Source: Dongia sedimenti
GTDB taxonomy: Bacteria; Pseudomonadota; Alphaproteobacteria; Dongiales; Dongiaceae
Direction of reading: 5' to 3'
Length of the DNA stretch: 64,000 bases
Assembly (NCBI GenBank): GCA_030715195.1
Contig: JAUYVI010000005.1
Coordinates: 310,001-374,000, forward strand
Positions within the stretch are counted from its first letter, which is position 1. Each line of letters begins with the position of its first letter. This document shows positions 1 to 64,000 of the stretch, piece by piece. A model generated the notes under the pieces. The model was not told the DNA's origin. It ran no database searches and was given only the letters and a program-made list of their open reading frames with translations. A program made the position numbers and the translations under genes.

Positions 1-232
1 CGGCGCGATCAGCGCCGATGCCGAAACCGCCGCGGCTTGCCGCATCGATCTCGCCGAGCTCGAGCCGGTGATGCGCGCGCTCGGCTATCATGCGCGCCAT
101 CCGAAACAGTCGGAAGAGGGCAGCCCTCGGAAATTCGCCAAGCCGCGCCACCGCAAGCCGCCACCCAAGGTCGAGCCCCGCGCCGGCTCGCCCTTCGCGG
201 CGCTCGCCGACATGAAATTCAAGCGGCGATGA
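1..232 (+). CDS. C-terminal end of a helicase-like protein (partial)
   Basis: The reading frame beginning at base 2 is open from the window edge to a TGA at 230-232 and gives about 76 residues. It ends in a basic, proline-rich tail and a closing segment reading SPFAALADMKF. From memory, that ending is typical of the large DEAD/DEAH helicases that precede an S4-domain protein, FdxA and CarD in many alphaproteobacteria. No helicase motif is inside the window, so the assignment rests on synteny and the tail. The stop codon overlaps the next start by 4 bp (ATGA), indicating translational coupling. Confidence 0.6.
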   Translation, partial: GAISADAETAAACRIDLAELEPVMRALGYHARHPKQSEEGSPRKFAKPRHRKPPPKVEPRAGSPFAALADMKFKRR

Positions 233-618
233 GCGACAGCCCGGTGACGACGCTGCGTCTGGACAAATGGCTCTGGCATGCGCGCTTCGCGCGCACGCGT
301 TCGCTGGCGGCGAAGCTGGTGTCCGAGGCAAGTTTCCGCATCAACGGCAATCGGACCGAGAAGGCGCATCACCCGGTTCGGCCGGGTGACGTGCTGACCT
401 TCCCGCTCGGCCCGCATATCCGCGTGATCAAGGTTCTGGCTTTGGGCGCCCGCCGCGGCCCCGCGCCGGAGGCGCGGCTGCTTTACGAGGATCTCGATCC
501 GCCACAGCTGACGCCACGGCCGGCGAGGGAGCCTTTGCTCGCCGCCCGGGAGGAGGGCGCCGGCCGTCCGACCAAGCGCGAGCGGCGCGCCATCGACCGG
601 CTGCATTCCGACGAATAG
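229..618 (+). CDS. S4-domain RNA-binding protein (HslR-like)
   Basis: This 129-residue protein begins at the ATG inside the ATGA overlap with the helicase tail. A longer in-frame reading from base 37 would run inside the upstream gene and is unlikely. Residues 8-70 form an S4 domain: RLDKWLWHARFARTRSLA, then a segment ending in INGNRTEKAHHPVRPGDVL. This is the fold by which HslR-type proteins grip structured RNA, including stalled ribosomal complexes. The C-terminal 50 residues are charged and probably disordered (RPTKRERRAIDRL). Function is inferred from the family; the exact RNA target is unknown. Confidence 0.88.
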   Translation: MSDSPVTTLRLDKWLWHARFARTRSLAAKLVSEASFRINGNRTEKAHHPVRPGDVLTFPLGPHIRVIKVLALGARRGPAPEARLLYEDLDPPQLTPRPAREPLLAAREEGAGRPTKRERRAIDRLHSDE

Positions 619-751
619 CGTGCGCTTGCCCGATATATCTGCCTTGTTGACTCGGTCGGTTGCGGGCGGGGAGGGGCTATGCTAGCTAGCCCCCCTGCCT
701 GTCCAATCGCCGGATTCCAGCGGGAACCGGTGTAGTTTCGGAGTTGCCCAA

Positions 752-1087
752 ATGGCTTATGTCGTCACCGAGGCCTGCATCAAGTGCAAGTATATGGACT
801 GTGTGGAGGTCTGCCCGGTCGACTGCTTCTATGCCGGCGAGAACATGCTGGTGATCCACCCCGACGAGTGCATCGACTGCGGGGTCTGCGAGCCGGAATG
901 CCCGGCCGATGCCATCCTCCCGGATTCCGAGAGCGGCATGGAGAAGTGGCTGGAAATTAACCGCGAATATGCGACGAAATGGCCCAATATCACCCGCAAG
1001 GGCGATGCTCCGGCCGATGCCGATCAGTGGAAGGGCGTGCCGGACAAGTTCGAGAAGCACTTCAGCGCCAACCCCGATAAAGCCTGA
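752..1087 (+). CDS. fdxA: 7Fe ferredoxin FdxA
   Basis: A 111-residue cytoplasmic electron carrier of the Azotobacter ferredoxin I type. Cys9, Cys17 and Cys50 are placed to bind a [3Fe-4S] cluster. Cys21, Cys40, Cys43 and Cys46 are placed to bind a [4Fe-4S] cluster, the same spacing as FdI shifted by one residue. The C-terminal 55 residues ([17 protein letters not shown] onward) are the usual extension that wraps the clusters. It lies in the conserved order S4 protein, fdxA, carD. Its redox partner cannot be told from the sequence. Confidence 0.95.
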
Positions 1088-1184
1088 TAATTCAACGACC
1101 TGATGCGGTGCCGGCGCGCCGCCCTAGGTCTGCAGTCCGGGGTCCGGCGGGGCACTGGTGCGGCCCGCGCATAGCTGCGTTTCC

Positions 1185-1215
1185 TTGAATTCCGGCCCCC
1201 TTTCTGGTATATATT
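1185..1215 (+). promoter_or_regulatory. Candidate sigma-70 promoter for carD
   Basis: TTGAAT (1185-1190) is followed after 17 bp by TATATA (1208-1213); an alternative -10 is TATATT (1210-1215). It lies in the 393-bp gap between fdxA and the chosen carD start, which otherwise holds no convincing gene. The implied leader of about 260 nt is long. Predicted by eye only. Confidence 0.45.
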
Positions 1216-1480
1216 TCGCGTAGGTCGTTCGGGCGGTTTTCGGCGGAAATGTTAACGTATTCCGCACCGTCCAAGCCTCAAATCGGGGACAACGCAATTC
1301 GGATAGGCACTATCCGGAGCGGCGTTGCTTGTGCCCCCGCCTCGGGCCCTGCGTGGGTCTGGCCTTAACGGTCAGGCCGCTGAGTTCAGGGTGACCGGGT
1401 GAGGACGATCTTGCGTCGGCTGAAGTCAGCCGCCGCCCTGCCTGTTGATAGGCCTGATGAATCGGATTTGGGAGCGGAAC

Positions 1481-2035
1481 GTGGTCGATAAGAAGAAAAC
1501 AGTGGTGGCGGCGAAACCGGCAGCGGCCGTGAAGGCGAAGGACAAGGATTCCGGGTTCAAGAAAGGCGACTTCGTCGTCTATCCGACCCATGGCGTCGGC
1601 AAGGTCCTCGGGGTCGAGAATCAGGACATTTCCGGCCACACGCTCCAGGTCATCATCATCAGCTTCGACAAGGACCGCATGACTCTGCGCGTGCCGGTCG
1701 CCAAGGCGCGGAATTCGGGCCTGCGCAAGCTCTCCTCGCGCAAGGTGATGGAGACTGCCCTGGCGACTCTGAAGGGCCGTTCCCGCGTGAAGCGCGCAAT
1801 GTGGTCGCGCCGCGCCCAGGAATACGAAGCCAAGATCAATTCCGGCGACCCGGTGTCGATCGCGGAAGTCGTCCGCGACCTGCACCGCAATGCCGATCAG
1901 CCGGATCAGTCCTACAGCGAGCGGCAGATCTATCAGGCGGCGCTCGACCGACTGGTTCGCGAGCTCGCCGCGATCGATGGGATCGACGAGACGCAGGCCA
2001 CCCAGCGCCTGCACCAGGTGTTGAAGGCGGCCTAA
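1481..2035 (+). CDS. carD: CarD/CdnL family transcriptional regulator
   Basis: A 184-residue protein of the family that binds the RNA polymerase beta subunit and stabilises open promoter complexes, acting on many promoters including those for rRNA. After a basic, Ala/Lys-rich N-terminus, the RNAP-interacting Tudor-like domain begins near residue 26 (FKKGDFVVYPTHGVGKVLG). A helical DNA-binding C-terminal domain follows, with RVKRAMWSRRAQEYEAKI at its start. I chose GTG at 1481 because GGAG at 1471-1474 sits 6 nt upstream. In-frame ATG 1457 and TTG 1445 are possible but lack such a site. Confidence 0.9.
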   Translation: MVDKKKTVVAAKPAAAVKAKDKDSGFKKGDFVVYPTHGVGKVLGVENQDISGHTLQVIIISFDKDRMTLRVPVAKARNSGLRKLSSRKVMETALATLKGRSRVKRAMWSRRAQEYEAKINSGDPVSIAEVVRDLHRNADQPDQSYSERQIYQAALDRLVRELAAIDGIDETQATQRLHQVLKAA

Positions 2036-2052
2036 GCCGCCGTTCTCGAGAT

Positions 2053-2093
2053 CGGCGGGGCCGCCCTCTTACGTTCAAGAGTTGGCCCCGCCG
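2053..2093. terminator. Hairpin in a convergent gap, possible bidirectional terminator
   Basis: CGGCGGGGCC (2053-2062) pairs perfectly with GGCCCCGCCG (2084-2093), and an inner CTCTT/AAGAG stem (2066-2070/2077-2081) extends it. It lies just after carD and faces the converging exporter gene. There is no T-run directly after the stem, so intrinsic termination is not certain. Confidence 0.5.
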
Positions 2094-2138
2094 GCGATCT
2101 CTCTCCTCGGAGAGGCCCCCAGCGGTCCCAACCGCAAG

Positions 2139-2181
2139 CGACGGATGGCATCACCGCTTCCCCAAGCGGCGTCATCCGTCG
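2139..2181. repeat. Long stem-loop between convergent genes
   Basis: CGACGGATG (2139-2147) pairs with CATCCGTCG (2173-2181). Inside it CCGCTT (2154-2159) pairs with AAGCGG (2164-2169) around a CCCC loop. It is the second strong stem-loop in the 184-bp gap between carD and the exporter gene. A T5 run (2193-2197) lies 11 nt downstream on the plus strand. It could be a terminator part or an extragenic palindrome. Confidence 0.5.
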
Positions 2182-2219
2182 GGGGTGTCCGATTTTTCCA
2201 TCCTGAACAACGATCCGAT

Positions 2220-3116
2220 TTAGGCCGCCATGCGCGCGGCCTTCGCGGCGTGCAGCAGCGTGTAGATCCCGCACAGCATGATCACGACCGCACCGCCGAT
2301 GGTGATCGCGTCCGGGAAATCCGCGAACAGCAACAGGCCAAAGAGCGTGCCCCAAATCAGCTGCGAATACATGAAGGACGAGACCAAAGCCGCCGCGGCA
2401 TAGCGGAAGGCCAGGATCAGCAGCAGGTTGCCGAGGCCCGAACAGGCGCCGGTTGCGGCCATCAGACCGAAATCCAGCGCGCCCGGCATGCGCCAGTCGG
2501 CGGCGGTGAAGGGCAGGCTGATCAGGAACAGCATGGCGAAATAGACCAGCAGCAGCGCGCCGCTGCTTTCCGTCTTGGCGATCCTTCGCAGCATCAGCAT
2601 CGAGAGCGCGAACAGCGCGCCGGAAGCCAGCATCGCCAATTGTCCCCACCCCATGCCGCCGGCGCCGACGGTGCCGAAATCGGGGCGCAGGATCAGCAAC
2701 ACCGCGGCAAAGCCGATCACCACGGCCAGCCACTGCCGCCAGCCCACGCGCTCGCCCAGGAACGGCGCGGAGAGCGCGGTCACGGCGAGCGGCGTCAGGA
2801 AGGCGATGGTGTAGGCATCCGCCAGCGGGATCATCGAGAAGGATAAGAAAGCGAGGACCAGGCTGGCGGCGCCGAGGCCGCAGCGCAGCACGACGATGCC
2901 GAGCCGGCGCGGCTTGAGACTCGCGGCCCCCTCCCACAGCACCAGCACGGGCAAGGCCGCAATCAGGGCAAACACCGCGTCGATCGTCGCGACCTCGAAG
3001 ACCGAATAGCCGCGGGTCGACAGCAGCTTGGTCAGGGCATCCGCGGTCGCGAGGACGGCGAAAGCGAGGAAGGCCAAGCCGGTGCCGAGAACCGTCCGGT
3101 CGTCAGGACTGCGCAT
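2220..3116 (-). CDS. EamA/RhaT family drug/metabolite exporter
   Basis: This 298-residue inner-membrane protein has about ten hydrophobic helices arranged as two EamA repeats (roughly residues 10-145 and 155-292). That is the fold of the drug/metabolite transporter superfamily, which exports amino acids, nucleosides or small toxic molecules. PLADAYTIAFLTPLAVTALSAPFLGERV in the first repeat is a typical EamA segment. The substrate cannot be read from sequence. The gene is monocistronic, convergent with carD and divergent from the phosphatase-fold gene 175 bp away. Confidence 0.88.
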   Translation of the reverse strand: MRSPDDRTVLGTGLAFLAFAVLATADALTKLLSTRGYSVFEVATIDAVFALIAALPVLVLWEGAASLKPRRLGIVVLRCGLGAASLVLAFLSFSMIPLADAYTIAFLTPLAVTALSAPFLGERVGWRQWLAVVIGFAAVLLILRPDFGTVGAGGMGWGQLAMLASGALFALSMLMLRRIAKTESSGALLLVYFAMLFLISLPFTAADWRMPGALDFGLMAATGACSGLGNLLLILAFRYAAAALVSSFMYSQLIWGTLFGLLLFADFPDAITIGGAVVIMLCGIYTLLHAAKAARMAA

Positions 3117-3291
3117 GCGTGCTGCGACTCCGAATCACGTTTCGACCGGAGGACCCGACCGACCCCGGCTGCATATTACCCAATGCGGCACTGCGGTCAG
3201 TGCGGAAATCGGCGCCAAAGCTGCTAGACTGCGCCGCACGCGCGATTCGCGCCTGATTCGCCCCGCATTCGCGTCGGAGAAACGGGAGACG

Positions 3292-4104
3292 ATGCAGGAC
3301 CCTGCCCAAGAACCGGAAAAGTTCGCGGTGTTGCGCCGCGCGCGCCGCATCTGGGCGATCTCGCCGGTGCATGGCGACATGACCCGTCTGCGCGCCCTCC
3401 ATGCCTATATCGAGCCCCAGTTCGAGCCCGGCGATCGTATCGTCTATCTGGGCGGCTATCTCGGCCGGGGGCCGGAGGTCGCCGGCACGGTCGACGAACT
3501 GATCGCCTTTCGCCGCCAGATCATTTCCCGCCCCCACATGTTCGCCTATGACATCGTCTATCTCCGCGGCCAACAGGAGGAGATGTGGTCGAAGCTGCTG
3601 CAACTGCAGTTCGCACCCAATCCGAAGGAGGTACTGCCCTGGATGCTGCAGCACGGCGTCGGCGCGACCATCACCGCCTATGGCGGCGATCCCGCCCAGG
3701 GCATCATCAATTGCCGCGAGGGTGCCATGGCGATCACCCGCTGGACCAACAGCCTCCGCGCCGCGATGCAGGCGCGGCCCGGCCATGCGGCGCTGATGTC
3801 GCGCACGCGCCGCGCGGCCTATACCGACGATCAAGGGCTGCTGTTCGTCCATGCCGGTCTCGATCCCGAGCGTCCGCTGTCGGCGCAGGGCGACAGCCTC
3901 TGGTGGGGCAGCCCGGGCTTTGCGAACTTGAACCATCCCTACGGTGAGTTCCTGCGCGTGGTGCGCGGCTATGACCACGGGCATCACGGCCCGAGCGCCA
4001 GTCCCTTCACGCTGACGATCGACGGCGGCTGCGGCTATGGCGGCAAGGCCTTGGCCGGCCTGCTCGACCCTAAGGGTGAGTTGTTGAACCTCGTCGAGGC
4101 GTAA
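3292..4104 (+). CDS. PPP-phosphatase-fold protein lacking metal ligands (pseudophosphatase)
   Basis: This 270-residue protein follows the layout of bacterial PPP-type Ser/Thr phosphatases almost block for block, but its metal-binding residues are changed. The family GDxHG reads SPVHG (24-28), so the Asp is Pro25. GDxxDRG reads GGYLGRG (54-60), so both Asp are Gly. GNHE reads GQQE (93-96), so Asn and His are both Gln. His27 and the later VHAG His remain. The usual VxGHT block reads VRGYDHGHHG. I infer a fold kept for binding rather than catalysis. Start ATG 3292 follows GGGAG at 3284-3288. The 3' end overlaps the convergent cyclase gene by 35 bp. Confidence 0.72.
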   Translation: MQDPAQEPEKFAVLRRARRIWAISPVHGDMTRLRALHAYIEPQFEPGDRIVYLGGYLGRGPEVAGTVDELIAFRRQIISRPHMFAYDIVYLRGQQEEMWSKLLQLQFAPNPKEVLPWMLQHGVGATITAYGGDPAQGIINCREGAMAITRWTNSLRAAMQARPGHAALMSRTRRAAYTDDQGLLFVHAGLDPERPLSAQGDSLWWGSPGFANLNHPYGEFLRVVRGYDHGHHGPSASPFTLTIDGGCGYGGKALAGLLDPKGELLNLVEA

Positions 4105-5941
4105 CGGTCGCATCGGCCGTGGCTTCGTCCGGTCCATCCAGCCTGAACAACTGGATCGGATCTGCGCGCTCGACCACGGCGTACTTGCCCAGCGGCTCCT
4201 GCGCGATCTCGACCGGCAGCCGTCCGGCGACGGTCTCGCTCGCCACGATGATGACGTCCGAGCGCCCGTCGTCGATCTCCTTGCCGAACTGCTCCAGGCG
4301 CTGCGCCACGTTCACCGTGTCGCCGACCAAGGTGTAGTTGACCCGTCCGGTTGCGCCGATATTGCCGGCCAGCGCCGTGCCGGTATGGATGCCGATCCGC
4401 ACGCGCACCGGATTGAGACCCTTGCGCCGGCGCCGCGCATTGTCGGTCCTGAGGCGCCGCCCGATCTCCACCGCCGCCCGCGCCGCGCGCTCGGCATGGT
4501 CGCCCTGCGCGGTCGGGGCACCCCAGAAGGCCATGACGGAATCGCCGATGTATTTGTCGATGGTGCCGCCCTCGGCGTGGATCGCTTCGCCGAGGATCTC
4601 GAAATGCCGGTTGAGAAAGCGCGCCAGGGCCGGTGGCCGCAAGCGATGCCCGATCGCGGTGAAGCCGATGATGTCGGTGAACAGCACCGTCACCTCGCGC
4701 TCCTTCGCGGTGAAGGATTCCGCGCTGTCCGGCTGCATCAGCGCCGGCACCAGCGTCCGCGGGACATAGGTCGAAAGCCAGGTCAGCCCCGAACGCAGGC
4801 CGTTATAGGCCTCGGCGGCGGTATCGAACTCGCGCAGCCAGCTGCCCCTCATAGGCTGAGTCTTGTCGAACTCGAGCGCGCTCAGATGCCGGACCGCGCC
4901 GGCGAAATTGTGGATCGGACGGCTGATCGAGCGGCCGAGATAGAGCGCGCCCAGCACCGCCGCGGCGGCGACGCCGAACGAGACCCAGAGTGCTGTCTGC
5001 AGGTTGTTGAACTGCACCTCGATTTCGGAAGCGCGGATCGACAGCACCGCGATCCACGGCTTGCTGCCGACCACGTCGACGGCGCGCGAGAGGTAAAGCC
5101 AGCGCTTGCCGGCGACATGCTGTTGCTGGACCGAGAAATTCAGCGCCCGGGCCGGATGCAGCGTGGGATCGTCCCGGTTCATCGGGTCGAAGGCCCGCAG
5201 CACCGGATCGTCCACGTCCGCCGCCTTTGGCAGCGCCCTGTCGTCGCTGCCCTGATACCGCGGATCGGCCAAGGCGGGATGCACGATCAGCGAGGTGTCG
5301 TCGAGCATCACGAAGGTATTGGCGCCCGGCTCGGCCACGCGGGCAATGACCCGCCGCGAGAGGTCCGGGACCGAGATCAGCGTCGCGATGACGCCGATGA
5401 CCTCGCCATTGCGACGCAACGGCGCCAGCAGCGGCAGGCCGGTCACGTCGAGGCCCGGCCAGTAGATCGGCTTCGCCCAATCGGGCTGCTGCATCGCCGC
5501 GCCGTCGCGGTAAACCAGCCGGAACGGAGGATCGTCAAGCGCCGATAGCGTGGTCGTGGCGAACGGCATGCCTTCGACGCTGCGCGCCGCCGCCACGGTG
5601 TGAAGATCGGAGCGGATGAAGGCGACCCCGATCACCTGTGGCGAGGCGGCGAGCGAGCCCAGCAGCAGATCCGCGATCCGCCGGTCGTCGCCGATCGCCA
5701 CCCGGTCGGACAGGATGTAGGCGGAAAGAAAGCGCGACGCGTCCTCGGCCGGTTGCAGCTCGGCCTTGATCGCCTCGGCCAAGGCGGCCGTGCGCGTGTC
5801 GCCCATCTCGGCCACCAGGTCGCCGGTGTTGCGGAAGGCGGCGGAATAAAGCTGGGCCGCCACGACCGCGGTGGTCAGCACAACGAGGCCGGCGAAGGCG
5901 AGCGCCAGCACCAGCCAGATCGGAGCCCGCAGGCGCTTCAT
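4070..5941 (-). CDS. Membrane class III adenylate/guanylate cyclase with Cache-like sensor and HAMP
   Basis: A 623-residue inner-membrane signalling enzyme predicted to make cAMP from ATP. The order is TM1 (about 8-30), a large periplasmic sensor of dCache type (about 31-312), TM2 (313-335), HAMP (336-385) and a class III catalytic domain (about 412-600). The two metal-binding Asp are D423 (FTDIIGFT) and D467 (IGDSVMAFW). The substrate Lys is K463 (IDKY), and transition-state residues N544 and R548 lie in GDTVNVAQRLE. Motifs are intact, so it should be active. Its start is 9 bp after the M48 protease stop, suggesting one transcript with the protease and nuclease. The sensed ligand is unknown. 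Confidence 0.9.
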   Translation of the reverse strand: MKRLRAPIWLVLALAFAGLVVLTTAVVAAQLYSAAFRNTGDLVAEMGDTRTAALAEAIKAELQPAEDASRFLSAYILSDRVAIGDDRRIADLLLGSLAASPQVIGVAFIRSDLHTVAAARSVEGMPFATTTLSALDDPPFRLVYRDGAAMQQPDWAKPIYWPGLDVTGLPLLAPLRRNGEVIGVIATLISVPDLSRRVIARVAEPGANTFVMLDDTSLIVHPALADPRYQGSDDRALPKAADVDDPVLRAFDPMNRDDPTLHPARALNFSVQQQHVAGKRWLYLSRAVDVVGSKPWIAVLSIRASEIEVQFNNLQTALWVSFGVAAAAVLGALYLGRSISRPIHNFAGAVRHLSALEFDKTQPMRGSWLREFDTAAEAYNGLRSGLTWLSTYVPRTLVPALMQPDSAESFTAKEREVTVLFTDIIGFTAIGHRLRPPALARFLNRHFEILGEAIHAEGGTIDKYIGDSVMAFWGAPTAQGDHAERAARAAVEIGRRLRTDNARRRRKGLNPVRVRIGIHTGTALAGNIGATGRVNYTLVGDTVNVAQRLEQFGKEIDDGRSDVIIVASETVAGRLPVEIAQEPLGKYAVVERADPIQLFRLDGPDEATADATVTPRRGSTTHP

Positions 5942-5950
5942 CGCCAGGCT

Positions 5951-7519
5951 CTAGGGTTGCGCCTGAGCCACCTCTTCGGCGAGACGGTCGTCGGGCAAGG
6001 CTGACAGCTGCCCATTGCCCGAGACGATGATTTTGACTTTCTGGCCGGCCTCGAGCTGGGCGTTGGCGCCGAGACGGTTGAGCACGCGGAACCAGTCGGC
6101 GGGCGCGTCATCGACCTGCATCTGCTGCGCGAGTGACGCGACCGTGTCGCCCGCGCGGACGGTGATGACGCGGATCCGCTTCGGGGTGTAACCGGCGGCA
6201 TCCGCCGCGCTGATCTCGCGGAAGCTCTGGGCCGACGCAAGGAAGCTCTTGTCGGCGGCGTTAAAGCTGTCGGGCGGTGTCGCATACAGAAACCGATAAA
6301 CCGTCTTCGCGCTCTGGCGGATCGCCACCATCCGGATCGCGACCGGCGTGTTGTTAATGCTGCCCTTCGCGATTCCTGTGGCGGCCTCCATGCCGTTCAC
6401 CTGGAAGGATTGTACGTCGGAAATCGTCGCACCCTCCTGCCACTGCGACGATATGTATTGTGCCAGCGAGCCGGTCGGTGCCGGCGAGGCGAGATCGAAG
6501 ATCATCGCCGCATTGTTGCCCTGGCCCATCACCGCATCCGGTGAGTTCTGCAGCTTCATGCCCTTCGGCGCATCGAAGGCGAACTTGAGGCCGGGGTGGA
6601 TGAAGGCCGAGCCCTTGACCACGCCGTCGCGCGGATCTGGACCCCAGAGCATGCCGTCGATCTGCTGCAGGAAGCGGTCGCGGTTGATCTGCGGGTTGGC
6701 GACCGGGACATTGGCCTCGGCGATCGCCTTCTGCACGCGATCGGGTGTCCGCGGATGCGACTGCTTCATCTGGGTGAAGGAATCGACCTCGGTCGATCCG
6801 CCCGCCAGACCGGCTTCCAGCGTGGTCTCGTCGTTCAGGCTCTCCAGGAAGGTCGCCATCGCCTGGGGGTCGTAGCTCGCCTTGCTCAGGTAACGCACGC
6901 CGAGGGAATCCGCCTCGAACTCCTGGGCCTGGGAATGCGTGCCGAGATAGACCGCCGAGCCTTCCTGCGCGACGCCGGAGGCAAGCTGTCCGCCGGTTTC
7001 GCCGCCCAGCAGCGTCGCCGCCGCCACGCCGAGCGTGCTGAGGATGCTCGCCTGCTGCGCCTGGCCCATGCGCTCGGCGGTGTGCCGGGCATTGACGTGG
7101 CCGATCTCATGCCCCAGCACGCCCGCGACTTCCGCCTCGTTGTTGGCGAGGGTCAGCAGGCCGCGGGTGATGTAGACATAGCCGCCGGGCAGGGCGAAGG
7201 CGTTGATCTCCTCGGTGTTGAGGACGGTGAAGGTGTATTGCACGTCCTTGCGCTCGGCATTCTGGGCAACGGTCTGCCCGAGCTGATTGACATAGGCGTT
7301 GAGGTTCGGTTTCTCGCTATAGGCGCCGCCGAACTCCGCCAGGATCTTGGGGTGCTCCTCGGCGCCGATCTGGTTTTCCTGGGCTTCCGAGACCGGGCTT
7401 AAGAACTGCCGGCCGGTCGCCGGGCTGGTCGCGTAACTGCAGCCGGCGAGCGCGACCGAGGCCGTCGCCAGGAGCAAGGCGACCGGGACGAGTTTGCTGG
7501 GTTTGGTATGGCGGTTCAT
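5951..7519 (-). CDS. M48 family metalloprotease lipoprotein with C-terminal LysM-like domain
   Basis: A 522-residue lipoprotein: signal segment then lipobox ALAGC with Cys27. The M48 peptidase domain (about 45-265) carries the zinc motif HEIGH (H137, E138, H141) and the third ligand Glu in EFEAD near residue 202. BepA/YfgC-type relatives act in the periplasm on misassembled outer-membrane proteins. A middle domain (about 310-440) of unknown role follows. Residues 452-505 (ITVRAGDTVASLAQQM ... VLNRL ... LEAGQKVKII) look like a LysM peptidoglycan-binding unit. A weak ribosome site (GGAG, 11 nt upstream) precedes the start. It lies between the nuclease (21-bp gap) and the cyclase (9-bp gap). Confidence 0.9.
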   Translation of the reverse strand: MNRHTKPSKLVPVALLLATASVALAGCSYATSPATGRQFLSPVSEAQENQIGAEEHPKILAEFGGAYSEKPNLNAYVNQLGQTVAQNAERKDVQYTFTVLNTEEINAFALPGGYVYITRGLLTLANNEAEVAGVLGHEIGHVNARHTAERMGQAQQASILSTLGVAAATLLGGETGGQLASGVAQEGSAVYLGTHSQAQEFEADSLGVRYLSKASYDPQAMATFLESLNDETTLEAGLAGGSTEVDSFTQMKQSHPRTPDRVQKAIAEANVPVANPQINRDRFLQQIDGMLWGPDPRDGVVKGSAFIHPGLKFAFDAPKGMKLQNSPDAVMGQGNNAAMIFDLASPAPTGSLAQYISSQWQEGATISDVQSFQVNGMEAATGIAKGSINNTPVAIRMVAIRQSAKTVYRFLYATPPDSFNAADKSFLASAQSFREISAADAAGYTPKRIRVITVRAGDTVASLAQQMQVDDAPADWFRVLNRLGANAQLEAGQKVKIIVSGNGQLSALPDDRLAEEVAQAQP

Positions 7520-7540
7520 GGTGTTTGAATCTCCGCTGCT

Positions 7541-8395
7541 TCAACCCGTGAGGACTTCAATCTGTTCCGGGTGGTTGATGTCGATTCTTGGACCGTCATA
7601 GAGGTCCAGCCAGCCCCGGCAGCGAATCGGCTTAGACGTTAACCAGGCAAGATCCATCATAGCGGGGCCGCCCAGGTCCAGGACCGGCTTTTCCAGAACC
7701 AGCGTGAGGTCGGTGCGGCGGTCGGCGCCGAAATTGACGAAACCGACGCCCTTCACGATGGCGGCCGCAAAGACCCGCCCCTCGATGATCTGGAAGCTGC
7801 CGGCGAACCGGTCGAGTTTGGGATCGTCGGCCGCGCGCAGCGCGAAGATCGGGTGCCGCCAGATCCCGCGTGCGGCCTCGCGGGCCGGTGCTTCGGCTCG
7901 GAGCAGGGCGTCGAGTCCGAGCCGGTTCCGGCCGTCGCCATGGACTCGGGCCAGCCCTTCGCCGATCAGCGCCGCCTGCAGCCAGACGCCTTCGCTGTTG
8001 AAGGCCTGGGCAAGGCGCCGGCCATAGCGGTCGCGCTTGCCGGCATCCAGGCATAGGGTGATCGGCCGCGCGGCAACCAGCGCCTTCAGCGCGCCCGTCG
8101 CGGCCGTGGTCAGACTCGCCAAGCCCTCGTCACCCGGTGCCAGGTCGCGCTTCGGCGCCTCGATGGCGGCAAGACGGAGCGTCTCGCCGTTGGCGAGCCG
8201 CAATGTGTCGCCGTCGATGACGGCCGCGACCGCGGCGCTCTCGGGGGGCGACAGGCCGTCCGGCAGCGCAACCGTCTCGGCGCCGGCCGGCCGGAACCGC
8301 GCCAGGGAAAGACCGATGGCGCCGCCGAAAACCCGCCCCATTATCAGGTTGAGCAGGCTGCGGCGGGACGTGTAAGAAGGCTCCTCCACCCTCAC
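7541..8395 (-). CDS. Thermonuclease-like (SNase-fold) exported protein
   Basis: An SNase-fold protein with VIDGDTLRL followed by ETLRLAAIEAPK and then DRYGRRLAQAF. The Asp of DGDT and the two Arg equivalents are kept, but the family APE Glu (E43 of staphylococcal nuclease) reads Lys in APK, so nuclease activity is doubtful. The start is uncertain. ATG at 8341 gives 266 residues. GTG at 8395 or 8389 adds a segment reading SRRSLLNLI before a hydrophobic stretch and AGAE, which resembles a Tat signal peptide; I prefer this longer form. A much longer upstream reading is antisense to the peptidase gene and is rejected. Probably first gene of the protease-cyclase transcript. Confidence 0.7.
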   Translation of the reverse strand: MRVEEPSYTSRRSLLNLIMGRVFGGAIGLSLARFRPAGAETVALPDGLSPPESAAVAAVIDGDTLRLANGETLRLAAIEAPKRDLAPGDEGLASLTTAATGALKALVAARPITLCLDAGKRDRYGRRLAQAFNSEGVWLQAALIGEGLARVHGDGRNRLGLDALLRAEAPAREAARGIWRHPIFALRAADDPKLDRFAGSFQIIEGRVFAAAIVKGVGFVNFGADRRTDLTLVLEKPVLDLGGPAMMDLAWLTSKPIRCRGWLDLYDGPRIDINHPEQIEVLTG

Positions 8396-8422
8396 ATCCC
8401 CTGAGATCACGCGGAATCGCTG

Positions 8423-9373
8423 ATGGCGAGCAAAGACCTGTACCCCGAAATCGAGCCCTACGACACCGGCATGCTGCGGCTGGATGACCTCCACCAAATG
8501 TATTACGAGCAGTCCGGCAATCCCAAGGGCGTACCGGTCGTGTTCCTGCATGGCGGGCCCGGGGCGGGGGCCAATGCCACCCATCGCCGTTTCTTCGATC
8601 CCGGTTTCTACCGCATCGTGATCTTCGACCAGCGCGGCTCCGGCCGGTCGCGGCCTTTGGGCGAGATCCGCGACAACACGACGCCGCTGCTGATCCAGGA
8701 CATCGAACAGCTCCGGCAGCATCTCGGCATCGACAAATGGACCGTGTTCGGCGGCTCCTGGGGCTCGACGCTGGCCATCGCCTATGCGGAGTTTCATCCC
8801 GACCGGGTGCGCGCCCTGGCCTTGCGCGGTATCTTCCTGTGCCGGAAGTCGGAGATCGACTGGTTCCTCTACGGCCTGCGCGAGCTGGCGCCGGAAGCTT
8901 GGCGCAACTTCGCCGGCCATATTCCGGAAGCTGAGCGCGGCGACCTGCTGGATGCCTATCACAAGCGCTTGATGCATCCGGACGCGGCGGTCCACATGCC
9001 GGCGGCGCGTGCCTGGAGCGTTTATGAAGGGTCCTGCTCGACCCTGCTGCCCAGCCCGGAAACCGTGCGGGCCTTTGCCGGCGATGTGCTGGCCTTGGGG
9101 CTGTCGCGCATGGAAGCCCATTATTTCAAGCATGACATCTTCCTGCCGGAGAACTTCCTCCTGGCGAACATCGGGAAGATCCGCAAGATCCCGACCGTGA
9201 TCGTCCAGGGCCGCTACGACCTGGTCTGCCCGATCCGCACCGCGGACGAGCTGCACCAGGCTTGGCCGGAAGCGACCTATCAGGTGATTCCGGATGCCGG
9301 CCATTCGGCGATGGAGCCGGGAATCCGGGCGGCCCTGGTCGCCGCCATGGAGCGATTCAAGGACATCGCCTAG
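8423..9373 (+). CDS. pip: Proline iminopeptidase
   Basis: A 316-residue cytoplasmic alpha/beta-hydrolase of peptidase family S33 that removes N-terminal proline from peptides. HGGPG (43-47) forms the oxyanion region. The nucleophile is Ser112 in GGSWGS. The acid Asp is in GRYDLVCP and the base His is in AGHSA near the C-terminus. Length matches the usual 310-320 residues. It is divergent from the nuclease gene, whose longest start lies only about 27 bp away, so the two promoters must overlap. Confidence 0.94.
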   Translation: MASKDLYPEIEPYDTGMLRLDDLHQMYYEQSGNPKGVPVVFLHGGPGAGANATHRRFFDPGFYRIVIFDQRGSGRSRPLGEIRDNTTPLLIQDIEQLRQHLGIDKWTVFGGSWGSTLAIAYAEFHPDRVRALALRGIFLCRKSEIDWFLYGLRELAPEAWRNFAGHIPEAERGDLLDAYHKRLMHPDAAVHMPAARAWSVYEGSCSTLLPSPETVRAFAGDVLALGLSRMEAHYFKHDIFLPENFLLANIGKIRKIPTVIVQGRYDLVCPIRTADELHQAWPEATYQVIPDAGHSAMEPGIRAALVAAMERFKDIA

Positions 9374-9504
9374 GCCGCGCCCGAAACGGCGCGTCGGGCG
9401 GTCGCAGCGCCGTGCTGCAAGGGAACTGGCCTTCCCCCGTCGAGTTGTGATCCCAGGCGCGCGCGGCGGCGATCAAAGGCGTGTGTGGTGCGCGAAGAAC
9501 GCCA

Positions 9505-9529
9505 TCGAGTCCCTTGAAAAGAGACTCGA
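9505..9529. repeat. Hairpin upstream of the glucan locus
   Basis: TCGAGTC (9505-9511) pairs with GACTCGA (9523-9529), extended after one mismatch by CTT/AAG around a GAA loop. It lies in the 241-bp gap between pip and ndvB, 85 bp before the ndvB start, and has no T-run on the plus strand. It may be an operator or a leader hairpin. Confidence 0.35.
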
Positions 9530-9614
9530 AAAGGCCGAATCTGCTGCGCTGCGGTAGCGTGCCAAACCGGCAGACAAGCCGGGGCATCGACGTCGCCATT
9601 GCCAGGATTACCAG

Positions 9615-12263
9615 ATGCGTTTGTCCAATTGGCTGATCGGCCTTGTCGCGGCGGCCATCTTCGCCGCTGCCTGGGTTCTGATGAACCGGCCGGTGGAGCA
9701 GGAACCGTTTCAGGGCGACATCGCCGGCTTCTCGTATTCCGCTTGGCGCCAGGATCCCAACACGCTGGCCAAGCGCGAGCCGACCATCGACGAGATCAAG
9801 CAGGACCTGCAGCTGATCGCCGGGCGGGCGCGCTCGGTCCGCACCTATGAATCCACCGGCATCAGCGCGCAGATCCCGGCGCTGGCCAGCAATTACGGGC
9901 TGAGCGTGACCGCGGGCGCCTGGATCGACAAGGACGCGGAGAAGAACAGAGAAGAAGTCCGCAGCGTCATCAACATTGCCAACAAGGTCGGCAGCGTCAC
10001 CCAGGTGATCGTCGGCAATGAGGCCCTGCTGCACAATCTGGTCGAGAAGGAAGACCTGATCCGCTACATCCGCCAGGTGAAGGCGGAGACCGACGTGCCG
10101 GTCTCGACCGCGGAGCCGTTCCACGTCTGGCTCGATCCCAAGAACGCCGATCTGGTGAACGAGGTCGACTTCCTGGCGGTGCACATCCTGCCGTTCTGGA
10201 ACGGCGTGCCGGCCGACCAGGCGGTCGACCAGGTGATGGTGCATTACAACGAGCTCAGGAAGGCATTCCCGGACAAGCGCATCCTGATCGCCGAGGTCGG
10301 CTGGCCGAGCGAGGGCCTGACCCGCGTCGACAAGAGCGGCGCTTATGGCGGGCGGGGCGCCGTCGCCTCGCCGATCGAGCAAGGCAGATTCCTCCGCCAG
10401 TTCCTGGTCGAGGCCAAGAAGTCCGACCTCGACTACAACATCATCGAGGCCTTCGACGAGCCCTGGAAGATCAAGACCGAGGGCGGCGTCGGCGCCTATT
10501 GGGGCATCTGGAACGCCGACCGCGAATTGAAGCCGGCGCTGCAGGGCACGCTGGTCAACTACGCCAACTGGCAGTGGCTGGCGATCGCGACCCTCGCACT
10601 GGGCCTGCCCTTCGCGATCTGGATGATGCGCGGCGAGCTCGGCCTGACGCGGGTCGGCCGGTTCTTCGTGGCGTTGCTCGGCTGCGGCAGCATCATGATC
10701 GGCGTCTGGGTCTATGCCCAGTACAGTCAGCTCTATCTCACCTGGCTGGACATCGTGGCTCTGGTGATGATCGCGCCGGCGATTCTGCTGCTGCTAGTCA
10801 TCTTCCTGGTCGAAGGCCTGGAAATGGCGGTCAATCTCTGGCTCGGCCAGACCATGCGGCGCCTTGCCCCGCCGCCGGTGCCGCGGCGCTGGAAGACGCC
10901 CAAGGTGTCGGTGCACGTGCCTTGCTACAACGAGCCGCCGGACATGATGATCGAGACCATCCAGGCGCTCGAAAGGCTGCAATATCCGGACTTCGAAGTC
11001 CTGATCATCGACAACAACACCAAGGACGATGCGGTCTGGAAGCCGGTCGAGGCCTATATCAATTCGCTGGGCCGGCCGAACTTCAAGTTCTTCCACCTGC
11101 CGAAATGGCCGGGCTTCAAGGCCGGCGCGCTCAACTACGCGCTGACCCAGACGCACCCTGATGCCGAGGTGATCGCGACCATCGACAGCGATTACATCGT
11201 GCGCGCCAACTGGCTCGCCGATCTGGCGCCGCATTTCGCCGATCCGACCGTGGCGCTGGTGCAGGCGCCGCAGGATTATCGCGACGCCGCCGGCGATCTC
11301 TTCAAGCGCATGTGTTTCTGGGAATATGCCGGCTTCTTCTTCCTCGGCATGAAGACCCGCGACGAGAAGAACGCCATCATCCAGCACGGCACGATGGCGC
11401 TCATTCGCAAATCGGCGCTGGTGCAGGCCGGCGGCTGGGCCGAATGGTGCATCACCGAGGATGCCGAGCTGGGCCTGCGCCTGTTCGAGGCCGGCCACCG
11501 CGCGGTCTATACCGAGAAGAGCTACGGCAAGGGCCTGATGCCCGACAGCTTCGTCGCGTATCGCAAGCAGCGCTACCGCTGGGCCTATGGCGCGATGATG
11601 ATCATGAAGCGGCATTGGCGCGAGCTGCTGCCGTTCGGCCAGTCGAAGCTGCACCCGCAACAGCGCTATCAGTTCCTGGCGGGCTGGCTGCCCTGGATCG
11701 CCGACGGGCTGCAGCTTTCCTTCATCATCCTGGCGCTGGCCTGGACCGCCGGCATGATCCTGGCGCCCAACATGATGCAGCCGCCGCTGACGCTCTATCT
11801 GATCGTCACGCTCGGCATGTTTTTCTTCAAGGTCGGCAAGTCGATCTGGCTCTATTCCCAGAAAGTGCCCTGCGGATTCCTCGACAATCTCGGCGCCTCG
11901 ATCGCGGGCCTCGCGGTCTCCTATTCCGTCGCGAAGGCGGTGTGGCGCGGCACTTTCACCAACAACCTGCCGTTCCACCGCACGCCGAAGATGGAGAACG
12001 CGCCGGCTTTGATCCGCGGCTTCGTCGATGCCTGGGAAGAGACCGTGATCGCCGCCGTGCTGATCGGCAGCGGCATCTGGGTCGCGATGACCCGCGGCGC
12101 CTGGGAGCCCTCGGCCATGCTCTGGGCGATCCTGCTCTTCGTGCAGGCGCTGCCCTTCGTCTCGGCGCTGATCATGTCGATGATCGCCGTACTGCCGTTC
12201 AAGAAGCCGGCGAACCCGCTGCCGGGCATCGCGCTCGGCACCGAACTCGGCCGGGCGAAGTAG
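9615..12263 (+). CDS. ndvB: GH17-GT2 fusion, NdvB-like beta-glucan synthase
   Basis: An 882-residue inner-membrane protein. After one N-terminal TM (6-22) comes a GH17 domain (about 33-315) with acid/base Glu136 (VGNE) and nucleophile Glu227 (AEVGWPS). Two or three TMs follow, then a GT2 domain (about 428-660) with VPCYNEP, IDSD (D524, D526), TED (615-616) and QRYRW (652-656), and then further TMs. This matches Bradyrhizobium NdvB, the beta-1,3-glucosyltransferase for cyclic beta-(1,3)(1,6)-glucan, where the GH17 part remodels or branches the chain. The adjacent NdvC-like gene supports this. Linkage type is inferred. Confidence 0.85.
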   Translation: MRLSNWLIGLVAAAIFAAAWVLMNRPVEQEPFQGDIAGFSYSAWRQDPNTLAKREPTIDEIKQDLQLIAGRARSVRTYESTGISAQIPALASNYGLSVTAGAWIDKDAEKNREEVRSVINIANKVGSVTQVIVGNEALLHNLVEKEDLIRYIRQVKAETDVPVSTAEPFHVWLDPKNADLVNEVDFLAVHILPFWNGVPADQAVDQVMVHYNELRKAFPDKRILIAEVGWPSEGLTRVDKSGAYGGRGAVASPIEQGRFLRQFLVEAKKSDLDYNIIEAFDEPWKIKTEGGVGAYWGIWNADRELKPALQGTLVNYANWQWLAIATLALGLPFAIWMMRGELGLTRVGRFFVALLGCGSIMIGVWVYAQYSQLYLTWLDIVALVMIAPAILLLLVIFLVEGLEMAVNLWLGQTMRRLAPPPVPRRWKTPKVSVHVPCYNEPPDMMIETIQALERLQYPDFEVLIIDNNTKDDAVWKPVEAYINSLGRPNFKFFHLPKWPGFKAGALNYALTQTHPDAEVIATIDSDYIVRANWLADLAPHFADPTVALVQAPQDYRDAAGDLFKRMCFWEYAGFFFLGMKTRDEKNAIIQHGTMALIRKSALVQAGGWAEWCITEDAELGLRLFEAGHRAVYTEKSYGKGLMPDSFVAYRKQRYRWAYGAMMIMKRHWRELLPFGQSKLHPQQRYQFLAGWLPWIADGLQLSFIILALAWTAGMILAPNMMQPPLTLYLIVTLGMFFFKVGKSIWLYSQKVPCGFLDNLGASIAGLAVSYSVAKAVWRGTFTNNLPFHRTPKMENAPALIRGFVDAWEETVIAAVLIGSGIWVAMTRGAWEPSAMLWAILLFVQALPFVSALIMSMIAVLPFKKPANPLPGIALGTELGRAK

Positions 12264-12267
12264 GGAG

Positions 12268-13956
12268 ATGCGGGGGGCAATCGGGTGGTTGCCGCCGCTG
12301 CTCGCGGCGGCCGCTTTGACGCTGGCGGCCTGGGCCTGGCTTGGCCATCCGGTTGCTCTGCCGCCGGCCCCGGAAGCGAAGCTTCACTGCGCCAGCTACA
12401 CGCCGTTCCGCGGTAACCAGACTCCGTTCAATCCCGCGCTGATCATTCCGAAGGCGCAGATCGAAGAAGACCTCAAGCAGCTACAACCGGTCACCGATTG
12501 CATCCGCACCTATGCGGTGAACCAGGGCCTCGACCAGGCCGTGCCGGCGGCGGCGGCGCTGGGCATGAAGGTCATGCTCGGAATCTGGATCGGCCGCAAC
12601 ATGGCTGACAACGAGGCGCAAATCGCGACGGCAATCACACTCGCCAAGGCGCATCCGGAAACCGTGCGCGCGATCATCGTCGGCAACGAAGTGCTGCTGC
12701 GCGGCGAACAGACCGGCGAGACGCTGGCCGGAATGGCGCGGCGGATCAGGGCGGAGGCGGGCGTTCCGGTCACCTACGCCGATGTCTGGGAATTCTGGCT
12801 GCGGGCGCCGGAGGCGCTGAAGCAGTCCGTCGATTTCATCACCATCCACATCCTGCCCTATTGGGAGGACGACCCGCTCCCGGTTTCCGCGGCGGTGAAG
12901 CATCTCGAGACCATCGTTGCCGAGGTGCAGGAGGCTTTTCCCGGCCGCGAGATCGTGATCGGCGAAACCGGCTGGCCGAGCGAAGGCCGCTGGCGCGAGG
13001 ATGCCGCGCCTTCCATCGTCAACCAGGCACGCTACCTGCGCGAGTTCCTGGTCTACGCCAAGGCGCATGAACTCGATTACAATTTCATCGAAGCGTTCGA
13101 TCAACCCTGGAAGCGCTACCAGGAAGGCACCGCCGGCGGCTTCTGGGGCCTGTTCCACGAAGACCGTACGCCGAAATTCTCCTGGGATCAGCCGGTCAGC
13201 AATTATCCGTTCTGGCCGGGCTTTGCTGGAATCTCCGTCGCACTCGGCCTCGGCATTCTGGCCCTGGCGAGGTTCTGGCGAAATCCGGCCGGTGCCGCCG
13301 CGCGCTTCCTCTGCGCCTTCGGCGCGATGCTGGCCGGCACGGCTTTGGTGCTGCACTTCCCGCATGGCTGGCTCGCCTCGCGCTACGACCCGAAGTGGAT
13401 CCTGGACTGGGAATGGATCCTCGAATGCGTGATCGGTGTGCAGGCTTTCGTGACGGCGGTGCTGCTGATCGCGGTCGCACTCGCCGGCCGGCTCCGCGAC
13501 GCCGGCGCTTCGCTTTTGGAAGGCATCGCCTGGATCCGTCGCCCATTCCGCCTTCCCACCATCCGCGAAAGCATCGCGATCCTGCGCCTGGCGGCCTTGC
13601 TCGGCGCGGCCACCGTGTCGCTGGGGCTCTGCTTCGATCCGCGCTACAAGGATTTCCCAATTGCGGCCTATGTCGTCCCGGCGCTGTTCTTCCTGGTGGC
13701 GGACATCGCTCGCGGCGGACTCTTCGCGGCGTTGAGCGACCGGCGCGAGGAAGCGGGATTCGCGCTGCTGCTGGCCGGCACGGCGATCTATGTCTTCGCC
13801 AACGAGACGCCGCTCAACCTGATGGCCGACATTTGGGTCGTGCTGACCCTGCTGCTGGCGGTGCCAGGCATTGGTGCCTGGCGCGGCCTGTTTCAGCGCC
13901 TAAGAATGAGCAGCAATCCCGCCAGCAAGCCGACCGCCGCCAGCCCGGTGTTGTAG
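12268..13956 (+). CDS. ndvC: GH17 membrane protein, NdvC-like glucan branching enzyme
   Basis: A 562-residue protein, close to the roughly 62 kDa of bradyrhizobial NdvC. After an N-terminal TM (8-27) comes a GH17 domain with Glu141 (VGNE) and Glu233 (IGETGWPSEG), followed by about seven C-terminal TMs. There is no GT2 domain, so the likely role is transglycosylation that sets the beta-1,6 links on glucan made by the NdvB-like enzyme. It starts 4 bp after ndvB. The SD-like AGGGAG at 12262-12267 touches the ATG, an unusually short spacing, so TTG 12289 is a possible alternative start. Its 3' end overlaps a convergent membrane-protein gene by 64 bp. Confidence 0.8.
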   Translation: MRGAIGWLPPLLAAAALTLAAWAWLGHPVALPPAPEAKLHCASYTPFRGNQTPFNPALIIPKAQIEEDLKQLQPVTDCIRTYAVNQGLDQAVPAAAALGMKVMLGIWIGRNMADNEAQIATAITLAKAHPETVRAIIVGNEVLLRGEQTGETLAGMARRIRAEAGVPVTYADVWEFWLRAPEALKQSVDFITIHILPYWEDDPLPVSAAVKHLETIVAEVQEAFPGREIVIGETGWPSEGRWREDAAPSIVNQARYLREFLVYAKAHELDYNFIEAFDQPWKRYQEGTAGGFWGLFHEDRTPKFSWDQPVSNYPFWPGFAGISVALGLGILALARFWRNPAGAAARFLCAFGAMLAGTALVLHFPHGWLASRYDPKWILDWEWILECVIGVQAFVTAVLLIAVALAGRLRDAGASLLEGIAWIRRPFRLPTIRESIAILRLAALLGAATVSLGLCFDPRYKDFPIAAYVVPALFFLVADIARGGLFAALSDRREEAGFALLLAGTAIYVFANETPLNLMADIWVVLTLLLAVPGIGAWRGLFQRLRMSSNPASKPTAASPVL

Positions 13957-14282
13957 AGCACCACGCCGATCAACCCCACGACCAGCGCCACCAGGGCCAG
14001 CCAATACCAGCGCGTCAGCAGGCTGAGCAGCCCGGCGGCCAGCGCCACCAGGCCCCAGCCGTCCAGCTGATGAATCCGGATCACCACATACCGCGCTTCG
14101 CACCACCAGGGCGGCGGCAGCGCCGCGCAGGAGAGGCCGATCTCGGTCGATTCGATCCAGACATAGCGCGTGACCAGCGCCACGCCGAGCGCAACGCCGC
14201 CCAGGATCAGGGGCACCAGCCAGGCCCTCCAGGCGGCGCCCCGCCGACGATTATCCTCGAGGAGTGTGGTAGAGTTCGGCAT
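13893..14282 (-). CDS. Small membrane protein of unknown function
   Basis: A 129-residue protein with about four hydrophobic helices (roughly 21-42, 72-88, 90-103 and 104-126) and a loop after the first that holds two Cys and PPPWWCEARY. That loop may be periplasmic and disulphide-bonded. I do not recognise a family. It overlaps the 3' end of ndvC by 64 bp on the opposite strand and starts about 100 bp from the divergent glycosyltransferase gene. Position suggests, but does not prove, a link to glucan production. Confidence 0.65.
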   Translation of the reverse strand: MPNSTTLLEDNRRRGAAWRAWLVPLILGGVALGVALVTRYVWIESTEIGLSCAALPPPWWCEARYVVIRIHQLDGWGLVALAAGLLSLLTRWYWLALVALVVGLIGVVLYNTGLAAVGLLAGLLLILRR

Positions 14283-14379
14283 CGGTGTCCTGTCGGGGCC
14301 GCGTGGGGACGGGCGCTGAGCGATACCAGGAATTTCACGGGTTGTTAACCCGCTGCCGCAGATGGTGCGCGGGGATCAA

Positions 14380-15384
14380 ATGGGTGCCATGACCACGAAC
14401 CGGCCCATCGCCGAAGTGACCGATCCGCCGAGCCTCCTGTCCGAGGCGCGGTTCGCCGTCCTGCGCATCGCCGTCCTGGTGCCCTGTTACAACGAGGCCG
14501 CGGCCATCGCCCAGGTCATCAACGGTTTTCGCCAGGCCCTGCCGCAGGCTCGCATCCTGGTCTTCGACAACAACTCGACCGACGACACGGTTGCCATCGC
14601 CCGGCAGGCCGGCGCCGAAACGCGCCACGTGCCGCGCCAGGGCAAGGGCAACGTGGTTCGCCGCATGTTCGCCGATGTCGAGGCCGATCTTTATGTGCTG
14701 GTCGATGGCGACGCCACCTATGACGCGGCCAGCGCGCCGAAGCTGATCGAGAAGCTGCTCGCCGAAGGCCTCGACATGGTGGTCGGCGCGCGCAAGGACA
14801 CCGCGATCGAGGCCTATCGCCCTGGCCATCGCTTCGGCAACCGGGTGCTGACCGAGTTCGTGGCCCGGGTGTTCGGCCGCGCCTTCAACGACATCCTCTC
14901 CGGCTACCGGGTGTTCTCGCGGCGCTTCGTGAAATCCTTTCCGGCGGTTTCCATCGGTTTCGAGATCGAGACCGAGCTCACCATCCACGCGCTCGAGCTT
15001 CGCATGCCGATCGCCGAGATCGAGACGCCGTATTACGCGCGCCCCGCCGGCTCGGCCAGCAAGCTCAACACCTGGCGCGACGGCGCGCGGATCCTGCGGA
15101 TGATTCTGCGGCTCTATCAGCTGCAGCGTCCGCTCGCCTTCTTCTCCTGGATCGGCGGGGGGCTCGCCGCGGTCGCGATCGTCCTGGCGATTCCCGTCGT
15201 CATCACCTTCATCGAGACCGGGCTGGTGCCGCGCTTGCCGACGGCGGTGTTATCGACTGGCCTGATGCTGCTGGCCTCGCTCTCTCTCACCTGCGGCCTG
15301 ATCCTTGACAACGTCACCCGGGGGCGCCAGGAGATGAAGCGTCTCTTCTATCTCGGCATCGAGGGTATCCGGCGCGACAGCTGA
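14380..15384 (+). CDS. GT2 glycosyltransferase, polyprenyl-phosphate sugar transferase type
   Basis: A 334-residue protein: GT2 catalytic domain (about 25-235) with VLVPCYNEAAAI, FDNNSTDDT and DGDATYD (the DxD metal site), then two C-terminal TMs (about 258-280 and 292-315). This is the layout of DPM1-like enzymes that load a sugar onto an undecaprenyl-phosphate carrier. I chose ATG 14380, preceded by GGGGA at 14371-14375. ATG 14362 and ATG 14389 are alternatives. It may feed sugar to the glucan locus or to another envelope polymer. Confidence 0.85.
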   Translation: MGAMTTNRPIAEVTDPPSLLSEARFAVLRIAVLVPCYNEAAAIAQVINGFRQALPQARILVFDNNSTDDTVAIARQAGAETRHVPRQGKGNVVRRMFADVEADLYVLVDGDATYDAASAPKLIEKLLAEGLDMVVGARKDTAIEAYRPGHRFGNRVLTEFVARVFGRAFNDILSGYRVFSRRFVKSFPAVSIGFEIETELTIHALELRMPIAEIETPYYARPAGSASKLNTWRDGARILRMILRLYQLQRPLAFFSWIGGGLAAVAIVLAIPVVITFIETGLVPRLPTAVLSTGLMLLASLSLTCGLILDNVTRGRQEMKRLFYLGIEGIRRDS

Positions 15385-15411
15385 TCCCTGCCGTCCGCAA
15401 AAGGATCAGCG

Positions 15412-16299
15412 ATGAAGACCCCTCTCATTCTCGACGGCGGCATGGGCCGCGAATTGAACCGCAGCGGCGCGCCGTTTCGTCAGCCGGAATGGTCGGCCCT
15501 GGCCCTGATCGAAGCACCGGAATTCGTGCGCCGCGCCCATGACGCCTTCATCGCCGCGGGGGCTGACGCGATCACGACCAACTCCTACGCCGTCGTGCCC
15601 TTCCATATCGGCGAAGCGCGCTTCCGCAAGGACGGCCGCATGCTGGCCGACCGCGCCGGCCGGATCGCCCGGGAGGCCGCGGACGCAGCCCCGCGCAAGG
15701 TCACGGTGGCGGGCTCGCTGCCGCCGCTCTTCGGCTCCTATCGCCCCGATCTCTTCGTCGAGAAAGACGCGCAGGGCATCGCCGAGATTCTGATCGCCGG
15801 CCTGGCACCCCATGTCGACGTCTGGCTTGCCGAGACCCAGGGCTCGATCGCGGAAGCCGCCGCGCTGCGCAAGGCGCTCGGCAACGATCCGCGCCCGTTC
15901 TGGGTCTCCTTCACGCTGGAGGACGGCGCCTCCGCAATGCCGCCGCGCCTGCGCTCCCAGGAGCCGGTCGAAGACGCGGTCCGCGCGGCGCTGGCCTGGA
16001 AGGCGGAAGCCCTGCTGTTCAATTGCAGCCAGCCCGAAGTGATGGCCGCGGCGCTTGATGTCGCAGGCAAGACGCTGGGCGATGCGAAGCTCACGCTCGG
16101 CGTCTACGCCAACGCCTTCCCGCCCCAGGACAAGGACGCGGAAGCCAATGCGGGCCTCAGCGACATCCGCGCCGATCTCGACCCGTCGCGCTACCTGAGC
16201 TTCGTGCAGGATTGGCTGAAGTGCGGCGCCAGCATCGTCGGCGGCTGCTGCGGCATCGGCCCGGAGCATATCGCCGCGATCCGCAAGGCGGTCAGCTGA
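15412..16299 (+). CDS. Homocysteine S-methyltransferase family protein
   Basis: A 295-residue TIM-barrel protein of the zinc-dependent methyltransferase family that moves a methyl group from S-methylmethionine or a related donor to homocysteine or another thiol. LDGGMGREL opens the barrel. The three zinc-ligand Cys are in FNCSQP and GGCCGI near the C-terminus. Length matches MmuM/YagD-type enzymes, and the cobalamin-binding modules of MetH are absent. AAGGATCAGCG just before the ATG serves as ribosome site. The 3' end overlaps the convergent SDR gene by 8 bp. Donor and acceptor are not certain. Confidence 0.88.
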   Translation: MKTPLILDGGMGRELNRSGAPFRQPEWSALALIEAPEFVRRAHDAFIAAGADAITTNSYAVVPFHIGEARFRKDGRMLADRAGRIAREAADAAPRKVTVAGSLPPLFGSYRPDLFVEKDAQGIAEILIAGLAPHVDVWLAETQGSIAEAAALRKALGNDPRPFWVSFTLEDGASAMPPRLRSQEPVEDAVRAALAWKAEALLFNCSQPEVMAAALDVAGKTLGDAKLTLGVYANAFPPQDKDAEANAGLSDIRADLDPSRYLSFVQDWLKCGASIVGGCCGIGPEHIAAIRKAVS

Positions 16300-17122
16300 C
16301 GTCGGTCGACAGGGTCAGCTTCTCCCAGGCATCGATCTCCGACTTCAGGAAGTCCAGCTTCTCGCGCACCAGCTTGAGCGCGTCCGAGCCGAGCAAGAGG
16401 TGCATCGGCGGATTGTCCGCCTCGATCAGGGTCAGCATGGCCTCGGCGGCCTTCTTCGGATCGCCGACCTGCTTGCCGCTCATCTCCTGGCGGCGTTTGC
16501 GCACCGGGTCGAACACCGCGTCGTAATCCGCGATGCTGCGTTCCTTGCGGATGAGCGACCGGCCCGCCCAGTCGGTGCGGAATCCGCCGGGGGCGACCGC
16601 GGTCACATGGATGCCAAGCCCCTTCACCTCTTTCGCCAGCGCCTCGGAGATGCCTTCCAGCGCGAATTTGCTGCCGTTGTAGACGCCGATGCCGGGGAAG
16701 GTGATGTAGCCGCCCATGGAGGTGATGTTGAGGATGCGGCCGGCGCGGCGCTTGCGCATGTAGGGCAGCACCGCCTGCATCATCGCGACCGCGCCGAACA
16801 CGTTGACCTCGAACTGGTGCCGGACCTCGTCCAGCGTCGATTCCTCGAGGATGCCCTCGAATCCATAGCCCGCATTGTTGACCAGCACGTCGATGGCGCC
16901 GCCCGCGCGCTCGATCTCGGCCACGATGCGCGGGATCGACGCGGTGTCGGTGACATCCAAAATCCGGCCGAAAGCCTGGCCGGGCTTCAACGCTTCGAAC
17001 TCGGCCTTTGCCGCTTCGCTGCGGACCGTGCCGACCACGCGATAGCCCTTGGCCAAGGCGGCCTCGGACAGTGCGCGGCCGAAGCCGGTGGAAACGCCGG
17101 TGATGAGGAGAGTCTTGGTCAT
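16292..17122 (-). CDS. Short-chain dehydrogenase/reductase
   Basis: A 276-residue classical SDR. Cofactor motif TGVSTGFG (8-15), NNAG (82-85), and catalytic Ser135, Tyr148 and Lys152 in YNGSK are all present, so it should be an active NAD(P)H oxidoreductase. The C-terminal extension reading KLVREKLDFLKSEIDAWE is common in the oxidoreductase subgroup that includes YbbO-like proteins. Substrate unknown. It is transcribed towards the methyltransferase and overlaps its end by 8 bp. The tRNA-Arg gene lies 88 bp upstream on the same strand. Confidence 0.9.
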   Translation of the reverse strand: MTKTLLITGVSTGFGRALSEAALAKGYRVVGTVRSEAAKAEFEALKPGQAFGRILDVTDTASIPRIVAEIERAGGAIDVLVNNAGYGFEGILEESTLDEVRHQFEVNVFGAVAMMQAVLPYMRKRRAGRILNITSMGGYITFPGIGVYNGSKFALEGISEALAKEVKGLGIHVTAVAPGGFRTDWAGRSLIRKERSIADYDAVFDPVRKRRQEMSGKQVGDPKKAAEAMLTLIEADNPPMHLLLGSDALKLVREKLDFLKSEIDAWEKLTLSTDVS

Positions 17123-17210
17123 GTTCGCTCCCGGGGAGGAATGAGGGCAGGGGAGCCGGTCGGCTCTGGAGATGCCTCTGAGATAGGCGGCTGAACCGAC
17201 GGCGCAAGAC

Positions 17211-17287
<77 letters not shown>

Positions 17288-17343
17288 GCGGCGTGTCTGG
17301 GCCCGGCTTCTATAGCAGAATCCGCCGCCTGAAAACACCGCTG

Positions 17344-18078
17344 CTAGCGGTGCCCGCCGCCGGCCAGTGCCTCCGCCGTCAGCTGCGAGAGGCGGGTCCG
17401 GGGCGTGCCGTCCTCGCCGAAATTGCCCGGGCGGAGCCAGACTTCGAAGGCGGATTTCAGGGTCGGCCATTCGCGGTCGATCACCGAATACCAGGCGGTG
17501 TCGCGGTTGCGGCCCTTGTACATGGTCGCCTGGCGGAAGATACCCTCGTAGCGGTAGCCCAAGCGCAAGGCGGCGCGCCGCGAGGGCGCGTTCAGCGCGT
17601 CGCATTTCCACTCGTAGCGGCGATAGCCGAGCTCGTCGAAGGCGCGGCGCATCAGCAGATACATGGCTTCGGTTGCAGCCGAGGTCTTCTGCAAGGCCGG
17701 CGAATAGTGGATATGCCCGACCTCGATCACGCCGACCTGGGCGTCGATCCGGAGATAGCTCGCGATTCCCACCGCCTTGCCGGTCGCAAGATCGACGATC
17801 GCGTGGAACAGCGGGTCTGAGGACTTCGCCGCCGCATCGGCCCAGGCGCGGTAGTCGGCATAGTTGGCGAACGGCCCGTAACCGAGATAGGTCCAGCTCC
17901 GCCCGTCCTTATCCTCGACGTTGGCTTCGTAGAGCTCCGCCGCATGGCGCTCCGGATCCAGGATCTCGATCCGGCAGAAACGCCCCTCCATGGGCTCGCG
18001 CGGCGGCAGGGCCCGCGGCGTCCAGTTCGGCACCGGAAAGCCGATCGGCTGGCCGAGATCGTTGTGCAGCAGGTCCAT
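17344..18078 (-). CDS. GNAT acetyltransferase, RimJ/RimL type
   Basis: A 244-residue acetyltransferase of the group that modifies protein or peptide N-termini or small amines with acetyl-CoA. Typical blocks are EVGHIHYSPALQKTSAATEAMYLLMRRAFDELGYRRYEWKC, shown here only by its ends EVGHIHYSP and YRRYEWKC, and NAPSRRAALRLGYRYEG, where Asn and the Arg-rich turn bind CoA. I chose ATG 18078, preceded by a GGGGG run. A longer form from 18189 would run into the TetR operator and is unlikely. It is divergent from the TetR gene, so it may share that operator. Confidence 0.85.
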   Translation of the reverse strand: MDLLHNDLGQPIGFPVPNWTPRALPPREPMEGRFCRIEILDPERHAAELYEANVEDKDGRSWTYLGYGPFANYADYRAWADAAAKSSDPLFHAIVDLATGKAVGIASYLRIDAQVGVIEVGHIHYSPALQKTSAATEAMYLLMRRAFDELGYRRYEWKCDALNAPSRRAALRLGYRYEGIFRQATMYKGRNRDTAWYSVIDREWPTLKSAFEVWLRPGNFGEDGTPRTRLSQLTAEALAGGGHR

Positions 18079-18187
18079 ACGGCGGATTTCCCCCAAAGTT
18101 CTCCAGTCCGTCCCGCTCCGAATCTCGTCGGGTAAGACCCGGAAACGCAAGCTGAATCGCGTGGCGGCACCGGCCGCCGACGAGCTC

Positions 18188-18215
18188 ATTAATAACTGAC
18201 TGGTCAGTTATTAAT
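18188..18215. promoter_or_regulatory. Perfect palindrome, likely TetR-family operator
   Basis: Arms of 13 bp, 18188-18200 (ATTAATAACTGAC) and 18203-18215 (its exact complement), are separated by TG. The site lies between the divergent acetyltransferase and TetR genes, 53 bp before the TetR start. A -35-like TTGACT (18215-18220) abuts its right edge. Symmetry, AT-rich ends and position fit autoregulation by the adjacent TetR protein. Confidence 0.75.
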
Positions 18216-18268
18216 TGACTCGCACCGTCCGACGGTGCTTAGTCCGGCTGGAACGAGAGGAGAGCGTG

Positions 18269-18943
18269 GTGGGCAAAGCCGCTGCGAAGAAACCGGAGCG
18301 GAAAGCGCCGCGCGGTCCGCGCTGGCGCCGGCGCGCCGAGGCGCGGCCGGCCGAGATTCTCGACGCGGCGCTGACCGTGTTCAGCGCGCACGGCTTCGCC
18401 GCGGCCAAGCTCGACGACGTGGCGAAAGAGGCGGGGGTCTCCAAGGGCACGCTCTATCTCTACTTCGAAAGCAAGGAAGCGCTGTTCGAGGCGATGGCGC
18501 TCGAGCTGATGCGCGTGCCCGTGCTGGCGCAGCTCGACAGCATCGCCAAGGCCGAGACCGCGACCGACGCCTTGCGCCAGCTGATCCAGTTCATGACGCG
18601 GATGCTCGACGACCCGCGCCGCTCCGCGCTCCCGAAGCTGATCATCGCCGAATCCGCCGGCTTTCCGGAGCTGGCGCGGATCTGGCTGAAGACGGTGATC
18701 CAGCCGGTGCGCAAGCGCCTCGCGGCGCTGATCGAGGCCGGCATCGCGAGCGGCGAGTTCCGCGCGGTCGATCCGTGGGAGACCACCAAGCTGGTGATCG
18801 CGCCCTTCCTGCTCACCGCGATCTGGCGCCGCACCTTCGAGCACATCGACAACCGCCGCTTCGATTTCGCCGCGCTGCTGCGGCAGCACACTGAATTCCT
18901 GCTGCGCGGCCTGGCGCCTGACGCAGCCAAACCAGGGGAGTGA
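18269..18943 (+). CDS. TetR family repressor of the adjacent export system
   Basis: A 224-residue regulator. After a basic tail (KKPERKAPRGPRWRRR), residues 33-77 form the TetR helix-turn-helix, with KLDDVAKEAGVSKGTLYLYF as its core. The rest is an all-helical ligand-binding domain. I chose GTG 18269 because AGGAG at 18258-18262 is 6 nt upstream; GTG 18266 is possible and the TTG at 18215 lies inside the operator. It precedes HlyD, ATPase and permease genes in one transcript, like the CecR (YbiH)-regulated ybhGFSR system of E. coli. The inducing ligand is unknown. Confidence 0.88.
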   Translation: MGKAAAKKPERKAPRGPRWRRRAEARPAEILDAALTVFSAHGFAAAKLDDVAKEAGVSKGTLYLYFESKEALFEAMALELMRVPVLAQLDSIAKAETATDALRQLIQFMTRMLDDPRRSALPKLIIAESAGFPELARIWLKTVIQPVRKRLAALIEAGIASGEFRAVDPWETTKLVIAPFLLTAIWRRTFEHIDNRRFDFAALLRQHTEFLLRGLAPDAAKPGE

Positions 18944-18948
18944 GACCA

Positions 18949-19896
18949 ATGCCCCGCATGAAGACGATCCTGCTGGCCGCCCTGCTGCTCGTCGCTTGCA
19001 ACGAGCCTTCGAACACCGGCCTGCTCGGCTATGTCGAGGCCGACTACATCTACGCCGCCCCCGTATCCGCCGGCCGCATCATCGAGGTCGTTGTGAAGCG
19101 CGGCGATTCCGTCGCCGCCGGTGCGAAGCTCTTCACCCTCGACGCCACCGACGAAACTGCGAAGCGCGACCAGGCCGCTGCCGCGCTCGAACAGGCCAAG
19201 GCGAAGCTCGCGGACCTGCAGACCGGCGACCGTCCCGAAGAGCTCGCCGTCATCCAGGCCCAGCTCGACGCGGCCAAGGCGTCGATGACGCTCTCGGTGC
19301 CGCGCGTCGAGCGCCGCCGCACCATGGTGAAGACCAACATCGTCGGCGTCGAGCAGGTCGATGAGGCGGAGGCGGCGCTGCTGGCCGATCGCGGCCATAT
19401 CGCCGAATACACCGCGCGCCTCGCCGCCGCGAAGCTGCCGGCCCGCGCCGACCAGATCGCCGCCGCCGAGCACGCCGTGAACGAGGCGAAATCTGCATTG
19501 GCCGCGGCGCAATGGGCGCTCGACCAGCGCCAGGTCACGGCCGCCGCCGCCGGCCGCATCGAGGACGTCTATTTCCGCCCGGGCGAAGAGGCAAATGCCG
19601 GCGCCGCGGTGCTGCAGCTCCTGCCGCCGTCCAATCTGAAGCTCCGCCTCTACGTGCCGGAGCCGGAGCTCGGCCGCTACAAGATCGGCCAGCGGCTCGC
19701 CATCGCTTGCGATGGCTGTGCCGCGGGCCAGACCGCCACGATCAGCTTCATCGCCACCGCAGCGGAATTCACCCCGCCGGTCATCTACAGCCGCGAGAGC
19801 CGCGCCAAGCTGGTCCATCTGATCGAGGCCCGGCCCGATGACACTGCGCTGCCCTGGCATCCCGGTCAGCCGATCGAAGCGAATCCCGTTCCATGA
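18949..19896 (+). CDS. HlyD-type membrane fusion lipoprotein
   Basis: A 315-residue periplasmic adaptor. The N-terminus MPRMKTILLAALLLVAC ends in a lipobox with Cys17, so it is probably anchored by lipid and not by a TM helix. A lipoyl-like half-motif (APVSAGRIIEVVVKRGDSV) follows, then a coiled-coil hairpin rich in Ala, Glu and Lys (about 65-185), then the second lipoyl half (TAAAAGRIEDVYFRPGEEA) and a beta-barrel domain. The start ATG 18949 has AGGGGAG 8 nt upstream; the upstream GTG overlaps the TetR stop. Its end overlaps the ATPase start by 4 bp. It resembles YbhG. Confidence 0.88.
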   Translation: MPRMKTILLAALLLVACNEPSNTGLLGYVEADYIYAAPVSAGRIIEVVVKRGDSVAAGAKLFTLDATDETAKRDQAAAALEQAKAKLADLQTGDRPEELAVIQAQLDAAKASMTLSVPRVERRRTMVKTNIVGVEQVDEAEAALLADRGHIAEYTARLAAAKLPARADQIAAAEHAVNEAKSALAAAQWALDQRQVTAAAAGRIEDVYFRPGEEANAGAAVLQLLPPSNLKLRLYVPEPELGRYKIGQRLAIACDGCAAGQTATISFIATAAEFTPPVIYSRESRAKLVHLIEARPDDTALPWHPGQPIEANPVP

Positions 19897-20843
19897 GCGC
19901 GGCCACCGACATTCCCGTTATCGCAGTCAGGGGCCTGACCAAGAGCTTCGAGGGGCGCAAGGTCGTCTCCGACCTCGATCTCACGGTCAATCGCGGCCAG
20001 ATCTACGGCTTCCTCGGTCCGAACGGCAGCGGCAAGACCACGACCATCCGCATGCTGTGCGGCCTGCTGACGCCGGATGGCGGCAGCGGCACCTGCCTCG
20101 GCTACGACATCCGAAAGCAGGCGGAGGCGATCAAGCGCCAGGTCGGCTACATGACCCAGAAGTTCGGCCTCTATGAGGATCTCACCATCCGGGAGAACCT
20201 GACCTTTGTCGCCCGGGTCTATGGGCTCGATCGGGTGAAGGCACGGGTCGATCAGGCGCTGGAGCGCCTGGGCCTGGACGAGCGCGCGTGCCAGCTCGCC
20301 GGCAAGCTCTCCGGCGGCTGGAAGCAGCGCCTGGCGTTGGCCGCCTGCATCCTGCACGAGCCCAAGCTCCTCCTGCTGGACGAGCCCACCGCCGGCGTCG
20401 ATCCCAAGGCGCGCCGCGATTTCTGGGACCAGATCCACACCCTCGCCCATGAGGGCCTCACGGTCCTGGTCAGCACCCATTACATGGACGAGGCCGAGCG
20501 CTGCCATGAGATCCTCTACATCGCCTATGGCAAGCTGCTGGCTCGCGGCACCGTGCCCGCCGTGATCGCCGCTGCCCATCTTTCGGCCTGGTCGGTCGAG
20601 CCCATCCGCGGCGACGGCACCGAGATCGCCGCGCTCTCGCGGCAACTGCAACAGCGCGACGGCGTTGACATGGTGGCGCCGTTCGGAGCCGTGCTCCATG
20701 TCTGCGGCCGCGACGAAGCCGCACTCGACGCCGCCACCCGGGACGAGCGCATCGATCCGCGCTATCGCTGGAGCCGCGTCGCGCCCAGCCTCGAGGACGT
20801 GTTCATCGACCTGATGGGGCGTTCGCAGGATAACTTCCAATGA
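19893..20843 (+). CDS. ABC transporter ATP-binding protein
   Basis: A 316-residue cytoplasmic ATPase that powers the adjacent ABC-2 permease. Walker A is GPNGSGKTT (42-50), the signature is LSGGWKQRLALA, Walker B is LLLLDEPTAGVD and the switch His lies in STHYMDE. The family LSGGQ reads LSGGW, a mild change seen in this subgroup. A C-terminal extension of about 90 residues (after 220) carries no second ATPase domain, unlike the fused YbhF. It starts inside the HlyD stop (ATGA) and ends inside the permease start (ATGA). Confidence 0.93.
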   Translation: MSAATDIPVIAVRGLTKSFEGRKVVSDLDLTVNRGQIYGFLGPNGSGKTTTIRMLCGLLTPDGGSGTCLGYDIRKQAEAIKRQVGYMTQKFGLYEDLTIRENLTFVARVYGLDRVKARVDQALERLGLDERACQLAGKLSGGWKQRLALAACILHEPKLLLLDEPTAGVDPKARRDFWDQIHTLAHEGLTVLVSTHYMDEAERCHEILYIAYGKLLARGTVPAVIAAAHLSAWSVEPIRGDGTEIAALSRQLQQRDGVDMVAPFGAVLHVCGRDEAALDAATRDERIDPRYRWSRVAPSLEDVFIDLMGRSQDNFQ

Positions 20844-21973
20844 ATCTCTTCTCCTTCAGCCGCTTCGCCGCGGTCTTCATGAAGGAATTCGTGCAGATGC
20901 GGCGCGACCGCATCACTTTCGGCATGATGATCGGCGTGCCGCTGATGCAACTCGTCCTGTTCGGCTATGCCATCAACTCCGACCCGAAGCACCTGCCGGC
21001 CGCCCTGGTGATGGGCGAGAACTCGGTCTTCGCCCGCTCGATCGTCTCGGCGATCGAGCAGACCGACTATTTCCGCCTGCGCCCTGCGCCGATCACCGAA
21101 CGCGAAGCCGATTGGCTGCTCAAGACCGGCGAGATCCAGTTCGCCATCACCATCCCGCCGCATTTCAGCGACGATCTGGTGCGCGGCCGCCGCCCGGCGC
21201 TGGCGGTGGAAGCCGACGCCACCGATCCGGTCGCGACGGTGAATGCCGTCTCGGCGCTCATCAATCTCGACCGCACGGCGCTGCAGCACGATCTCAAGGG
21301 ACCGCTTGCCCATCTTGCCCCGAACCCGACGCCGTTCGAGCTTCGGATCCAGCGCCGCTACAACGAAGAAGGCATCAGCCAATACAACGTGGTGCCGGGG
21401 CTGATCGGCGTCGTCCTCACCATGACCATGATCATGATGACCGGCCTCGCCATGACCCGCGAGCGGGAGCGCGGCACCATGGAGAATCTCCTGGCCATGC
21501 CGGTCCGGCCGCTGGAGGTGATGCTGGGCAAGATCGTGCCCTTCATCTTCGTCGGCTACGTCCAGGTGGCGATCATCCTGCTGGCCGCGAAGTTCCTGTT
21601 CCAGGTGCCGTTCGAGGGCTCGCTCACCATCCTCAGCCTGGCAGCGATCCTCTTCATCGCCGCCAATCTCGCCGTCGGCTTCACCTTCTCGACCCTGGCG
21701 ACCAACCAGCTCCAGGCGATGCAGCTCTCGGTCTTCTTCTTCCTGCCCTCGCTGCTGCTCTCAGGCTTCATGTTTCCGTTCCGCGGCATGCCGCAATGGG
21801 CGCAATGGGTCGGCGAGACCCTGCCTTTGTCGCATTTCCTGCGCATCATCCGCGGCGTGCTCTTGAAAGGAAACGGCTGGGTCGAGATCTGGCCGGAGCT
21901 CTGGCCGATCCTGCTGTTCATGCTGTTGGTGTCAGCGCTGGCGCTGCTGCGCTACCGGCGGACGCTGGATTGA
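20840..21973 (+). CDS. ABC-2 type permease (YbhS/YbhR-like)
   Basis: A 377-residue inner-membrane protein. TM1 (about 24-42) is followed by a large periplasmic domain (about 45-175). A cluster of five further TMs lies between about 180 and 372, including TMTMIMMTGLAMTREREGT-like EGTMENLL context around residues 195-220, which is the conserved coupling segment of ABC-2 exporters. It works with the preceding ATPase and HlyD protein as a tripartite exporter of drugs or lipophilic molecules. Only one permease gene is present, so it should form a homodimer. The outer-membrane channel is not encoded here. Confidence 0.9.
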   Translation: MNLFSFSRFAAVFMKEFVQMRRDRITFGMMIGVPLMQLVLFGYAINSDPKHLPAALVMGENSVFARSIVSAIEQTDYFRLRPAPITEREADWLLKTGEIQFAITIPPHFSDDLVRGRRPALAVEADATDPVATVNAVSALINLDRTALQHDLKGPLAHLAPNPTPFELRIQRRYNEEGISQYNVVPGLIGVVLTMTMIMMTGLAMTRERERGTMENLLAMPVRPLEVMLGKIVPFIFVGYVQVAIILLAAKFLFQVPFEGSLTILSLAAILFIAANLAVGFTFSTLATNQLQAMQLSVFFFLPSLLLSGFMFPFRGMPQWAQWVGETLPLSHFLRIIRGVLLKGNGWVEIWPELWPILLFMLLVSALALLRYRRTLD

Positions 21974-21977
21974 CGCG

Positions 21978-22970
21978 CTACCGTGCCGCCTTCACGACCA
22001 CATCGCTAACCGCGCCGGCTGGCGCCCGGGTTAGCACCGGATCGGGCGCCGCGGTCAGCAGCAGGTTGACCGTGCGGTCATAGGCATCCGGATCGAGCTT
22101 GCCCATCGGCCCCTGGTCCAGCGCCAGGAGGTCGTCCACCGCGTCGATCGCCTGCCGCAGCACGGCGGGATCGACCGATGCGAACTTGGGATCGGCGTGC
22201 AGCAGGTCGAACGCCGTCTTCGGCGAGACATGCGCCAGCTGCCAGCCGCGCCGCGCCGCGTCCAGGAAGGCCGCGAATGCGGCGACACGGTCGGGTTTGG
22301 CGAGATCCGCCTCGCGCGCATAGAGACCGTCTTCCAGGGTCGCCTGGCCGATCTCCTGGTAGCGATACTGCTTCAGCCCCTGCAGCGGAATGTCGGCTGC
22401 GGCGAATTCCAGCGGTGCCGCATAGCTGAACGTCGTCGCGCAGTCCGACTGCAGGCGCTGAAAGGCTTCGAGCCCGTAATTCTGCCGCAGCACCGTGACG
22501 CTGCCCGGCCCGCCGAACGGGTTCAGCGACAATCCGGAGATCCAGGCATAAAACGCGCTCTCCAGCCCGCCGAACCAGACCCCGACCACATGATTCTTCA
22601 AGTCGGCCGGCTGGTCGATGGTCGGGCGGCAGACGACTTCCATCCCGGCTTTGCGGAAGATCTGCGCGACATGGACGATTCTTTCTCCGGCCTCGCGCCG
22701 TTTCAACGCGATCGGCATCAACTCGACCGCGAGGTCCACCTTCTTCTGCACCAGGGTGTCGAGCGACCGCCGGTCGCCGCTCGGCGCTGTCAGCGTCACC
22801 GCGACCCCCGCAGCGGTGAAATAGCCCTTGTCCTGCGCCAGATAGAATCCAACGGTGCGTGGCGACAGGCCCTCGGGCAGGGCGACGGCCAGCGGCGAAT
22901 CCGCCAGCACGGATCGCGCCAGCATCATGCCCGCCAACCCGAGCCCGAAAAGAAAATGCCGCCCGCGCAT
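21978..22970 (-). CDS. ABC-type substrate-binding protein (NMT1/SsuA-like), orphan
   Basis: A 330-residue exported protein. The N-terminus MRGRHFLFGLGLAGMMLARSVLADS is a signal peptide, followed by an NMT1/THI5-like binding fold with GFYLAQDKGYFTAAGVAV and the segment VVGVWFGGLESAFYAWI. Relatives bind thiamine precursors, sulphonates or nitrate. No ATPase or permease partner lies nearby, so it must use a transporter encoded elsewhere. I chose ATG 22970, with AGGCAGG just upstream; longer forms would overlap the divergent gene. It lies tail-to-tail, 4 bp from the exporter permease, and head-to-head with the hydroxyproline dehydratase gene (73-bp gap), which hints at a linked role. Confidence 0.82.
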   Translation of the reverse strand: MRGRHFLFGLGLAGMMLARSVLADSPLAVALPEGLSPRTVGFYLAQDKGYFTAAGVAVTLTAPSGDRRSLDTLVQKKVDLAVELMPIALKRREAGERIVHVAQIFRKAGMEVVCRPTIDQPADLKNHVVGVWFGGLESAFYAWISGLSLNPFGGPGSVTVLRQNYGLEAFQRLQSDCATTFSYAAPLEFAAADIPLQGLKQYRYQEIGQATLEDGLYAREADLAKPDRVAAFAAFLDAARRGWQLAHVSPKTAFDLLHADPKFASVDPAVLRQAIDAVDDLLALDQGPMGKLDPDAYDRTVNLLLTAAPDPVLTRAPAGAVSDVVVKAAR

Positions 22971-23043
22971 GTCCTGCCTTTGCTTGCTTTCGGAACCGGG
23001 CGAGACTACAGCCGAAGCCATTGAGGTCAAGCAGGCGATCACC

Positions 23044-24069
23044 ATGCAGCGCAGTCCCGATTCCGCCACACGGATCGAAACCGTGGAGATGCACACCGGC
23101 GGCGAGCCGGTCAGGATCGTGACCGCGGGCTATCCCGAGATTCCGGGCACCACACTGCTCGAAAAGCGCCGCTTCGCCCGCGACCATCTCGACCACTTCC
23201 GCACGCTCATCATGTTCGAGCCGCGCGGCCATTATGACATGTACGGCGTGTTGCCCGTCGCCCCCGATCACCCGGAAGCCGATCTGGCCGTGCTGTTCAT
23301 CCACAACGAGGGCTACAGCACCATGTGCGGCCACGCGACCATCGCGCTCGGCCGCTACGCTTTCGATCGCGGCCTGATCGAGCCGGAAGGCGATGTCGCA
23401 CGCCTCAACCTGCAATGCCCCTGCGGCTTGGTCCGCGTGACGGTGGCGCTCGAGGACGGCAAGCCGGGACGGGTCGGCTTCGTCAGCGTGCCGGCCTTTG
23501 CCTTCGCTTTGGATCTCGATGTGGATGTGCCCGGCCTCGGCACGGTCACGCTCGATATCGGCTATGGCGGCGCCTTCTATGCTTTCTTGCCGGCAGCGCG
23601 CTTCGGCCTCGACGTGCGCGCGACGCCGACCCGCGACCTGGTCGAGGTCGCCGATCGCGTGACCAAGGCGGTGCAGAGCCAAGTCGCACTCGACCATCCG
23701 GATTCGCCGGATCTCGCATTTCTCTACGGCACCATCCTCACCGACGGCCGCATTGGCGTGACGCAGGACGGTCCCAGCGCCAACATCTGCGTCTTCGCCG
23801 AGCGCGAGGTCGATCGCTCGCCCACCGGCAGCGGTGTCACCGCGCGGATCGCGCTCGCGGTCGCGCGCGATCCCGATCTCATCTCGGCCGATTTCACCTT
23901 CGAAAGCGTGACCGGCAGCCGCTTCACCGGCCGCGTCGCCGAGCAGACCACCGCCGGCCGTTTCACTGCGATCCGCGCCGAGGTTGCCGGCCGCGCCTAT
24001 TATACCGGCAGCTCCGTCTTCACCCTGGAGCCGGACGATCCACTGGCCGGCGGGTTCCTGCTGCGATGA
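23044..24069 (+). CDS. trans-3-hydroxy-L-proline dehydratase (proline racemase family)
   Basis: A 341-residue protein of the proline racemase fold. Racemases use two Cys; here the first is kept (Cys95 in TMCGHAT) while the second is Thr261 in DRSPTGSG. Cys-to-Thr at this place marks trans-3-hydroxy-L-proline dehydratases, which make delta-1-pyrroline-2-carboxylate on the way to proline. MHTGGEP at 16-22 is the family N-terminal motif. Start ATG 23044; longer readings run antisense into the divergent gene. The stop overlaps the gpsA start by 4 bp. The matching ketimine reductase is not in the window. Confidence 0.85.
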   Translation: MQRSPDSATRIETVEMHTGGEPVRIVTAGYPEIPGTTLLEKRRFARDHLDHFRTLIMFEPRGHYDMYGVLPVAPDHPEADLAVLFIHNEGYSTMCGHATIALGRYAFDRGLIEPEGDVARLNLQCPCGLVRVTVALEDGKPGRVGFVSVPAFAFALDLDVDVPGLGTVTLDIGYGGAFYAFLPAARFGLDVRATPTRDLVEVADRVTKAVQSQVALDHPDSPDLAFLYGTILTDGRIGVTQDGPSANICVFAEREVDRSPTGSGVTARIALAVARDPDLISADFTFESVTGSRFTGRVAEQTTAGRFTAIRAEVAGRAYYTGSSVFTLEPDDPLAGGFLLR

Positions 24070-25058
24070 GCCTGCAGCGCATTTCCGTCATCGGCGCCGG
24101 TGCCTGGGGCACCGCGCTTGCCATCCTCGCCCAGCGCGCCGGCCGCGATGTGACACTATGGCCACGCCGCGCCGAGCAGGCCGACGCGCTGCGCGGCGCA
24201 CGCGAGAATGCGGCCTATCTTCCCGGCGTGCCGCTCGATCCCGGCCTCCATATCGAAACCGACCTGGCGCGCGCCCTCGACGCTGATGCCGTGCTCTATG
24301 CCCAGCCGGCGCAGCATTTTCGGGGCTTCTGCCGCAACGCCGCGCCGCTCTGGAAGGGTGCGGCCCTGGTCATCGCCGCCAAGGGCATCGAATGCGAGAC
24401 CGGTGCGCTGCTGAACGAGATCGCCGCCGAAGCGCTCGCCGCCGCGCCGGTCGTGATCCTCTCAGGCCCCAGCTTCGCCGCCGAGGCCGCGCGCGGCCTG
24501 CCGACCGCGGTGGCGCTCGCCGGTGACCGCGCCGACCTGGTCGAGGCGCTGATGGCGGCACTGGCACATGGCGCCTTCCGCCCTTATGGCTCCGACGATC
24601 CGATCGGCGTCGAGGTCGCGGGGGCCGTCAAGAACGTGCTCGCCATCGCCTGCGGCATCGTGCTGGGGAAGGGCCTCGGCGAGAATGCGCGCGCCGCCTT
24701 GATCACCCGCGGCCTTGCCGAAGTCACGCGGCTCGCACTGGCAAAGGGCGGCCGCGCCGAGACGCTGATGGGCCTCGCCGGCATCGGCGATCTCATTCTC
24801 ACCTGCACCAGCTTGAAGTCGCGCAACACGTCGCTCGGCTTCGATCTCGGCCAAGGCAAGCCCTTGGCCGAAATTCTCGCCGCGCGGCGCAGCGTCGCCG
24901 AAGGCGTTACCACCGCGGCGGCGGTCGCGACCCTCGCCGCGCGCATCGGCGTCGAGATGCCGATCGCCGGCGCCGTGCATCGGATCCTCGCCGAGCCCGC
25001 GGCGATCGACGACGAGATTCGCGCCTTGCTCGCACGTCCGCTCAAGCGCGAGTCCTGA
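24066..25058 (+). CDS. gpsA: Glycerol-3-phosphate dehydrogenase [NAD(P)+]
   Basis: A 330-residue cytoplasmic enzyme that reduces dihydroxyacetone phosphate to sn-glycerol 3-phosphate for phospholipid synthesis. The dinucleotide motif is GAGAWGTALA (10-19). LSGPSFAAE and the catalytic Lys in AVKNVLAIACG are present, as are GLAGIGDLILTCTSLKSRN and the C-terminal EGVTTAAAV block. Length is normal. It is translationally coupled to the hydroxyproline dehydratase through ATGA, an arrangement with no obvious metabolic logic. Confidence 0.95.
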   Translation: MSLQRISVIGAGAWGTALAILAQRAGRDVTLWPRRAEQADALRGARENAAYLPGVPLDPGLHIETDLARALDADAVLYAQPAQHFRGFCRNAAPLWKGAALVIAAKGIECETGALLNEIAAEALAAAPVVILSGPSFAAEAARGLPTAVALAGDRADLVEALMAALAHGAFRPYGSDDPIGVEVAGAVKNVLAIACGIVLGKGLGENARAALITRGLAEVTRLALAKGGRAETLMGLAGIGDLILTCTSLKSRNTSLGFDLGQGKPLAEILAARRSVAEGVTTAAAVATLAARIGVEMPIAGAVHRILAEPAAIDDEIRALLARPLKRES

Positions 25059-25157
25059 GTCGCTGCGCTGCAGCGTGTTTCAGCAGAGGAAAATTGATTT
25101 CAGGCTAGTAAACTCCGTTTCACGGTGGTAAAAGGCTGTTCCCAAGTCCAGCGCTGC

Positions 25158-25174
25158 GAATCGCCTTGCGATTC
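25158..25174. repeat. Short perfect inverted repeat before the small-subunit/APC operon
   Basis: GAATCGC (25158-25164) and GCGATTC (25168-25174) flank CTT. The site lies 95 bp before the first small membrane-protein gene in a 210-bp gap, so it may be an operator. I found no convincing promoter around it. Confidence 0.3.
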
Positions 25175-25268
25175 CGACGAACGGACCGGGCAATAATCCG
25201 ATCGACCGGAATACCGGCGGCGGGCGCGCAGGCCAAGAATCTGCGCGGGAGGAAGAGGGGAGAATCCG

Positions 25269-25556
25269 ATGGCGAACGACCTGCAGTCTCGCGTCGACGC
25301 AATGTTCGCGCGCGACAAGCTCTGGGCATATGCCTTCGTCGTAGTGCTTTGGGCGACGCTGATCTTCGTTTATGGCTCGCTGATGCCGATCATTCCAGAC
25401 ACCGGGGTGCACATCGTCATCCTGGTTTCCGGCGTCATTGTCGGCCTGTTCAACACCATCTCGATCGTGGCGATGATCTCGCATTACAGCCACGACCGGA
25501 AGTTCATCTACGAACTCGACATCCGCCATTTGGACGAGCGTCACGCGCCGCGGTGA
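25269..25556 (+). CDS. Small two-TM membrane protein, APC operon gene 1
   Basis: A 95-residue protein I do not recognise. A short charged N-terminus (SRVDAMFARDKLW) leads to TM1 (about 20-41), a tight turn PDTG, TM2 (about 46-69) and a charged C-terminus (SHDRKFIYELDIRHLDERH). Both ends are predicted in the cytoplasm. A strong ribosome site (GAGGGGAGA) precedes the ATG. It is the first of three small membrane proteins directly before an APC permease and ends 74 bp before the second. Its arrangement suggests an accessory subunit of that permease. Confidence 0.75.
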   Translation: MANDLQSRVDAMFARDKLWAYAFVVVLWATLIFVYGSLMPIIPDTGVHIVILVSGVIVGLFNTISIVAMISHYSHDRKFIYELDIRHLDERHAPR

Positions 25557-25630
25557 CCGCGCGTTCGTAGGCGCTCGGGCCGCGGGACGACCCGCGAACC
25601 GCCGCATGAAGATCATGGGGGAGAACGACC

Positions 25631-26056
25631 ATGGCTAAGTCCGCCTATCAGCCGCCCCGGCAATCGACGCTCGGGCAGATCATCGATTCGGTGGTGATCC
25701 TCGGCGCCGTGTTCCTGGCGCTGTGGTTGCCGATTGCCGCCAACCTGGCGGGCGCCGACACCAAGCAGATCCTGCCGCCGGGCGTCACCGTCGCCGAGAA
25801 CGCCGACGGCTCGAAGACCTGGACCGGGCTGACCTGGGAAGGTCTCGGCCAGAACGCCACCATGCAGGCGCAGTGGGAGAAGCTCGGCTATTCGATCGAG
25901 GACGCGGCGGGCCTGATCACGGTCTGGTTCGACTACGAGATCAACTGGCTGCTGGCTTTGGTCACCGCGGTTGTGGTGATCGGCTATTTCGCGATCCTGC
26001 TCTATTACTCGGAGCGCGAGTACAAGGAAGTCATCGCCGAGAAATTCGACCGGTAA
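25631..26056 (+). CDS. Two-TM membrane protein with periplasmic loop, APC operon gene 2
   Basis: A 141-residue protein without a recognised family. TM1 (about 20-40) and TM2 (about 104-126) enclose a loop of about 60 residues with LPPGVTVAENADGSKTW and a Trp-rich part, predicted periplasmic. The C-terminus (YYSEREYKEVIAEKF) is cytoplasmic and charged. GGGGGAG lies 8 nt before the ATG. The loop could contact a binding protein or gate the substrate path of the APC permease encoded two genes downstream. That role is inference from gene order only. Confidence 0.75.
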   Translation: MAKSAYQPPRQSTLGQIIDSVVILGAVFLALWLPIAANLAGADTKQILPPGVTVAENADGSKTWTGLTWEGLGQNATMQAQWEKLGYSIEDAAGLITVWFDYEINWLLALVTAVVVIGYFAILLYYSEREYKEVIAEKFDR

Positions 26057-26102
26057 CAACGCTGCTGGGGATCGCGCATCGCGTCCCGCGACGGAGGGGC
26101 AA

Positions 26103-26288
26103 ATGGATTTCTGGGACATTCTGCAATACGGGTCGTGGGCCGTCGCGGCCCTGCTGCTGCTCTGGATGGTGGCCGATGCCTTCATGGTCAGCAGCCAGTT
26201 CACCGAGGACGTGCTGACCAGCTCGCAGGAAGGCATCGACGAGCTGGCCGCCCAGCAGCAGGCGCACAACGCGGGGAAGGGGTCGTAA
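26103..26288 (+). CDS. Single-TM small protein, APC operon gene 3
   Basis: A 61-residue protein: a short N-terminus, one TM helix (about 9-31, including GSWAVAALLLLWMVADAF) and a polar, Gln- and Glu-rich tail (QEGIDELAAQQQAHNAG) likely helical in the cytoplasm. GGAGGGG precedes the ATG at good spacing. The stop is 1 bp before the permease start, the tightest link in the operon, so its translation is probably coupled to the permease. No family recognised. Confidence 0.72.
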   Translation: MDFWDILQYGSWAVAALLLLWMVADAFMVSSQFTEDVLTSSQEGIDELAAQQQAHNAGKGS

Positions 26289-26289
26289 C

Positions 26290-27726
26290 ATGAGCGATTC
26301 TGCAGTGACGGCGACCCAGACCGCCAATCCGAACGCGATCAACCTGAAGAAGGTCCTCGGCCCGGTGCATGTCTGGGCGCTCGGCGTCGGCATCGTGCTG
26401 GTCGGCGAGTTCATGGGCTGGAACTACTCGGTGGCGAAGGGCGGAGCCTATGGCTCGTTGATCGCCTGCTGGGTGATCGGCCTGCTCTACACCTGCGTCG
26501 CCATGATCGATTCCGAGATCACATCGACCGTGGCCGCGGCCGGCGGCCAGTATGCCCAGGCCAAGCACACGACGGGACCGCTGATGGCGTTCAACGTCGG
26601 CATCTACCTGGTCATGGCCTACACCATGCTCGAAGCCGCCGACGTGCTGGTGTTCGGCGACCTGGTCTCGATCGGTGCCGGCGAGCTCGGACGGGAGGGC
26701 GTCGATCCCAAGCCCTTCGTCTTCCTCGCGGTCGCGGTGCTGGCCTGGCTTAATTACCGCGGCGTGTTCATGGCGCTCAGCGTCAATTTCCTGATCACCG
26801 CGGTCGCCTTCTTCTCGATCATCATCCTCTGGGTCGGCGTGCAGCCGTTCTCGCCGGGCGAGATCACCCAGCATGCGGAAATGCTGGCGATCGTGCCCCT
26901 GCCCGAGCTCTCCAGCGTGCAGGGCCTGCCCTATGGCTGGCTCGGCGTGCTCGCCGCTTTCCAGTTCGGCACCTGGTACTATCTCGGCATCGAGGGCACC
27001 TGCCAGGCGGCCGAGGAAGTGCGCTCGGCCGGCCGGTCGCTGCCGCTCGGCACCATGAGCGGCATGATCACACTGCTGATCGCCGCGTCGCTCACCTGGT
27101 GGATCTGCGCCGGCATGCTGCCTTGGGACTATCTCGGCCAGGCGCTGGCGCCGCTCTACGACGCCTCGAAGATGACCGGCAGCAACTTCCTGGTGGTCTT
27201 GCTCTGGGTGGCGACCGTGTTCTCCGCCATCGCCTCGGCCAACGGCTGCATCAACGATGCGTCGCGCGCCTGGTTCTCCATGGGTCGCGATCGCTATCTG
27301 CCGCAATGGTTCGCGGCGGTGCATCCCAGGTATCGCACGCCCTACCGGTCGATCCTGTTCCTGATCCCGATCGCCGTCGCCTTCGGCTTCACCGGGTTGC
27401 TGGCGCAGACCATCACCTTCTCGATCGTCTCGGGCCTGCTCGGCTACACCTTCATGCCGATCAACCTCACGAAGTTCCGGCGGAAGTGGCCCTTGGGCTC
27501 GATCAAGCGCGGCTTCGTGTCGCCGATGCACCCGATCCCGGCGATCGTGCTGATGACACTCTGCGTGCTGACCTTCTTCGCCGTCTTCCTCGGCTTCGGC
27601 ACGCAGCTCTTCGTGATGATCGGCTTCTACATCTTCATTTCGCTCTACTTCGTCTACCGTCGTTACAAGTACGTCCGGCGCGGTGACCAGTTCACCATGG
27701 CCTGGCCGAAGCCGCAGGGTTACTGA
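26290..27726 (+). CDS. APC superfamily amino acid/amine permease
   Basis: A 478-residue inner-membrane transporter with about twelve TMs. GIVLVGEFMGWNYSVAKGGAYGSL in TM1 and the following AAAGGQYAQA are close to the ethanolamine-permease branch of the APC family, where the broken TM1 forms the substrate site. GIEGTCQAAEEVRSAGRSLPLG in the central part is the usual APC loop. The substrate is likely a small amine or amino acid. Its linkage to three small membrane-protein genes is the notable feature. A strong terminator follows at 27780, so the four genes form one unit. Confidence 0.9.
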   Translation: MSDSAVTATQTANPNAINLKKVLGPVHVWALGVGIVLVGEFMGWNYSVAKGGAYGSLIACWVIGLLYTCVAMIDSEITSTVAAAGGQYAQAKHTTGPLMAFNVGIYLVMAYTMLEAADVLVFGDLVSIGAGELGREGVDPKPFVFLAVAVLAWLNYRGVFMALSVNFLITAVAFFSIIILWVGVQPFSPGEITQHAEMLAIVPLPELSSVQGLPYGWLGVLAAFQFGTWYYLGIEGTCQAAEEVRSAGRSLPLGTMSGMITLLIAASLTWWICAGMLPWDYLGQALAPLYDASKMTGSNFLVVLLWVATVFSAIASANGCINDASRAWFSMGRDRYLPQWFAAVHPRYRTPYRSILFLIPIAVAFGFTGLLAQTITFSIVSGLLGYTFMPINLTKFRRKWPLGSIKRGFVSPMHPIPAIVLMTLCVLTFFAVFLGFGTQLFVMIGFYIFISLYFVYRRYKYVRRGDQFTMAWPKPQGY

Positions 27727-27779
27727 GAATTACCGAGAGCTATCGATCCAGCCGATCCTCCCGGCTGTAGGCGTGCCGT

Positions 27780-27811
27780 GGCCGGCGGGGCGACCCGCCG
27801 GCCGTTCTTTT
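27780..27811 (+). terminator. Intrinsic terminator of the small-subunit/APC operon
   Basis: GGCCGGCGGG (27780-27789) and CCCGCCGGCC (27794-27803) form a perfect 10-bp stem with a GCGA loop, followed by GTTCTTTT (27804-27811). It closes the 25269-27726 unit and separates it from the next genes. Confidence 0.88.
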
Positions 27812-27844
27812 ACCCGGCCGCGGCTGCGGCTATGGTGCGATCCG

Positions 27845-28525
27845 ATGAATCCAACCATGGAATATCTCGCCGTCGCGGCGTTCGGCATCCTCGGCGTCTT
27901 CGTGCTGGCCGGCATCTACCGGCGCGACCGGGCCAAGCTCCGCGCGTTGCGCGGGGCGGTCTTCGCACCGGCCTATCCGCTGTTCGAGTCCTATCGGGTG
28001 ACTCAGGACAGCGTCGATTTTCCCGAGCTGCGCGGCCGTTATCGCGGGCACGATTTTCACGTCGACGCGCTGGTCGACATGGTGACCTTCCGCAAGCTGC
28101 CGAGCCTGTGGCTTCGGGTGTCGTTGCTGGCGCCGGTGCCGTATCGCGGCACGCTCGACATCATGGTGCGTTCACAGAACGTCGAGTTCTATTCGCCGGC
28201 CAACGAACTTGACCATGCGATCCAGCCGCCCGCCGGCTGGCCCGCGGGCACGATCGTCAAGACCGACAATCCCGATGCCATGCCGCCGGCGGCGTTGGTC
28301 GATCCGCACATGAGCTTCTTCGCGGCGCCGAAAGCCAAGGAGATCCTGATCACGCCGAAAGGGGTCCGTCTGGTCTATCAGACCGATCAGGGAACGCGGG
28401 CGGAGTATCTCGTGCTGCGCAGCGCCAATTTCGCGGCGCCGCAGGTCACGGCGGAGGTGATGGCCGATCTGCTCGATCGCGCGATCGCGTTGTATCAAGA
28501 CTTGGCGGGCAGGAGCGCATCGTGA
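27845..28525 (+). CDS. Membrane-anchored protein of unknown function
   Basis: A 226-residue protein. One TM (about 5-24) is followed by RRDRAKLRALRG and a soluble domain of about 190 residues rich in beta-strand-like segments (FPELRGRYRGHDFHVDALVD; LWLRVSLLAPVPYRGTLDIM). No known motif is seen. I started at ATG 27845; a reading from further upstream would cross the terminator. It overlaps the next small gene by 4 bp (GTGA), so the two are probably made together. Confidence 0.7.
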   Translation: MNPTMEYLAVAAFGILGVFVLAGIYRRDRAKLRALRGAVFAPAYPLFESYRVTQDSVDFPELRGRYRGHDFHVDALVDMVTFRKLPSLWLRVSLLAPVPYRGTLDIMVRSQNVEFYSPANELDHAIQPPAGWPAGTIVKTDNPDAMPPAALVDPHMSFFAAPKAKEILITPKGVRLVYQTDQGTRAEYLVLRSANFAAPQVTAEVMADLLDRAIALYQDLAGRSAS

Positions 28526-28857
28526 AGAAGACCCGCCCTACGCCGAAACCGCCGGCGAAAGCCGCGCCCAAGCCGCCGCTCCATCCCTACCTCGTCCTCG
28601 GCGTGGCGGTCCTCCTACCAGGCATGGGTCAGGTCCTCAACAACCAGGCGGGGCGTGGCCTGCTCTTCGCCTTCACCGCCTTCGCCCTGGGATTCATCAC
28701 CGCCAAGTATGCGGCGCCGGAGGCTTCCATCCTCGGCCGCTATGCCGGCGGCTTCTTCATCTACGCGGTCGCCGTCATGGACGCCTACAAATGGGCTCGC
28801 GTGCGCTGGGAAATCTTTCACCATCGGGGCGATGCGCAGACACCGGTCGGCGACTGA
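28522..28857 (+). CDS. Small membrane protein with GxGQ..N.Q..RG motif
   Basis: A 111-residue protein that starts with GTG inside the stop of the preceding gene. A Pro/Lys-rich cytoplasmic tail (TPKPPAKAAPKPPLHPY) is followed by about three TMs. The segment LLPGMGQVLNNQAGRGLL recalls the conserved turn of TM2-domain and DUF5683-like proteins, whose function is poorly known. I name no function. Confidence 0.62.
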   Translation: MKKTRPTPKPPAKAAPKPPLHPYLVLGVAVLLPGMGQVLNNQAGRGLLFAFTAFALGFITAKYAAPEASILGRYAGGFFIYAVAVMDAYKWARVRWEIFHHRGDAQTPVGD

Positions 28858-28910
28858 ACGAAAATCCTGCTAGAGTCCAGCTCTGTGTCGACTCGGCGGC
28901 GGTGGATTCA

Positions 28911-29336
28911 ATGGCCGACCAAAGGATTCTTTGCGCGACCGATGGCTCGGCCCTGTCCGAGAAGGCGGTGATTCACGCCATCAACTGGGCGCAGCAACTC
29001 AACCAGTTCCTCGCCTTCATCACGGTGACCGACGGCTCGGAGATCAAATTCATCGTCTGGGACGAGGCGAAACTCGCCGCCGGCGATTTGCCGGTCGACA
29101 AGTCGCTGCTGGTCGCCCTGGAACGGGCGCTGGCTGCCGGGCTGAAGCGCGTCAGCTGTGTGCGCGGCACCAGCCCCGACATCGCCGACGGCGTCGTCAC
29201 CTATGCCGAGAAGAACCACTATCACCACATCATCGTCGGCAGCGCCGGCCGCAGCGGCACCGCGCGCTTCCTCAAAGGCTCGGTCGCCGAGGACATCGTG
29301 GTCCGCGCCCATTGCCCGGTCACCATCGTCCGCTGA
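28911..29336 (+). CDS. Universal stress protein (UspA family)
   Basis: A 141-residue single-domain USP. The N-terminal strand ILCATDGS and the C-terminal nucleotide motif GSAGRSGTARFLKGSV (G-x2-G-x9-G-S) point to an ATP-binding subtype. Such proteins act as cytoplasmic stress or energy-state adaptors and are often encoded beside transporters. It lies between the unknown membrane pair and the second APC permease, with no strong terminator directly after it. Confidence 0.88.
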   Translation: MADQRILCATDGSALSEKAVIHAINWAQQLNQFLAFITVTDGSEIKFIVWDEAKLAAGDLPVDKSLLVALERALAAGLKRVSCVRGTSPDIADGVVTYAEKNHYHHIIVGSAGRSGTARFLKGSVAEDIVVRAHCPVTIVR

Positions 29337-29367
29337 TAACGGCTGCACGACGGCGGTCAGCCTTCCG

Positions 29368-29440
29368 ACCAATCGGATACCGTTCCTAGCAGTCTTTCAA
29401 CCAATCCAATACCAAATTTCAGCGATTGTGCTGGATTGGG
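29368..29440. promoter_or_regulatory. Three iteron-like boxes upstream of the second APC permease
   Basis: ACCAATCGGATACC (29368-29381) and ACCAATCCAATACC (29400-29413) differ at two bases and are 32 bp apart, about three helical turns. TGGATTGG (29432-29439), the inverse of CCAATCCA, gives a third copy about 32 bp further. They lie in the 412-bp gap between the UspA and APC genes and look like binding sites for one regulator. Confidence 0.45.
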
Positions 29441-29624
29441 CGGTCATTTTGTCGCATCATGGTCACACGTGCTTCGATGACTGGTCGGCGAGGGGGAAGG
29501 TCGCTTGGCTGAGTTACCATCGGTGCTGTTGAGGGACTCTCGCGCCTGCGTGCCCGCGGGCCGGGCGTTACGCCTGCCGCCGCAGTGCCCAATCCTCGCG
29601 CGTCCATCCATCGCTGCGATCTCG

Positions 29625-29664
29625 ACCCCGGAGGCCTGGTGCCGTTCCGGGGTTTTCCTTTTTT
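29625..29664 (+). terminator. Intrinsic terminator in the APC leader (attenuator or small-RNA end)
   Basis: ACCCCGGA (29625-29632) pairs with TCCGGGGT (29646-29653), with an inner GGC/GCC, and is followed by TTTCC and T6 (to 29664). It sits 85 bp upstream of the APC start and more than 280 bp after the UspA stop, so it must end a leader transcript or a small RNA. The 100 nt before it contain further short stems (29552-29561 and 29564-29574). Confidence 0.72.
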
Positions 29665-29748
29665 GCGAATCGTAAGGCCCGTTCCGGTCGGTCGACGCTG
29701 CGGGGGCATCAACCAAACAACGACCAGATTCAAACGAGGGAGTGTTCG

Positions 29749-31428
29749 ATGACGGCGATTACCGAAGGTGCGCACGCCAATCTGCACCGAACGATCGATT
29801 GGAAAGGGGCGTTCTGGGTTGCGAGCGGCGTCCCCGCGCTCGTGCTGTTCTCCATCGGCGGCATCGCCGGCACGGTCGGCAACGTAGCCTTTGCCGTCTG
29901 GATCGTCTCGATGTTCATGGGCTTCATCCAGTCCTTCACCTATGCTGAGATCGCCGGCCTGTTCCCCAACAAGTCGGGTGGTGCTTCGGTCTATGGTGCC
30001 GCGGCCTGGCTGCGTTACAGCAAGTTCATTGCGCCGCTCTCGGTCTGGTGTAACTGGTTCGCCTGGTCGCCGGTGCTCTCGCTCGGCACCTCGATTGCGG
30101 CCGGCTACATCCTCACCGCGATGGCACCCTTGCCGGACCAACAGGCGATCGATGCCTATATCGCGGCCAATGCGGGTGCGACCGTGGAAACGGCAACGCA
30201 AGCGCTGACGCCGTGGATCCGGACCGCCGACGCCAGTCTAGGCAGCTTCACGATCGGAAGCGTGGGCTTTTCGTTCAACGCCACCTTCTGGATCGGCGCC
30301 GTTCTGATGCTGGCGTGCTTCTTCATCCAGCATCGCGGCATCTCCGGAACCGCCCGCGTCCAGACCATCTTCGGCATCTTGGTCATCGTGCCGATGGTGA
30401 TCGTCGGCGTGGTGCCGTTCCTTAACGGCAACTTCCACAGCGAGAACTTCTCGCCGCTGGTTCCGCTCGCCGTGGCCTATGCGCCGGATCCAGGCTCCTG
30501 GAACATAGCCGGCTGGACCCTGGTGCTCGGCGGCATGTTCATCGCCGCTTGGTCGACCTATGGATTCGAAACCGCCGTCTGTTACACCAGCGAGTTCAAG
30601 AATCCCGCGACCGACACGTTCAAGGCGATTTTCGCCTCGGGTCTGCTCTGCATTCTCATCTTCGTGCTGGTCCCGGTGGCCTTCCAGGGCTACCTCGGCC
30701 TGACCGGAATGCTGGCGACGCCTGTGGTCGATGGTTCCGGGGTGGCCGACGTGATGGCCACCATGGTTGGCGGCGGACCCATCATCCATGCCATCATGGT
30801 GATCCTGATGATCATAGCGCTGATGCTCTGTATCATGACGGCGATGGCCGGGTCGTCGCGGACGCTCTACCAGGGCTCGGTGGACGGCTGGCTACCGCGC
30901 TACCTCAGCCATGTGAACCATCATGGTGCGCCGACCGCGGCGATGTGGACCGATCTGGGTGCCAACCTCATCGTGCTGGCGATCGCGGCAACCGACGCGG
31001 CTTCGTTCTTCTTCATTCTCGCCGTGTCGAACTGCGGTTACATCATCTTCAATTTCCTCAACCTCAATGCCGGCTGGATCCATCGGATGGACAGTGGCCA
31101 TGTCAGCCGGCCCTACAAGGCGCCGACCATCATCATCGCGCTTGGCGGGATCTTCGCTTACGTCAATGCCGTCTTCATGGGAGCCGGCGCCAAGGTCTGG
31201 AATCCCCTTGCGCTCTGGGCCGGCTTGATCTTCGCGGCGCTGATCATTCCGGTCTTCTGCTTCCGCCATTACATCCAGGATGGCGGCAAGTTCCCATCGC
31301 GGATGCTCGACGATCTCGGACTGAAGGAAGGCGACCTGGGTCACAAGAAGGCGGGCTTTCTGCCTTACCTCACCCTGATCGCCGGCGCCGTAGTGGTGTT
31401 GGTTTCGAACTACATCTTCACGCTCTAG
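29749..31428 (+). CDS. APC superfamily permease, long form
   Basis: A 559-residue inner-membrane transporter with about twelve TMs and an extra-cytoplasmic insertion of about 45 residues (near 125-172) between early helices. FSIGGIAGTVGN in TM1 and AEIAGLFPNKSGGASVYGAAAW in TM2 are typical APC substrate-site segments, and STYGFETAVCYTSEFKNPATDTFKAI is the TM6 region. Substrate is probably an amino acid or amine. GAGGGAG is 7-8 nt before the ATG. No small-subunit genes accompany it, unlike the APC gene at 26290. Expression is likely controlled by the structured leader and terminator upstream. Confidence 0.88.
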   Translation: MTAITEGAHANLHRTIDWKGAFWVASGVPALVLFSIGGIAGTVGNVAFAVWIVSMFMGFIQSFTYAEIAGLFPNKSGGASVYGAAAWLRYSKFIAPLSVWCNWFAWSPVLSLGTSIAAGYILTAMAPLPDQQAIDAYIAANAGATVETATQALTPWIRTADASLGSFTIGSVGFSFNATFWIGAVLMLACFFIQHRGISGTARVQTIFGILVIVPMVIVGVVPFLNGNFHSENFSPLVPLAVAYAPDPGSWNIAGWTLVLGGMFIAAWSTYGFETAVCYTSEFKNPATDTFKAIFASGLLCILIFVLVPVAFQGYLGLTGMLATPVVDGSGVADVMATMVGGGPIIHAIMVILMIIALMLCIMTAMAGSSRTLYQGSVDGWLPRYLSHVNHHGAPTAAMWTDLGANLIVLAIAATDAASFFFILAVSNCGYIIFNFLNLNAGWIHRMDSGHVSRPYKAPTIIIALGGIFAYVNAVFMGAGAKVWNPLALWAGLIFAALIIPVFCFRHYIQDGGKFPSRMLDDLGLKEGDLGHKKAGFLPYLTLIAGAVVVLVSNYIFTL

Positions 31429-31447
31429 CCTTCAGAGCGCTTTCGGC

Positions 31448-31480
31448 GGGCGGGGTTGTTCAACCCCGCCCGTTTCCTTT
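31448..31480 (+). terminator. Intrinsic terminator after the second APC gene
   Basis: GGGCGGGGTT (31448-31457) and AACCCCGCCC (31462-31471) form a perfect 10-bp stem with a GTTC loop, followed by GTTTCCTTT. It begins 20 bp after the APC stop. Confidence 0.88.
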
Positions 31481-31527
31481 CTGCAACGCTCCGGCGCAAG
31501 AATTCGTGAAGAAAGCCGGATACCTTC

Positions 31528-31555
31528 TTGACCCAGCAGACTTTCCCGCTATATA
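31528..31555 (+). promoter_or_regulatory. Candidate sigma-70 promoter for the acetyltransferase gene
   Basis: TTGACC (31528-31533), 16 bp, then TATATA (31550-31555). It lies in the 336-bp gap after the APC terminator and would give a leader of about 200 nt before the acetyltransferase. The remainder of the gap shows no gene that I can support. Confidence 0.5.
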
Positions 31556-31764
31556 CGCAATCATCCGAAACAGCCGAAAGGCTACAAGGTTGTCCAGTCT
31601 GCGCCTCCGACGACGATATCAGGCGCCCGTTACGACGGGCCGCGAAGTCGGGTGCGCGCATGACTGTGGGAGAACCTTGAGCTGACCGCTTCGGCGGGAT
31701 CCCACAGCGGCGCACCGGCTCCAAAGCCCGGTCCGATCACCGCTTTAAAACAGAGGATCCCGAA

Positions 31765-32355
31765 ATGACCGCCACCGAAGCCCAGTTCTCCATCAAACCT
31801 GAATCCGCCGCGCTGGCCCCGCGCGTCGAGCTGCTGCTCGACCGGGTGTTCGGCGCGGAACGACGCGAGAAGGCCTCCTACCTGTTTCGGGAAGGGGTCG
31901 CCCCGGTCGCGCCGCTCTCCTTCGTGGCGCTCGATCACCACAAGAAGCTGGTCGGCTCGATCCGCTACTGGCCGATCCAGGTCGGCGAGACCGGCCATCC
32001 CGCTCTGCTGCTGGGCCCGCTGGCGATCACGCCGCAGCTCGCCGGCAAGGGCATCGGCCGCGCCCTGACCTTCCGCACCCTCGAGATCGCCGCCGAGATG
32101 GGCTACGACCTGGTGCTGCTGGTCGGCGACTATGACTACTACAAGAGATTCGGCTTCGTGCCCGCGACGCCCTACGGCTTCGTCATGCCGACCGAGAAGC
32201 GGCCCGAACGTCTGCAGGTGACCGAGCTGAAGCCCGGCGTGCTGGGCCGCGTCTCCGGCGAGATCCGCCATGTGAAGGAGAGCACCGGCTCCGTCGTCGC
32301 AATGCCGGTGCAGCCGCCCCGGAGGCGGGTTCGACGAGCCGCCGCCCGGGCGTAA
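31765..32355 (+). CDS. GNAT acetyltransferase (YhbS-like)
   Basis: A 196-residue N-acetyltransferase. The acetyl-CoA loop reads QLAGKGIGRAL (about 90-100), preceded by the strand LLLGPLAITP and followed by DYDYYKRFGFVPA, the usual bulge-and-Tyr region of YhbS-type enzymes. The C-terminal 20 residues are very Arg-rich (RRRVRRAAARA) and may bind nucleic acid or be a drifted tail. Substrate unknown. It converges with the LacI gene 98 bp away. Confidence 0.88.
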   Translation: MTATEAQFSIKPESAALAPRVELLLDRVFGAERREKASYLFREGVAPVAPLSFVALDHHKKLVGSIRYWPIQVGETGHPALLLGPLAITPQLAGKGIGRALTFRTLEIAAEMGYDLVLLVGDYDYYKRFGFVPATPYGFVMPTEKRPERLQVTELKPGVLGRVSGEIRHVKESTGSVVAMPVQPPRRRVRRAAARA

Positions 32356-32398
32356 TTAAAGATCTGGCCAGAGAGCCGAGGATAATCGTTCAGACGCG

Positions 32399-32423
32399 GA
32401 TGCCCGGGCTCGCCCCGGGCATC
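32399..32423. repeat. Perfect extragenic palindrome
   Basis: GATGCCCGGG (32399-32408) and CCCGGGCATC (32414-32423) flank CTCGC. It lies between convergent genes and has no T-run on either side. Its core resembles the CCCGGGC palindromes that recur between genes in many alphaproteobacteria, so it may be a repeat copy as well as a transcript-end hairpin. Confidence 0.6.
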
Positions 32424-32453
32424 TGCCGTTTGGGCCAGAGTGAACACCCACGC

Positions 32454-33473
32454 CTAAACCGACGCGCCGGCGACCAGGTCGACCGCCAGGACATGCTCCC
32501 TTTTTCGAAAATGGCCCGCCTCCAACCGGTCGAGGATTACTGCGGCGCCCAGCTGGCCCAGTTCGTAGGCTGGCGAGCGCGCGGTGGTGAGCGGCGGATC
32601 GGCAAAGCCCGAGAACGGGAACGCATTGAATCCGCACACGCCGACATCCCCCGGCACGCGGATGTTGTGTCGTTTGAGGACCTGCATGACGGTCAGCGCC
32701 ACCTGATCGTTCTGCCCGATGAAGACGTCCGGCGGCGCGGTCCGCGCCAGATAGGCCTCGGCGGCGGCGACGATGGATGCGCTGCTCGTCTCGTCGCAGC
32801 GCACGAGGTCGAGGCTGACCCGCTTGTCGTCGAACACATCCCGGAAGCCGCTCACCCGCTGTTCGATCGCGGGCCAGGAAAGTTCCGAGATGAACATGAC
32901 GGCCCGCTTCGCGCGGCGCTTCTCCAGGATATAGCGCGCCAGGCCGACGGCGCCCGCGCGGTCGTCCTGGCGCACGAAGCAGGCGTCCTTGGCGGAGGCG
33001 ACCGGCTGATCCTGGAAGGTGACGAAAGGTTGCCCCAACTCGGTCAACAGCTTGATGTAGCTGAGGCGATCGCGCCTAGAACCGGAAAGCGTGACGCAAA
33101 GCGCATCCACCTCCGATTCCCGCACCAGGACCGAGTCTCTCAATTCGTGCGGCTTGATCCCGTGGAGCAATAGGCCGAATCCCCGCGCGCTGAGATGGTT
33201 GGTCAGTCCGGCCACCAGATTGGTGGTGAAGGGATCGGCCAGAAAGCTCGGCGATGCGTCGACGATCGCCATACCGATGGTCGATCGACGCAGCGTGCGC
33301 AGGCTGCGTCCGACCCGGCTCGGCCGATAGCCGAGGTCGCGGATCGCTTCCTCGACGCGCTGGCGGGTCGTTTCCGACATGCCGACGTTGATTCGATTGA
33401 CGACTTTGGAAACCGTTGCCGTCGAAACGCCGGCGCGCGCGGCGACCGCATGAATGGTTGGTGGTTTGGCCAT
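32454..33473 (-). CDS. LacI family regulator of the TRAP/carboxylate cluster
   Basis: A 339-residue repressor. Residues 5-26 form the LacI helix-turn-helix (TIHAVAARAGVSTATVSKVV), with the hinge helix near SRVGRSLRTLRR. A periplasmic-binding-protein-like effector domain follows, with FIGQNDQVALTVMQVLKRHNIRVPGDVGVCGFN as the family signature region (shown by its parts). Start ATG 33473 has GAGG 4-6 nt upstream; a longer reading adds 20 residues without a ribosome site. It is divergent from the RraA-TRAP cluster and a matching operator lies in the gap. The effector is probably the transported carboxylate or a product of it. Confidence 0.93.
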   Translation of the reverse strand: MAKPPTIHAVAARAGVSTATVSKVVNRINVGMSETTRQRVEEAIRDLGYRPSRVGRSLRTLRRSTIGMAIVDASPSFLADPFTTNLVAGLTNHLSARGFGLLLHGIKPHELRDSVLVRESEVDALCVTLSGSRRDRLSYIKLLTELGQPFVTFQDQPVASAKDACFVRQDDRAGAVGLARYILEKRRAKRAVMFISELSWPAIEQRVSGFRDVFDDKRVSLDLVRCDETSSASIVAAAEAYLARTAPPDVFIGQNDQVALTVMQVLKRHNIRVPGDVGVCGFNAFPFSGFADPPLTTARSPAYELGQLGAAVILDRLEAGHFRKREHVLAVDLVAGASV

Positions 33474-33509
33474 CTGCCTCTGACTTTCCGAGCGCCTGAG
33501 TAGAGCAGG

Positions 33510-33538
33510 TTGACGATCGGGTGAAAATGCCATACGAA
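33510..33538 (+). promoter_or_regulatory. Candidate promoter for the RraA-TRAP cluster
   Basis: TTGACG (33510-33515), 17 bp, then TACGAA (33533-33538). The -10 is weak. The transcript would start near 33545, just before the LacI-type palindrome at 33551-33564, so a bound repressor would block initiation or early elongation. Confidence 0.5.
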
Positions 33539-33550
33539 TCTCGTCATCAG

Positions 33551-33564
33551 GTTAAACGTTTAAC
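33551..33564. promoter_or_regulatory. LacI-family operator
   Basis: GTTAAACGTTTAAC is a perfect 14-bp palindrome with the central CG typical of LacI/PurR-family sites. It lies between the divergent LacI and RraA genes, 78 bp from the LacI start and 41 bp before the RraA start. Confidence 0.82.
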
Positions 33565-33604
33565 ATGCGCAGTAATTGCTGCAATGCACAGTTCGGTGGT
33601 CGTC

Positions 33605-34264
33605 ATGGATATCGATTTCGCGGCCCTCAAGGGTCAGCTCTATTCCGCGGTTCTGTCCGACGTGCTCGACAGCTTCGGCTTCAGAAATCAAGCCATGCGT
33701 CCCTTTATCCGCCCACTCGACGAGGCACTGGTGCTGTTCGGTCGTGCGCGCACCGGCATGTACATGAGCACCTATGCCGTTGCCGAAGGCGAGAATCCCT
33801 ATGAGGTGGAGATCGCCCTGGTCGACGACCTGAAGCCGAACGACGTCGCGGTGTTCGGTTGCAACGGGCCGACCACCCGCCTCGCGCCTTGGGGCGAATT
33901 GCTGAGCACGGCCGCCAAGTATCGCGGCGCGGCCGGCTGCGTCACGGACGGTCTGGTGCGCGATGTCCGCCACATCCGAAAGATGGGCTTCCCGGTGTTC
34001 AATGGCGGGATCGGGCCGCTCGATTCCAAGGGTCGCGGCAAGATGATGGCGATGGATGTGCCCATCGAATGCGGCGGCGCCGCGGTCTCGGCCGGCGACC
34101 TGATATTCGGCGATGTGGACGGCGTCGTCGTCATTCCGCAGGGCATCGCAGACAGGGTGATCCAGGCGGCGCTGGAGCGGATCAACGGCGAGAACCAGAC
34201 GCGCACCCATCTCGAGCAGGGGGAACTGCTCGCACAGGTCTATGCGCGTTACGGCGTCCTTTGA
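33605..34264 (+). CDS. RraA-like protein (HMG/oxaloacetate aldolase-type)
   Basis: A 219-residue protein of the RraA/HMG-aldolase fold. GAAGCVTDGLVRDVRHIRKMGFPVF contains the conserved D-G-x-x-R-D motif, whose Arg and Asp bind the alpha-keto acid and the divalent metal in 4-hydroxy-4-methyl-2-oxoglutarate aldolase. FGDVDGVVVIP is the second family block. It may cleave a keto-acid product or decarboxylate oxaloacetate in the pathway served by the TRAP system. Start ATG 33605 is chosen with GGTGG upstream; ATG 33584 would add 7 residues. Confidence 0.85.
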   Translation: MDIDFAALKGQLYSAVLSDVLDSFGFRNQAMRPFIRPLDEALVLFGRARTGMYMSTYAVAEGENPYEVEIALVDDLKPNDVAVFGCNGPTTRLAPWGELLSTAAKYRGAAGCVTDGLVRDVRHIRKMGFPVFNGGIGPLDSKGRGKMMAMDVPIECGGAAVSAGDLIFGDVDGVVVIPQGIADRVIQAALERINGENQTRTHLEQGELLAQVYARYGVL

Positions 34265-34312
34265 CAGCCAACAAAACGAAGTCTTCTTAAAACATAAACA
34301 AGGGAGAGCAAG

Positions 34313-35338
34313 ATGAGTCTACGACGGAAGATTTCCGCGCTCGCCAGTGCGGCGGTTCTCGCCTGCATGATGGGCACGGCCCAGGCCGCCGAGTTCGAGA
34401 TTCGCGGCAGCCACTCGGAGTCGGTCGAAAGCCCGCTGCATAAGGGCTGGCTGGTGTTCGAGGCCTATGTCGAAAGCGCCAGCGGCGGGCGCATCGCGGT
34501 GAATATTTCCCCCGCCGGGCAGCTCGGCGGTATCAAGGACGGGCTGGAGCAGGCCAAGGTCGGCGCCATCCAGATGGCCCATGGCGACGAACAGACGCTT
34601 GATTCCTTCTATCGCCCGATGATGATCCTGGCGACGCCCTATCTGTTCGCCAATGACGAGGAGGCCCAGCGTTTCCTGCACAGCGCCTTCTTCATGGGCG
34701 TACGCGAGCAGATGGCCAAGGAATCCGGGCTGCGCCTGCTGGCCGCCGCCTCCTATGGCTTCCGCTGCTTCACCAACAACGTGAAGCCGATCAGGTCGGC
34801 CGCCGACATGAAGGGCATCCGCATGCGCGTGCCGCCGAGCCCGATGTCGCTGGCAATGGTCGAGGCGATGGGCGGCTCGCCGACCCCCGTGCCATGGGAA
34901 GAGCTCTATGGCGCCATGCAGTCGGGTGTCGTTGACGGCCAGGAGAATCCGGTCGGCGTGGCGCTCGACTACTCCTTCGACCAGGTGCAGAAGCATATGA
35001 CCCTGGACAATCACCAACTCGGCCTCAACAGCCTGGTCATGAACGAGGCTTTCTACCAGAGCCTCCCGCCGGAACTGCGCGCCATCGTCGTCACCGGAGC
35101 CGAAATGGCCGCTGCGACGGAGTATGGTGAGCGCAACTACCAGGCGCGTGTCAGCGCGGTCGGCGCGCTCCAGAAGAAGGGAATGGAAGTCTATGCCCCG
35201 AACCTGGAAGAGCAGGAGACCTTCCGCCAGGCCGTCGCCGGGCCGATGCAGGTCTACCTGAAGAAAGAGCTCGATCCCGCCTATGTCGACGCGGTCTACA
35301 AGGAGATCGCCGATCTCCGTGCGGCCGCGCTGAAGTAG
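34313..35338 (+). CDS. dctP: TRAP transporter substrate-binding protein DctP
   Basis: A 341-residue periplasmic binding protein. The signal peptide is cleaved after AQA (about residue 25). ISPAGQLGGIKDGLEQAKVGAIQ and ADMKGIRMRVPPSP are hallmarks of the DctP family; the Arg in the second segment normally holds the substrate carboxylate. SGVVDGQENP is the third conserved block. It delivers a C3-C6 carboxylate to DctQM. A strong ribosome site (AGGGAGAGCAAG) precedes the start, and a stem-loop follows its stop. Confidence 0.94.
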   Translation: MSLRRKISALASAAVLACMMGTAQAAEFEIRGSHSESVESPLHKGWLVFEAYVESASGGRIAVNISPAGQLGGIKDGLEQAKVGAIQMAHGDEQTLDSFYRPMMILATPYLFANDEEAQRFLHSAFFMGVREQMAKESGLRLLAAASYGFRCFTNNVKPIRSAADMKGIRMRVPPSPMSLAMVEAMGGSPTPVPWEELYGAMQSGVVDGQENPVGVALDYSFDQVQKHMTLDNHQLGLNSLVMNEAFYQSLPPELRAIVVTGAEMAAATEYGERNYQARVSAVGALQKKGMEVYAPNLEEQETFRQAVAGPMQVYLKKELDPAYVDAVYKEIADLRAAALK

Positions 35339-35358
35339 TCGTCGTCCGGTATGGAACC

Positions 35359-35383
35359 GTCCCTGGGCATTCTGCCCAGGGAC
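35359..35383 (+). promoter_or_regulatory. Intercistronic stem-loop between dctP and dctQ
   Basis: GTCCCTGGGC (35359-35368) and GCCCAGGGAC (35374-35383) form a perfect 10-bp stem with loop ATTCT. No T-run follows, so it is more likely an mRNA-stabilising element that raises the level of the binding-protein message over the membrane subunits. Confidence 0.7.
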
Positions 35384-35402
35384 GCCTACCATGGAGGGGA
35401 AC

Positions 35403-35879
35403 GTGGTCGGCTTTGTCCGCGCGCTGGATCGCTGCATCGACGTCATTCTGGTCGCGTCGATGGCCATCGTCATCGCTGCCATGGCGGCGCAAGTGACGCT
35501 CCGCTACTTCTTTCATTCACCCCTGCCCTGGCCGGAAGAACTCTCTCAGTTCCTCCTGGTCGGGATGTCGTTCCTGGGCATGTACGTCGGCATCCGCCGC
35601 AATCAACACATCCGCATCGAGTGGCTGCCGAAAAATGGCTCCCGCTTCATTCGTGGGCTGAAGCTTGTCGGCCTGCTGTCGATCTGCGTTTTCCTCGCCT
35701 ATATCGGCTATGGCGGCTTCAAGCTGGCCATGACCGCCTGGGGTCAGCCCTCCACGGCGTTGCGCATTCCCATGGCCATCCCGTACCTCACCATTCCGGT
35801 GGCCTGTTTCCTGTCCTTCTTCGCCGTCATTGCCCTGATGCGCCGGACCTGGCGTGGGGAAGCCGGTGATCCGAGATGA
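35403..35879 (+). CDS. dctQ: TRAP transporter small permease DctQ
   Basis: A 158-residue inner-membrane protein with four TMs (about 10-30, 45-62, 85-105 and 125-146). LRYFFHSPLPWPEELSQFLLVGMSFLG is the DctQ family segment, and GIRRNQHIRIEWLP follows it. I chose GTG 35403, which has GGAGGGG at 35393-35399 just upstream; an ATG at 35391 overlaps that ribosome site. It overlaps dctM by 4 bp. Confidence 0.9.
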   Translation: MVGFVRALDRCIDVILVASMAIVIAAMAAQVTLRYFFHSPLPWPEELSQFLLVGMSFLGMYVGIRRNQHIRIEWLPKNGSRFIRGLKLVGLLSICVFLAYIGYGGFKLAMTAWGQPSTALRIPMAIPYLTIPVACFLSFFAVIALMRRTWRGEAGDPR

Positions 35880-37159
35880 TGTCCGCCATCGTCATCCTTC
35901 TTCTCATTGTGCTGCTCGCGGTCGAGACCCCGATCGCCTTTGCGGTCGGTGTGGCTGCCTTCTTCGGGTTGATGTTGACCGGTCTCGGCAATGCGCCGAT
36001 TTCCGCCCAGCGGATGTTCTCCGGCATGAACAGCTACGGCTTGCTGGCCCTGCCGCTGTTCATCCTGGCCGGCAACATCCTGGTGGCCGGCGGCGTCATC
36101 AACCGGCTGGTGGAGTTCGCCGACCGCATCGTCGGGCGCATCCGCGGCGGGCTCGCCCACGCCAACGTCTTCGCCAACCTGATGATGGCGGGCGTTTCCG
36201 GATCGGCGACCGCGGATACCGCGGCACTGGGATCGGTCATGACACCGATGATGACCGCACGCGGTTACTCGAAGGATTTCGCCGCGGCCCTGACCATTTC
36301 GGGCGCGATCATGGCGCCGATTATCCCGCCCAGCCTGATCATGGTGATCTACGCCATTCCGACCAAGCTCTCGATCGGAGCGATGTTCTTCGCGGGCGTG
36401 CTGCCGGGGGCCCTCATCGCCGCCTTGCTGATGGCCTACATCGCCTATGCCTGCCGCAAGCATCCGAAAACGCCGAGCGAACCCGGCCGGAAGTCGTTGG
36501 GGCGCGCGATCGTCGAGGCCATTCCGGTGCTGGTCGCCCCGGTCATCATCGTGGGCGGTGTGCGGGGCGGCGTGTTCACCGCCACCGAGGCCGCGGCGAT
36601 TCTCGTGGTCTATGCCCTGTTCCTGACGCAGATATTCTATCGCTCGGTCAGCGCCAAAAAATTGTTCGCCGTGTTTCGCGAAAGCGTGTTGACGACCTCC
36701 ACCGTGATGATCGTCGTCGCGACCTCGACCATGTTCGCCTGGTTCCTGGCGCTTGAGGACATTCCGACCGCGGCGCAGGTGCTGTTTTCGTCGATCACGG
36801 ACAACCCGTTCATCTTCCTCTTGATCGTCAACGTCTTCCTCCTCGTGGTCGGTGCCCTGGTCGATACCGTGCCCGCGATCCTGATCTTCGTGCCGATCCT
36901 GCAGCCGACCGCGGTGGCGTTCGGGATCGACCCGATCCACTTCTCGATCATCGTCATCGTGAATCTGATGATCGGCCTCAACACGCCACCGGTCGGCACC
37001 AATCTCTTCGTGATATCGACGGTGACCGGAAGGCCGGTCAGCGCCATAACCCGCGCCTTGCTGCCCTTCTACGGCGTGAAGCTGGTGGCGCTGGCGCTGA
37101 TCACCTACATCCCGTCGATCTCGCTCTGGCTGCCGAAACTGGCCGGCTTGATCCGATGA
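35876..37159 (+). CDS. dctM: TRAP transporter large permease DctM
   Basis: A 427-residue inner-membrane protein with about eleven to twelve TMs, the Na+-driven carrier part of the TRAP system. LPLFILAGNILVAGGV, MAGVSGSATADTAALGSVM and GLNTPPVGTNLFV are conserved DctM blocks that line the substrate and sodium sites in the elevator mechanism. Its ATG lies inside the dctQ stop (ATGA). The 2-hydroxyacid dehydrogenase gene starts 28 bp after it, most likely in the same transcript. Confidence 0.95.
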   Translation: MMSAIVILLLIVLLAVETPIAFAVGVAAFFGLMLTGLGNAPISAQRMFSGMNSYGLLALPLFILAGNILVAGGVINRLVEFADRIVGRIRGGLAHANVFANLMMAGVSGSATADTAALGSVMTPMMTARGYSKDFAAALTISGAIMAPIIPPSLIMVIYAIPTKLSIGAMFFAGVLPGALIAALLMAYIAYACRKHPKTPSEPGRKSLGRAIVEAIPVLVAPVIIVGGVRGGVFTATEAAAILVVYALFLTQIFYRSVSAKKLFAVFRESVLTTSTVMIVVATSTMFAWFLALEDIPTAAQVLFSSITDNPFIFLLIVNVFLLVVGALVDTVPAILIFVPILQPTAVAFGIDPIHFSIIVIVNLMIGLNTPPVGTNLFVISTVTGRPVSAITRALLPFYGVKLVALALITYIPSISLWLPKLAGLIR

Positions 37160-37187
37160 ACCGCAACTCAGATTACCGGAGCCCCTG

Positions 37188-38234
37188 ATGCCCGAAATCA
37201 TCCTCCATCCCGACGTCCAGCATGTCGGCCCCTCTGACGTCGAGGCCGCAGTCTATGGCGATCAGTTCCGGATCCACGACTCGCTGCCGGCCGATCAAGG
37301 CAAGATCGCCGACGACGTCTGGAAGCAGGCGGCCGGCTTGGTCTGCTATCACGAGGTGACGGTCACGGGCGATATGCTCGACCGCATGCCGAACTGCCGG
37401 GTCGTGGTGCGGGCAGGCGTCGGCTTCGACAACATTGACCTCAGGGCCGCAGGCGAACGTGGCATCGCCGTCTGCAACACGCCGGATTACGGGACCATGG
37501 ACGTGGCCGACCATGCTATCGCCCTGACCCTGGCCTTCCTGCGCGGCATCACGATGTACAACGCGGCCATCCTCGAGGATCCGGTCGCGGGTTGGCGCTT
37601 CGACGCCGTACCCACCATCCGCCGCCTCTCCACCCAGACCTTCGGGGTGATCGGTCTCGGGCGGATCGGCACGGCGACCGCGCTCCGCGCCAAGGCGCTC
37701 GGCATGCGCGTGATTTTCTTCGATCCCTATAAGCCGACCGGTACCGAACTGGCGCTCGGCATCGCGCGCGTGAACACGCTGGAAGATTTGCTGGCGGAAT
37801 CGGACGTTGTCTCGATCCACACCCCGCTGACCACGGAGACGCGGCATCTGATGTCCACCGCCGCGTTGGCGGCCATGAAGCCGGGCGCGATCCTGGTCAG
37901 CACCGCGCGCGGTCCGGTCATCGACCTCGCCGCCCTGCTGCCGGTCCTCGACGAAGGGCGCATCGCGGGTGCCGCGCTCGACGTGCTGGAGACCGAGCCT
38001 CTGCCGGCTGACCATCCGCTGATGAAGGCCTGGCGCGCGCCCGGCTCGCCGATCCGCAACCGGCTCATCCTCACCCCGCACGCGGCCTTCTACAGCCCGT
38101 CCAGCCTGATCGACCTGAGGAGCAAATCGGCGGCCACGGCGGCGCAGTATCTTCGCGAGGGCCAGTCGCGGGATTGCGTCAATCTCGACATGATCGACCG
38201 CGCGAAGGCCGCGACGCGGGCGAAGAAGGCCTGA
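37188..38234 (+). CDS. D-2-hydroxyacid dehydrogenase, CtBP-like
   Basis: A 348-residue NAD-dependent dehydrogenase. The Rossmann motif is GLGRIG (about 151-156). Catalytic Arg is in STARGPVI, Glu in DVLETEPLP and His in TPHAAFYS, so the triad is intact. The sequence around VRAGVGFDNIDLRAAGERGIAVCNTPDYGT is of the C-terminal-binding-protein-like branch. It probably oxidises a D-2-hydroxyacid brought in by the TRAP system, or reduces the 2-oxoacid. Start ATG 37188 follows CGGAG. Confidence 0.9.
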   Translation: MPEIILHPDVQHVGPSDVEAAVYGDQFRIHDSLPADQGKIADDVWKQAAGLVCYHEVTVTGDMLDRMPNCRVVVRAGVGFDNIDLRAAGERGIAVCNTPDYGTMDVADHAIALTLAFLRGITMYNAAILEDPVAGWRFDAVPTIRRLSTQTFGVIGLGRIGTATALRAKALGMRVIFFDPYKPTGTELALGIARVNTLEDLLAESDVVSIHTPLTTETRHLMSTAALAAMKPGAILVSTARGPVIDLAALLPVLDEGRIAGAALDVLETEPLPADHPLMKAWRAPGSPIRNRLILTPHAAFYSPSSLIDLRSKSAATAAQYLREGQSRDCVNLDMIDRAKAATRAKKA

Positions 38235-38254
38235 GGCAAAATAAGGAGCGTATG

Positions 38255-39559
38255 ATGTCGGCCGTGTTTGATCGCTCGCGAGAGCGCGTCGCTGCAGCCA
38301 CCCGCCATATGCCGGGCGGCGTCAGCAGCCACTTCCGCTACGGCGTCTCGCCGACGCCTTTGGTGTTCGAGCGCGCCGACGGCGTCTATCTGCACGACAT
38401 CGATGGCAACCGCCTGATCGACTACTACCTGGCGCTCGGACCCATGATCCTCGGCCACACGCCGCCCGACGTCATCGCCGCGGCGCGGGCGCAGCTCGAC
38501 CGCGGCATCCTGTATGGCGGGCAGAGCGAGCTTGAGTTCGAAGCCGCCAGGCTGGTCTGCGAGATGGTGCCCTGTGCCGAGCGGGTCCGGTTCTGTGCGT
38601 CCGGAACCGAGGCGGACCAACTGGCTTTGCGCCTGTCGCGCGCGGTGACCGGCCGCGACGTGATCGTCAAGTTTGAGGGTCATTATCACGGCTGGATGGA
38701 CAGCGTGCTGTGGAGCACCGCGCCCACCGGCAATGCAATGGGTCCGGAATCCGGGCCGACTCCGGTCGGCGGCAGCGCCGGTCAGGACAGCCTGGCCGGC
38801 CGCAACACCGAAGTGCTGTCGTGGAACCGCCCGGAGCAGGTGATCGATCGCCTGGCGCGTGGCGATGTCGCCGCGGTCCTCATGGAAGCCGCGATGTGCA
38901 ACAGCGGTGCCATCATGCCCTTGCCGGGCTATCTCGAAGCGGTGCGCGAAGCCTGCACCAAGCACGGTACGATCCTGATCTTCGACGAGGTGATCACCGG
39001 CTTTCGCGTCGGTCCGGGCGGCGCGCAGAAACGCCTGGGCGTGACGCCGGACCTCGCGGTCTTCGCCAAGGCGATCGCCAACGGATTCGCCGTTGCCGCG
39101 GTGGCCGGCCGCGCCGACATCATGGACCAGCTGGCCGGCGGGAACATCATCCACGGCGGCACATATAACGCCCAGGCCGTCAACATGGCGGCGACCGTCG
39201 CGACGCTCCAGCGGTTGGCGACACCGGGCATCTATGAGCGGATGGAGTCGCGCGGCCAACGCCTGATGCAGGGGCTGGCCAAGGCCTTCGCCGATGCCGG
39301 CGTCACCGCCACCGTGACCGGCTTCCCGCAGATCTTTCATGTCGGCCTCGGCCTCGAAGCCCCTGCGGTCAATTATCGCGACATGATCCGGGTCGATCGC
39401 GCCGGCTATGTCCGCTTGACGACGCTGTTGCTCAAGCACGGGGTGCGGGCGCTGGAGCGCGGCGCCTGGTTTCTCTCGACGGAGCATGACGAGGCGATCG
39501 TCGATGCCACCATTGCGGCCATGCGGGCGGCTTTGGCGGAATGGACGACGGCCAAGTAG
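38255..39559 (+). CDS. Class III aminotransferase, glutamate-1-semialdehyde aminomutase-like
   Basis: A 434-residue PLP enzyme. SGTEADQLALRLSRA and FEGHYHGWMD bind cofactor phosphate and ring, IFDEVITGFRVGPGGAQ holds the PLP Asp, and the Schiff-base Lys is in FAKAIANGF. It differs from true HemL in the substrate loop and sits in a catabolic cluster, so it is more likely an omega- or beta-amino-acid or amino-sugar-type aminotransferase. I chose ATG 38255, 6 nt after AGGAG (38244-38248); ATG 38252 is also possible. Confidence 0.85.
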   Translation: MSAVFDRSRERVAAATRHMPGGVSSHFRYGVSPTPLVFERADGVYLHDIDGNRLIDYYLALGPMILGHTPPDVIAAARAQLDRGILYGGQSELEFEAARLVCEMVPCAERVRFCASGTEADQLALRLSRAVTGRDVIVKFEGHYHGWMDSVLWSTAPTGNAMGPESGPTPVGGSAGQDSLAGRNTEVLSWNRPEQVIDRLARGDVAAVLMEAAMCNSGAIMPLPGYLEAVREACTKHGTILIFDEVITGFRVGPGGAQKRLGVTPDLAVFAKAIANGFAVAAVAGRADIMDQLAGGNIIHGGTYNAQAVNMAATVATLQRLATPGIYERMESRGQRLMQGLAKAFADAGVTATVTGFPQIFHVGLGLEAPAVNYRDMIRVDRAGYVRLTTLLLKHGVRALERGAWFLSTEHDEAIVDATIAAMRAALAEWTTAK

Positions 39560-39572
39560 CGGAGCGACGCAC

Positions 39573-40529
39573 ATGCCGGGAAACCTCCCCGCGCACGTAA
39601 CCCTGGTCGGCGCCGGCGTCATCGGCCGCGGCTGGATCCGCGTCTTTGCCCGGCATGGCGTCGCCGTCACCGTCCATGACCCTGACCCGGCGCAGATCGA
39701 CCGGACACTCGACTGGCTGGAACGGGATCTCGCGGCCGATGTCACGGCGGGCTTCGTCAGCGCGGAGGCCCGAACCAAGATGCTGGGATGCACGCGCGGC
39801 GAGGCCGATCTGGCGCGTGCCTTGGCGGTGGCCGACTACGTTCAGGAAAGCGCCCCGGAAAAGCTCGAAGTGAAGCGGGCATTGTTCGCCGATCTCGACC
39901 GGCTTACCCCGGCCGAGGCCATTCTGGCTTCATCGACCTCCGCCCTCGATATCGGCGAGATCGCGCGCGGGCTTGCCGGCGAGCGGCGCTGTGTGATGGC
40001 GCATCCATTCAATCCGCCGCATCTTCTGCCCGCGGTGGAGATGCTCGGCGCCGCCGGGACCGACCCGGCCGCGCTGACAAAGGCCTGCGCCATTCTTTCC
40101 GCCTGCGGCCAGATCCCGGTCCGCATGACGCGCTACGTCAAAGGCTTCCTCGGCAACCGCATCCAAGCCGCGGTGGTGCGCGAAGCGCTGCATCTGTTGG
40201 AGAGCGGGGTCGCCGATGCGGTGGCGATCGATGCCGTCATCCGCGACGCGCTGGCTCTGCGCTGGGCCACGATCGGCAATTTCGGGGCAAATCATACCAA
40301 CGCTGATGAAGGCATCACCCAGTATTTCGGCCGCTATGAACCGTCGTTTGCAACGCTTATGAATGATCTCGACTCCGCGCCTCCGCGCTTCGACCCTTCA
40401 TTGCTGCGTGCGGTCGGGCTGGCTGTCGAGGCGCGGGAAGGCGTCACCGGCGTCGATGCGCTCATCCGCCGGCGCGACGTCATGCTGACGGAACTGCGCC
40501 AACTGAAGCATCGCCACGATCAAGGCTAG
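39573..40529 (+). CDS. 3-hydroxyacyl-CoA dehydrogenase family protein, CRYL1-like
   Basis: A 318-residue NAD-dependent dehydrogenase with Rossmann motif GAGVIGRGW (13-21). The segments VQESAPEKLEVKRALF, SSTSALDIGEIA and AHPFNPPHLLPAVE, including the catalytic His, are typical of lambda-crystallin / L-gulonate 3-dehydrogenase and L-carnitine dehydrogenase relatives. It should act on a free 3-hydroxyacid more than on a CoA ester. It starts 13 bp after the aminotransferase stop with CGGAG upstream, in the same operon. Confidence 0.86.
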   Translation: MPGNLPAHVTLVGAGVIGRGWIRVFARHGVAVTVHDPDPAQIDRTLDWLERDLAADVTAGFVSAEARTKMLGCTRGEADLARALAVADYVQESAPEKLEVKRALFADLDRLTPAEAILASSTSALDIGEIARGLAGERRCVMAHPFNPPHLLPAVEMLGAAGTDPAALTKACAILSACGQIPVRMTRYVKGFLGNRIQAAVVREALHLLESGVADAVAIDAVIRDALALRWATIGNFGANHTNADEGITQYFGRYEPSFATLMNDLDSAPPRFDPSLLRAVGLAVEAREGVTGVDALIRRRDVMLTELRQLKHRHDQG

Positions 40530-40570
40530 CGGGCAATTCGCGGTTTGAAGGCAGTCGGTCGACCCGGCCG

Positions 40571-41548
40571 CTAGGCTACGGACACGCCGAACCTCTTCAC
40601 CCAGCCCTCGACGTCGCTGAAGGCGACATTGCCACCGCAGACGACCAGGCCGAGCTTGGCCTCCGGACCGACCCGTTCGATGACCTGTTGGGCCGCCGGG
40701 ATCAGGCAGCCGGCGGCCGGCTCGGCCCACAGCTTTCCCTCCTCCGCCAGGACGATGACGCCCGCAACGGCCTCGGCATCCGAGACCGTGATCACCGTCT
40801 CGACCAGGGCCTGCACATGGGACAGTGAGCGCTCGGTCACCGACGGCGCACCGAGCGTGGTGGCGATCGAGGTCACCTGAATCTTCACCGGTGCGCCATT
40901 TGCCAGCGCCTGGGTCATCGCATCGGCGCCTTCGGTCTCGACACCCCAGATCCGGATCGCCGGGTTCGCCGCCTTCAGCGCCACGGCGCAGCCCGAGATC
41001 AGGCCGCCGCCGCCGATGCTGACCAGCACATCGGTCAGGTCGGGCTGGTCGGCGATGAACTCCCGCCCCACGGTGCCGTGGCCGGCGATGATCTTCGGGT
41101 CGTCATAGGAGTGGATGTAGGTCATGCCCTTTGCGGCGCATTCCTGTTCCGCGAGATCGAAGGCGGCGCCGGCATCGGACGTCAGCAGCAGTGTCGCGCC
41201 GCTGGCCTTGATCCGCGCCTGGGAGCGCTGCGGCGCCTTGTCCGACATCACCACGGTGACAGCGATCCCCATCTCCTTGCCGATCGCCGCGATGGCGATG
41301 CCGTGATTGCCGCCGGAGACGGTGATCAGGCCGCGCTTCTTTTCCTCGTCGCTCAAGGACAGCAGCTTGTTGGTGATGCCGCGCGGCTTGAAGCAACCGG
41401 TCTTCTGCAGGAGCTCGAGCTTGAGCGCCACGCGCGCACCGAGCTTGGCGGCGAGGGCTGGGCTTTTGACACTTGGCGTGCGCTCGACCCAGCCCTCGAT
41501 GGTGCGCTCCGCCGCGGCGATGTCGTCTATGGTGACGAGGTTCTGCAT
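40571..41548 (-). CDS. Serine/threonine dehydratase-like PLP enzyme
   Basis: A 325-residue fold-type II PLP enzyme. The Schiff-base Lys is Lys54 in KTGCFKPRG, SGGNHG binds the substrate, and SIGGGGLISG binds the cofactor phosphate. Relatives deaminate threonine, serine or 3-hydroxyaspartate, or race them. There is no C-terminal ACT domain, so feedback control of the IlvA type is absent. It converges on the dehydrogenase gene of the TRAP cluster (41-bp gap). Start ATG 41548 has GGGAAG 5 nt upstream. It begins only about 12 nt after the chemoreceptor's terminator. Confidence 0.88.
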   Translation of the reverse strand: MQNLVTIDDIAAAERTIEGWVERTPSVKSPALAAKLGARVALKLELLQKTGCFKPRGITNKLLSLSDEEKKRGLITVSGGNHGIAIAAIGKEMGIAVTVVMSDKAPQRSQARIKASGATLLLTSDAGAAFDLAEQECAAKGMTYIHSYDDPKIIAGHGTVGREFIADQPDLTDVLVSIGGGGLISGCAVALKAANPAIRIWGVETEGADAMTQALANGAPVKIQVTSIATTLGAPSVTERSLSHVQALVETVITVSDAEAVAGVIVLAEEGKLWAEPAAGCLIPAAQQVIERVGPEAKLGLVVCGGNVAFSDVEGWVKRFGVSVA

Positions 41549-41560
41549 GATTCTTCCCAA

Positions 41561-41591
41561 AGAAAAAGGGCGGGAGCCTTGGCCCCCGCCC
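41561..41591 (-). terminator. Intrinsic terminator of the chemoreceptor gene
   Basis: On the minus strand GGGCGGG (41591-41585) pairs with CCCGCCC (41574-41568), with inner GCC/GGC pairing, followed by T5 and CTTT. It lies between the chemoreceptor stop (41616) and the dehydratase start (41548), so the dehydratase needs read-through or a promoter buried in the terminator. Confidence 0.85.
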
Positions 41592-41615
41592 GTAATCTAA
41601 GCCGGAAATTCTCGG

Positions 41616-43691
41616 TTAGGCAGCCTGAACCTTCGCCAGGAAGGTCTCGACCGCCTCCTTCAGGTTGGCCTGTTCCTTCAGCATGCCTTCGACCGAGCCC
41701 ACGAGCTCGGTTGCGGCGCCGCCGGTGCGCAGGCTGGATTCCGCCACGACCGCGATGGTCGAGGTCACCTCCTGCGTGCCGCGGGCGGCCTGCTGGACGC
41801 TGTTGGCGATCTCATGGGTCGCCGCGCCCTGCTCTTCGACCGCGGCCGAGATCGCGATTGTGTCCTCACTGATCTTGCCGATCGCGGTGGAGACGCCCCG
41901 GATCGCCGAGACGGCGGACTGCGAGGTCGATTGGATCTCACTCACCAGGCCGGCGATTTCCTGGGTCGCGGTCGCGGTCTGGTTGGCGAGGTTCTTGACC
42001 TCCTGCGCCACCACGGCGAAACCCCTGCCGGCTTCTCCGGCACGGGCGGCCTCGATGGTCGCATTGAGGGCGAGCAGGTTGGTTTGCGAAGCGACCTGTT
42101 CAATGAGGTTCACCACGTCGCCGATCCGCGAGGCCGCCGAGGCCAGCGCGTCGAAGATGCGGGTGGTCTGCTCGGCCTCGGAGACGGCATGCTTGGCGCC
42201 GTCCGAGCTTGCGGTCACCCGGCGGGTGATCTCGGAGATCGATGCCGAAAGCTCCTCGGTCGCCGCCGCCACGGTCTGCACGTTGACCGCCGCCTCATTG
42301 GCCGCCGCCGAGACGGTGGTGGCCTGGCTGCTCGATTCCGCGGCCACGGTCTGGAGGCCGTCGGCGGTCGATTTCAGCTGGTTGGTGGTGGTGGCGATCG
42401 CGGTCAGCGACCGCTTCACCAGCGCATCGAAGCTCTGGCAGAGCGCCTGCAGCGCGCGGCCGCGGTTGAGATCGGCCTCGCGGGCCTGCGCCGCCTCGCC
42501 TTCCAGCCGCTCGGCCTCGAGCGCGCCTGCGCGCAAGGATTCCAGTGCTACCGACAGCTTGCCGAGCTCGTCCGGATAACGGGCCGGCGGCACCGGCTGC
42601 TGGTAGTCGCGGGCCGAGAGCCGGGCGACCGCGCCCATCAGCACGTTGACCGGCTGGGTGAAGCGCTTCAGCACCGACCAGATCGCGACGAAGGAGAGCG
42701 CCAGGGCGATCAGGAAGGCGATGCCGGCGGCGATCACGGTCACCAGCGCCCCCTGCTTGCGGAGTTCGGCATGATCGATCGCTTCCGCCAGGGCCGTCTC
42801 GGCGATGGCGATGATCGAGGGGAACGGGCTGTTGCAGAGCGTGTTGAACTCGCCGACGGACATCGGCGCCTTGTCGGGATAGGGCAGGCCGCCGATCAGC
42901 GTATCCATCTTGCCGGCCACGTCGTCGGTGGTCGCATGGGCGGCCTTGATCGCCTCCGCGATCTTCGGCGCGATGCCGGGGCGGTTGACCAGCTCGTCGA
43001 CCAGCTTGAACGACGCCTGGTAGCCGCCCTTGTTCAGCTGCCATTTGCTCATCACGTCGGCGGCCGGCGCCTCGTTCTTGGCGATGCTGGTGCGCAAGGC
43101 GGAGCACTGGTTGCCGAACTGGTCGCGGATTGCCCAGGCGCCGCGGCGGATCTGCACCATCTCGGCGACTCCCGGATCCTGCATCCGCACGTCGTTGCCG
43201 AGCTGCACGGCGATCGCCGAGAGCCCGTTGGTGACGCCGTCGATCGCGCCGCGCCATTCCGGCGGCGTGGTCGCGGGGCGTTGGTCCTTCGGCAAGGCGA
43301 GCGCCTGGTCCGGCAGCGCTTCCTTGCTCTTCATCGCCTGGTAGCTGGACTCGAGGTCCGCGAGCAGCTTGTCGCGACCGGGGATGTCGAGATCGGCCAC
43401 CGAGGCCTTCGCGCCCTCATAGTCGCTCGCCACCTTGTTGCGGAGCTCCGTCATCTCCTGCTTGGAATCGCCGTCCTTCAGCAGCATGCCGGTGAACCGC
43501 GCCGCCTGGCTGCGCACCGTGAGGATGGCATTGAAGAGAACGCGATCGGTCTCGGTCGCACCCTCGATCCGGCTCGCCTCCCGGTAGTCCTGCCAGCCCT
43601 GGACGGCGATGATGCCCGTCGCGGCCAGCAGGCTGAGCAGGATGACGCCTTGAATGGTGATGAGAAGTTTGGAGATCGAAGTCCGAAACAT
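41616..43691 (-). CDS. Methyl-accepting chemotaxis protein
   Basis: A 691-residue chemoreceptor. TM1 (about 10-30) leads to a periplasmic, mainly helical sensor of nearly 300 residues, then TM2 (about 327-349), HAMP (350-405) and a cytoplasmic signalling coiled coil. The hairpin tip reads [32 protein letters not shown] in the family (positions about 545-575), which contacts CheA and CheW. The C-terminus lacks the NWETF-type tail for CheR/CheB. ATG 43691 has AGGG upstream; a longer reading lacks a ribosome site. The ligand may be a substrate of the neighbouring catabolic cluster, by position only. Confidence 0.93.
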
Positions 43692-43936
43692 ATGGCCCTG
43701 CACGGTGACTGATCGGCGGCGCTTGATTGCGCCGCGCAGGGCTGGACATTGCGATAGATCAATTAACAAACATTGAGCAAGTGATCCTATTTCCGCATAC
43801 CGGCCATACCCAGGCATTTGAAACAGAGGCACCACAAATGAGGAAACACCCGGAAGCCGAGGATTCCATGCGTCGTGGTTTTCAAGGCTCTAGTTTAACA
43901 CCGACGCGTCGTACATGAAGCGGCGGGATACGGGCA

Positions 43937-44710
43937 TTATCCCGGCGCACGGGGGTGAAAGAGGTTTCCGAGGTCCAAGCGCTGGCTGCCGGGCAGGGTT
44001 CCGGCTCCGATGGAACCCTGCGTGTGTTGCAGAGCGCTCTGCTTGATCGCCTCGTAGCACTCGCAGGTCGCCGATTCGAGCGCATGGCGATGGACGATCC
44101 GGATCGAGCCGCGGTTGTACTGGATCAGGCCAGCCTGCTGGAGCTTGCCGGCCGCCTTGCTGACTGAGCTCCGGCGCACGCCGAGCATGCCGGAGAGGAG
44201 TTCCTGGGTCAGCGGCAAGACCAGGCCGTCGAGGCGGTCGCTGGTTTGCAGCAGCCAGCGCGCCAGACGCTCGTGGATCGGATGGAGCGCGTTGCAGGCC
44301 GCGGTTATTTGCACTTGCGCCAGGAGCGCTTCGTGATAGTGCGCAATCAGCGTTCGCATGGCGGTACTCCGGCCCGCGATCTCGCGGAACGGCCCGGCCG
44401 CGATTTGCGAAACGGTCAGCGGTGTCTGCACGAGGACCCGCGCCGTGGTCGTATAAGGCGCGAACCCGGTCATGGCTCCAAAGATGCCCTCATTGCCGAT
44501 TGTCGCGGTTTCGACGCCACAGCCATCCGCCATGACCGGCACCACGGAGATCATCCCGGTGTGGGGAAAATAGGCGCGATCGACCGTGTCGCCCGGCTCA
44601 TAGAGAACGTGCCGATGCCTAAAGGCGACAGTCTTGATGTGTGGACGCAGCACCGAGAGGTCCGAGGCCGACATTGCCGAAAGCATGCTGTTTGGCGGCA
44701 GCACGGTCAT
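43937..44710 (-). CDS. Crp/Fnr family transcriptional regulator
   Basis: A 257-residue regulator with an N-terminal cNMP-type beta-roll (about 20-130) and a C-terminal winged helix (about 150-225; LTQELLSGMLGVRRSSVSKAAGKLQQAGLI is the recognition region, shown by its start LTQELLSGML). The cAMP phosphate-binding block FGEx...RxAT is not kept; the matching part reads GIFGAMTGFAPYTTTARV. No N-terminal Cys cluster for an FeS sensor is seen. The signal is therefore unknown. The start is uncertain: ATG 44710 is preferred, ATG 44758 and 44794 are possible. Confidence 0.82.
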   Translation of the reverse strand: MTVLPPNSMLSAMSASDLSVLRPHIKTVAFRHRHVLYEPGDTVDRAYFPHTGMISVVPVMADGCGVETATIGNEGIFGAMTGFAPYTTTARVLVQTPLTVSQIAAGPFREIAGRSTAMRTLIAHYHEALLAQVQITAACNALHPIHERLARWLLQTSDRLDGLVLPLTQELLSGMLGVRRSSVSKAAGKLQQAGLIQYNRGSIRIVHRHALESATCECYEAIKQSALQHTQGSIGAGTLPGSQRLDLGNLFHPRAPG

Positions 44711-45040
44711 GGCGCCGTCATTGAGGTTCCCTGACCCGATCGGGCGGGCACGAACCATTTCCACGAGCGCACAAGAGGCGCCTTCCAGACACATCTATAT
44801 AAATGCTTGATTCCAGCATAGATTTAACCACCTTCGATAGCAGCGGGCCGACTTTTGTTAATTATATCTGCTGGCGGACGGGGCAGGAAACCGCGCCTGT
44901 GCCCGAGGTTCCCAAGATTCTTTTAATAATTGTCGAAGCTATGTCGACTACCGGGCAGACGCCTCCATCGAAGGCGCCCAGCTTCCTGCATTCGCTGGTT
45001 TACGCCCGGTGACGGAGACGACAACAACGGAGGTGCATCC
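44711..45040. other. AT-rich intergenic region between crp and a small gene
   Basis: About 330 bp between the preferred divergent starts. The part 44790-44880 is clearly AT-richer than its surroundings (TCTATATAAATG, GTTAATTATATCTG) and probably holds both promoters. Longer Crp starts would use 44711-44794. I see no further gene, repeat or terminator. Confidence 0.4.
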
Positions 45041-45409
45041 ATGAACGCGCTATCCACGACCGTCGTGGTCGACGGGCCAAGCTGCGAAGGTGCGGAGCTT
45101 GGGATGTATTGCTTCGAGGTGTTCGTCAACGGCGTTCGCGGCCAGCTGCATATCCAGGAAGAGCTCGCGTTCGACTTTCGGGGCACCGCGACGCTGAGCG
45201 CGGCGACGTGTCTCGATATCTTGCGATTGCACCGGGTCGAGCTTGCCGAGGCTCTGGCGCGGAAGCTGAAAGGTGGAGGCGACTCCGAGAGCGGGCATTA
45301 CTTGCTCGCTTGGCAGGACTTGGTGCCGGGGAGCTTGGCGTCCAGGCTTGCGCATTTCCCCACCACGCGGGCATCGGGCAAACGCTCGCGTGAAGGCGAC
45401 CACGCATAG
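45041..45409 (+). CDS. Small protein of unknown function
   Basis: A 122-residue soluble protein started at ATG 45041, with GGAGG 8 nt upstream. YCFEVFVNGVRGQLHIQEEL and AATCLDILRLHRVELAEALARKL give a beta-then-helix layout somewhat like DUF1488 proteins, but this is a weak impression. The C-terminus is basic (RASGKRSREGD). It is divergent from the Crp-type regulator and may be its target. It converges with the aldehyde dehydrogenase gene, sharing the terminator between them. Confidence 0.65.
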   Translation: MNALSTTVVVDGPSCEGAELGMYCFEVFVNGVRGQLHIQEELAFDFRGTATLSAATCLDILRLHRVELAEALARKLKGGGDSESGHYLLAWQDLVPGSLASRLAHFPTTRASGKRSREGDHA

Positions 45410-45410
45410 A

Positions 45411-45441
45411 AAAACGGGCGGAATCCCCACGATCCCGCCCG
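45411..45441 (-). terminator. Intrinsic terminator of the aldehyde dehydrogenase gene
   Basis: On the minus strand CGGGCGG (45441-45435) pairs with CCGCCCG (45421-45415) and a T-run follows (AAAA plus A on the plus strand, 45410-45414). The hairpin can also stop the convergent small gene. Confidence 0.75.
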
Positions 45442-45463
45442 CTCCCCTCATGCCGTTCGGCGG

Positions 45464-46978
45464 TCAGCCGAGATGCATCCAGACCGACTTGGTCTGCGTC
45501 ACCGTGGTCAGGGTCTCCAGGCATTTGTCGCGACCCATGCCGGACTGCTTGAAGCCGCCCCAGATCGAGGTCATGTCGCCGTGGTCGAAGCAGTTGACCC
45601 AGACGATGCCGGCCTCGATGTCGCGGGCCGCCTTGTGCGCGTTCGAGACGTCCGAGGTCCAGATCGAGGCGGCCAGGCCGTAGATCGAGTCATTGGCGAT
45701 GGCGATCGCATCCTCGAGCTTCTTGTAGGGGATGACGCCGGTCACCGGGCCGAAGATCTCTTCCTTGGCGATCCGCATCTCGTTCTTTACGCCGGTGAAC
45801 AGCGTCGGCGAGACATAGCAGCCGGCGTCGAAGCCCTTCGGCCTGCCGCCGCCGAGCGCCAGCTTGGCGCCTTCCTTCTTGCCGATGTCGATATAGGAGA
45901 GCACGCGCTTCTGCTGCTCCTTGGTGACCAGCGGCCCCATCGTGGTCGCGGGGTCGAGCGGGTCGCCCGGATTGAAGCTGGCCTTGGCCTTCTTCAGGAA
46001 CAGATCGACGAACTCGTCGTGGATCTTCTGGTCGACGATGAGGCGCGAGCCGGCGTTGCAGACCTCACCCTGGTTGCCGTAAATGCCGTTGACCGCATAT
46101 TGCACGGCGGTGTCGAGATCGGGCACATCGCCGGTGACGATCTGCGGGGTCTTGCCCCCGCATTCGGTGGTGACCCGCTTCATATTGGACTGGCCGGCAT
46201 AGACCATCATCAGCTTGCCGACCTCGGTCGAGCCGGTGAAGCCGATCTTGTCCACGTCCATGTGCAGGGCCAGCGCCTTGCCGGCCTCTTCGCCGAGACC
46301 CTGGATCACGTTGAACACGCCGGCCGGGCCGCCCGCTTCCATGAACAGCTTCGCCATCAGCGCGCCGGAGAGCGGCGACTGCTCGGCCGGCTTCAGGATC
46401 ACGGAATTGCCGGCGGCCAGCGCCGGGGCGACCTTCCAGGACGCCATCATCAGCGGATAGTTCCAGGGGACGATGCAGCCGACCACGCCCAAGGGCTGGC
46501 GCAGGATGTAGTGGAACTCGCTCGAAGCGGTCGCCGTGACCTGACCCTCGATCTTGTCGACGGTCTCGCCGAAGTAGTTGAAGGTCATCACCGCGCCGGG
46601 AATGTCGATGTTCAGCATCTCGCTGATCGGCTTGCCCATGTCGGTGGTGTCGAGCAGCGCGAATTGCAGCGCGTTCTCCTCGATCAGCTTGGCGAACTTG
46701 TAGATCACCGTCATCCGGTCGCGCGGCGCCATCTTCGACCAGACGCCGGACTTGAAGGCCTTGCGCGCAGCCTTGACCGCCGCATCGACGTCGGCGGCGT
46801 CCGAGCGCGCGACGCTGGCGATCACTTCGCCGGTCGCCGGATTGATGGTCTCGAACTTCCTTCCCTTCTTCGCATCGACGAACTTGCCGTCGATGAAGTT
46901 GCGGGTCTCCGGCTTCAGCTTGCCGGCGAACTTGTGGAAGGCCTTCTTGTCGAGACCACGCGCTTGTTCCAGGTTCAT
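45464..46978 (-). CDS. NAD(P)-dependent aldehyde dehydrogenase
   Basis: A 504-residue cytoplasmic ALDH superfamily enzyme that oxidises an aldehyde to the acid. IVPWNYPLMMASWKVAPALAAGN is the cofactor entry, GFTGSTEVG binds NAD, the general base Glu is in TTECGGKTP (families usually read LELGGKSP), and the nucleophile Cys is in NQGEVCNAGSR. It is closest in pattern to gamma-aminobutyraldehyde / betaine aldehyde types (PuuC, BetB), so an amine-derived aldehyde is likely. GGAGAGGAGAGGG precedes the start. It is a single-gene unit with its own terminator. Confidence 0.92.
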   Translation of the reverse strand: MNLEQARGLDKKAFHKFAGKLKPETRNFIDGKFVDAKKGRKFETINPATGEVIASVARSDAADVDAAVKAARKAFKSGVWSKMAPRDRMTVIYKFAKLIEENALQFALLDTTDMGKPISEMLNIDIPGAVMTFNYFGETVDKIEGQVTATASSEFHYILRQPLGVVGCIVPWNYPLMMASWKVAPALAAGNSVILKPAEQSPLSGALMAKLFMEAGGPAGVFNVIQGLGEEAGKALALHMDVDKIGFTGSTEVGKLMMVYAGQSNMKRVTTECGGKTPQIVTGDVPDLDTAVQYAVNGIYGNQGEVCNAGSRLIVDQKIHDEFVDLFLKKAKASFNPGDPLDPATTMGPLVTKEQQKRVLSYIDIGKKEGAKLALGGGRPKGFDAGCYVSPTLFTGVKNEMRIAKEEIFGPVTGVIPYKKLEDAIAIANDSIYGLAASIWTSDVSNAHKAARDIEAGIVWVNCFDHGDMTSIWGGFKQSGMGRDKCLETLTTVTQTKSVWMHLG

Positions 46979-47128
46979 GATGTCCCTCTCCTCTCCATGA
47001 ATGCGTCCCCGTTATTCCCAGCCGTACATATTGAAAGACGGCAGTGGAGATCGCGAAATCGGCAGGTGAAGAGCTTATAGCACCGCGGATTTGGCCGGGC
47101 CAGGGGGCCTAAGGCACTGGGGACACGG

Positions 47129-49666
47129 CTATTTTGCCGCAGCCGTGCCCGTGCCGAGACGCTGGTTGGCGACGCTCTCGATCTGTGCCTTCAAGGCGGG
47201 ATCGCCGGCCAGCAAGGTGCGGAAATCCGTGGCGCCGAGCTCCAGCAGCTGGCAGAAGCCGAGCGAGATCACGTCGGTCACGCGCGGCCGGCCGGTGATC
47301 AGCGCGAGCTCGCCGAAGAAGTCGCCGGAACCGAGCTCGATATCGCCGCTGGGGACGGTGAGGCGCACGGCGCCGGAGGCGATGAAGAACATCGATTCGC
47401 CGCGTTCGCCCTTCCGCACGATCAGCTCCTCCGGCAGCGTGAGGCGCGGCCGCAGCTGGCGCACGATGCGGGCCAGCGCGTCCTCGGAAAGATTGGCGAA
47501 CAGCGGAACGCGGGCGACCAGCTCTCGTGCGCTCATCCTGGTGTCGAGGCGGGGGCGGCGGTCGATGTCGGGATAGCGGTCGACCGCCTGCTCAGTCAGT
47601 GCCTGGGCCACCTCGCCGCTGATGACACCCTGGCTCAGCAACGCCTGATAGCCACGGTCCTCCCAGACCCGCGCGACGCGCTCGAGGTGCTGGCGCTGCA
47701 ACGCTTCGGCATAGGTCGGGTATTGCAGCCGGAGCGCCAGCAGCGCGTCTTCGACCGCCTTGGTGCGGTCGGCGTTGAGCTCGATCAGCCTGGCGGTGGT
47801 CTCTTCTCCGAGCAGGGCGCCCAGCCGGTCGCGCGCGAAGGGACCCATCTCGGCCAGCAGGCGGCGCTGGTTGACCAGCAGCTCGAATCGCTCGGCCAGC
47901 GCATTGGCGAGCACGCGGTCGAAGCCGAAGCGGTTTTGCAGGACCAGCGCCAGCCGGAACTGCGGCCCGTAGCGCAGGTTGCGCTTCCAGGTCTTGGCGA
48001 AGGCCTTGTCCGCTTCCCAGCGCTTGCGTTCGGTGTCCGGATGACCCTGCGGGCGCACCGCGTCGCGCAGCTTCTGCGCATGCGCCAGCATCTGCTCGGC
48101 AATCCGCCGATCGACCACCCGGGCATGCAGGAAATCGAGACAGCGCGCACTCTCCCGCGCGGTCATGACGGTCAGCCCGACCCGCATGGTCTGCCGCTTG
48201 CCCAGCACGCCCTCGGCGGCGCCGAACGGCGCGCAGACCGAGCGTTCGACGGCGAGGCGCGCATCGAGATCCGCGAGCACAGAATCGGTCACGTTGCGGT
48301 CGAACCGGCCGCCCTCCGCCGCTTCCGCCACATGGTCGCGCACCTCGGCCAGGGTCATCACCGCCGCGCGGTCGCGCACGCCGGCGCCGACCGCCGAAAG
48401 GCGATTGAGCTGGAACAGGCGGATGAAGGGGCGCAGCGTCGTGCCGTTGATGAACAGCGTCATCAGCACGAAACCGGTGACGGATGCCGCGACGAAGTCG
48501 CGGATCGCGCCCGGCAGGGCGTGGTTCTCGGTGACCGCCAGCGCCAAAGCCAGCGAGATCGCGCCGCGCAAACCACCCCACAGCATGGCGCCTTTGAACC
48601 TTGCATCGATCCGCTGCGAAAGCCCGAGCCGCTCGAACACGGGCAGCAGGCCGAACACCGTCCCCGCCCGCGCCAGCAGCGTGGCGAGATAGAGCAGGAT
48701 GACCAGGCCGATCGCGCTCCAGCTCATATTGCCGACGAAGCGCGGCACGAACATCGCGGCCAGCAAGAAGATCAGCGAGTTCGCCCAGAAGCCGATCTGG
48801 CCCCAGGCGCCTTCCAGCTGCTCCGCGGTTTCCTGGGTCAGGCGGGTGCGCCGTGCGGCGCCGATCACCAGGCCAGCGGCGACGCAGGCCACGACGCCGG
48901 AGAGGTGCAGGTAATGCTCGGAGACGAAATAGGAGAGGTAGGCGAGCGAGATCGAGAGCGTGATCTCCGCCCGCGGCCAGCCGGAGAGGATGCGGAACAG
49001 GCTGGTGGTCGCAATGCCCATGCCGAAACCGACCACCGCGCCGCCGACCGCGCTGACCAGGAACGAAACCACCGCGCCCGCCGGGCCGACCGTTCCGGGA
49101 TGCAGGATGGCGGCGATCAGCAGGGTGAAGATCGAGATCGCGGCCGCGTCGTTCAGCAGCGATTCGCCCTCGACCAGGGTCAGCAGGCGCCGTGGCGCGC
49201 CGACCTCCTTGAAGATCCCGATGACTGCGGCGGGATCGGTGGTGGCGACGATCGAGCCCAGGAGCAGGCAGGCGAGCAGCCCATAGTCGGAGGCGCCGGC
49301 CAGGGTGAAGCCGACCACCAGGGTGCAGATCACCACGGCGACCACCGCCATGGTCAGGATCGGCGCCAGGTCTTCGATCAGGCTCCGCAGATCGACCCCG
49401 AGCGCCGCCTCGAACAGCAAGGCCGGCAGGAAGATGATGATGATCGCCTCGGCCGAGATCTCGAACTGCTGCAGCGCGGTCAGCAGATCGGTGGCAAGCG
49501 CGGAGTTGGCCTCTACCGGCACCTGGGTCAGCAGCCCCAGCGCGACGCCGGCCAGCGCCAGCAGCACCGAATAGGGCAGCTTCAGCCGGGCCGCGAGCGG
49601 CGGCAGCAGGCTGACCAGCCCGAGCAGGGTCACCAGGCCGAAGACGATGAGGGCGGCTGAGGACAT
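47129..49666 (-). CDS. CPA1 Na+/H+ antiporter with C-terminal cyclic-nucleotide-binding domain
   Basis: An 845-residue protein. The first 420 residues form about twelve to thirteen TMs of the CPA1 exchanger fold, with TTDPAAVIG (142-150), EGESLLNDAAA (166-176, the ND ion site) and WGGLRGAISLALAL. A cytoplasmic helical domain of about 280 residues follows. The last 140 residues are a cNMP-binding beta-roll whose phosphate cassette FGELALITGRPRVTDV keeps the Glu and Arg needed for cAMP. This is the layout of plant SOS1-type exchangers. It starts 12 bp after the cyclase stop. Na+ versus K+ cannot be decided. Confidence 0.9.
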   Translation of the reverse strand: MSSAALIVFGLVTLLGLVSLLPPLAARLKLPYSVLLALAGVALGLLTQVPVEANSALATDLLTALQQFEISAEAIIIIFLPALLFEAALGVDLRSLIEDLAPILTMAVVAVVICTLVVGFTLAGASDYGLLACLLLGSIVATTDPAAVIGIFKEVGAPRRLLTLVEGESLLNDAAAISIFTLLIAAILHPGTVGPAGAVVSFLVSAVGGAVVGFGMGIATTSLFRILSGWPRAEITLSISLAYLSYFVSEHYLHLSGVVACVAAGLVIGAARRTRLTQETAEQLEGAWGQIGFWANSLIFLLAAMFVPRFVGNMSWSAIGLVILLYLATLLARAGTVFGLLPVFERLGLSQRIDARFKGAMLWGGLRGAISLALALAVTENHALPGAIRDFVAASVTGFVLMTLFINGTTLRPFIRLFQLNRLSAVGAGVRDRAAVMTLAEVRDHVAEAAEGGRFDRNVTDSVLADLDARLAVERSVCAPFGAAEGVLGKRQTMRVGLTVMTARESARCLDFLHARVVDRRIAEQMLAHAQKLRDAVRPQGHPDTERKRWEADKAFAKTWKRNLRYGPQFRLALVLQNRFGFDRVLANALAERFELLVNQRRLLAEMGPFARDRLGALLGEETTARLIELNADRTKAVEDALLALRLQYPTYAEALQRQHLERVARVWEDRGYQALLSQGVISGEVAQALTEQAVDRYPDIDRRPRLDTRMSARELVARVPLFANLSEDALARIVRQLRPRLTLPEELIVRKGERGESMFFIASGAVRLTVPSGDIELGSGDFFGELALITGRPRVTDVISLGFCQLLELGATDFRTLLAGDPALKAQIESVANQRLGTGTAAAK

Positions 49667-49678
49667 GCGCTGCTGGTC

Positions 49679-51961
49679 TTAACCTGTCTTGGACTTGGCC
49701 ACATAGACGCCGTCCCAATCGGCGCCCGGCGGGTCGGCGCGGAACTCGCCGATCCTGGTTCCGTAGAGCGCGTAGAAGGGATGCAATCGCTCGGGCGCGA
49801 TCACGCGGCATTCGTCGCGGGCGGCTTCGGCGGCGTCCCAGTCTTGCCGGCGATAGGCCGCGAGCATGCGGTCGTGCGCGGCGCGCAAAGCCTTATACTC
49901 CGGCCTGGCGGCATAGGCTTCGGTGCCGAGGCAGGTGAATATCCGAATCGGCACGGCCTTGCCCTTCACTTTCACCTGGTCAAGTTCGAGTAAGGCGAAG
50001 TCGGCGGCATCGGCCGCGGTCTCTTCGCCCAGCACGAGATCGACGAAATAGGCGGGCGACAGCGATTCCAGCCGTGAGGCGATGTTGACCGTGTCGCCCA
50101 GCGCCGAATAGGCCAGCCGCTCCTCCGACCCCATGTTGCCGACGCAGCCGATGCCGGTGTTCAGGCCCACACCGGCGCGGAGCTTGACCGGCGCCCGGCC
50201 GGCGACGGTCGCTTCCACGGCGAACTGCTCGTTCAACCGCTTCAAGGTGCGGCGCATCTCGACCGCGGTGCGAACCGCCTCGCGGGCGTGGTGCGGCACG
50301 TCGAGCGGCGCGTTCCAGAACGCCATGATGCAGTCGCCGATATACTTGTCGATGGTGCCGTTGTGCTGCTGGATCAGCTTGGTCATCGGGGTCAGGAAGG
50401 CGTTGATGACATGGGTCAGCTCCTGCGGATCCAGTCCCTCCGAGAGCTTGGTGAAGCCGCGGATGTCGGAGAACATCACCGTGATCTCGCGGTTCTCGCC
50501 GCCGAGCTTGGCGAGTTCCGGTCGCTCGGCAAGCTGATCCACCATCTCGGGCGAGAGATACATCGAGAAGGTGCTGCGAATCAGCCGCTTCTCCCGCTCG
50601 GTGCGCAGGAAACTGACGGTGGTGGCTGCCATGACCAGAATCAGCGCGGTCCCCGCCGGGTAGAGCGGATCGACCAGCCAGCCACGCTCGTGGAACAGAT
50701 ACCAACTGCCGCCCCCGGCGGCGGCCACCGAAAGAACGGCGACCGCAAGTCCGGCAAGTGCCCCCGCGCTGGAGGCGAGGCCGATGACCAGCAAGCCGAA
50801 CACGACGAGATAAGCGGTCTCGGCGGCGTCGCTCCAGAACGGCCGCTGCAGCGGAATCGTGCCGTTGAGCGACGTATCGAAGATCTGCTCGATGGTCTGG
50901 GCATGGACTTCCACGCCCGGCATGCGTGCTGCACGCGGCGTGGTCTGGATGTCCTTCAGCCCCTCCACGGAAGTGCCGATCAGGATAATCCGCCCCGCGA
51001 CCGCGTCAGGTGGAAAGTCGGGGTTGAACAGGTCTGCGATCGAGATGTAGCGCTGAGGCTGATGGCCGGTATCGCGCAGGATCAGCTCGCCGCCCCGGTC
51101 GGTCTGCAGCATGATCGGCGTGTTGAAGATCTTCAGCGCGCCGATCCCGGCGGCGAACAGGCTGCCCCAGCGTTCGGTTTGGGCGCCCGATGATCGGATG
51201 TTGTAGGAGCTTGATTGCAGGGCGACCCGGATAGCTTCCAGGCCGAGGGTCGGCATCAGCGCATCGGCCGGCGATTTCTCGGCATTCCAGTCGCCGAGGT
51301 AGCTGAGCAGCAGCGGCACGCGCCGGATCACGCCGTCCTGGTCGGGAACTGCATTGACGGCGCCGTTGCCGGCGGCTCTCGTTTGAAGGTTGGGCAGGGC
51401 GGCGACCACATAATCGAACGACGGTACGAAATCGATCGGACTGTCGCCGGCCGCGGCGAAGCCGCCGATTGGCTGTGGCCGCGACTGTGGCCGTTGCGGG
51501 TCCTCACCGAGCAGCGCGAATCCGAGCACCGTCGGCATCGCGCTCATCGCCGCGGCGAGCTGCTCGTCGGGATCGGGCAGGGTTACCATCTGCGCCCGCG
51601 CGGCATCGAAGGCCGGATCGCTCGGCAGGTTTGCCGCGATCATCCGGGGACCGGTGCGGTCCGGCTCGGACAGCAGGACGTCGAATGCGATGACGGCGGC
51701 GCCGAGCTCTCGCAGGCGATCGACCAGCTTGGCCAGCACGCTACGCGACCAGGGCCATTGGCCGAACTTCGCCAAGCTCTTCTCGTCGATGTCGGCGATT
51801 CGGACCGGCAGATCCGGATTGTACGGCGGCGGCTCAAGCCGCTGGTAGTTGTCGAACACGAAGTTGCGGACGGCTTGAATCGGCGCGGGATCGGCCACGC
51901 GCAACAAGGCGGCGCCGACCAGCAGCAGACCCGGTATCGCGATCCCCCACGCCTTGTGCAT
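49679..51961 (-). CDS. CHASE2-domain class III adenylate cyclase
   Basis: A 760-residue membrane enzyme. TM1 (5-21) is followed by a CHASE2 periplasmic sensor (about 28-375; ARMPGVEVHAQTIEQIF is its typical end), three TMs (about 381-452) and a class III cyclase domain (about 488-680). Metal Asp residues are D499 (FSDIRGFT) and D543 (IGDCIMAFW). DTVNIASRLE supplies the transition-state Asn and Arg. The last 70 residues look like a short TPR-like tail (AAHDRMLAAYRRQDWDAAEAA). It should make cAMP. The next gene encodes an antiporter with a cNMP domain. Confidence 0.92.
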   Translation of the reverse strand: MHKAWGIAIPGLLLVGAALLRVADPAPIQAVRNFVFDNYQRLEPPPYNPDLPVRIADIDEKSLAKFGQWPWSRSVLAKLVDRLRELGAAVIAFDVLLSEPDRTGPRMIAANLPSDPAFDAARAQMVTLPDPDEQLAAAMSAMPTVLGFALLGEDPQRPQSRPQPIGGFAAAGDSPIDFVPSFDYVVAALPNLQTRAAGNGAVNAVPDQDGVIRRVPLLLSYLGDWNAEKSPADALMPTLGLEAIRVALQSSSYNIRSSGAQTERWGSLFAAGIGALKIFNTPIMLQTDRGGELILRDTGHQPQRYISIADLFNPDFPPDAVAGRIILIGTSVEGLKDIQTTPRAARMPGVEVHAQTIEQIFDTSLNGTIPLQRPFWSDAAETAYLVVFGLLVIGLASSAGALAGLAVAVLSVAAAGGGSWYLFHERGWLVDPLYPAGTALILVMAATTVSFLRTEREKRLIRSTFSMYLSPEMVDQLAERPELAKLGGENREITVMFSDIRGFTKLSEGLDPQELTHVINAFLTPMTKLIQQHNGTIDKYIGDCIMAFWNAPLDVPHHAREAVRTAVEMRRTLKRLNEQFAVEATVAGRAPVKLRAGVGLNTGIGCVGNMGSEERLAYSALGDTVNIASRLESLSPAYFVDLVLGEETAADAADFALLELDQVKVKGKAVPIRIFTCLGTEAYAARPEYKALRAAHDRMLAAYRRQDWDAAEAARDECRVIAPERLHPFYALYGTRIGEFRADPPGADWDGVYVAKSKTG

Positions 51962-52036
51962 CGGGCCTGATTCGTCTCACTGATTCAGTTCGACGGGCAG
52001 TCTAACAGGCCATGTCGCAAAGGACAGTGGCGCAGA

Positions 52037-52774
52037 TCACTCAGCGGCGGCGGAAAGCCGTTTGATCGTCAGGTACTTGCCGGGGAACATGTCCAGGGTG
52101 GCGCCGGTGATGTGGTCCGGATCGGCGCCGTAGAGCTTGCCGCAGGTCATCTGCGACCTTCCGTCGATCGAATCGACGCAGACATTATCCCCTTTGAGGG
52201 ACCAGGTCGCCTGATGGAACCCGTCGCCGGTGTCCCAGAGATAAGCCCGGCCGTCCGGTCTGAGGCTGATGATCATCTGGCCGTCGGGCGTCATGGCGGA
52301 GAACCGGCCCGGCGCCAGCGCGGCTGGGTCCTTCACCTCGAGCACCGGCGGCGCCGGTACCGGCATGTCGAAATCGCTCTCGCTCCAGGTACGATAGGGC
52401 TGGTTGACCTTGCCGTTACGGTCGAACACCAGGCAGGTCTTGTCCGGATCCTTCCGGGGCAGACCGCGATCGCAGCGCGAGAGCGCGCGCTCGGTGATCT
52501 CGTCGTCGCTCAAGCCGCAGTCCGGATGGCGGCAGAACCGGTATTCCAGGCGGTTGCCGTTGGGCGAGATCGCGAAGACACCGGAGTTGTCGGGCGAGAC
52601 TTGCTCCAGATAGGCGGCGTAGATCGCCGCGACCCGGGGACTGATCTGGATCGGCGCCGGCGCCTGCCTTGCAATGTCGGCGGGGCTGATCTGCACCCGG
52701 GGGGCAGGGGGCGAGCCGCAGCCGGCGAGCAAGAGTCCCAGGAACAGGCCGAGAGCCGCAATTTTCCTAAGCAA
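52037..52774 (-). CDS. Lipoprotein of unknown function
   Basis: A 245-residue exported protein with signal segment and lipobox LLAGC (Cys19). Six further Cys (two in FCRHPDCGL, one in SRCD, one in KTCLVF, one in NVCVD and one in MTCGK) suggest disulphides. ISPNGNRLEYRFC and the following C-x-V-F spacing faintly recall DUF4189. It is first in the leftward string lipoprotein, cyclase, antiporter, with a 75-bp gap to the cyclase, so a role in presenting a signal to the CHASE2 sensor is possible but unproven. Confidence 0.7.
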   Translation of the reverse strand: MLRKIAALGLFLGLLLAGCGSPPAPRVQISPADIARQAPAPIQISPRVAAIYAAYLEQVSPDNSGVFAISPNGNRLEYRFCRHPDCGLSDDEITERALSRCDRGLPRKDPDKTCLVFDRNGKVNQPYRTWSESDFDMPVPAPPVLEVKDPAALAPGRFSAMTPDGQMIISLRPDGRAYLWDTGDGFHQATWSLKGDNVCVDSIDGRSQMTCGKLYGADPDHITGATLDMFPGKYLTIKRLSAAAE

Positions 52775-52910
52775 TTGAGTGCATTCCCAGTTGTTGCGGG
52801 GCCGATGCCGGTTTCCGGGCCGAGGTCGCCTGCACCGGTCCGGGCTCTTGAGAGCCGGTCATACCCATGCCATAACAGCCGCCGCTTTGTCACCGGAAGG
52901 CGCTCGATAG

Positions 52911-53537
52911 ATGGAAAAGTTCAAGACCTTGACCGGGGTCGCCGCCCCGCTGCCGATGATGAATGTCGATACCGACATGATCATTCCGAAGCAGTTCCTG
53001 AAGACCATCAAGCGGACCGGTCTCGGCAAGAACCTGTTCGACGAGATGCGCTACACGCCCGACGGCAAGGAGATCCCGGACTTCGTCCTCAACAAGCCGC
53101 AATACCGGCAGTCGAAGATCCTGGTGACCGGCGACAATTTCGGCTGCGGCTCCTCGCGCGAGCATGCGCCTTGGGCCTTGCTCGATTTCGGCATCCGCTG
53201 CGTGATCTCCACCAGCTTCGCCGACATCTTCTATAACAACTGCTTCAAGAACGGCATCCTGCCGATCAAGGTCTCGAAGGAAGAGCTCGACAAGCTGATG
53301 GACGATGCTTCGCGCGGCTCGAACGCGATCATCACCATCGACCTGGAGAAGCAGGAGATCACCGGCCCCGACGGCGGCCGCATCCGCTTCGACCTCGACC
53401 CCTTCCGCAAGCACTGCCTGCTGAACGGGCTCGACGACATCGGTCTCACGCTGGAGAAGCGCAAGTTCATCGACGGCTTCGAGGAGAAGAACCAGCTCTC
53501 CCAGCCCTGGCTCTGGCAGAGCAACAGCGCCGCCTGA
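52911..53537 (+). CDS. leuD: 3-isopropylmalate dehydratase small subunit
   Basis: A 208-residue subunit that, with LeuC, isomerises 2-isopropylmalate to 3-isopropylmalate in leucine synthesis. The N-terminal [17 protein letters not shown] and the swivel-domain loop [15 protein letters not shown] are diagnostic. LeuC is not in this window. A strong hairpin with T-run lies between its stop and leuB. The 136-bp gap upstream, shared with the divergent lipoprotein gene, probably holds the promoter. Confidence 0.96.
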
Positions 53538-53557
53538 CATTCGCTTTGAATTCCACC

Positions 53558-53587
53558 GGCCCGGCGCAATGCCGGGCCTTTTCTTTG
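53558..53587 (+). terminator. Terminator between leuD and leuB
   Basis: GGCCCGGC (53558-53565) and GCCGGGCC (53571-53578) form a perfect 8-bp stem with loop GCAAT, followed by TTTTCTTT. It lies inside what would otherwise be one leucine operon, so it may be a partial terminator. Confidence 0.83.
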
Positions 53588-53598
53588 AGAGATCCCAA

Positions 53599-54708
53599 AT
53601 GGCTGCCAACAAGAAACTGCTGATCGTCGCCGGTGACGGTATCGGCCCGGAAGTGATGACCCAGGTGAAGCGGGTGATCGCCTGGTTCGACAAGCGCCAG
53701 GGCCTCACCTTCGACGTCGGCGAGGAGCTGGTGGGCGGCGTCTCTTACGACAAGCACAAGACGCCGCTGACCGACGAGGTCATGGGCAAGGCGCTGGAGG
53801 CCGATGCGGTGCTGCTCGGCGCGGTCGGCGGGCCGAAATGGGACAACCTGCCCTTCGCGGATAAGCCGGAGCGCGGCCTCTTGCGCCTGCGGAAAGAGAT
53901 GGAGCTGTTCGCCAACCTACGCCCGGCTTTGGTGTTCGATGCCCTGGCCGAGGCCTCGAGCCTGAAGACCGAGCTGGTCAAGGGCCTCGACATCATGATC
54001 GTCCGCGAGCTGACCGGCGGCGTCTATTTCGGCAGCCCGCGCGGCATCGAGACCCTGCCCAACGGCGAGCGCCGCGGCATCAACACCCAGGTCTACACGA
54101 CCAGCGAGATCGTGCGCGTGGCGCGGGTCGCTTTCGAGCTCGCGCAGAAGCGCAGCAAGAAGCTCTGCTCGGTCGAGAAGGCCAATGTGATGGAAAGCGG
54201 CGTGCTCTGGCGCGAGGAGGTGACCAAGCTCGCGCCCGAGTACAAGGACGTCGCCCTGAGCCACATGTATGCCGACAACTGCGCCATGCAGCTGGTGCGC
54301 CAGCCCAAGCAGTTCGACGTCATCGTCACCGACAACCTGTTCGGCGACCTGCTCTCGGATTGCGCGGCGATGCTGACCGGCTCGCTCGGCATGCTGCCCT
54401 CGGCCTCGCTCGGCGCCACCGATCAGCAGGGCCGCCGCCGGGCGCTCTACGAGCCGGTGCACGGCTCGGCGCCGGATATCGCCGGCCAGGGCAAGGCCAA
54501 CCCGCTGGCCGCCTTGCTCTCCTATTCGATGATGCTGCGCTATTCCTTCGATCTCGCGAAGGAGGCCGATCTGCTCGACACCGCGGCCAAGAACGTGGTG
54601 GCGAAAGGTTTCCGCACCGGCGACATCATGAGCCCCGGCGCCACCCTGGTCTCGACCACGGGCATGGGCGACGAGATCCTGAAAGAGCTGGACCGGCTGG
54701 GTGCCTAA
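53599..54708 (+). CDS. leuB: 3-isopropylmalate dehydrogenase
   Basis: A 369-residue NAD-dependent enzyme that oxidises and decarboxylates 3-isopropylmalate to 2-ketoisocaproate. [14 protein letters not shown] opens the fold, ELTGGVYFG and the Lys-Ala-Asn segment [10 protein letters not shown] line the active site, [11 protein letters not shown] holds the metal Asp, and [12 protein letters not shown] binds NAD. Start ATG 53599; the longer reading would begin inside the terminator hairpin. Length is normal. Confidence 0.96.
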
Positions 54709-54801
54709 CCGGCTCGCCCGGCGCCCTTGACCCATGTCAAGATGGGCGGAGCCGGGATCGTCTATTCAGAGTCGGACTCCCGAACACATTGGAGGACGAA
54801 C

Positions 54802-55680
54802 ATGGCTTTCAAACACATCCTCGTTCCGCTCTTCGGCTATGACGCCGACCGCACCGCGCTCGATGCCGCGCTGACCCTGGCCAAGCGCGGCGGCGCGCAC
54901 ATCTCGGTTCGCCATATCAAGGTCGACCCGATGGAATCGGTGCCGCTGATGGTCGATGTCGGTGTGGCCGCGACGGAGCTGATCGAGGCGGTCGAGCGCC
55001 ATGCCGCGACCCGCGGTAAGGCGGCGGCGGCCACCTTCGAAGCCTGGCGCAATGAGCGCGACCTCAAGATCGATGACCAGCCGAGCTTGCGCACCGGCAT
55101 CACCACCGCCTTCAAGGTCGAGGAAGGCGCCGAGGACGAGCTGATCATCAAATACGGCCGCCTGACTGATCTCGTGGTCATGGGGCGCCCGAGCGGCGAG
55201 GAAGCCGGCGACCAGGTGCTGAGCCGCATGGAAGACGCGCTGTTCGGCGCGGGCCAGCCGGTTCTGCTGGTGCCGAACGGATTGGGCCAGCCGGCGCTCG
55301 ACAGGCTGGTGAGCGGGCCGGCCCTGATTTCCTGGAACGGCAGCATCGAGGCGACCCGCGCGATCTCGCAGGCGCTCGACCTGCTGCGCGGCATGGCTCA
55401 TGTGCGCGTGCTCTCGGTCAAGGAAGGCAAGAAGGACCGGCATCCGGCGGTCGATCTGGTCCGCTATCTTGCCTGGGAAGGTGTCGCGGCCTCGGTGGTC
55501 GAGCCCAGCCAGACGACGGGCAATGCAGGCGAGCAGATTCTGGCGACGGCGAAGCATCTCGGCGCCGGCTTCGTGCTGATGGGCGGCTACAGCCACGGTC
55601 GCCTTCGCCAGCTCATGCTGGGCGGCGTCACCAGCCATATGATGGACCATGCCGATCTCCCCGTGATCATGGCGCATTGA
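54802..55680 (+). CDS. Tandem universal stress protein
   Basis: A 292-residue cytoplasmic protein with two USP folds, residues about 1-160 and 165-292. The first begins with FKHILVPLFG and has MGRPSGEE where the nucleotide loop should be. The second ends with LMGGYSHGRLRQLMLGGVTSHMM, the better-kept nucleotide-binding loop (parts shown). GGAGG lies 7 nt before the ATG. It is followed 10 bp later by a small conserved unknown gene in the same transcript. The family is linked to stress and energy state; no specific role is visible. Confidence 0.9.
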   Translation: MAFKHILVPLFGYDADRTALDAALTLAKRGGAHISVRHIKVDPMESVPLMVDVGVAATELIEAVERHAATRGKAAAATFEAWRNERDLKIDDQPSLRTGITTAFKVEEGAEDELIIKYGRLTDLVVMGRPSGEEAGDQVLSRMEDALFGAGQPVLLVPNGLGQPALDRLVSGPALISWNGSIEATRAISQALDLLRGMAHVRVLSVKEGKKDRHPAVDLVRYLAWEGVAASVVEPSQTTGNAGEQILATAKHLGAGFVLMGGYSHGRLRQLMLGGVTSHMMDHADLPVIMAH

Positions 55681-55690
55681 GGAGACGGCA

Positions 55691-56056
55691 ATGGGCGCGA
55701 AGCTGAAGACGGTCCGCCTCGAACTGGCGCGGACCAAGGACGATCCGGAGGGCCGCACCGATACCGGCTATGAGTTCACCGCGCCGCTCAGCGCGGACGG
55801 CCATCTCGATGCCGAGGCCTGGAAGGCGCATCGCGCCGAGTGCAAGGTGCGGCGCTTCTTCCCGGGCGAGAAAATCCAGCAGGGCGCGCTGCTGCACCGC
55901 GGGCCGGACCGCTGGCTGTTCTCGTACGACGCCGGGACCGAGGATGACGAGCCGGCCTTCAAGTTCGACCGGCACAAATTCCAGGCGGGCGAGTACGTCT
56001 CGGTCACCGAGCATGACGGCAAGACCCTGACCTTCAAGGTCGCTTCGGTGAAATAG
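55691..56056 (+). CDS. Conserved protein of unknown function
   Basis: A 121-residue soluble protein whose ribosome site (GAGGAG) overlaps the stop of the UspA gene, so the two are co-translated. The N-terminal strand LKTVRLELARTKDDPEG, a central KAHRAECKVRRFFPGE and the C-terminal AGEYVSVTEHDGKTLTFKVASV give a small beta-rich fold. Similar proteins occur in other alphaproteobacteria, as far as I recall, without known function. Confidence 0.75.
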   Translation: MGAKLKTVRLELARTKDDPEGRTDTGYEFTAPLSADGHLDAEAWKAHRAECKVRRFFPGEKIQQGALLHRGPDRWLFSYDAGTEDDEPAFKFDRHKFQAGEYVSVTEHDGKTLTFKVASVK

Positions 56057-56163
56057 GGCCAAAACCCGCCGATTCGCCGGGTTGACCGTCAAAATAACGC
56101 TTCTCCGGCCGCGCCGCCGGGGTTAGACTGTGCTTCTTGGAAGATCAGGCGGAGGGCCGGATC

Positions 56164-56319
56164 ATGGTGCGAGTGTTTGTCTTCGGGTTGGTGACGCTGC
56201 TGGCTTTGGCCGGCGCCGCGTCCGCTTGCCCGTTCAGCGCGCAGAACACCACCGACGAAACCACGTCGACCAGCCAGTTGCCGACCACCACCGACACCGG
56301 GACCAAAACCGGAGGGTGA
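56164..56319 (+). CDS. Small secreted Thr-rich peptide
   Basis: A 51-residue product: a clear signal peptide (MVRVFVFGLVTLLALAGAASA) followed by CPFSAQ and a tail in which about 12 of 25 residues are Thr, with no other feature. The Cys lies at about residue 22, just after ASA, so the mature peptide would start with or near Cys; the site ASAC is not a strict lipobox but could be lipidated. A strong terminator follows 23 bp later, which supports a real expressed gene. I do not recognise a family. Confidence 0.55.
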   Translation: MVRVFVFGLVTLLALAGAASACPFSAQNTTDETTSTSQLPTTTDTGTKTGG

Positions 56320-56341
56320 CCTGCGGCCTGTCGAGTTATCG

Positions 56342-56370
56342 AACGGCCGCACCCTCGTGCGGCCGTTTTG
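56342..56370 (+). terminator. Intrinsic terminator after the small secreted peptide gene
   Basis: ACGGCCGCAC (56343-56352) and GTGCGGCCGT (56357-56366) form a perfect 10-bp stem with loop CCTC, followed by TTTGCTTTGC. It separates the small gene from asd. Confidence 0.87.
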
Positions 56371-56409
56371 CTTTGCGTGAAAAATCCAGAAGATTGATGT
56401 GAGGTTGAG

Positions 56410-57435
56410 ATGAGTTTCCGAGTGGCAGTCGTGGGCGCGACCGGCAATGTGGGTCGCGAGATGCTGAACATCCTGGCGGAGCGCCAGTTTCCGGTGAAGG
56501 ACGTGATCCCGCTCGCGTCCGATCGTTCGAACGGCGCGGAGATCTCGTTCGGCGAGGACGAAGTCCTGAAGGTCCGCTCGCTGGACAAGTTCGACTTCAA
56601 GGGCGTCGATATCGTGCTCTCCTCCGCCGGCGCCAAGATCTCGGCCGACTTCGCGCCGCGGGCCGCTGCGGCAGGCGCCATCGTGATCGACAACACCAGC
56701 TTCTTTCGCATGGATCCGGATGTGCCGCTGGTGGTGCCGGAGGTGAACCCGGAAGACATCGCGCTCTATCGCAAGAAGGGCATCATCGCCAATCCGAACT
56801 GCTCGACCATCCAGATGGTGGTGGCCCTAAAGCCGCTGCATGACCTGGTGAAGATCAAGCGCGTCGTGGTCTCGACCTACCAGTCGGTCTCCGGGGCGGG
56901 CAAGGAGGGCATGGACGAGCTGTTCGACCAGACCCGCAACGTCTTCACCAACGGCTCGCTGGAGCACAAGAAGTTCACCAAGCAGATCGCCTTCAACGTG
57001 ATCCCGCATATCGACGTCTTCATGGAGGACGGCTACACCAAGGAAGAGTGGAAGATGGCGGTCGAGACGCGGAAGATCCTCGATCCCGATATTCCGGTCA
57101 CCGCCACCTGCGTACGCGTGCCGGTCTTCATCGGTCATTCCGAGGCGGTCAATGTCGAGTTCGAGGAAGCGATGTCGGTCGATCATGCCCGCGCGGCGCT
57201 GCGCAGCGCGCCCGGCGTCAGCGTGGTCGATCTCCGCGCCGACGAGGGCTATGTGACCCCGGTCGAATGCGCCGGCGAGGACAAGGTCTATGTCAGCCGC
57301 ATCCGCAAGGACCCGACGGTGCCGCACGGCCTCAATCTCTGGGTGGTCTCCGACAATCTGCGGAAGGGCGCCGCCTTGAACGCTGTGCAGATCGCCGAAG
57401 TGCTGATCCGCGACCATCTGAAGAAGGCGGCGTAA
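56410..57435 (+). CDS. asd: Aspartate-semialdehyde dehydrogenase
   Basis: A 341-residue NADP-dependent enzyme that makes aspartate-4-semialdehyde for lysine, threonine, methionine and diaminopimelate. VVGATGNVG (7-15) binds NADP, the catalytic Cys131 is in NPNCSTIQ, and the active-site His is in GHSEAV. SVSGAGKEGMDEL is the family block typical of the Gram-negative USG-1-like branch. It lies downstream of leuD-leuB, a frequent order in alphaproteobacteria. Confidence 0.96.
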   Translation: MSFRVAVVGATGNVGREMLNILAERQFPVKDVIPLASDRSNGAEISFGEDEVLKVRSLDKFDFKGVDIVLSSAGAKISADFAPRAAAAGAIVIDNTSFFRMDPDVPLVVPEVNPEDIALYRKKGIIANPNCSTIQMVVALKPLHDLVKIKRVVVSTYQSVSGAGKEGMDELFDQTRNVFTNGSLEHKKFTKQIAFNVIPHIDVFMEDGYTKEEWKMAVETRKILDPDIPVTATCVRVPVFIGHSEAVNVEFEEAMSVDHARAALRSAPGVSVVDLRADEGYVTPVECAGEDKVYVSRIRKDPTVPHGLNLWVVSDNLRKGAALNAVQIAEVLIRDHLKKAA

Positions 57436-57443
57436 GGCTCGTC

Positions 57444-57959
57444 TTGTCCGAGCAAGACATCGCCGCATCGCCATCCGCAACGCCGGCCGATGACATCGTC
57501 ATCCGGCCGGCGGTTGCGGCGGACCGTCCCTTCCTGATTTCACTGGATGAACGGCTGGTCGAAGAGGCGGTTGTCCCGGAAATAACCAGGGACCAACTCA
57601 TCGCCTTCCAATCGACCTATACGCGAGAAGCGCTGGATGCCGACAAACCCGGCATGGCGACTCTGATTGCCGTGGATGGGACCGGCCGGCCGCTCGGCTA
57701 CATTCAGCTGGAACCGCATCACGACATGCTGACCGGCGAAACCTCCGGCTACGTCTCTATCCTGGCCGTGCGCGCGGAAGCGCAAGGCCGTGGCGTCGCG
57801 AAGCGATTGCTGGATGCTGCCGATGATTGGGCGGTCCGCGCGGGCTTTCGCTTCCTGATGCTCGACGTCTTCGCCAGCAACGCGACCGCGCGGCGTTTCT
57901 ACGAGCGGCGCGGCTTCGTGGACGAATCTCTGCGCCTGCGCAGGAAGCTCCCCGACTAG
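57444..57959 (+). CDS. GNAT acetyltransferase with TTG start
   Basis: A 171-residue N-acetyltransferase. The acetyl-CoA block reads ILAVRAEAQGRGVAKRLL, and the later LDVFASNATARRFYERRGF carries the conserved Asn and Tyr. The frame lacks ATG or GTG near asd; TTG 57444 has AAGG (57434-57437) 6 nt upstream, placed over the asd stop, and is the best start. It is therefore likely coupled to asd translation. The last 4 bases overlap the convergent pdxY stop. Confidence 0.83.
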   Translation: MSEQDIAASPSATPADDIVIRPAVAADRPFLISLDERLVEEAVVPEITRDQLIAFQSTYTREALDADKPGMATLIAVDGTGRPLGYIQLEPHHDMLTGETSGYVSILAVRAEAQGRGVAKRLLDAADDWAVRAGFRFLMLDVFASNATARRFYERRGFVDESLRLRRKLPD

Positions 57960-58804
57960 CCGATCCGCTTCGCCATCGCGTTCGGATCGACCTTCGACCA
58001 GACTTCCTGGCTCTCCACGATCTTCAGCTCGTCGGCATTGGTGGCGGCCGTGAGCGCCGCGATCTTGCTCATGCCCTCGACCGCGTTGCCGAGCGCCACG
58101 GGGAGGTCGCGATGGCCGAGATAACGACCGAGGAACAGCGCCGCGAAGCAGTCGCCGTTGCCCGAGGCACCCATCGGATGGCGCTTGGCCTTGGCCTGCC
58201 ACAGCCCGCTATCGTCCAGGGCGAGGGCGGTGATCACATCGTTTTGCGCTTCGTCCGGGATGCCGGTCGCGATCACCAGGGCGTTGCGGGTCTGCTTGCG
58301 CAAGGCCTCCATCGCCGGCCGCACGTCCTTGAGGCCCGTGACGGTGACTCCCGTCAGGTGCTGCAGCTCGAAGATGTTGGGGAAGAGGATGTCGGCCCGC
58401 GGCACCAGTTCGCGGCCGATTGCCTCAGCCAGCGCCGGCGAGACGTAGAGCGCGCCGTCATCGCCCATCACCGGATCGCAGGCGAACACCACTTCCGGCT
58501 TCACCGCCCGCGCCGCCTCCAGCGCCGCGATCGCCATCGGCACGATCGGCGCGTCGCCGAGATAGCCGGTCAGCACCGCATCCAGCCGCCCCAGCAGGTC
58601 GAGCTTGCGCAGGCCCTCCAGCAGCTCGTCGATGAACCCGGCATCGAGCTTTCGCCCGGTGAAGGAGGGGTGCGCCAGGTGGTTGGAATAGAGCACAGTC
58701 GGCAGCGACCAGACTTCGTGCCCGAGGCGCTGCAGCGGAAAGGTCGAAGCCTGATGCCCGACATGGCCATAGACCACATGGGACTGGATCGAGAGGATGT
58801 TCAT
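57956..58804 (-). CDS. pdxY: Pyridoxal kinase
   Basis: A 282-residue ribokinase-fold enzyme that phosphorylates pyridoxal to PLP in the salvage route. NILSIQSHVVYGHVGHQASTFPLQRLG is the typical N-terminus (parts), DPVMGDDGALYVSP lies at the ATP site, and the catalytic Asp is in SGNGDCFAALFLG, where the family usually has GTGD. Start ATG 58804; a longer reading has no support. It is divergent from the mesaconyl-CoA hydratase gene 146 bp away. Confidence 0.9.
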   Translation of the reverse strand: MNILSIQSHVVYGHVGHQASTFPLQRLGHEVWSLPTVLYSNHLAHPSFTGRKLDAGFIDELLEGLRKLDLLGRLDAVLTGYLGDAPIVPMAIAALEAARAVKPEVVFACDPVMGDDGALYVSPALAEAIGRELVPRADILFPNIFELQHLTGVTVTGLKDVRPAMEALRKQTRNALVIATGIPDEAQNDVITALALDDSGLWQAKAKRHPMGASGNGDCFAALFLGRYLGHRDLPVALGNAVEGMSKIAALTAATNADELKIVESQEVWSKVDPNAMAKRIG

Positions 58805-58950
58805 GATTTGACGGCCGAAGATCCTTGGGAGGCGCAGCCCTGGCCCCAGGACGGACGGGCGAGGGCTTGGCGAAACACCCCGCACTGTTTAGAAAGTCCG
58901 GGGCGATTTCAAGCGGGCGATTGTCCGCAGACAAAGGGCCTTGGGGCGCG

Positions 58951-60024
58951 ATGAAAACCAATCCCGGCAATTTCTTCGAGGATTTGAAGCTCGGCCAGGT
59001 GATCCGGCATGCGGTGCCGCGCACCCTTACGGCGGGCGATGTGGCGCTTTATATCGGCCTCACCGGTTCGCGCTTTGCCCTGCCTTCGTCGGACTCGTTC
59101 GCGCAAAGCCTCGGCTATGCGCGGGCGCCGCTCGACGACCTGCTGGTCTTCCACATGGTGTTCGGGCGGACCGTCGCCGACATATCTTTGAACGCCGTCG
59201 CCAATCTCGGCTACGCAGATTGCCGGTTCGGCGCCCCGGTGTTTCCCGGCGACACGCTGAGTGCGACCTCGATCGTGATCGGGCTCAAGGAGAACTCCAA
59301 CAAGGAGACCGGCGTCGTCACCGTGCGCTCGACCGGCGTCAACCAGTGGGACGAAACGGTGCTCGACTACATCCGCTGGGTCATGGTCCGCAAGCGCGAC
59401 AAGGCGGCGCCGGCGCCCGAAGCCGTGACGCCCGATCTCCCCGCCGAAGTCGGGGTGCAGGACTTCAACGTGCCGGCTTCGCTCGATCTCGACGATTATG
59501 ATCCGACGCTCGCCGGCTCGCCGCACATCTGGGACGATTATGCGGTCGGCGAGCGGATCGACCATGTGGACGGGATGACCCTCGAGGAATCCGACCACAT
59601 GACCGCGACCCGGCTTTACCAGAACAATGCCAAGGTGCATTTCAACCAGCATTCCGAGGCGAAGGGCCGGTTCGGCAGGCGACTGATCTATGGCGGGCAC
59701 ATCATCTCGCTGGCCCGCGCGCTCTCCTTCAACGGGCTCGCCAATGCGTTCCGGATCGCGGCGATCCATGGCGGGCGGCACGTCAACCCGAGCTTCGCCG
59801 GCGACACGATCTATGCCTGGAGCGAGGTGACGGGCAAATCGGAGCTGCCCGGGCGCGGCGATGTCGGGGCGCTCCGTCTGCGCACCATCGCGGCCAAGGA
59901 TCATCCTTGCACGGATTTTCCGAAAGCGGGCGGCGATGGAAAATACCCCGAGCCCGTGGTGCTGGATCTCGATTACAGCGTGCTGATGCCCCGCGGTCGA
60001 CTGGGCGGACACCGGGGCCGCTGA
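58951..60024 (+). CDS. mch: Mesaconyl-CoA hydratase (double hot-dog MaoC type)
   Basis: A 357-residue protein with two MaoC hot-dog domains (about 5-150 and 185-345). The opening KTNPGNFFEDLKLGQVI, LDDLLVFHMVFGRTVADISLNAVANLGYA and ENSNKETGVVTVRSTGVNQ (parts) match what I remember of mesaconyl-C1-CoA hydratases of the ethylmalonyl-CoA pathway, which convert mesaconyl-CoA to beta-methylmalyl-CoA. FNQHSEAKGRFGRRLIYGGH is the hydratase motif region of the second domain. Ribosome site is weak (GGGGCG). Other pathway genes are not in the window, so a related MaoC hydratase is the alternative. Confidence 0.78.
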   Translation: MKTNPGNFFEDLKLGQVIRHAVPRTLTAGDVALYIGLTGSRFALPSSDSFAQSLGYARAPLDDLLVFHMVFGRTVADISLNAVANLGYADCRFGAPVFPGDTLSATSIVIGLKENSNKETGVVTVRSTGVNQWDETVLDYIRWVMVRKRDKAAPAPEAVTPDLPAEVGVQDFNVPASLDLDDYDPTLAGSPHIWDDYAVGERIDHVDGMTLEESDHMTATRLYQNNAKVHFNQHSEAKGRFGRRLIYGGHIISLARALSFNGLANAFRIAAIHGGRHVNPSFAGDTIYAWSEVTGKSELPGRGDVGALRLRTIAAKDHPCTDFPKAGGDGKYPEPVVLDLDYSVLMPRGRLGGHRGR

Positions 60025-60068
60025 GTTTCGCGCGGTTAACCAGGGGTTTACCATCCGGCGCCCTATGA

Positions 60069-60097
60069 TTGACGCTCTCCGGCGAAAGGCGTATCAG
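60069..60097 (+). promoter_or_regulatory. Candidate sigma-70 promoter of the sdh operon
   Basis: TTGACG (60069-60074), exactly 17 bp, then TATCAG (60092-60097), 78 bp before the sdhC start in a 150-bp gap. Good spacing and a good -35; the -10 matches four of six bases. Confidence 0.6.
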
Positions 60098-60174
60098 TCG
60101 AGGGCTTTGCTGCACTGCAATCGCGCCCAGTCCGGCGCAATCACTGCCTAATAGGGACTAGCAAAAGCACGATC

Positions 60175-60570
60175 ATGGCCGGCCATCCCAGACCGCTGTC
60201 GCCGCATCTGCAGATCTATCGGCGCCAGCTCACCTCCGTCACCTCGATTCTCCACCGCCTCACCGGCATCGGTCTCGCGGTTGGGTTGCTCTATCTCGTG
60301 TGCTGGCTGGTCGCCGCGGCGAGCGGGCTCGAGAGCTTCGACCGGCTGCAGAGCTTCAACGGCTCGATCATTGGACGGCTGCTGCTGCTGGGGTGGAGTG
60401 TCGCCTTCTTCTATCACATGCTGAACGGGCTCCGGCATCTCGCCTGGGACGCCGGCTGGGGCTTCGAGCTGCCCGCCGCCTATAAGACCGGCACCGCCGT
60501 CTTCATCGGCACGGCGGTGCTCACGCTCCTCGCCTGGGTCATCGGCTATTACCAGATGGGTGCGTTCTGA
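60175..60570 (+). CDS. sdhC: Succinate dehydrogenase cytochrome b556 subunit
   Basis: A 131-residue inner-membrane subunit of respiratory complex II. The N-terminal PLSPHLQIYRRQLTSVTSILHRLTGIGLAVG is characteristic (parts), with Ser and Arg near the quinone site. Three TMs follow, and the haem-ligand His is in FFYHMLNGLRHLAWD. Its TGA overlaps the sdhD ATG by one base (TGATG), which couples the two subunits. Confidence 0.94.
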   Translation: MAGHPRPLSPHLQIYRRQLTSVTSILHRLTGIGLAVGLLYLVCWLVAAASGLESFDRLQSFNGSIIGRLLLLGWSVAFFYHMLNGLRHLAWDAGWGFELPAAYKTGTAVFIGTAVLTLLAWVIGYYQMGAF

Positions 60571-60965
60571 TGGCCGAAGCCTCTAAGTCCCTCCGCAGCC
60601 CGATCGCGCGCGTGCGCGGCCTCGGTTCCGCCAAGGAAGGCGTCTCGCATTGGTGGGCCCAGCGCCTGACCGCGCTCGCGCTCATCCCGCTCGGGCTCTG
60701 GTTCGTGGCCTCGGTCGTGTGCCTGGCCGGCGCCGATCACGCGGCGATCGCACAGTGGCTGAGCTCCCCGTTCACTCTGGGCGCTTTGGCGCTGACCATC
60801 ATCACGGCCTTCTATCACGCGGTGCTGGGCCTGCAGGTGGTGATCGAGGACTATGTCCACGGCCATGCCGCCAAGCTCACCCTGATCATTCTCATCCAGT
60901 TCGCCGCTTTCGGCTTTGCCACAGCGGCGATCATCGCGCTGCTGGTGGCGGCCTTCGCCGGCTGA
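60570..60965 (+). CDS. sdhD: Succinate dehydrogenase hydrophobic membrane anchor
   Basis: A 131-residue membrane anchor of complex II with three TMs. RVRGLGSAKEGVSHWWAQRLTALALIPL is the usual N-terminal block (parts). The second haem-ligand His is in TAFYHAVLGLQVVIEDYVH, and the Asp-Tyr there is the conserved quinone-site pair. It starts within the sdhC stop and ends 29 bp before sdhA. Confidence 0.93.
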   Translation: MAEASKSLRSPIARVRGLGSAKEGVSHWWAQRLTALALIPLGLWFVASVVCLAGADHAAIAQWLSSPFTLGALALTIITAFYHAVLGLQVVIEDYVHGHAAKLTLIILIQFAAFGFATAAIIALLVAAFAG

Positions 60966-60994
60966 CCCGAACAAAAACGAAGTCCTGACCTGCC

Positions 60995-62839
60995 ATGGCT
61001 GACGAAACTCCGATCAACGGCGCACCCAAGATCAACGGCCCAAGAATCAACGGGGATGCCTATCCCTTCGTCGATCACCAGTATGACGTGGTGGTCGTCG
61101 GCGCCGGTGGCGCCGGCTTGCGCGCGACCTTCGGCATGGCGGAGAAGGGGCTCCGCACCGCCTGCATCTCCAAGGTCTACCCGACCCGCAGCCACACCGT
61201 GGCGGCCCAGGGCGGCATCTCCGCCTCGCTCGGCAACATGGGCCCGGACGACTGGCGCTGGCACATGTACGACACCATCAAGGGCTCGGACTGGCTCGGC
61301 GACCAGGATGCGATCGAATACATGGTGCGCGAAGCCGTGCCGGCGATCATCGAGCTCGAGCATTACGGCGTCCCGTTCAGCCGCACCGAAGAGGGCAAGA
61401 TCTACCAGCGCCCGTTCGGCGGCATGACCACCGAGTTCGGCAAAGGCATCGCCCAGCGCACCTGCGCCGCGGCCGACCGCACCGGCCACGCCATCCTGCA
61501 CACCCTCTACCAGCAGGCCCTGCGACACCACGCCGAGTTCTTCGTCGAGTATTTCGCCATCGACCTCATCATGGATGAGAGCGGCGCCTGCGTCGGCGTG
61601 GTCGCGTGGAATCTCGACGACGGGACCATCCACCGCTTCCATGCCAAACTGGTGGTGCTGGCAACCGGCGGCTACGGCCGGGTCTACTTCTCCTGCACCT
61701 CGGCCCATACCTGCACCGGCGACGGCAATGCCATGGCCTTGCGCGCCGGCCTGCCGCTCCAGGACATGGAGTTCATCCAGTTCCACCCGACGGGGATCTA
61801 CGGCGCCGGTTGCCTGATCACCGAGGGCGTGCGCGGCGAAGGCGGCTACCTCACCAACTCGGCCGGCGAGCGCTTCATGGAGCGCTATGCGCCCAGCGCC
61901 AAGGATCTCGCCTCGCGCGACGTGGTCAGCCGCTCGATGACGATCGAGATCCGCGAAGGCCGCGGCGTCGGCGAGCACAAGGACCACATCCATCTCCACA
62001 TCGAGCATCTCGATCCGACGATCATCCACGAGCGCCTGCCCGGCATCGCCGAGACCGCGCGGATCTTCGCCGGCGTCGATGTGACCCGCGAGCCGATCCC
62101 GGTGCTGCCGACCTGCCACTACAACATGGGCGGCGTGCCCACCAACTATCGCGGCGAGGCCCTGACCAAGCTCGGCGACGATCCGGACTCGGTCGTACCC
62201 GGCCTGATGGCGATCGGCGAGGCGGCCTGCGTCTCGGTCCATGGCGCCAACCGCCTCGGCTCGAACTCGCTGCTCGACCTGGTGGTGTTCGGCCGCGCCG
62301 CGGCGATCCGCGCCGCCGAGATCCTGGCCAAGGGCGAGAAGCACCGGCCGATGCCGAAGGATGGCGGGCAATATGCCCTCGATCGCTTCGACAAGCTGCG
62401 CCACGCCAAAGGCGACATTCCGACCGCCAAGCTCCGGCTCGATATGCAGAAGACCATGCAGAACGACTGTGCCGTGTTCCGCACCGGCGAGACCCTCAAA
62501 GCCGGCGTCGCCAAGATGCGCGAGATCTTCAGCCAGCGCGACCGGGTCAAGGTCGAGGACCGCTCGCTGATCTGGAACAGCGATCTCATGGAGACCCTCG
62601 AGCTCGACAACCTGATGGTCCAGTCGGTGGTCTCGATCGAATCCGCCGCCAACCGCCAGGAGAGCCGCGGCGCCCATGCCCGCGAGGATTTCCCGGATCG
62701 CGACGACAAGACCTGGATGAAGCACACGGTGACCTGGATGGACGACCACGGGAAAACCCGGATCGACTATCGCCCGGTGCATCTGCAGCCGCTCTCCAAC
62801 GACGTGCAATCCTTCCCGCCCAAGGCGCGGGTTTATTGA
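60995..62839 (+). CDS. sdhA: Succinate dehydrogenase flavoprotein subunit
   Basis: A 614-residue subunit that oxidises succinate to fumarate with covalent [23 protein letters not shown] binds FAD and the His that carries the flavin is in [31 protein letters not shown] and [21 protein letters not shown] form the active site and C-terminal FAD clamp (parts). The first 20 residues, with a repeated INGxPxING pattern, are an extra N-terminal tail compared with E. coli. It precedes sdhB by 9 bp. Confidence 0.97.
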
Positions 62840-62848
62840 GCAACGATC

Positions 62849-63625
62849 ATGGCTGAACTCACCCTTCCCGCCGGCAGTCGTCCCAAGCCCGGCAAGACCT
62901 TCAAGGCGCCGGTCGGGGCGAAGCGCGTCAAGACCTTCAAGATCTACCGCTGGGATCCCGACACGGGCGGCAACCCGACGATCGATTCCTATGAGATCGA
63001 TCTCGACCAGTGCGGGCCGATGGTCCTGGATGCCATCATCAAGATCAAGAACGAGGTCGATTCCACCCTGGCCTTCCGGCGCTCCTGCCGCGAGGGCGTG
63101 TGCGGCTCCTGCTCGATGAACATCGACGGCACCAACACGCTGGCCTGCACCAAGTTCATCAGCGAGATCAAAGGCGACGTTAAGATCTATCCGCTGCCGC
63201 ATATGTCGGTGATCAAGGACCTGGTGCCCGATCTCACCCAGATCTTCGCCCAGTACCAGTCGATCGAGCCCTGGCTGAAGAACGAGAACCTGCCGCCGGA
63301 GCGCGAGCGTCTGCAGACCCCGGCCGAGCGCGCCAAGCTCGACGGGCTCTGGGAATGCATCCTCTGCTTCTCCTGCTCGACCGCTTGCCCGAGCTATTGG
63401 TGGAACGGCGACCGCTATCTCGGCCCGGCCGTCTTGCTGCAGGCCTATCGCTTCATCGCCGACAGCCGCGACGAGGCGACCGGCGAGCGGCTGGACCAGC
63501 TCGAGGATCCGTTCCGGCTCTACCGCTGCCACACCATCATGAACTGCACCAAGACCTGCCCCAAGGGCCTCAACCCGGCCAAGGCGATCGCAGAGATCAA
63601 GAAGCTGATGGTCGAGCGGCGCTGA
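62849..63625 (+). CDS. sdhB: Succinate dehydrogenase iron-sulfur subunit
   Basis: A 258-residue subunit that carries electrons from FAD to quinone. The [2Fe-2S] cluster is bound by Cys in [12 protein letters not shown] and TLAC. The [4Fe-4S] and [3Fe-4S] clusters are bound by [12 protein letters not shown] and [17 protein letters not shown]. Length and all Cys are normal. It ends the sdhCDAB operon; a hairpin with T-run lies 148 bp after its stop. Confidence 0.97.
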
Positions 63626-63772
63626 AGGCGCCGCGCTTTTCCGTGAACCACGCGCGGCGAAACGGCGACTTTCCGAAGGCCGGCGGCGCAAGGGTTAACC
63701 AAGTCCGGAGAGTGACGGGCGTCGCTAGGCCCGCATTCGGGCTTTGCTATAGTGCCGCGAATCGACGAACGC

Positions 63773-63802
63773 AGCCTGGGCCCGTTCCAGGCTCTTTCTT
63801 TT
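63773..63802 (+). terminator. Intrinsic terminator between sdhB and the next gene
   Basis: AGCCTGG (63773-63779) and CCAGGCT (63787-63793) pair around GCCCGTT and are followed by CTTTCTTTT. It is only 12 bp before the next start, so it could be the sdh terminator or an attenuator of the downstream lipoprotein gene. Confidence 0.7.
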
Positions 63803-63814
63803 AGGGGATGACGC

Positions 63815-64000
63815 ATGCTCACGCTTGAACACCGTATCGGCAATCGGGTCGGCAGAAAATTCTGGCGCGGCATGGCCATCGCAGCCTTCGCCGGTCTCCT
63901 GCTGGCCGGCTGCGGCGATTCCGGCGCCGAGCGGCAGAAAGAGGCGAGCGAGATCGCCAAGGGCATCGAGGACTACCTCGCGCTGATCGAGACCCCCAGC
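63815..64000 (+). CDS. N-terminus of a lipoprotein (partial)
   Basis: The frame from ATG 63815 is open to the window edge (62 residues). A basic N-terminus (RIGNRVGRKFWRG) is followed by a hydrophobic stretch and lipobox LLAGC (Cys33), then a charged helix-like segment (AERQKEASEIAKGIEDYLALI). Signal peptide and lipobox support a lipoprotein. The family cannot be judged from this fragment. AGGGGATG precedes the start. Confidence 0.72.
   Translation, partial: MLTLEHRIGNRVGRKFWRGMAIAAFAGLLLAGCGDSGAERQKEASEIAKGIEDYLALIETPS

Follow-up and report, generated by a model that had tools for sequence, protein, structure and literature searches.

The locus described here raises the question of whether a bacterial carrier of the APC family can be served by a fixed set of small, co-encoded membrane proteins, and which substrate such a carrier would transport. 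In the window, which is the whole stretch of 64,000 nucleotides from Dongia sedimenti that was analysed, a preliminary description had placed three genes for small membrane proteins (S1, S2, and S3) in front of an APC permease gene. The analysis confirmed the positions and sizes of these four open reading frames, as well as the single base pair that separates the S3 stop from the permease start codon. A purine-rich sequence resembling a ribosome-binding site precedes each of the four starts, as had been described.

Table 1. Coordinates of the unit and its neighbors in the window.
Feature	Position	Strand	Description
S1	25269..25556	+	95-aa membrane protein; two helices, conserved cytoplasmic C-tail
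S2	25631..26056	+	141-aa membrane protein; two helices flanking a periplasmic loop of variable length
S3	26103..26288	+	61-aa membrane protein; one helix and a polar tail
APC-family permease	26290..27726	+	478 aa; proposed methylammonium carrier
Hairpin	27778..27805	+	between permease and D1, followed by TTCTTTT; possible attenuator
D1	27857..28525	+	N-terminal membrane helix and a folded, probably cytoplasmic domain
D2	28522..28857	+	111-aa small membrane protein; GTG start, 4-base overlap with the D1 stop
Usp (universal stress protein)	28911..29336	+	Pfam Usp, 78.8 bits; often associated with the unit
TMAO permease (tmoP/TmaP type)	29749..31428	+	NCBIfam NF053774, 861 bits (cut-off 690)

A conserved six-gene unit

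The preliminary description regarded the four genes as a unit closed by a terminator. The hairpin behind the permease gene exists and has a 12-pair stem with the reported perfect 10-bp core, but it does not end the unit, since two further conserved genes, D1 and D2, lie beyond it; a four-gene unit is thus ruled out. The number of terminator-like sites found in the scan (two, vs. 2.9 expected from shuffled sequences) is not above chance. D1 could alternatively start at the in-frame ATG at 27845.

The conserved unit is composed of six genes, S1-S2-S3-APC-D1-D2, and recurs in 57 related loci as far as the respective contigs extend. S1, S2, and S3 are present upstream of the permease in 52, 53, and 54 of these loci, D1 in 53 and D2 in 52, and all absences, including the four of D1 and the five of D2, fall at contig ends. 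Because diverged homologs have been kept upstream of the permease in 52–54 of the 57 loci, S1, S2, and S3 are real genes. One locus, L080, is irregular, with a permease match that begins late and extra stops in frame, perhaps due to a sequencing error; it was counted for S1–S3 and D1–D2 and excluded from the permease alignment.

Among 72,556 plasmid records, the permease, S1, S2, and D2 matched an identical set of 22, and S3 matched 20 of those. In 289 alphaproteobacterial genomes, the permease and S3 matched the same five, while S1 matched these five and, by one weak chance match, a sixth. As a stand-alone S1 the latter (genome G152, E 1.8e-4) was rejected, its 3.2-kb locus L093 being devoid of S2, S3, and the permease; Rhs-like repeat ORFs are present in L093. 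In the phylum sample, all 11 S1 loci also contain S2, S3, and the permease. Of the six genes, the searches of the genome samples covered the permease, S1, and S3, and those of the plasmids the permease, S1, S2, S3, and D2. The small genes were therefore always co-inherited with the permease in the samples searched, which is the pattern looked for in a multi-subunit carrier, and the observation that the preliminary description had set in advance against its claim of dedicated small genes, namely their wide occurrence without the permease, was not made. These results support the assignment of S1, S2, and S3 as dedicated partners of this permease clade.

None of the six genes was found in the 19 mgs loci (the N-methylglutamate pathway) of genomes that lack S1; the unit is gained and lost as a block. 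This bears on the possibility that the genes merely share an operon or its regulation, with the small proteins acting independently in methylamine metabolism. Operon partners need no contact with each other, but an arrangement of this kind should sometimes leave the helpers without the permease, which did not occur in the samples searched, and both the absence of the whole block from the 19 mgs loci and the membrane character of all small parts make it quite improbable. Across 46 loci, the distances of the partners correlate with those of the permease (r 0.88, 0.87, and 0.87 for S1–S3, 0.82 for D1, and 0.76 for D2), high values that, without an unrelated control gene, indicate no more than shared descent.

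Family and TM1 motif of the permease

Judged by its Pfam matches, the permease is a member of the APC carrier family, reaching the gathering scores of PF00324 (AA_permease; 95.5 bits, cut-off 24.6) and PF13520 (84.1 bits, cut-off 27), and it retains the conserved helices of the family. The best NCBIfam model is the ethanolamine permease TIGR00908 (191.9 bits, E 1.9e-56), the substrate of which is a primary amine of similar chemistry. Membership in this equivalog was rejected since the score is half of the cut-off (381.75). The next permeases outside the clade are about 31% identical, and no small partner genes were found at their loci. An assignment as TMAO permease was likewise rejected, NF053774 being absent from the 11 NCBIfam matches that the permease gave at E up to 1. 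Carriers of the TmaP/TmoP type resemble it in being APC carriers of methylated-amine gene clusters, and one adjoins the unit in the window (61% identical to its homolog on Paracoccus aminophilus pAMI6), but they form a separate APC clade. The permease gene has no match in any E. coli genome.

In amino-acid carriers, a Gly-x-Gly loop in the TM1 break binds the carboxylate of the substrate. The permease lacks this hallmark of amino-acid APC carriers proper; its clade has an invariant G-E-[FY]-M-G at the break, with E40 present in all 52 rows that have a residue there. A conserved Glu replacing the carboxylate-holding Gly-x-Gly would suit a small cation without a carboxylate. The distant APC proteins L021, L023, L024, L025, and L028 keep G-A-G at this place. 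Behind the TM1 break, the closest permeases from beyond the clade, L017–L020, have the G-W-[NS]-[FY]-G segment in common with it; at the position of the clade's Glu, an Asp stands in two of these four.

Association with the N-methylglutamate pathway

As a source of carbon and nitrogen, methylamine is widespread, and the N-methylglutamate pathway is known at the level of its enzymes. A tie to methylamine metabolism was missing from the preliminary description. In the phylum sample, mgsC is present in 11/11 genomes with S1 vs. 19/288 genomes without it (Fisher p 1.5e-12, uncorrected for kinship, the 11 genomes representing three genera). Among the 42 loci with full 5-kb flanks, 29 have genes of the N-methylglutamate pathway and 33 have any methylated-amine gene within 5 kb, and for the other nine, mgsC was found elsewhere in all nine genomes (at least 71%). 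Of the 16 genomes tested by locus, three (L055, L057, and L064, all MAGs) showed no mgsC above 41%. In the pAMI6 and pSymB records, the six genes stand beside mgsABC-gmaS and mgdABCD. In the D. sedimenti genome, mgsABC-gmaS is located on a different contig and does not adjoin the unit; the 19-kb stretch surrounding mgsABC-gmaS showed no mgd genes. The unit is not needed for the pathway, as 19 of the 30 genomes with mgsC lack it. An Amt homolog occurs at five of the 19 mgs loci without the unit, two of these being just 23–27% identical. XRE and GlxA-type regulator genes adjoin many loci of the unit.

The co-inheritance of the carrier with its partners and with genes of methylamine use suggests a multi-part methylamine uptake machine. 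We assign a probability of about 0.5 to the reading that the six genes encode a dedicated methylammonium uptake system, consisting of an APC carrier and five partner subunits. From the fixed gene set and order, the co-inheritance, and the pathway tie that are read from the sequences, we infer the substrate, the direction of transport, a stoichiometric complex, and the roles of the subunits. Methylamine would be taken up as methylammonium and feed the N-methylglutamate pathway (GmaS, MgsABC, and MgdABCD). The permease would be the carrier, with the Glu of its TM1 break fitting a small carboxylate-free cation.

The N-methylglutamate pathway frees ammonium from methylamine, which speaks for ammonium export or methylammonium/ammonium exchange by the same permease, and uptake of another amine (ethanolamine or dimethylamine) would agree with the ethanolamine permease as the nearest curated model and with the dmm and tmoP genes near some loci (dmmC 9/42, tmoP 12/42). 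We consider such other cargo unlikely, given that the methylamine pathway is the common denominator of the loci (gmaS 28/42, mgsC 26/42), the dimethylamine and TMAO genes being rarer, and that the ethanolamine model falls so far below its cut-off. In the portions of the methylated-amine literature available to us, TMAO carriers and Amt are named and no dedicated methylamine carrier is; no paper describing the six-gene unit was found in the texts covered, which include PMC5023235. The unit is a concrete methylamine-carrier candidate in tractable organisms (P. aminophilus, Sinorhizobium, and Aminobacter).

Partner proteins and their possible role as subunits

Hydropathy analysis gave two helices for S1, two for S2, and one for S3, in agreement with the preliminary description, and the numbers are the same across the aligned homologs, the window included (33/33, 32/32, and 30/33 rows; in the remaining three S3 rows the helix is under the hydropathy cut-off). 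The alignments contained 31–32 of the 52–54 available S1–S3 homologs and 29 of the 57 permeases, in addition to the window's own, with the S1–S3 homologs at 27–69% identity. S1 has 11 invariant columns and the C-tail consensus RHYxxDKxFIYGLDIxHLD (33 rows), S2 has 13 invariant columns (32 rows), and S3 has seven together with the tail consensus SEDVLTSSREG (33 rows).

Several secondary carriers have small co-encoded membrane subunits, including MetS of MetPS (NSS), DUF4212 with SSS symporters, and DctQ with TRAP carriers. S1–S3 are similar to these in size class and gene context, but belong with another carrier family, and neither TRAP DctQ, MetS, the SSS small subunit, nor MgtS was among their Pfam matches, which are scattered (best 8.2e-5 for S1, to DUF4153 in 4/33 rows; 2.7e-4 for S2, to BCCT in 1/32; and 0.016 for S3, to Patched in 1/33). 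A PDB sequence search at E up to 1 gave no match for S1 or S3 and a best value of 0.17 for S2. The Pfam, NCBIfam, and PDB sequence searches gave no family assignment for S1, S2, S3, or D1; D2 showed weak Pfam matches to DUF5683 (12/35 rows, best 0.0012) and DUF6677 (6/35, best 1.6e-5).

The cytoplasmic tails are conserved, regulator genes of the XRE and GlxA types are frequent neighbors, and APC-fold proteins take part in receptor complexes, as in the spore germinant receptor (GerAB). A sensor or transceptor could be envisaged on these grounds, in which methylamine would be sensed by the body of the permease, and S1–S3 and D1 would signal through their tails to the regulators of the pathway. 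We regard this as the least probable explanation, because no signalling domain was found in S1, S2, S3, D1, or D2 and the permease keeps the conserved helices of a carrier.

In the proposed uptake system, S1, S2, and S3 would be permanent helical subunits on the rim of the carrier, and D2 an additional small membrane subunit. Alternatively, the small proteins could be transient assembly, stability, or regulatory factors, comparable to E. coli MgtS with MgtA. Their faster divergence (mean distances of 0.53, 0.49, and 0.55 for S1–S3 vs. 0.28 for the permease) is in favor of such a role. So is the crystal structure of GkApcT (PDB 5oqt, 6f34), a bacterial APC carrier that ranks by sequence with the closest solved relatives of the permease; the one-helix MgtS sits on its TM5, and a stabilising role is discussed (PMC5803215). 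Transient factors nevertheless appear doubtful to us, since five separate ones in every complete locus exceed the need for loose helpers, and the invariant residues of S1–S3 are found in helices and tails alike. The GkApcT-MgtS heterodimer is also an exception in print to the premise that bacterial APC carriers stand alone (PMC5803215). It differs from the unit in that MgtS is an E. coli protein co-acquired in expression and not encoded with the carrier, in having one partner rather than five, and in that no PDB chain is matched by the S3 profile (E up to 1). The animal transporters LAT, xCT, and b0,+AT with 4F2hc or rBAT, light chains of which appear among the PDB matches of the permease, similarly join an APC-family protein to a dedicated partner; there, the partner is one large glycoprotein, in contrast to the several unrelated small proteins of the unit.

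A tandem read-through model of S1-S2-S3-APC reached a pLDDT of 62.5 and a pTM of 0.63, and no interface could be read from it. In its permease portion, the matches are to APC carriers (TMt up to 0.68). We tentatively propose a new carrier architecture, an APC-fold permease that would work only as a hetero-oligomer with S1, S2, S3, D1, and D2, the small membrane proteins encoded alongside it, as the dedicated methylammonium importer of bacteria with the N-methylglutamate pathway, and in which a TtfA-like subunit would link the carrier to the cell interior. If real, the complex would bring the APC fold into a bacterial assembly of six parts, in which five protein families are nameless, and would offer a natural setting in which to study how small subunits serve an APC carrier.

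The linking subunit would be D1, as a membrane-tethered cytoplasmic protein of TtfA-like fold. Its structure model (pLDDT 94.1, pTM 0.89) gave TtfA (6t84) as the best Foldseek match (E 2.8e-4, probability 1.00, TM 0.44/0.52, rmsd 6.6), and no match to TtfA was obtained by sequence search. TtfA is an accessory factor of MmpL3 that binds a transporter (PMC6593404). D1 shares with it the layout of an N-terminal helix and a probably cytoplasmic domain, although the likeness is one of fold alone (TM 0.44–0.52, 12% identity) and the carrier family and substrate are different. A Usp protein may contribute nucleotide-dependent control; a Usp gene lies directly 3' of the permease in 14 of the 57 loci, and in L048 and L049 Usp is fused to the permease C-terminus.

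Conservation and co-inheritance of the gene unit

In the window, the genes for the small membrane proteins S1, S2 and S3 and the APC permease are co-directional with short gaps. Scanning genome contigs with the permease gave 62 candidate stretches, resolved into 57 loci with permease identities of 60-86%. A tblastn search with the window proteins detected S1, S2 and S3 at 52, 53 and 54 of these 57 loci, respectively, with absences only where the contig stops (L053, L073, L081, L086, L087). Clustering of flanking ORFs revealed two further recurrent genes 3' of the permease, D1 and D2, which overlap by 4 bases in the window. They are found in 53 and 52 of the 57 loci, respectively (56 and 55 with three plasmid loci added), and are missing solely at contig edges (L047, L068, L069, L074, L079). 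Consistent with edge-only absence, L094, a 3,087-base contig matching L047 in length and coordinates, carries a partial D1 at its edge. Spacing within the S1-S2-S3-permease row is mostly below 100 bases, with frequent 4-base overlaps; the exception is L080, where the permease frame looks broken.

Features of the window
Feature	Position	Strand	Remark
S1	25269-25556	+	ORF
S2	25631-26056	+	ORF
S3	26103-26288	+	ORF
APC permease	26290-27726	+	ORF
Hairpin	27778-27805		between permease and D1
D1	27857-28525		membrane helix and folded domain
D2	28522-28857		small membrane protein, 111 residues
Universal stress protein (Usp)	28911-29336		downstream of D2
TMAO permease, TmaP/TmoP type	29749-31428		861 bits (cut-off 690)

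The preliminary description had proposed a four-gene unit closed by the hairpin. The four-gene row indeed recurs in the 57 loci, but the conservation of D1 and D2 extends it to six genes, and the hairpin, lying inside this row, does not mark its end. Genomic support for S1-S2-S3-permease-D1-D2 as one predicted unit is strong. On pSymB (L110, 11388-11971), S2 and S3 are present by tblastn and the record annotates no gene for either; annotation may overlook such small genes elsewhere as well. Directly 5' of the unit in the window (22855-25058) lie genes for a proline-racemase family protein and an NAD-dependent glycerol-3-phosphate dehydrogenase, a pair not noticed as conserved neighbours in the flanking-ORF clustering of the 57 loci.

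The earlier view of the small proteins as dedicated partners was borne out by co-occurrence. Among 72,556 PLSDB plasmid records (E cut-offs of 1e-60 for the permease, 1e-3 for S1, S2 and D2, and 0.1 for S3), the permease, S1, S2 and D2 each matched 22 and S3 matched 20; the accession lists are identical except that S3 lacks the two Paraburkholderia, and the 22 records are not independent (Aminobacter 9, Sinorhizobium 6). Searches of the genome samples used the permease, S1 and S3 as queries. Of 289 alphaproteobacterial genomes, 5 contain the permease clade (E up to 1e-100); S3 is found in exactly these 5, and S1 in these 5 and in G152 (E 1.8e-4), the latter rejected as a chance match, the other unit genes being absent. 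In the phylum sample, 11 of 299 genomes, from three genera, carry S1, and S2, S3 and the permease are present at all 11 loci. The next APC proteins (~31% identity) have no such partners within the 1.5 kb fetched per side. Judged by co-occurrence, S1, S2, S3 and D2 are dedicated to the permease; a physical complex of the six proteins is putative.

Predicted architecture of the partner proteins

S1 and S2 each have two helices. By charge, S1 has both termini inside, and the loop of S2 lies on the outer side. S3 has one helix; the window S3 lacks a charge bias, and its homologues have Arg past the helix. No Pfam or NCBIfam family matched S1, S2 or S3, and a Pfam scan of every alignment row of the three gave only scattered weak matches. 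To probe the putative complex, L046 was read through its three stop codons as a single S1-S2-S3-APC chain, with an alignment of 63 rows. The model of this tandem chain (pLDDT 62.5, pTM 0.63) matches APC carriers in its permease portion, and its interface is not readable.

D1 was modelled with a pLDDT of 94.1 and a pTM of 0.89. Because its N-terminal helix is followed by six basic residues, the domain is predicted to be cytoplasmic. The sole PDB match of the model at E <0.001 is TtfA (6t84; E 2.8e-4, TM 0.44/0.52), an accessory factor that, according to the accessible text of PMC6593404, is anchored by an N-terminal helix, keeps its domain inside and binds MmpL3. The D1 model may share helix, domain location and fold with TtfA; since the two show no sequence match, this likeness is a lead.

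A Usp gene lies immediately 3' of the permease in 14 of the 57 loci, and in two Methyloceanibacter (L048:4962-6794, L049:5010-6842) Usp is fused to the permease C-terminus.

Small subunits, such as MetS and DctQ, also accompany other secondary carriers, and we know of no carrier of these kinds with five co-encoded partners. Bacterial APC carriers are not always lone polypeptides, as had been assumed: the available part of PMC5803215 describes a GkApcT crystal structure in which the one-helix MgtS packs on TM5. That carrier has one small partner, whereas the putative complex described here would draw on five co-encoded partner genes.

Association with the N-methylglutamate pathway

Genes flanking the unit encode type III glutamine synthetase (GmaS), MgsA, MgsB, MgsC, MgdC, an XRE regulator, Amt, DmmA and a TMAO permease, named from family matches and the pAMI6 operon description in the accessible text of PMC4543880. 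N-methylglutamate pathway genes are found at 29 of the 42 loci whose 5-kb flanks are complete, and methylated-amine genes of any kind at 33. The genomes of the 9 remaining loci, with no methylated-amine gene nearby, all carry mgsC (9/9, at least 71%). The unit on Paracoccus aminophilus pAMI6 is divergent from mgsA-mgsB-mgsC-gmaS, and the one on Sinorhizobium meliloti pSymB is flanked by dmm/purU on one side and gmaS-mgsCBA-mgd on the other. The 25-kb stretch examined on Aminobacter aminovorans pAA01 contains glyA and ppc, and no mgs genes.

Of the 299 genomes in the phylum sample, 30 carry mgsC (78-100% identity), comprising 11/11 with S1 and 19/288 without. S1 and mgsC lie within 10 kb in 8 of the 11, 19 kb apart in one and on separate contigs in two. 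The window's genome is one of these two; its contig C12 carries XRE-mgsABC-gmaS (mgsC 82% and gmaS 64% identical to pAMI6), with no mgd genes seen in the 19-kb stretch around mgs. Of 16 locus genomes (from the 57) tested for mgsC, 13 have it, L055 and L057 have only a 41% paralogue, and L064 has none. A genome with the unit thus almost always has the pathway as well, but the reverse does not hold: none of the six genes is found around mgsC in the 19 genomes lacking S1 (L121-L139). An Amt homologue is found at 5 of those 19 mgs loci (L132, L133, L138; weak in L134 and L136).

Divergent relatives of mgsA, mgsB and gmaS (33-38%) and mgsC (31%) lie near the unit in L057 (1-4400) and L055 (7096 onward), both MAGs without true mgsC, and perhaps represent an early-branching variant of the pathway. 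The window's genome holds a second set (G000:C20:295891-300525) of glutamine-synthetase-like pieces and a 53% mgsC paralogue; 52-54% paralogues likewise occur in G001, G576, G579, G585, G586 and G587.

The permease and its proposed substrate

By Pfam, the permease clearly belongs to the APC carriers; its nearest family model is ethanolamine permease, at half of the model's cut-off score. The amino-acid carriers closest to it have a TM1 interrupted by a Gly-x-Gly loop, which holds the substrate carboxylate. This position reads G-T-G in GkApcT and G-A-G in L021, L023, L024, L025 and L028. The permease clade has V-G-E-[FY]-M-G, with the glutamate (E40) in 52/52 rows that have a residue there; the four nearest out-of-clade permeases have Asp (L018, L020), Ser (L017) or His (L019). 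An acidic residue at the TM1 break would suit a small cation without a carboxylate. Because this residue occurs together with a methylamine gene neighbourhood, methylammonium uptake is the likeliest function of the permease, with both substrate and direction inferred; support for methylamine as the substrate of the unit is moderate.

In the accessible portions of the methylated-amine literature, the carriers named are TMAO carriers and Amt, and the six-gene unit does not appear (PMC5023235, PMC13390433, PMC4543880, PMC9800807, PMC9699525, PMC7574528, PMC5520151, PMC10041152). The available text on Methyloversatilis reports a methylamine response of amino-acid permeases and ammonium transporters, the gene not being named there (PMC5023235). 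Downstream of Usp, the window encodes a TMAO permease and with it another carrier for methylated amines close to the unit; a TMAO permease is likewise close to the unit in L031 and L035.
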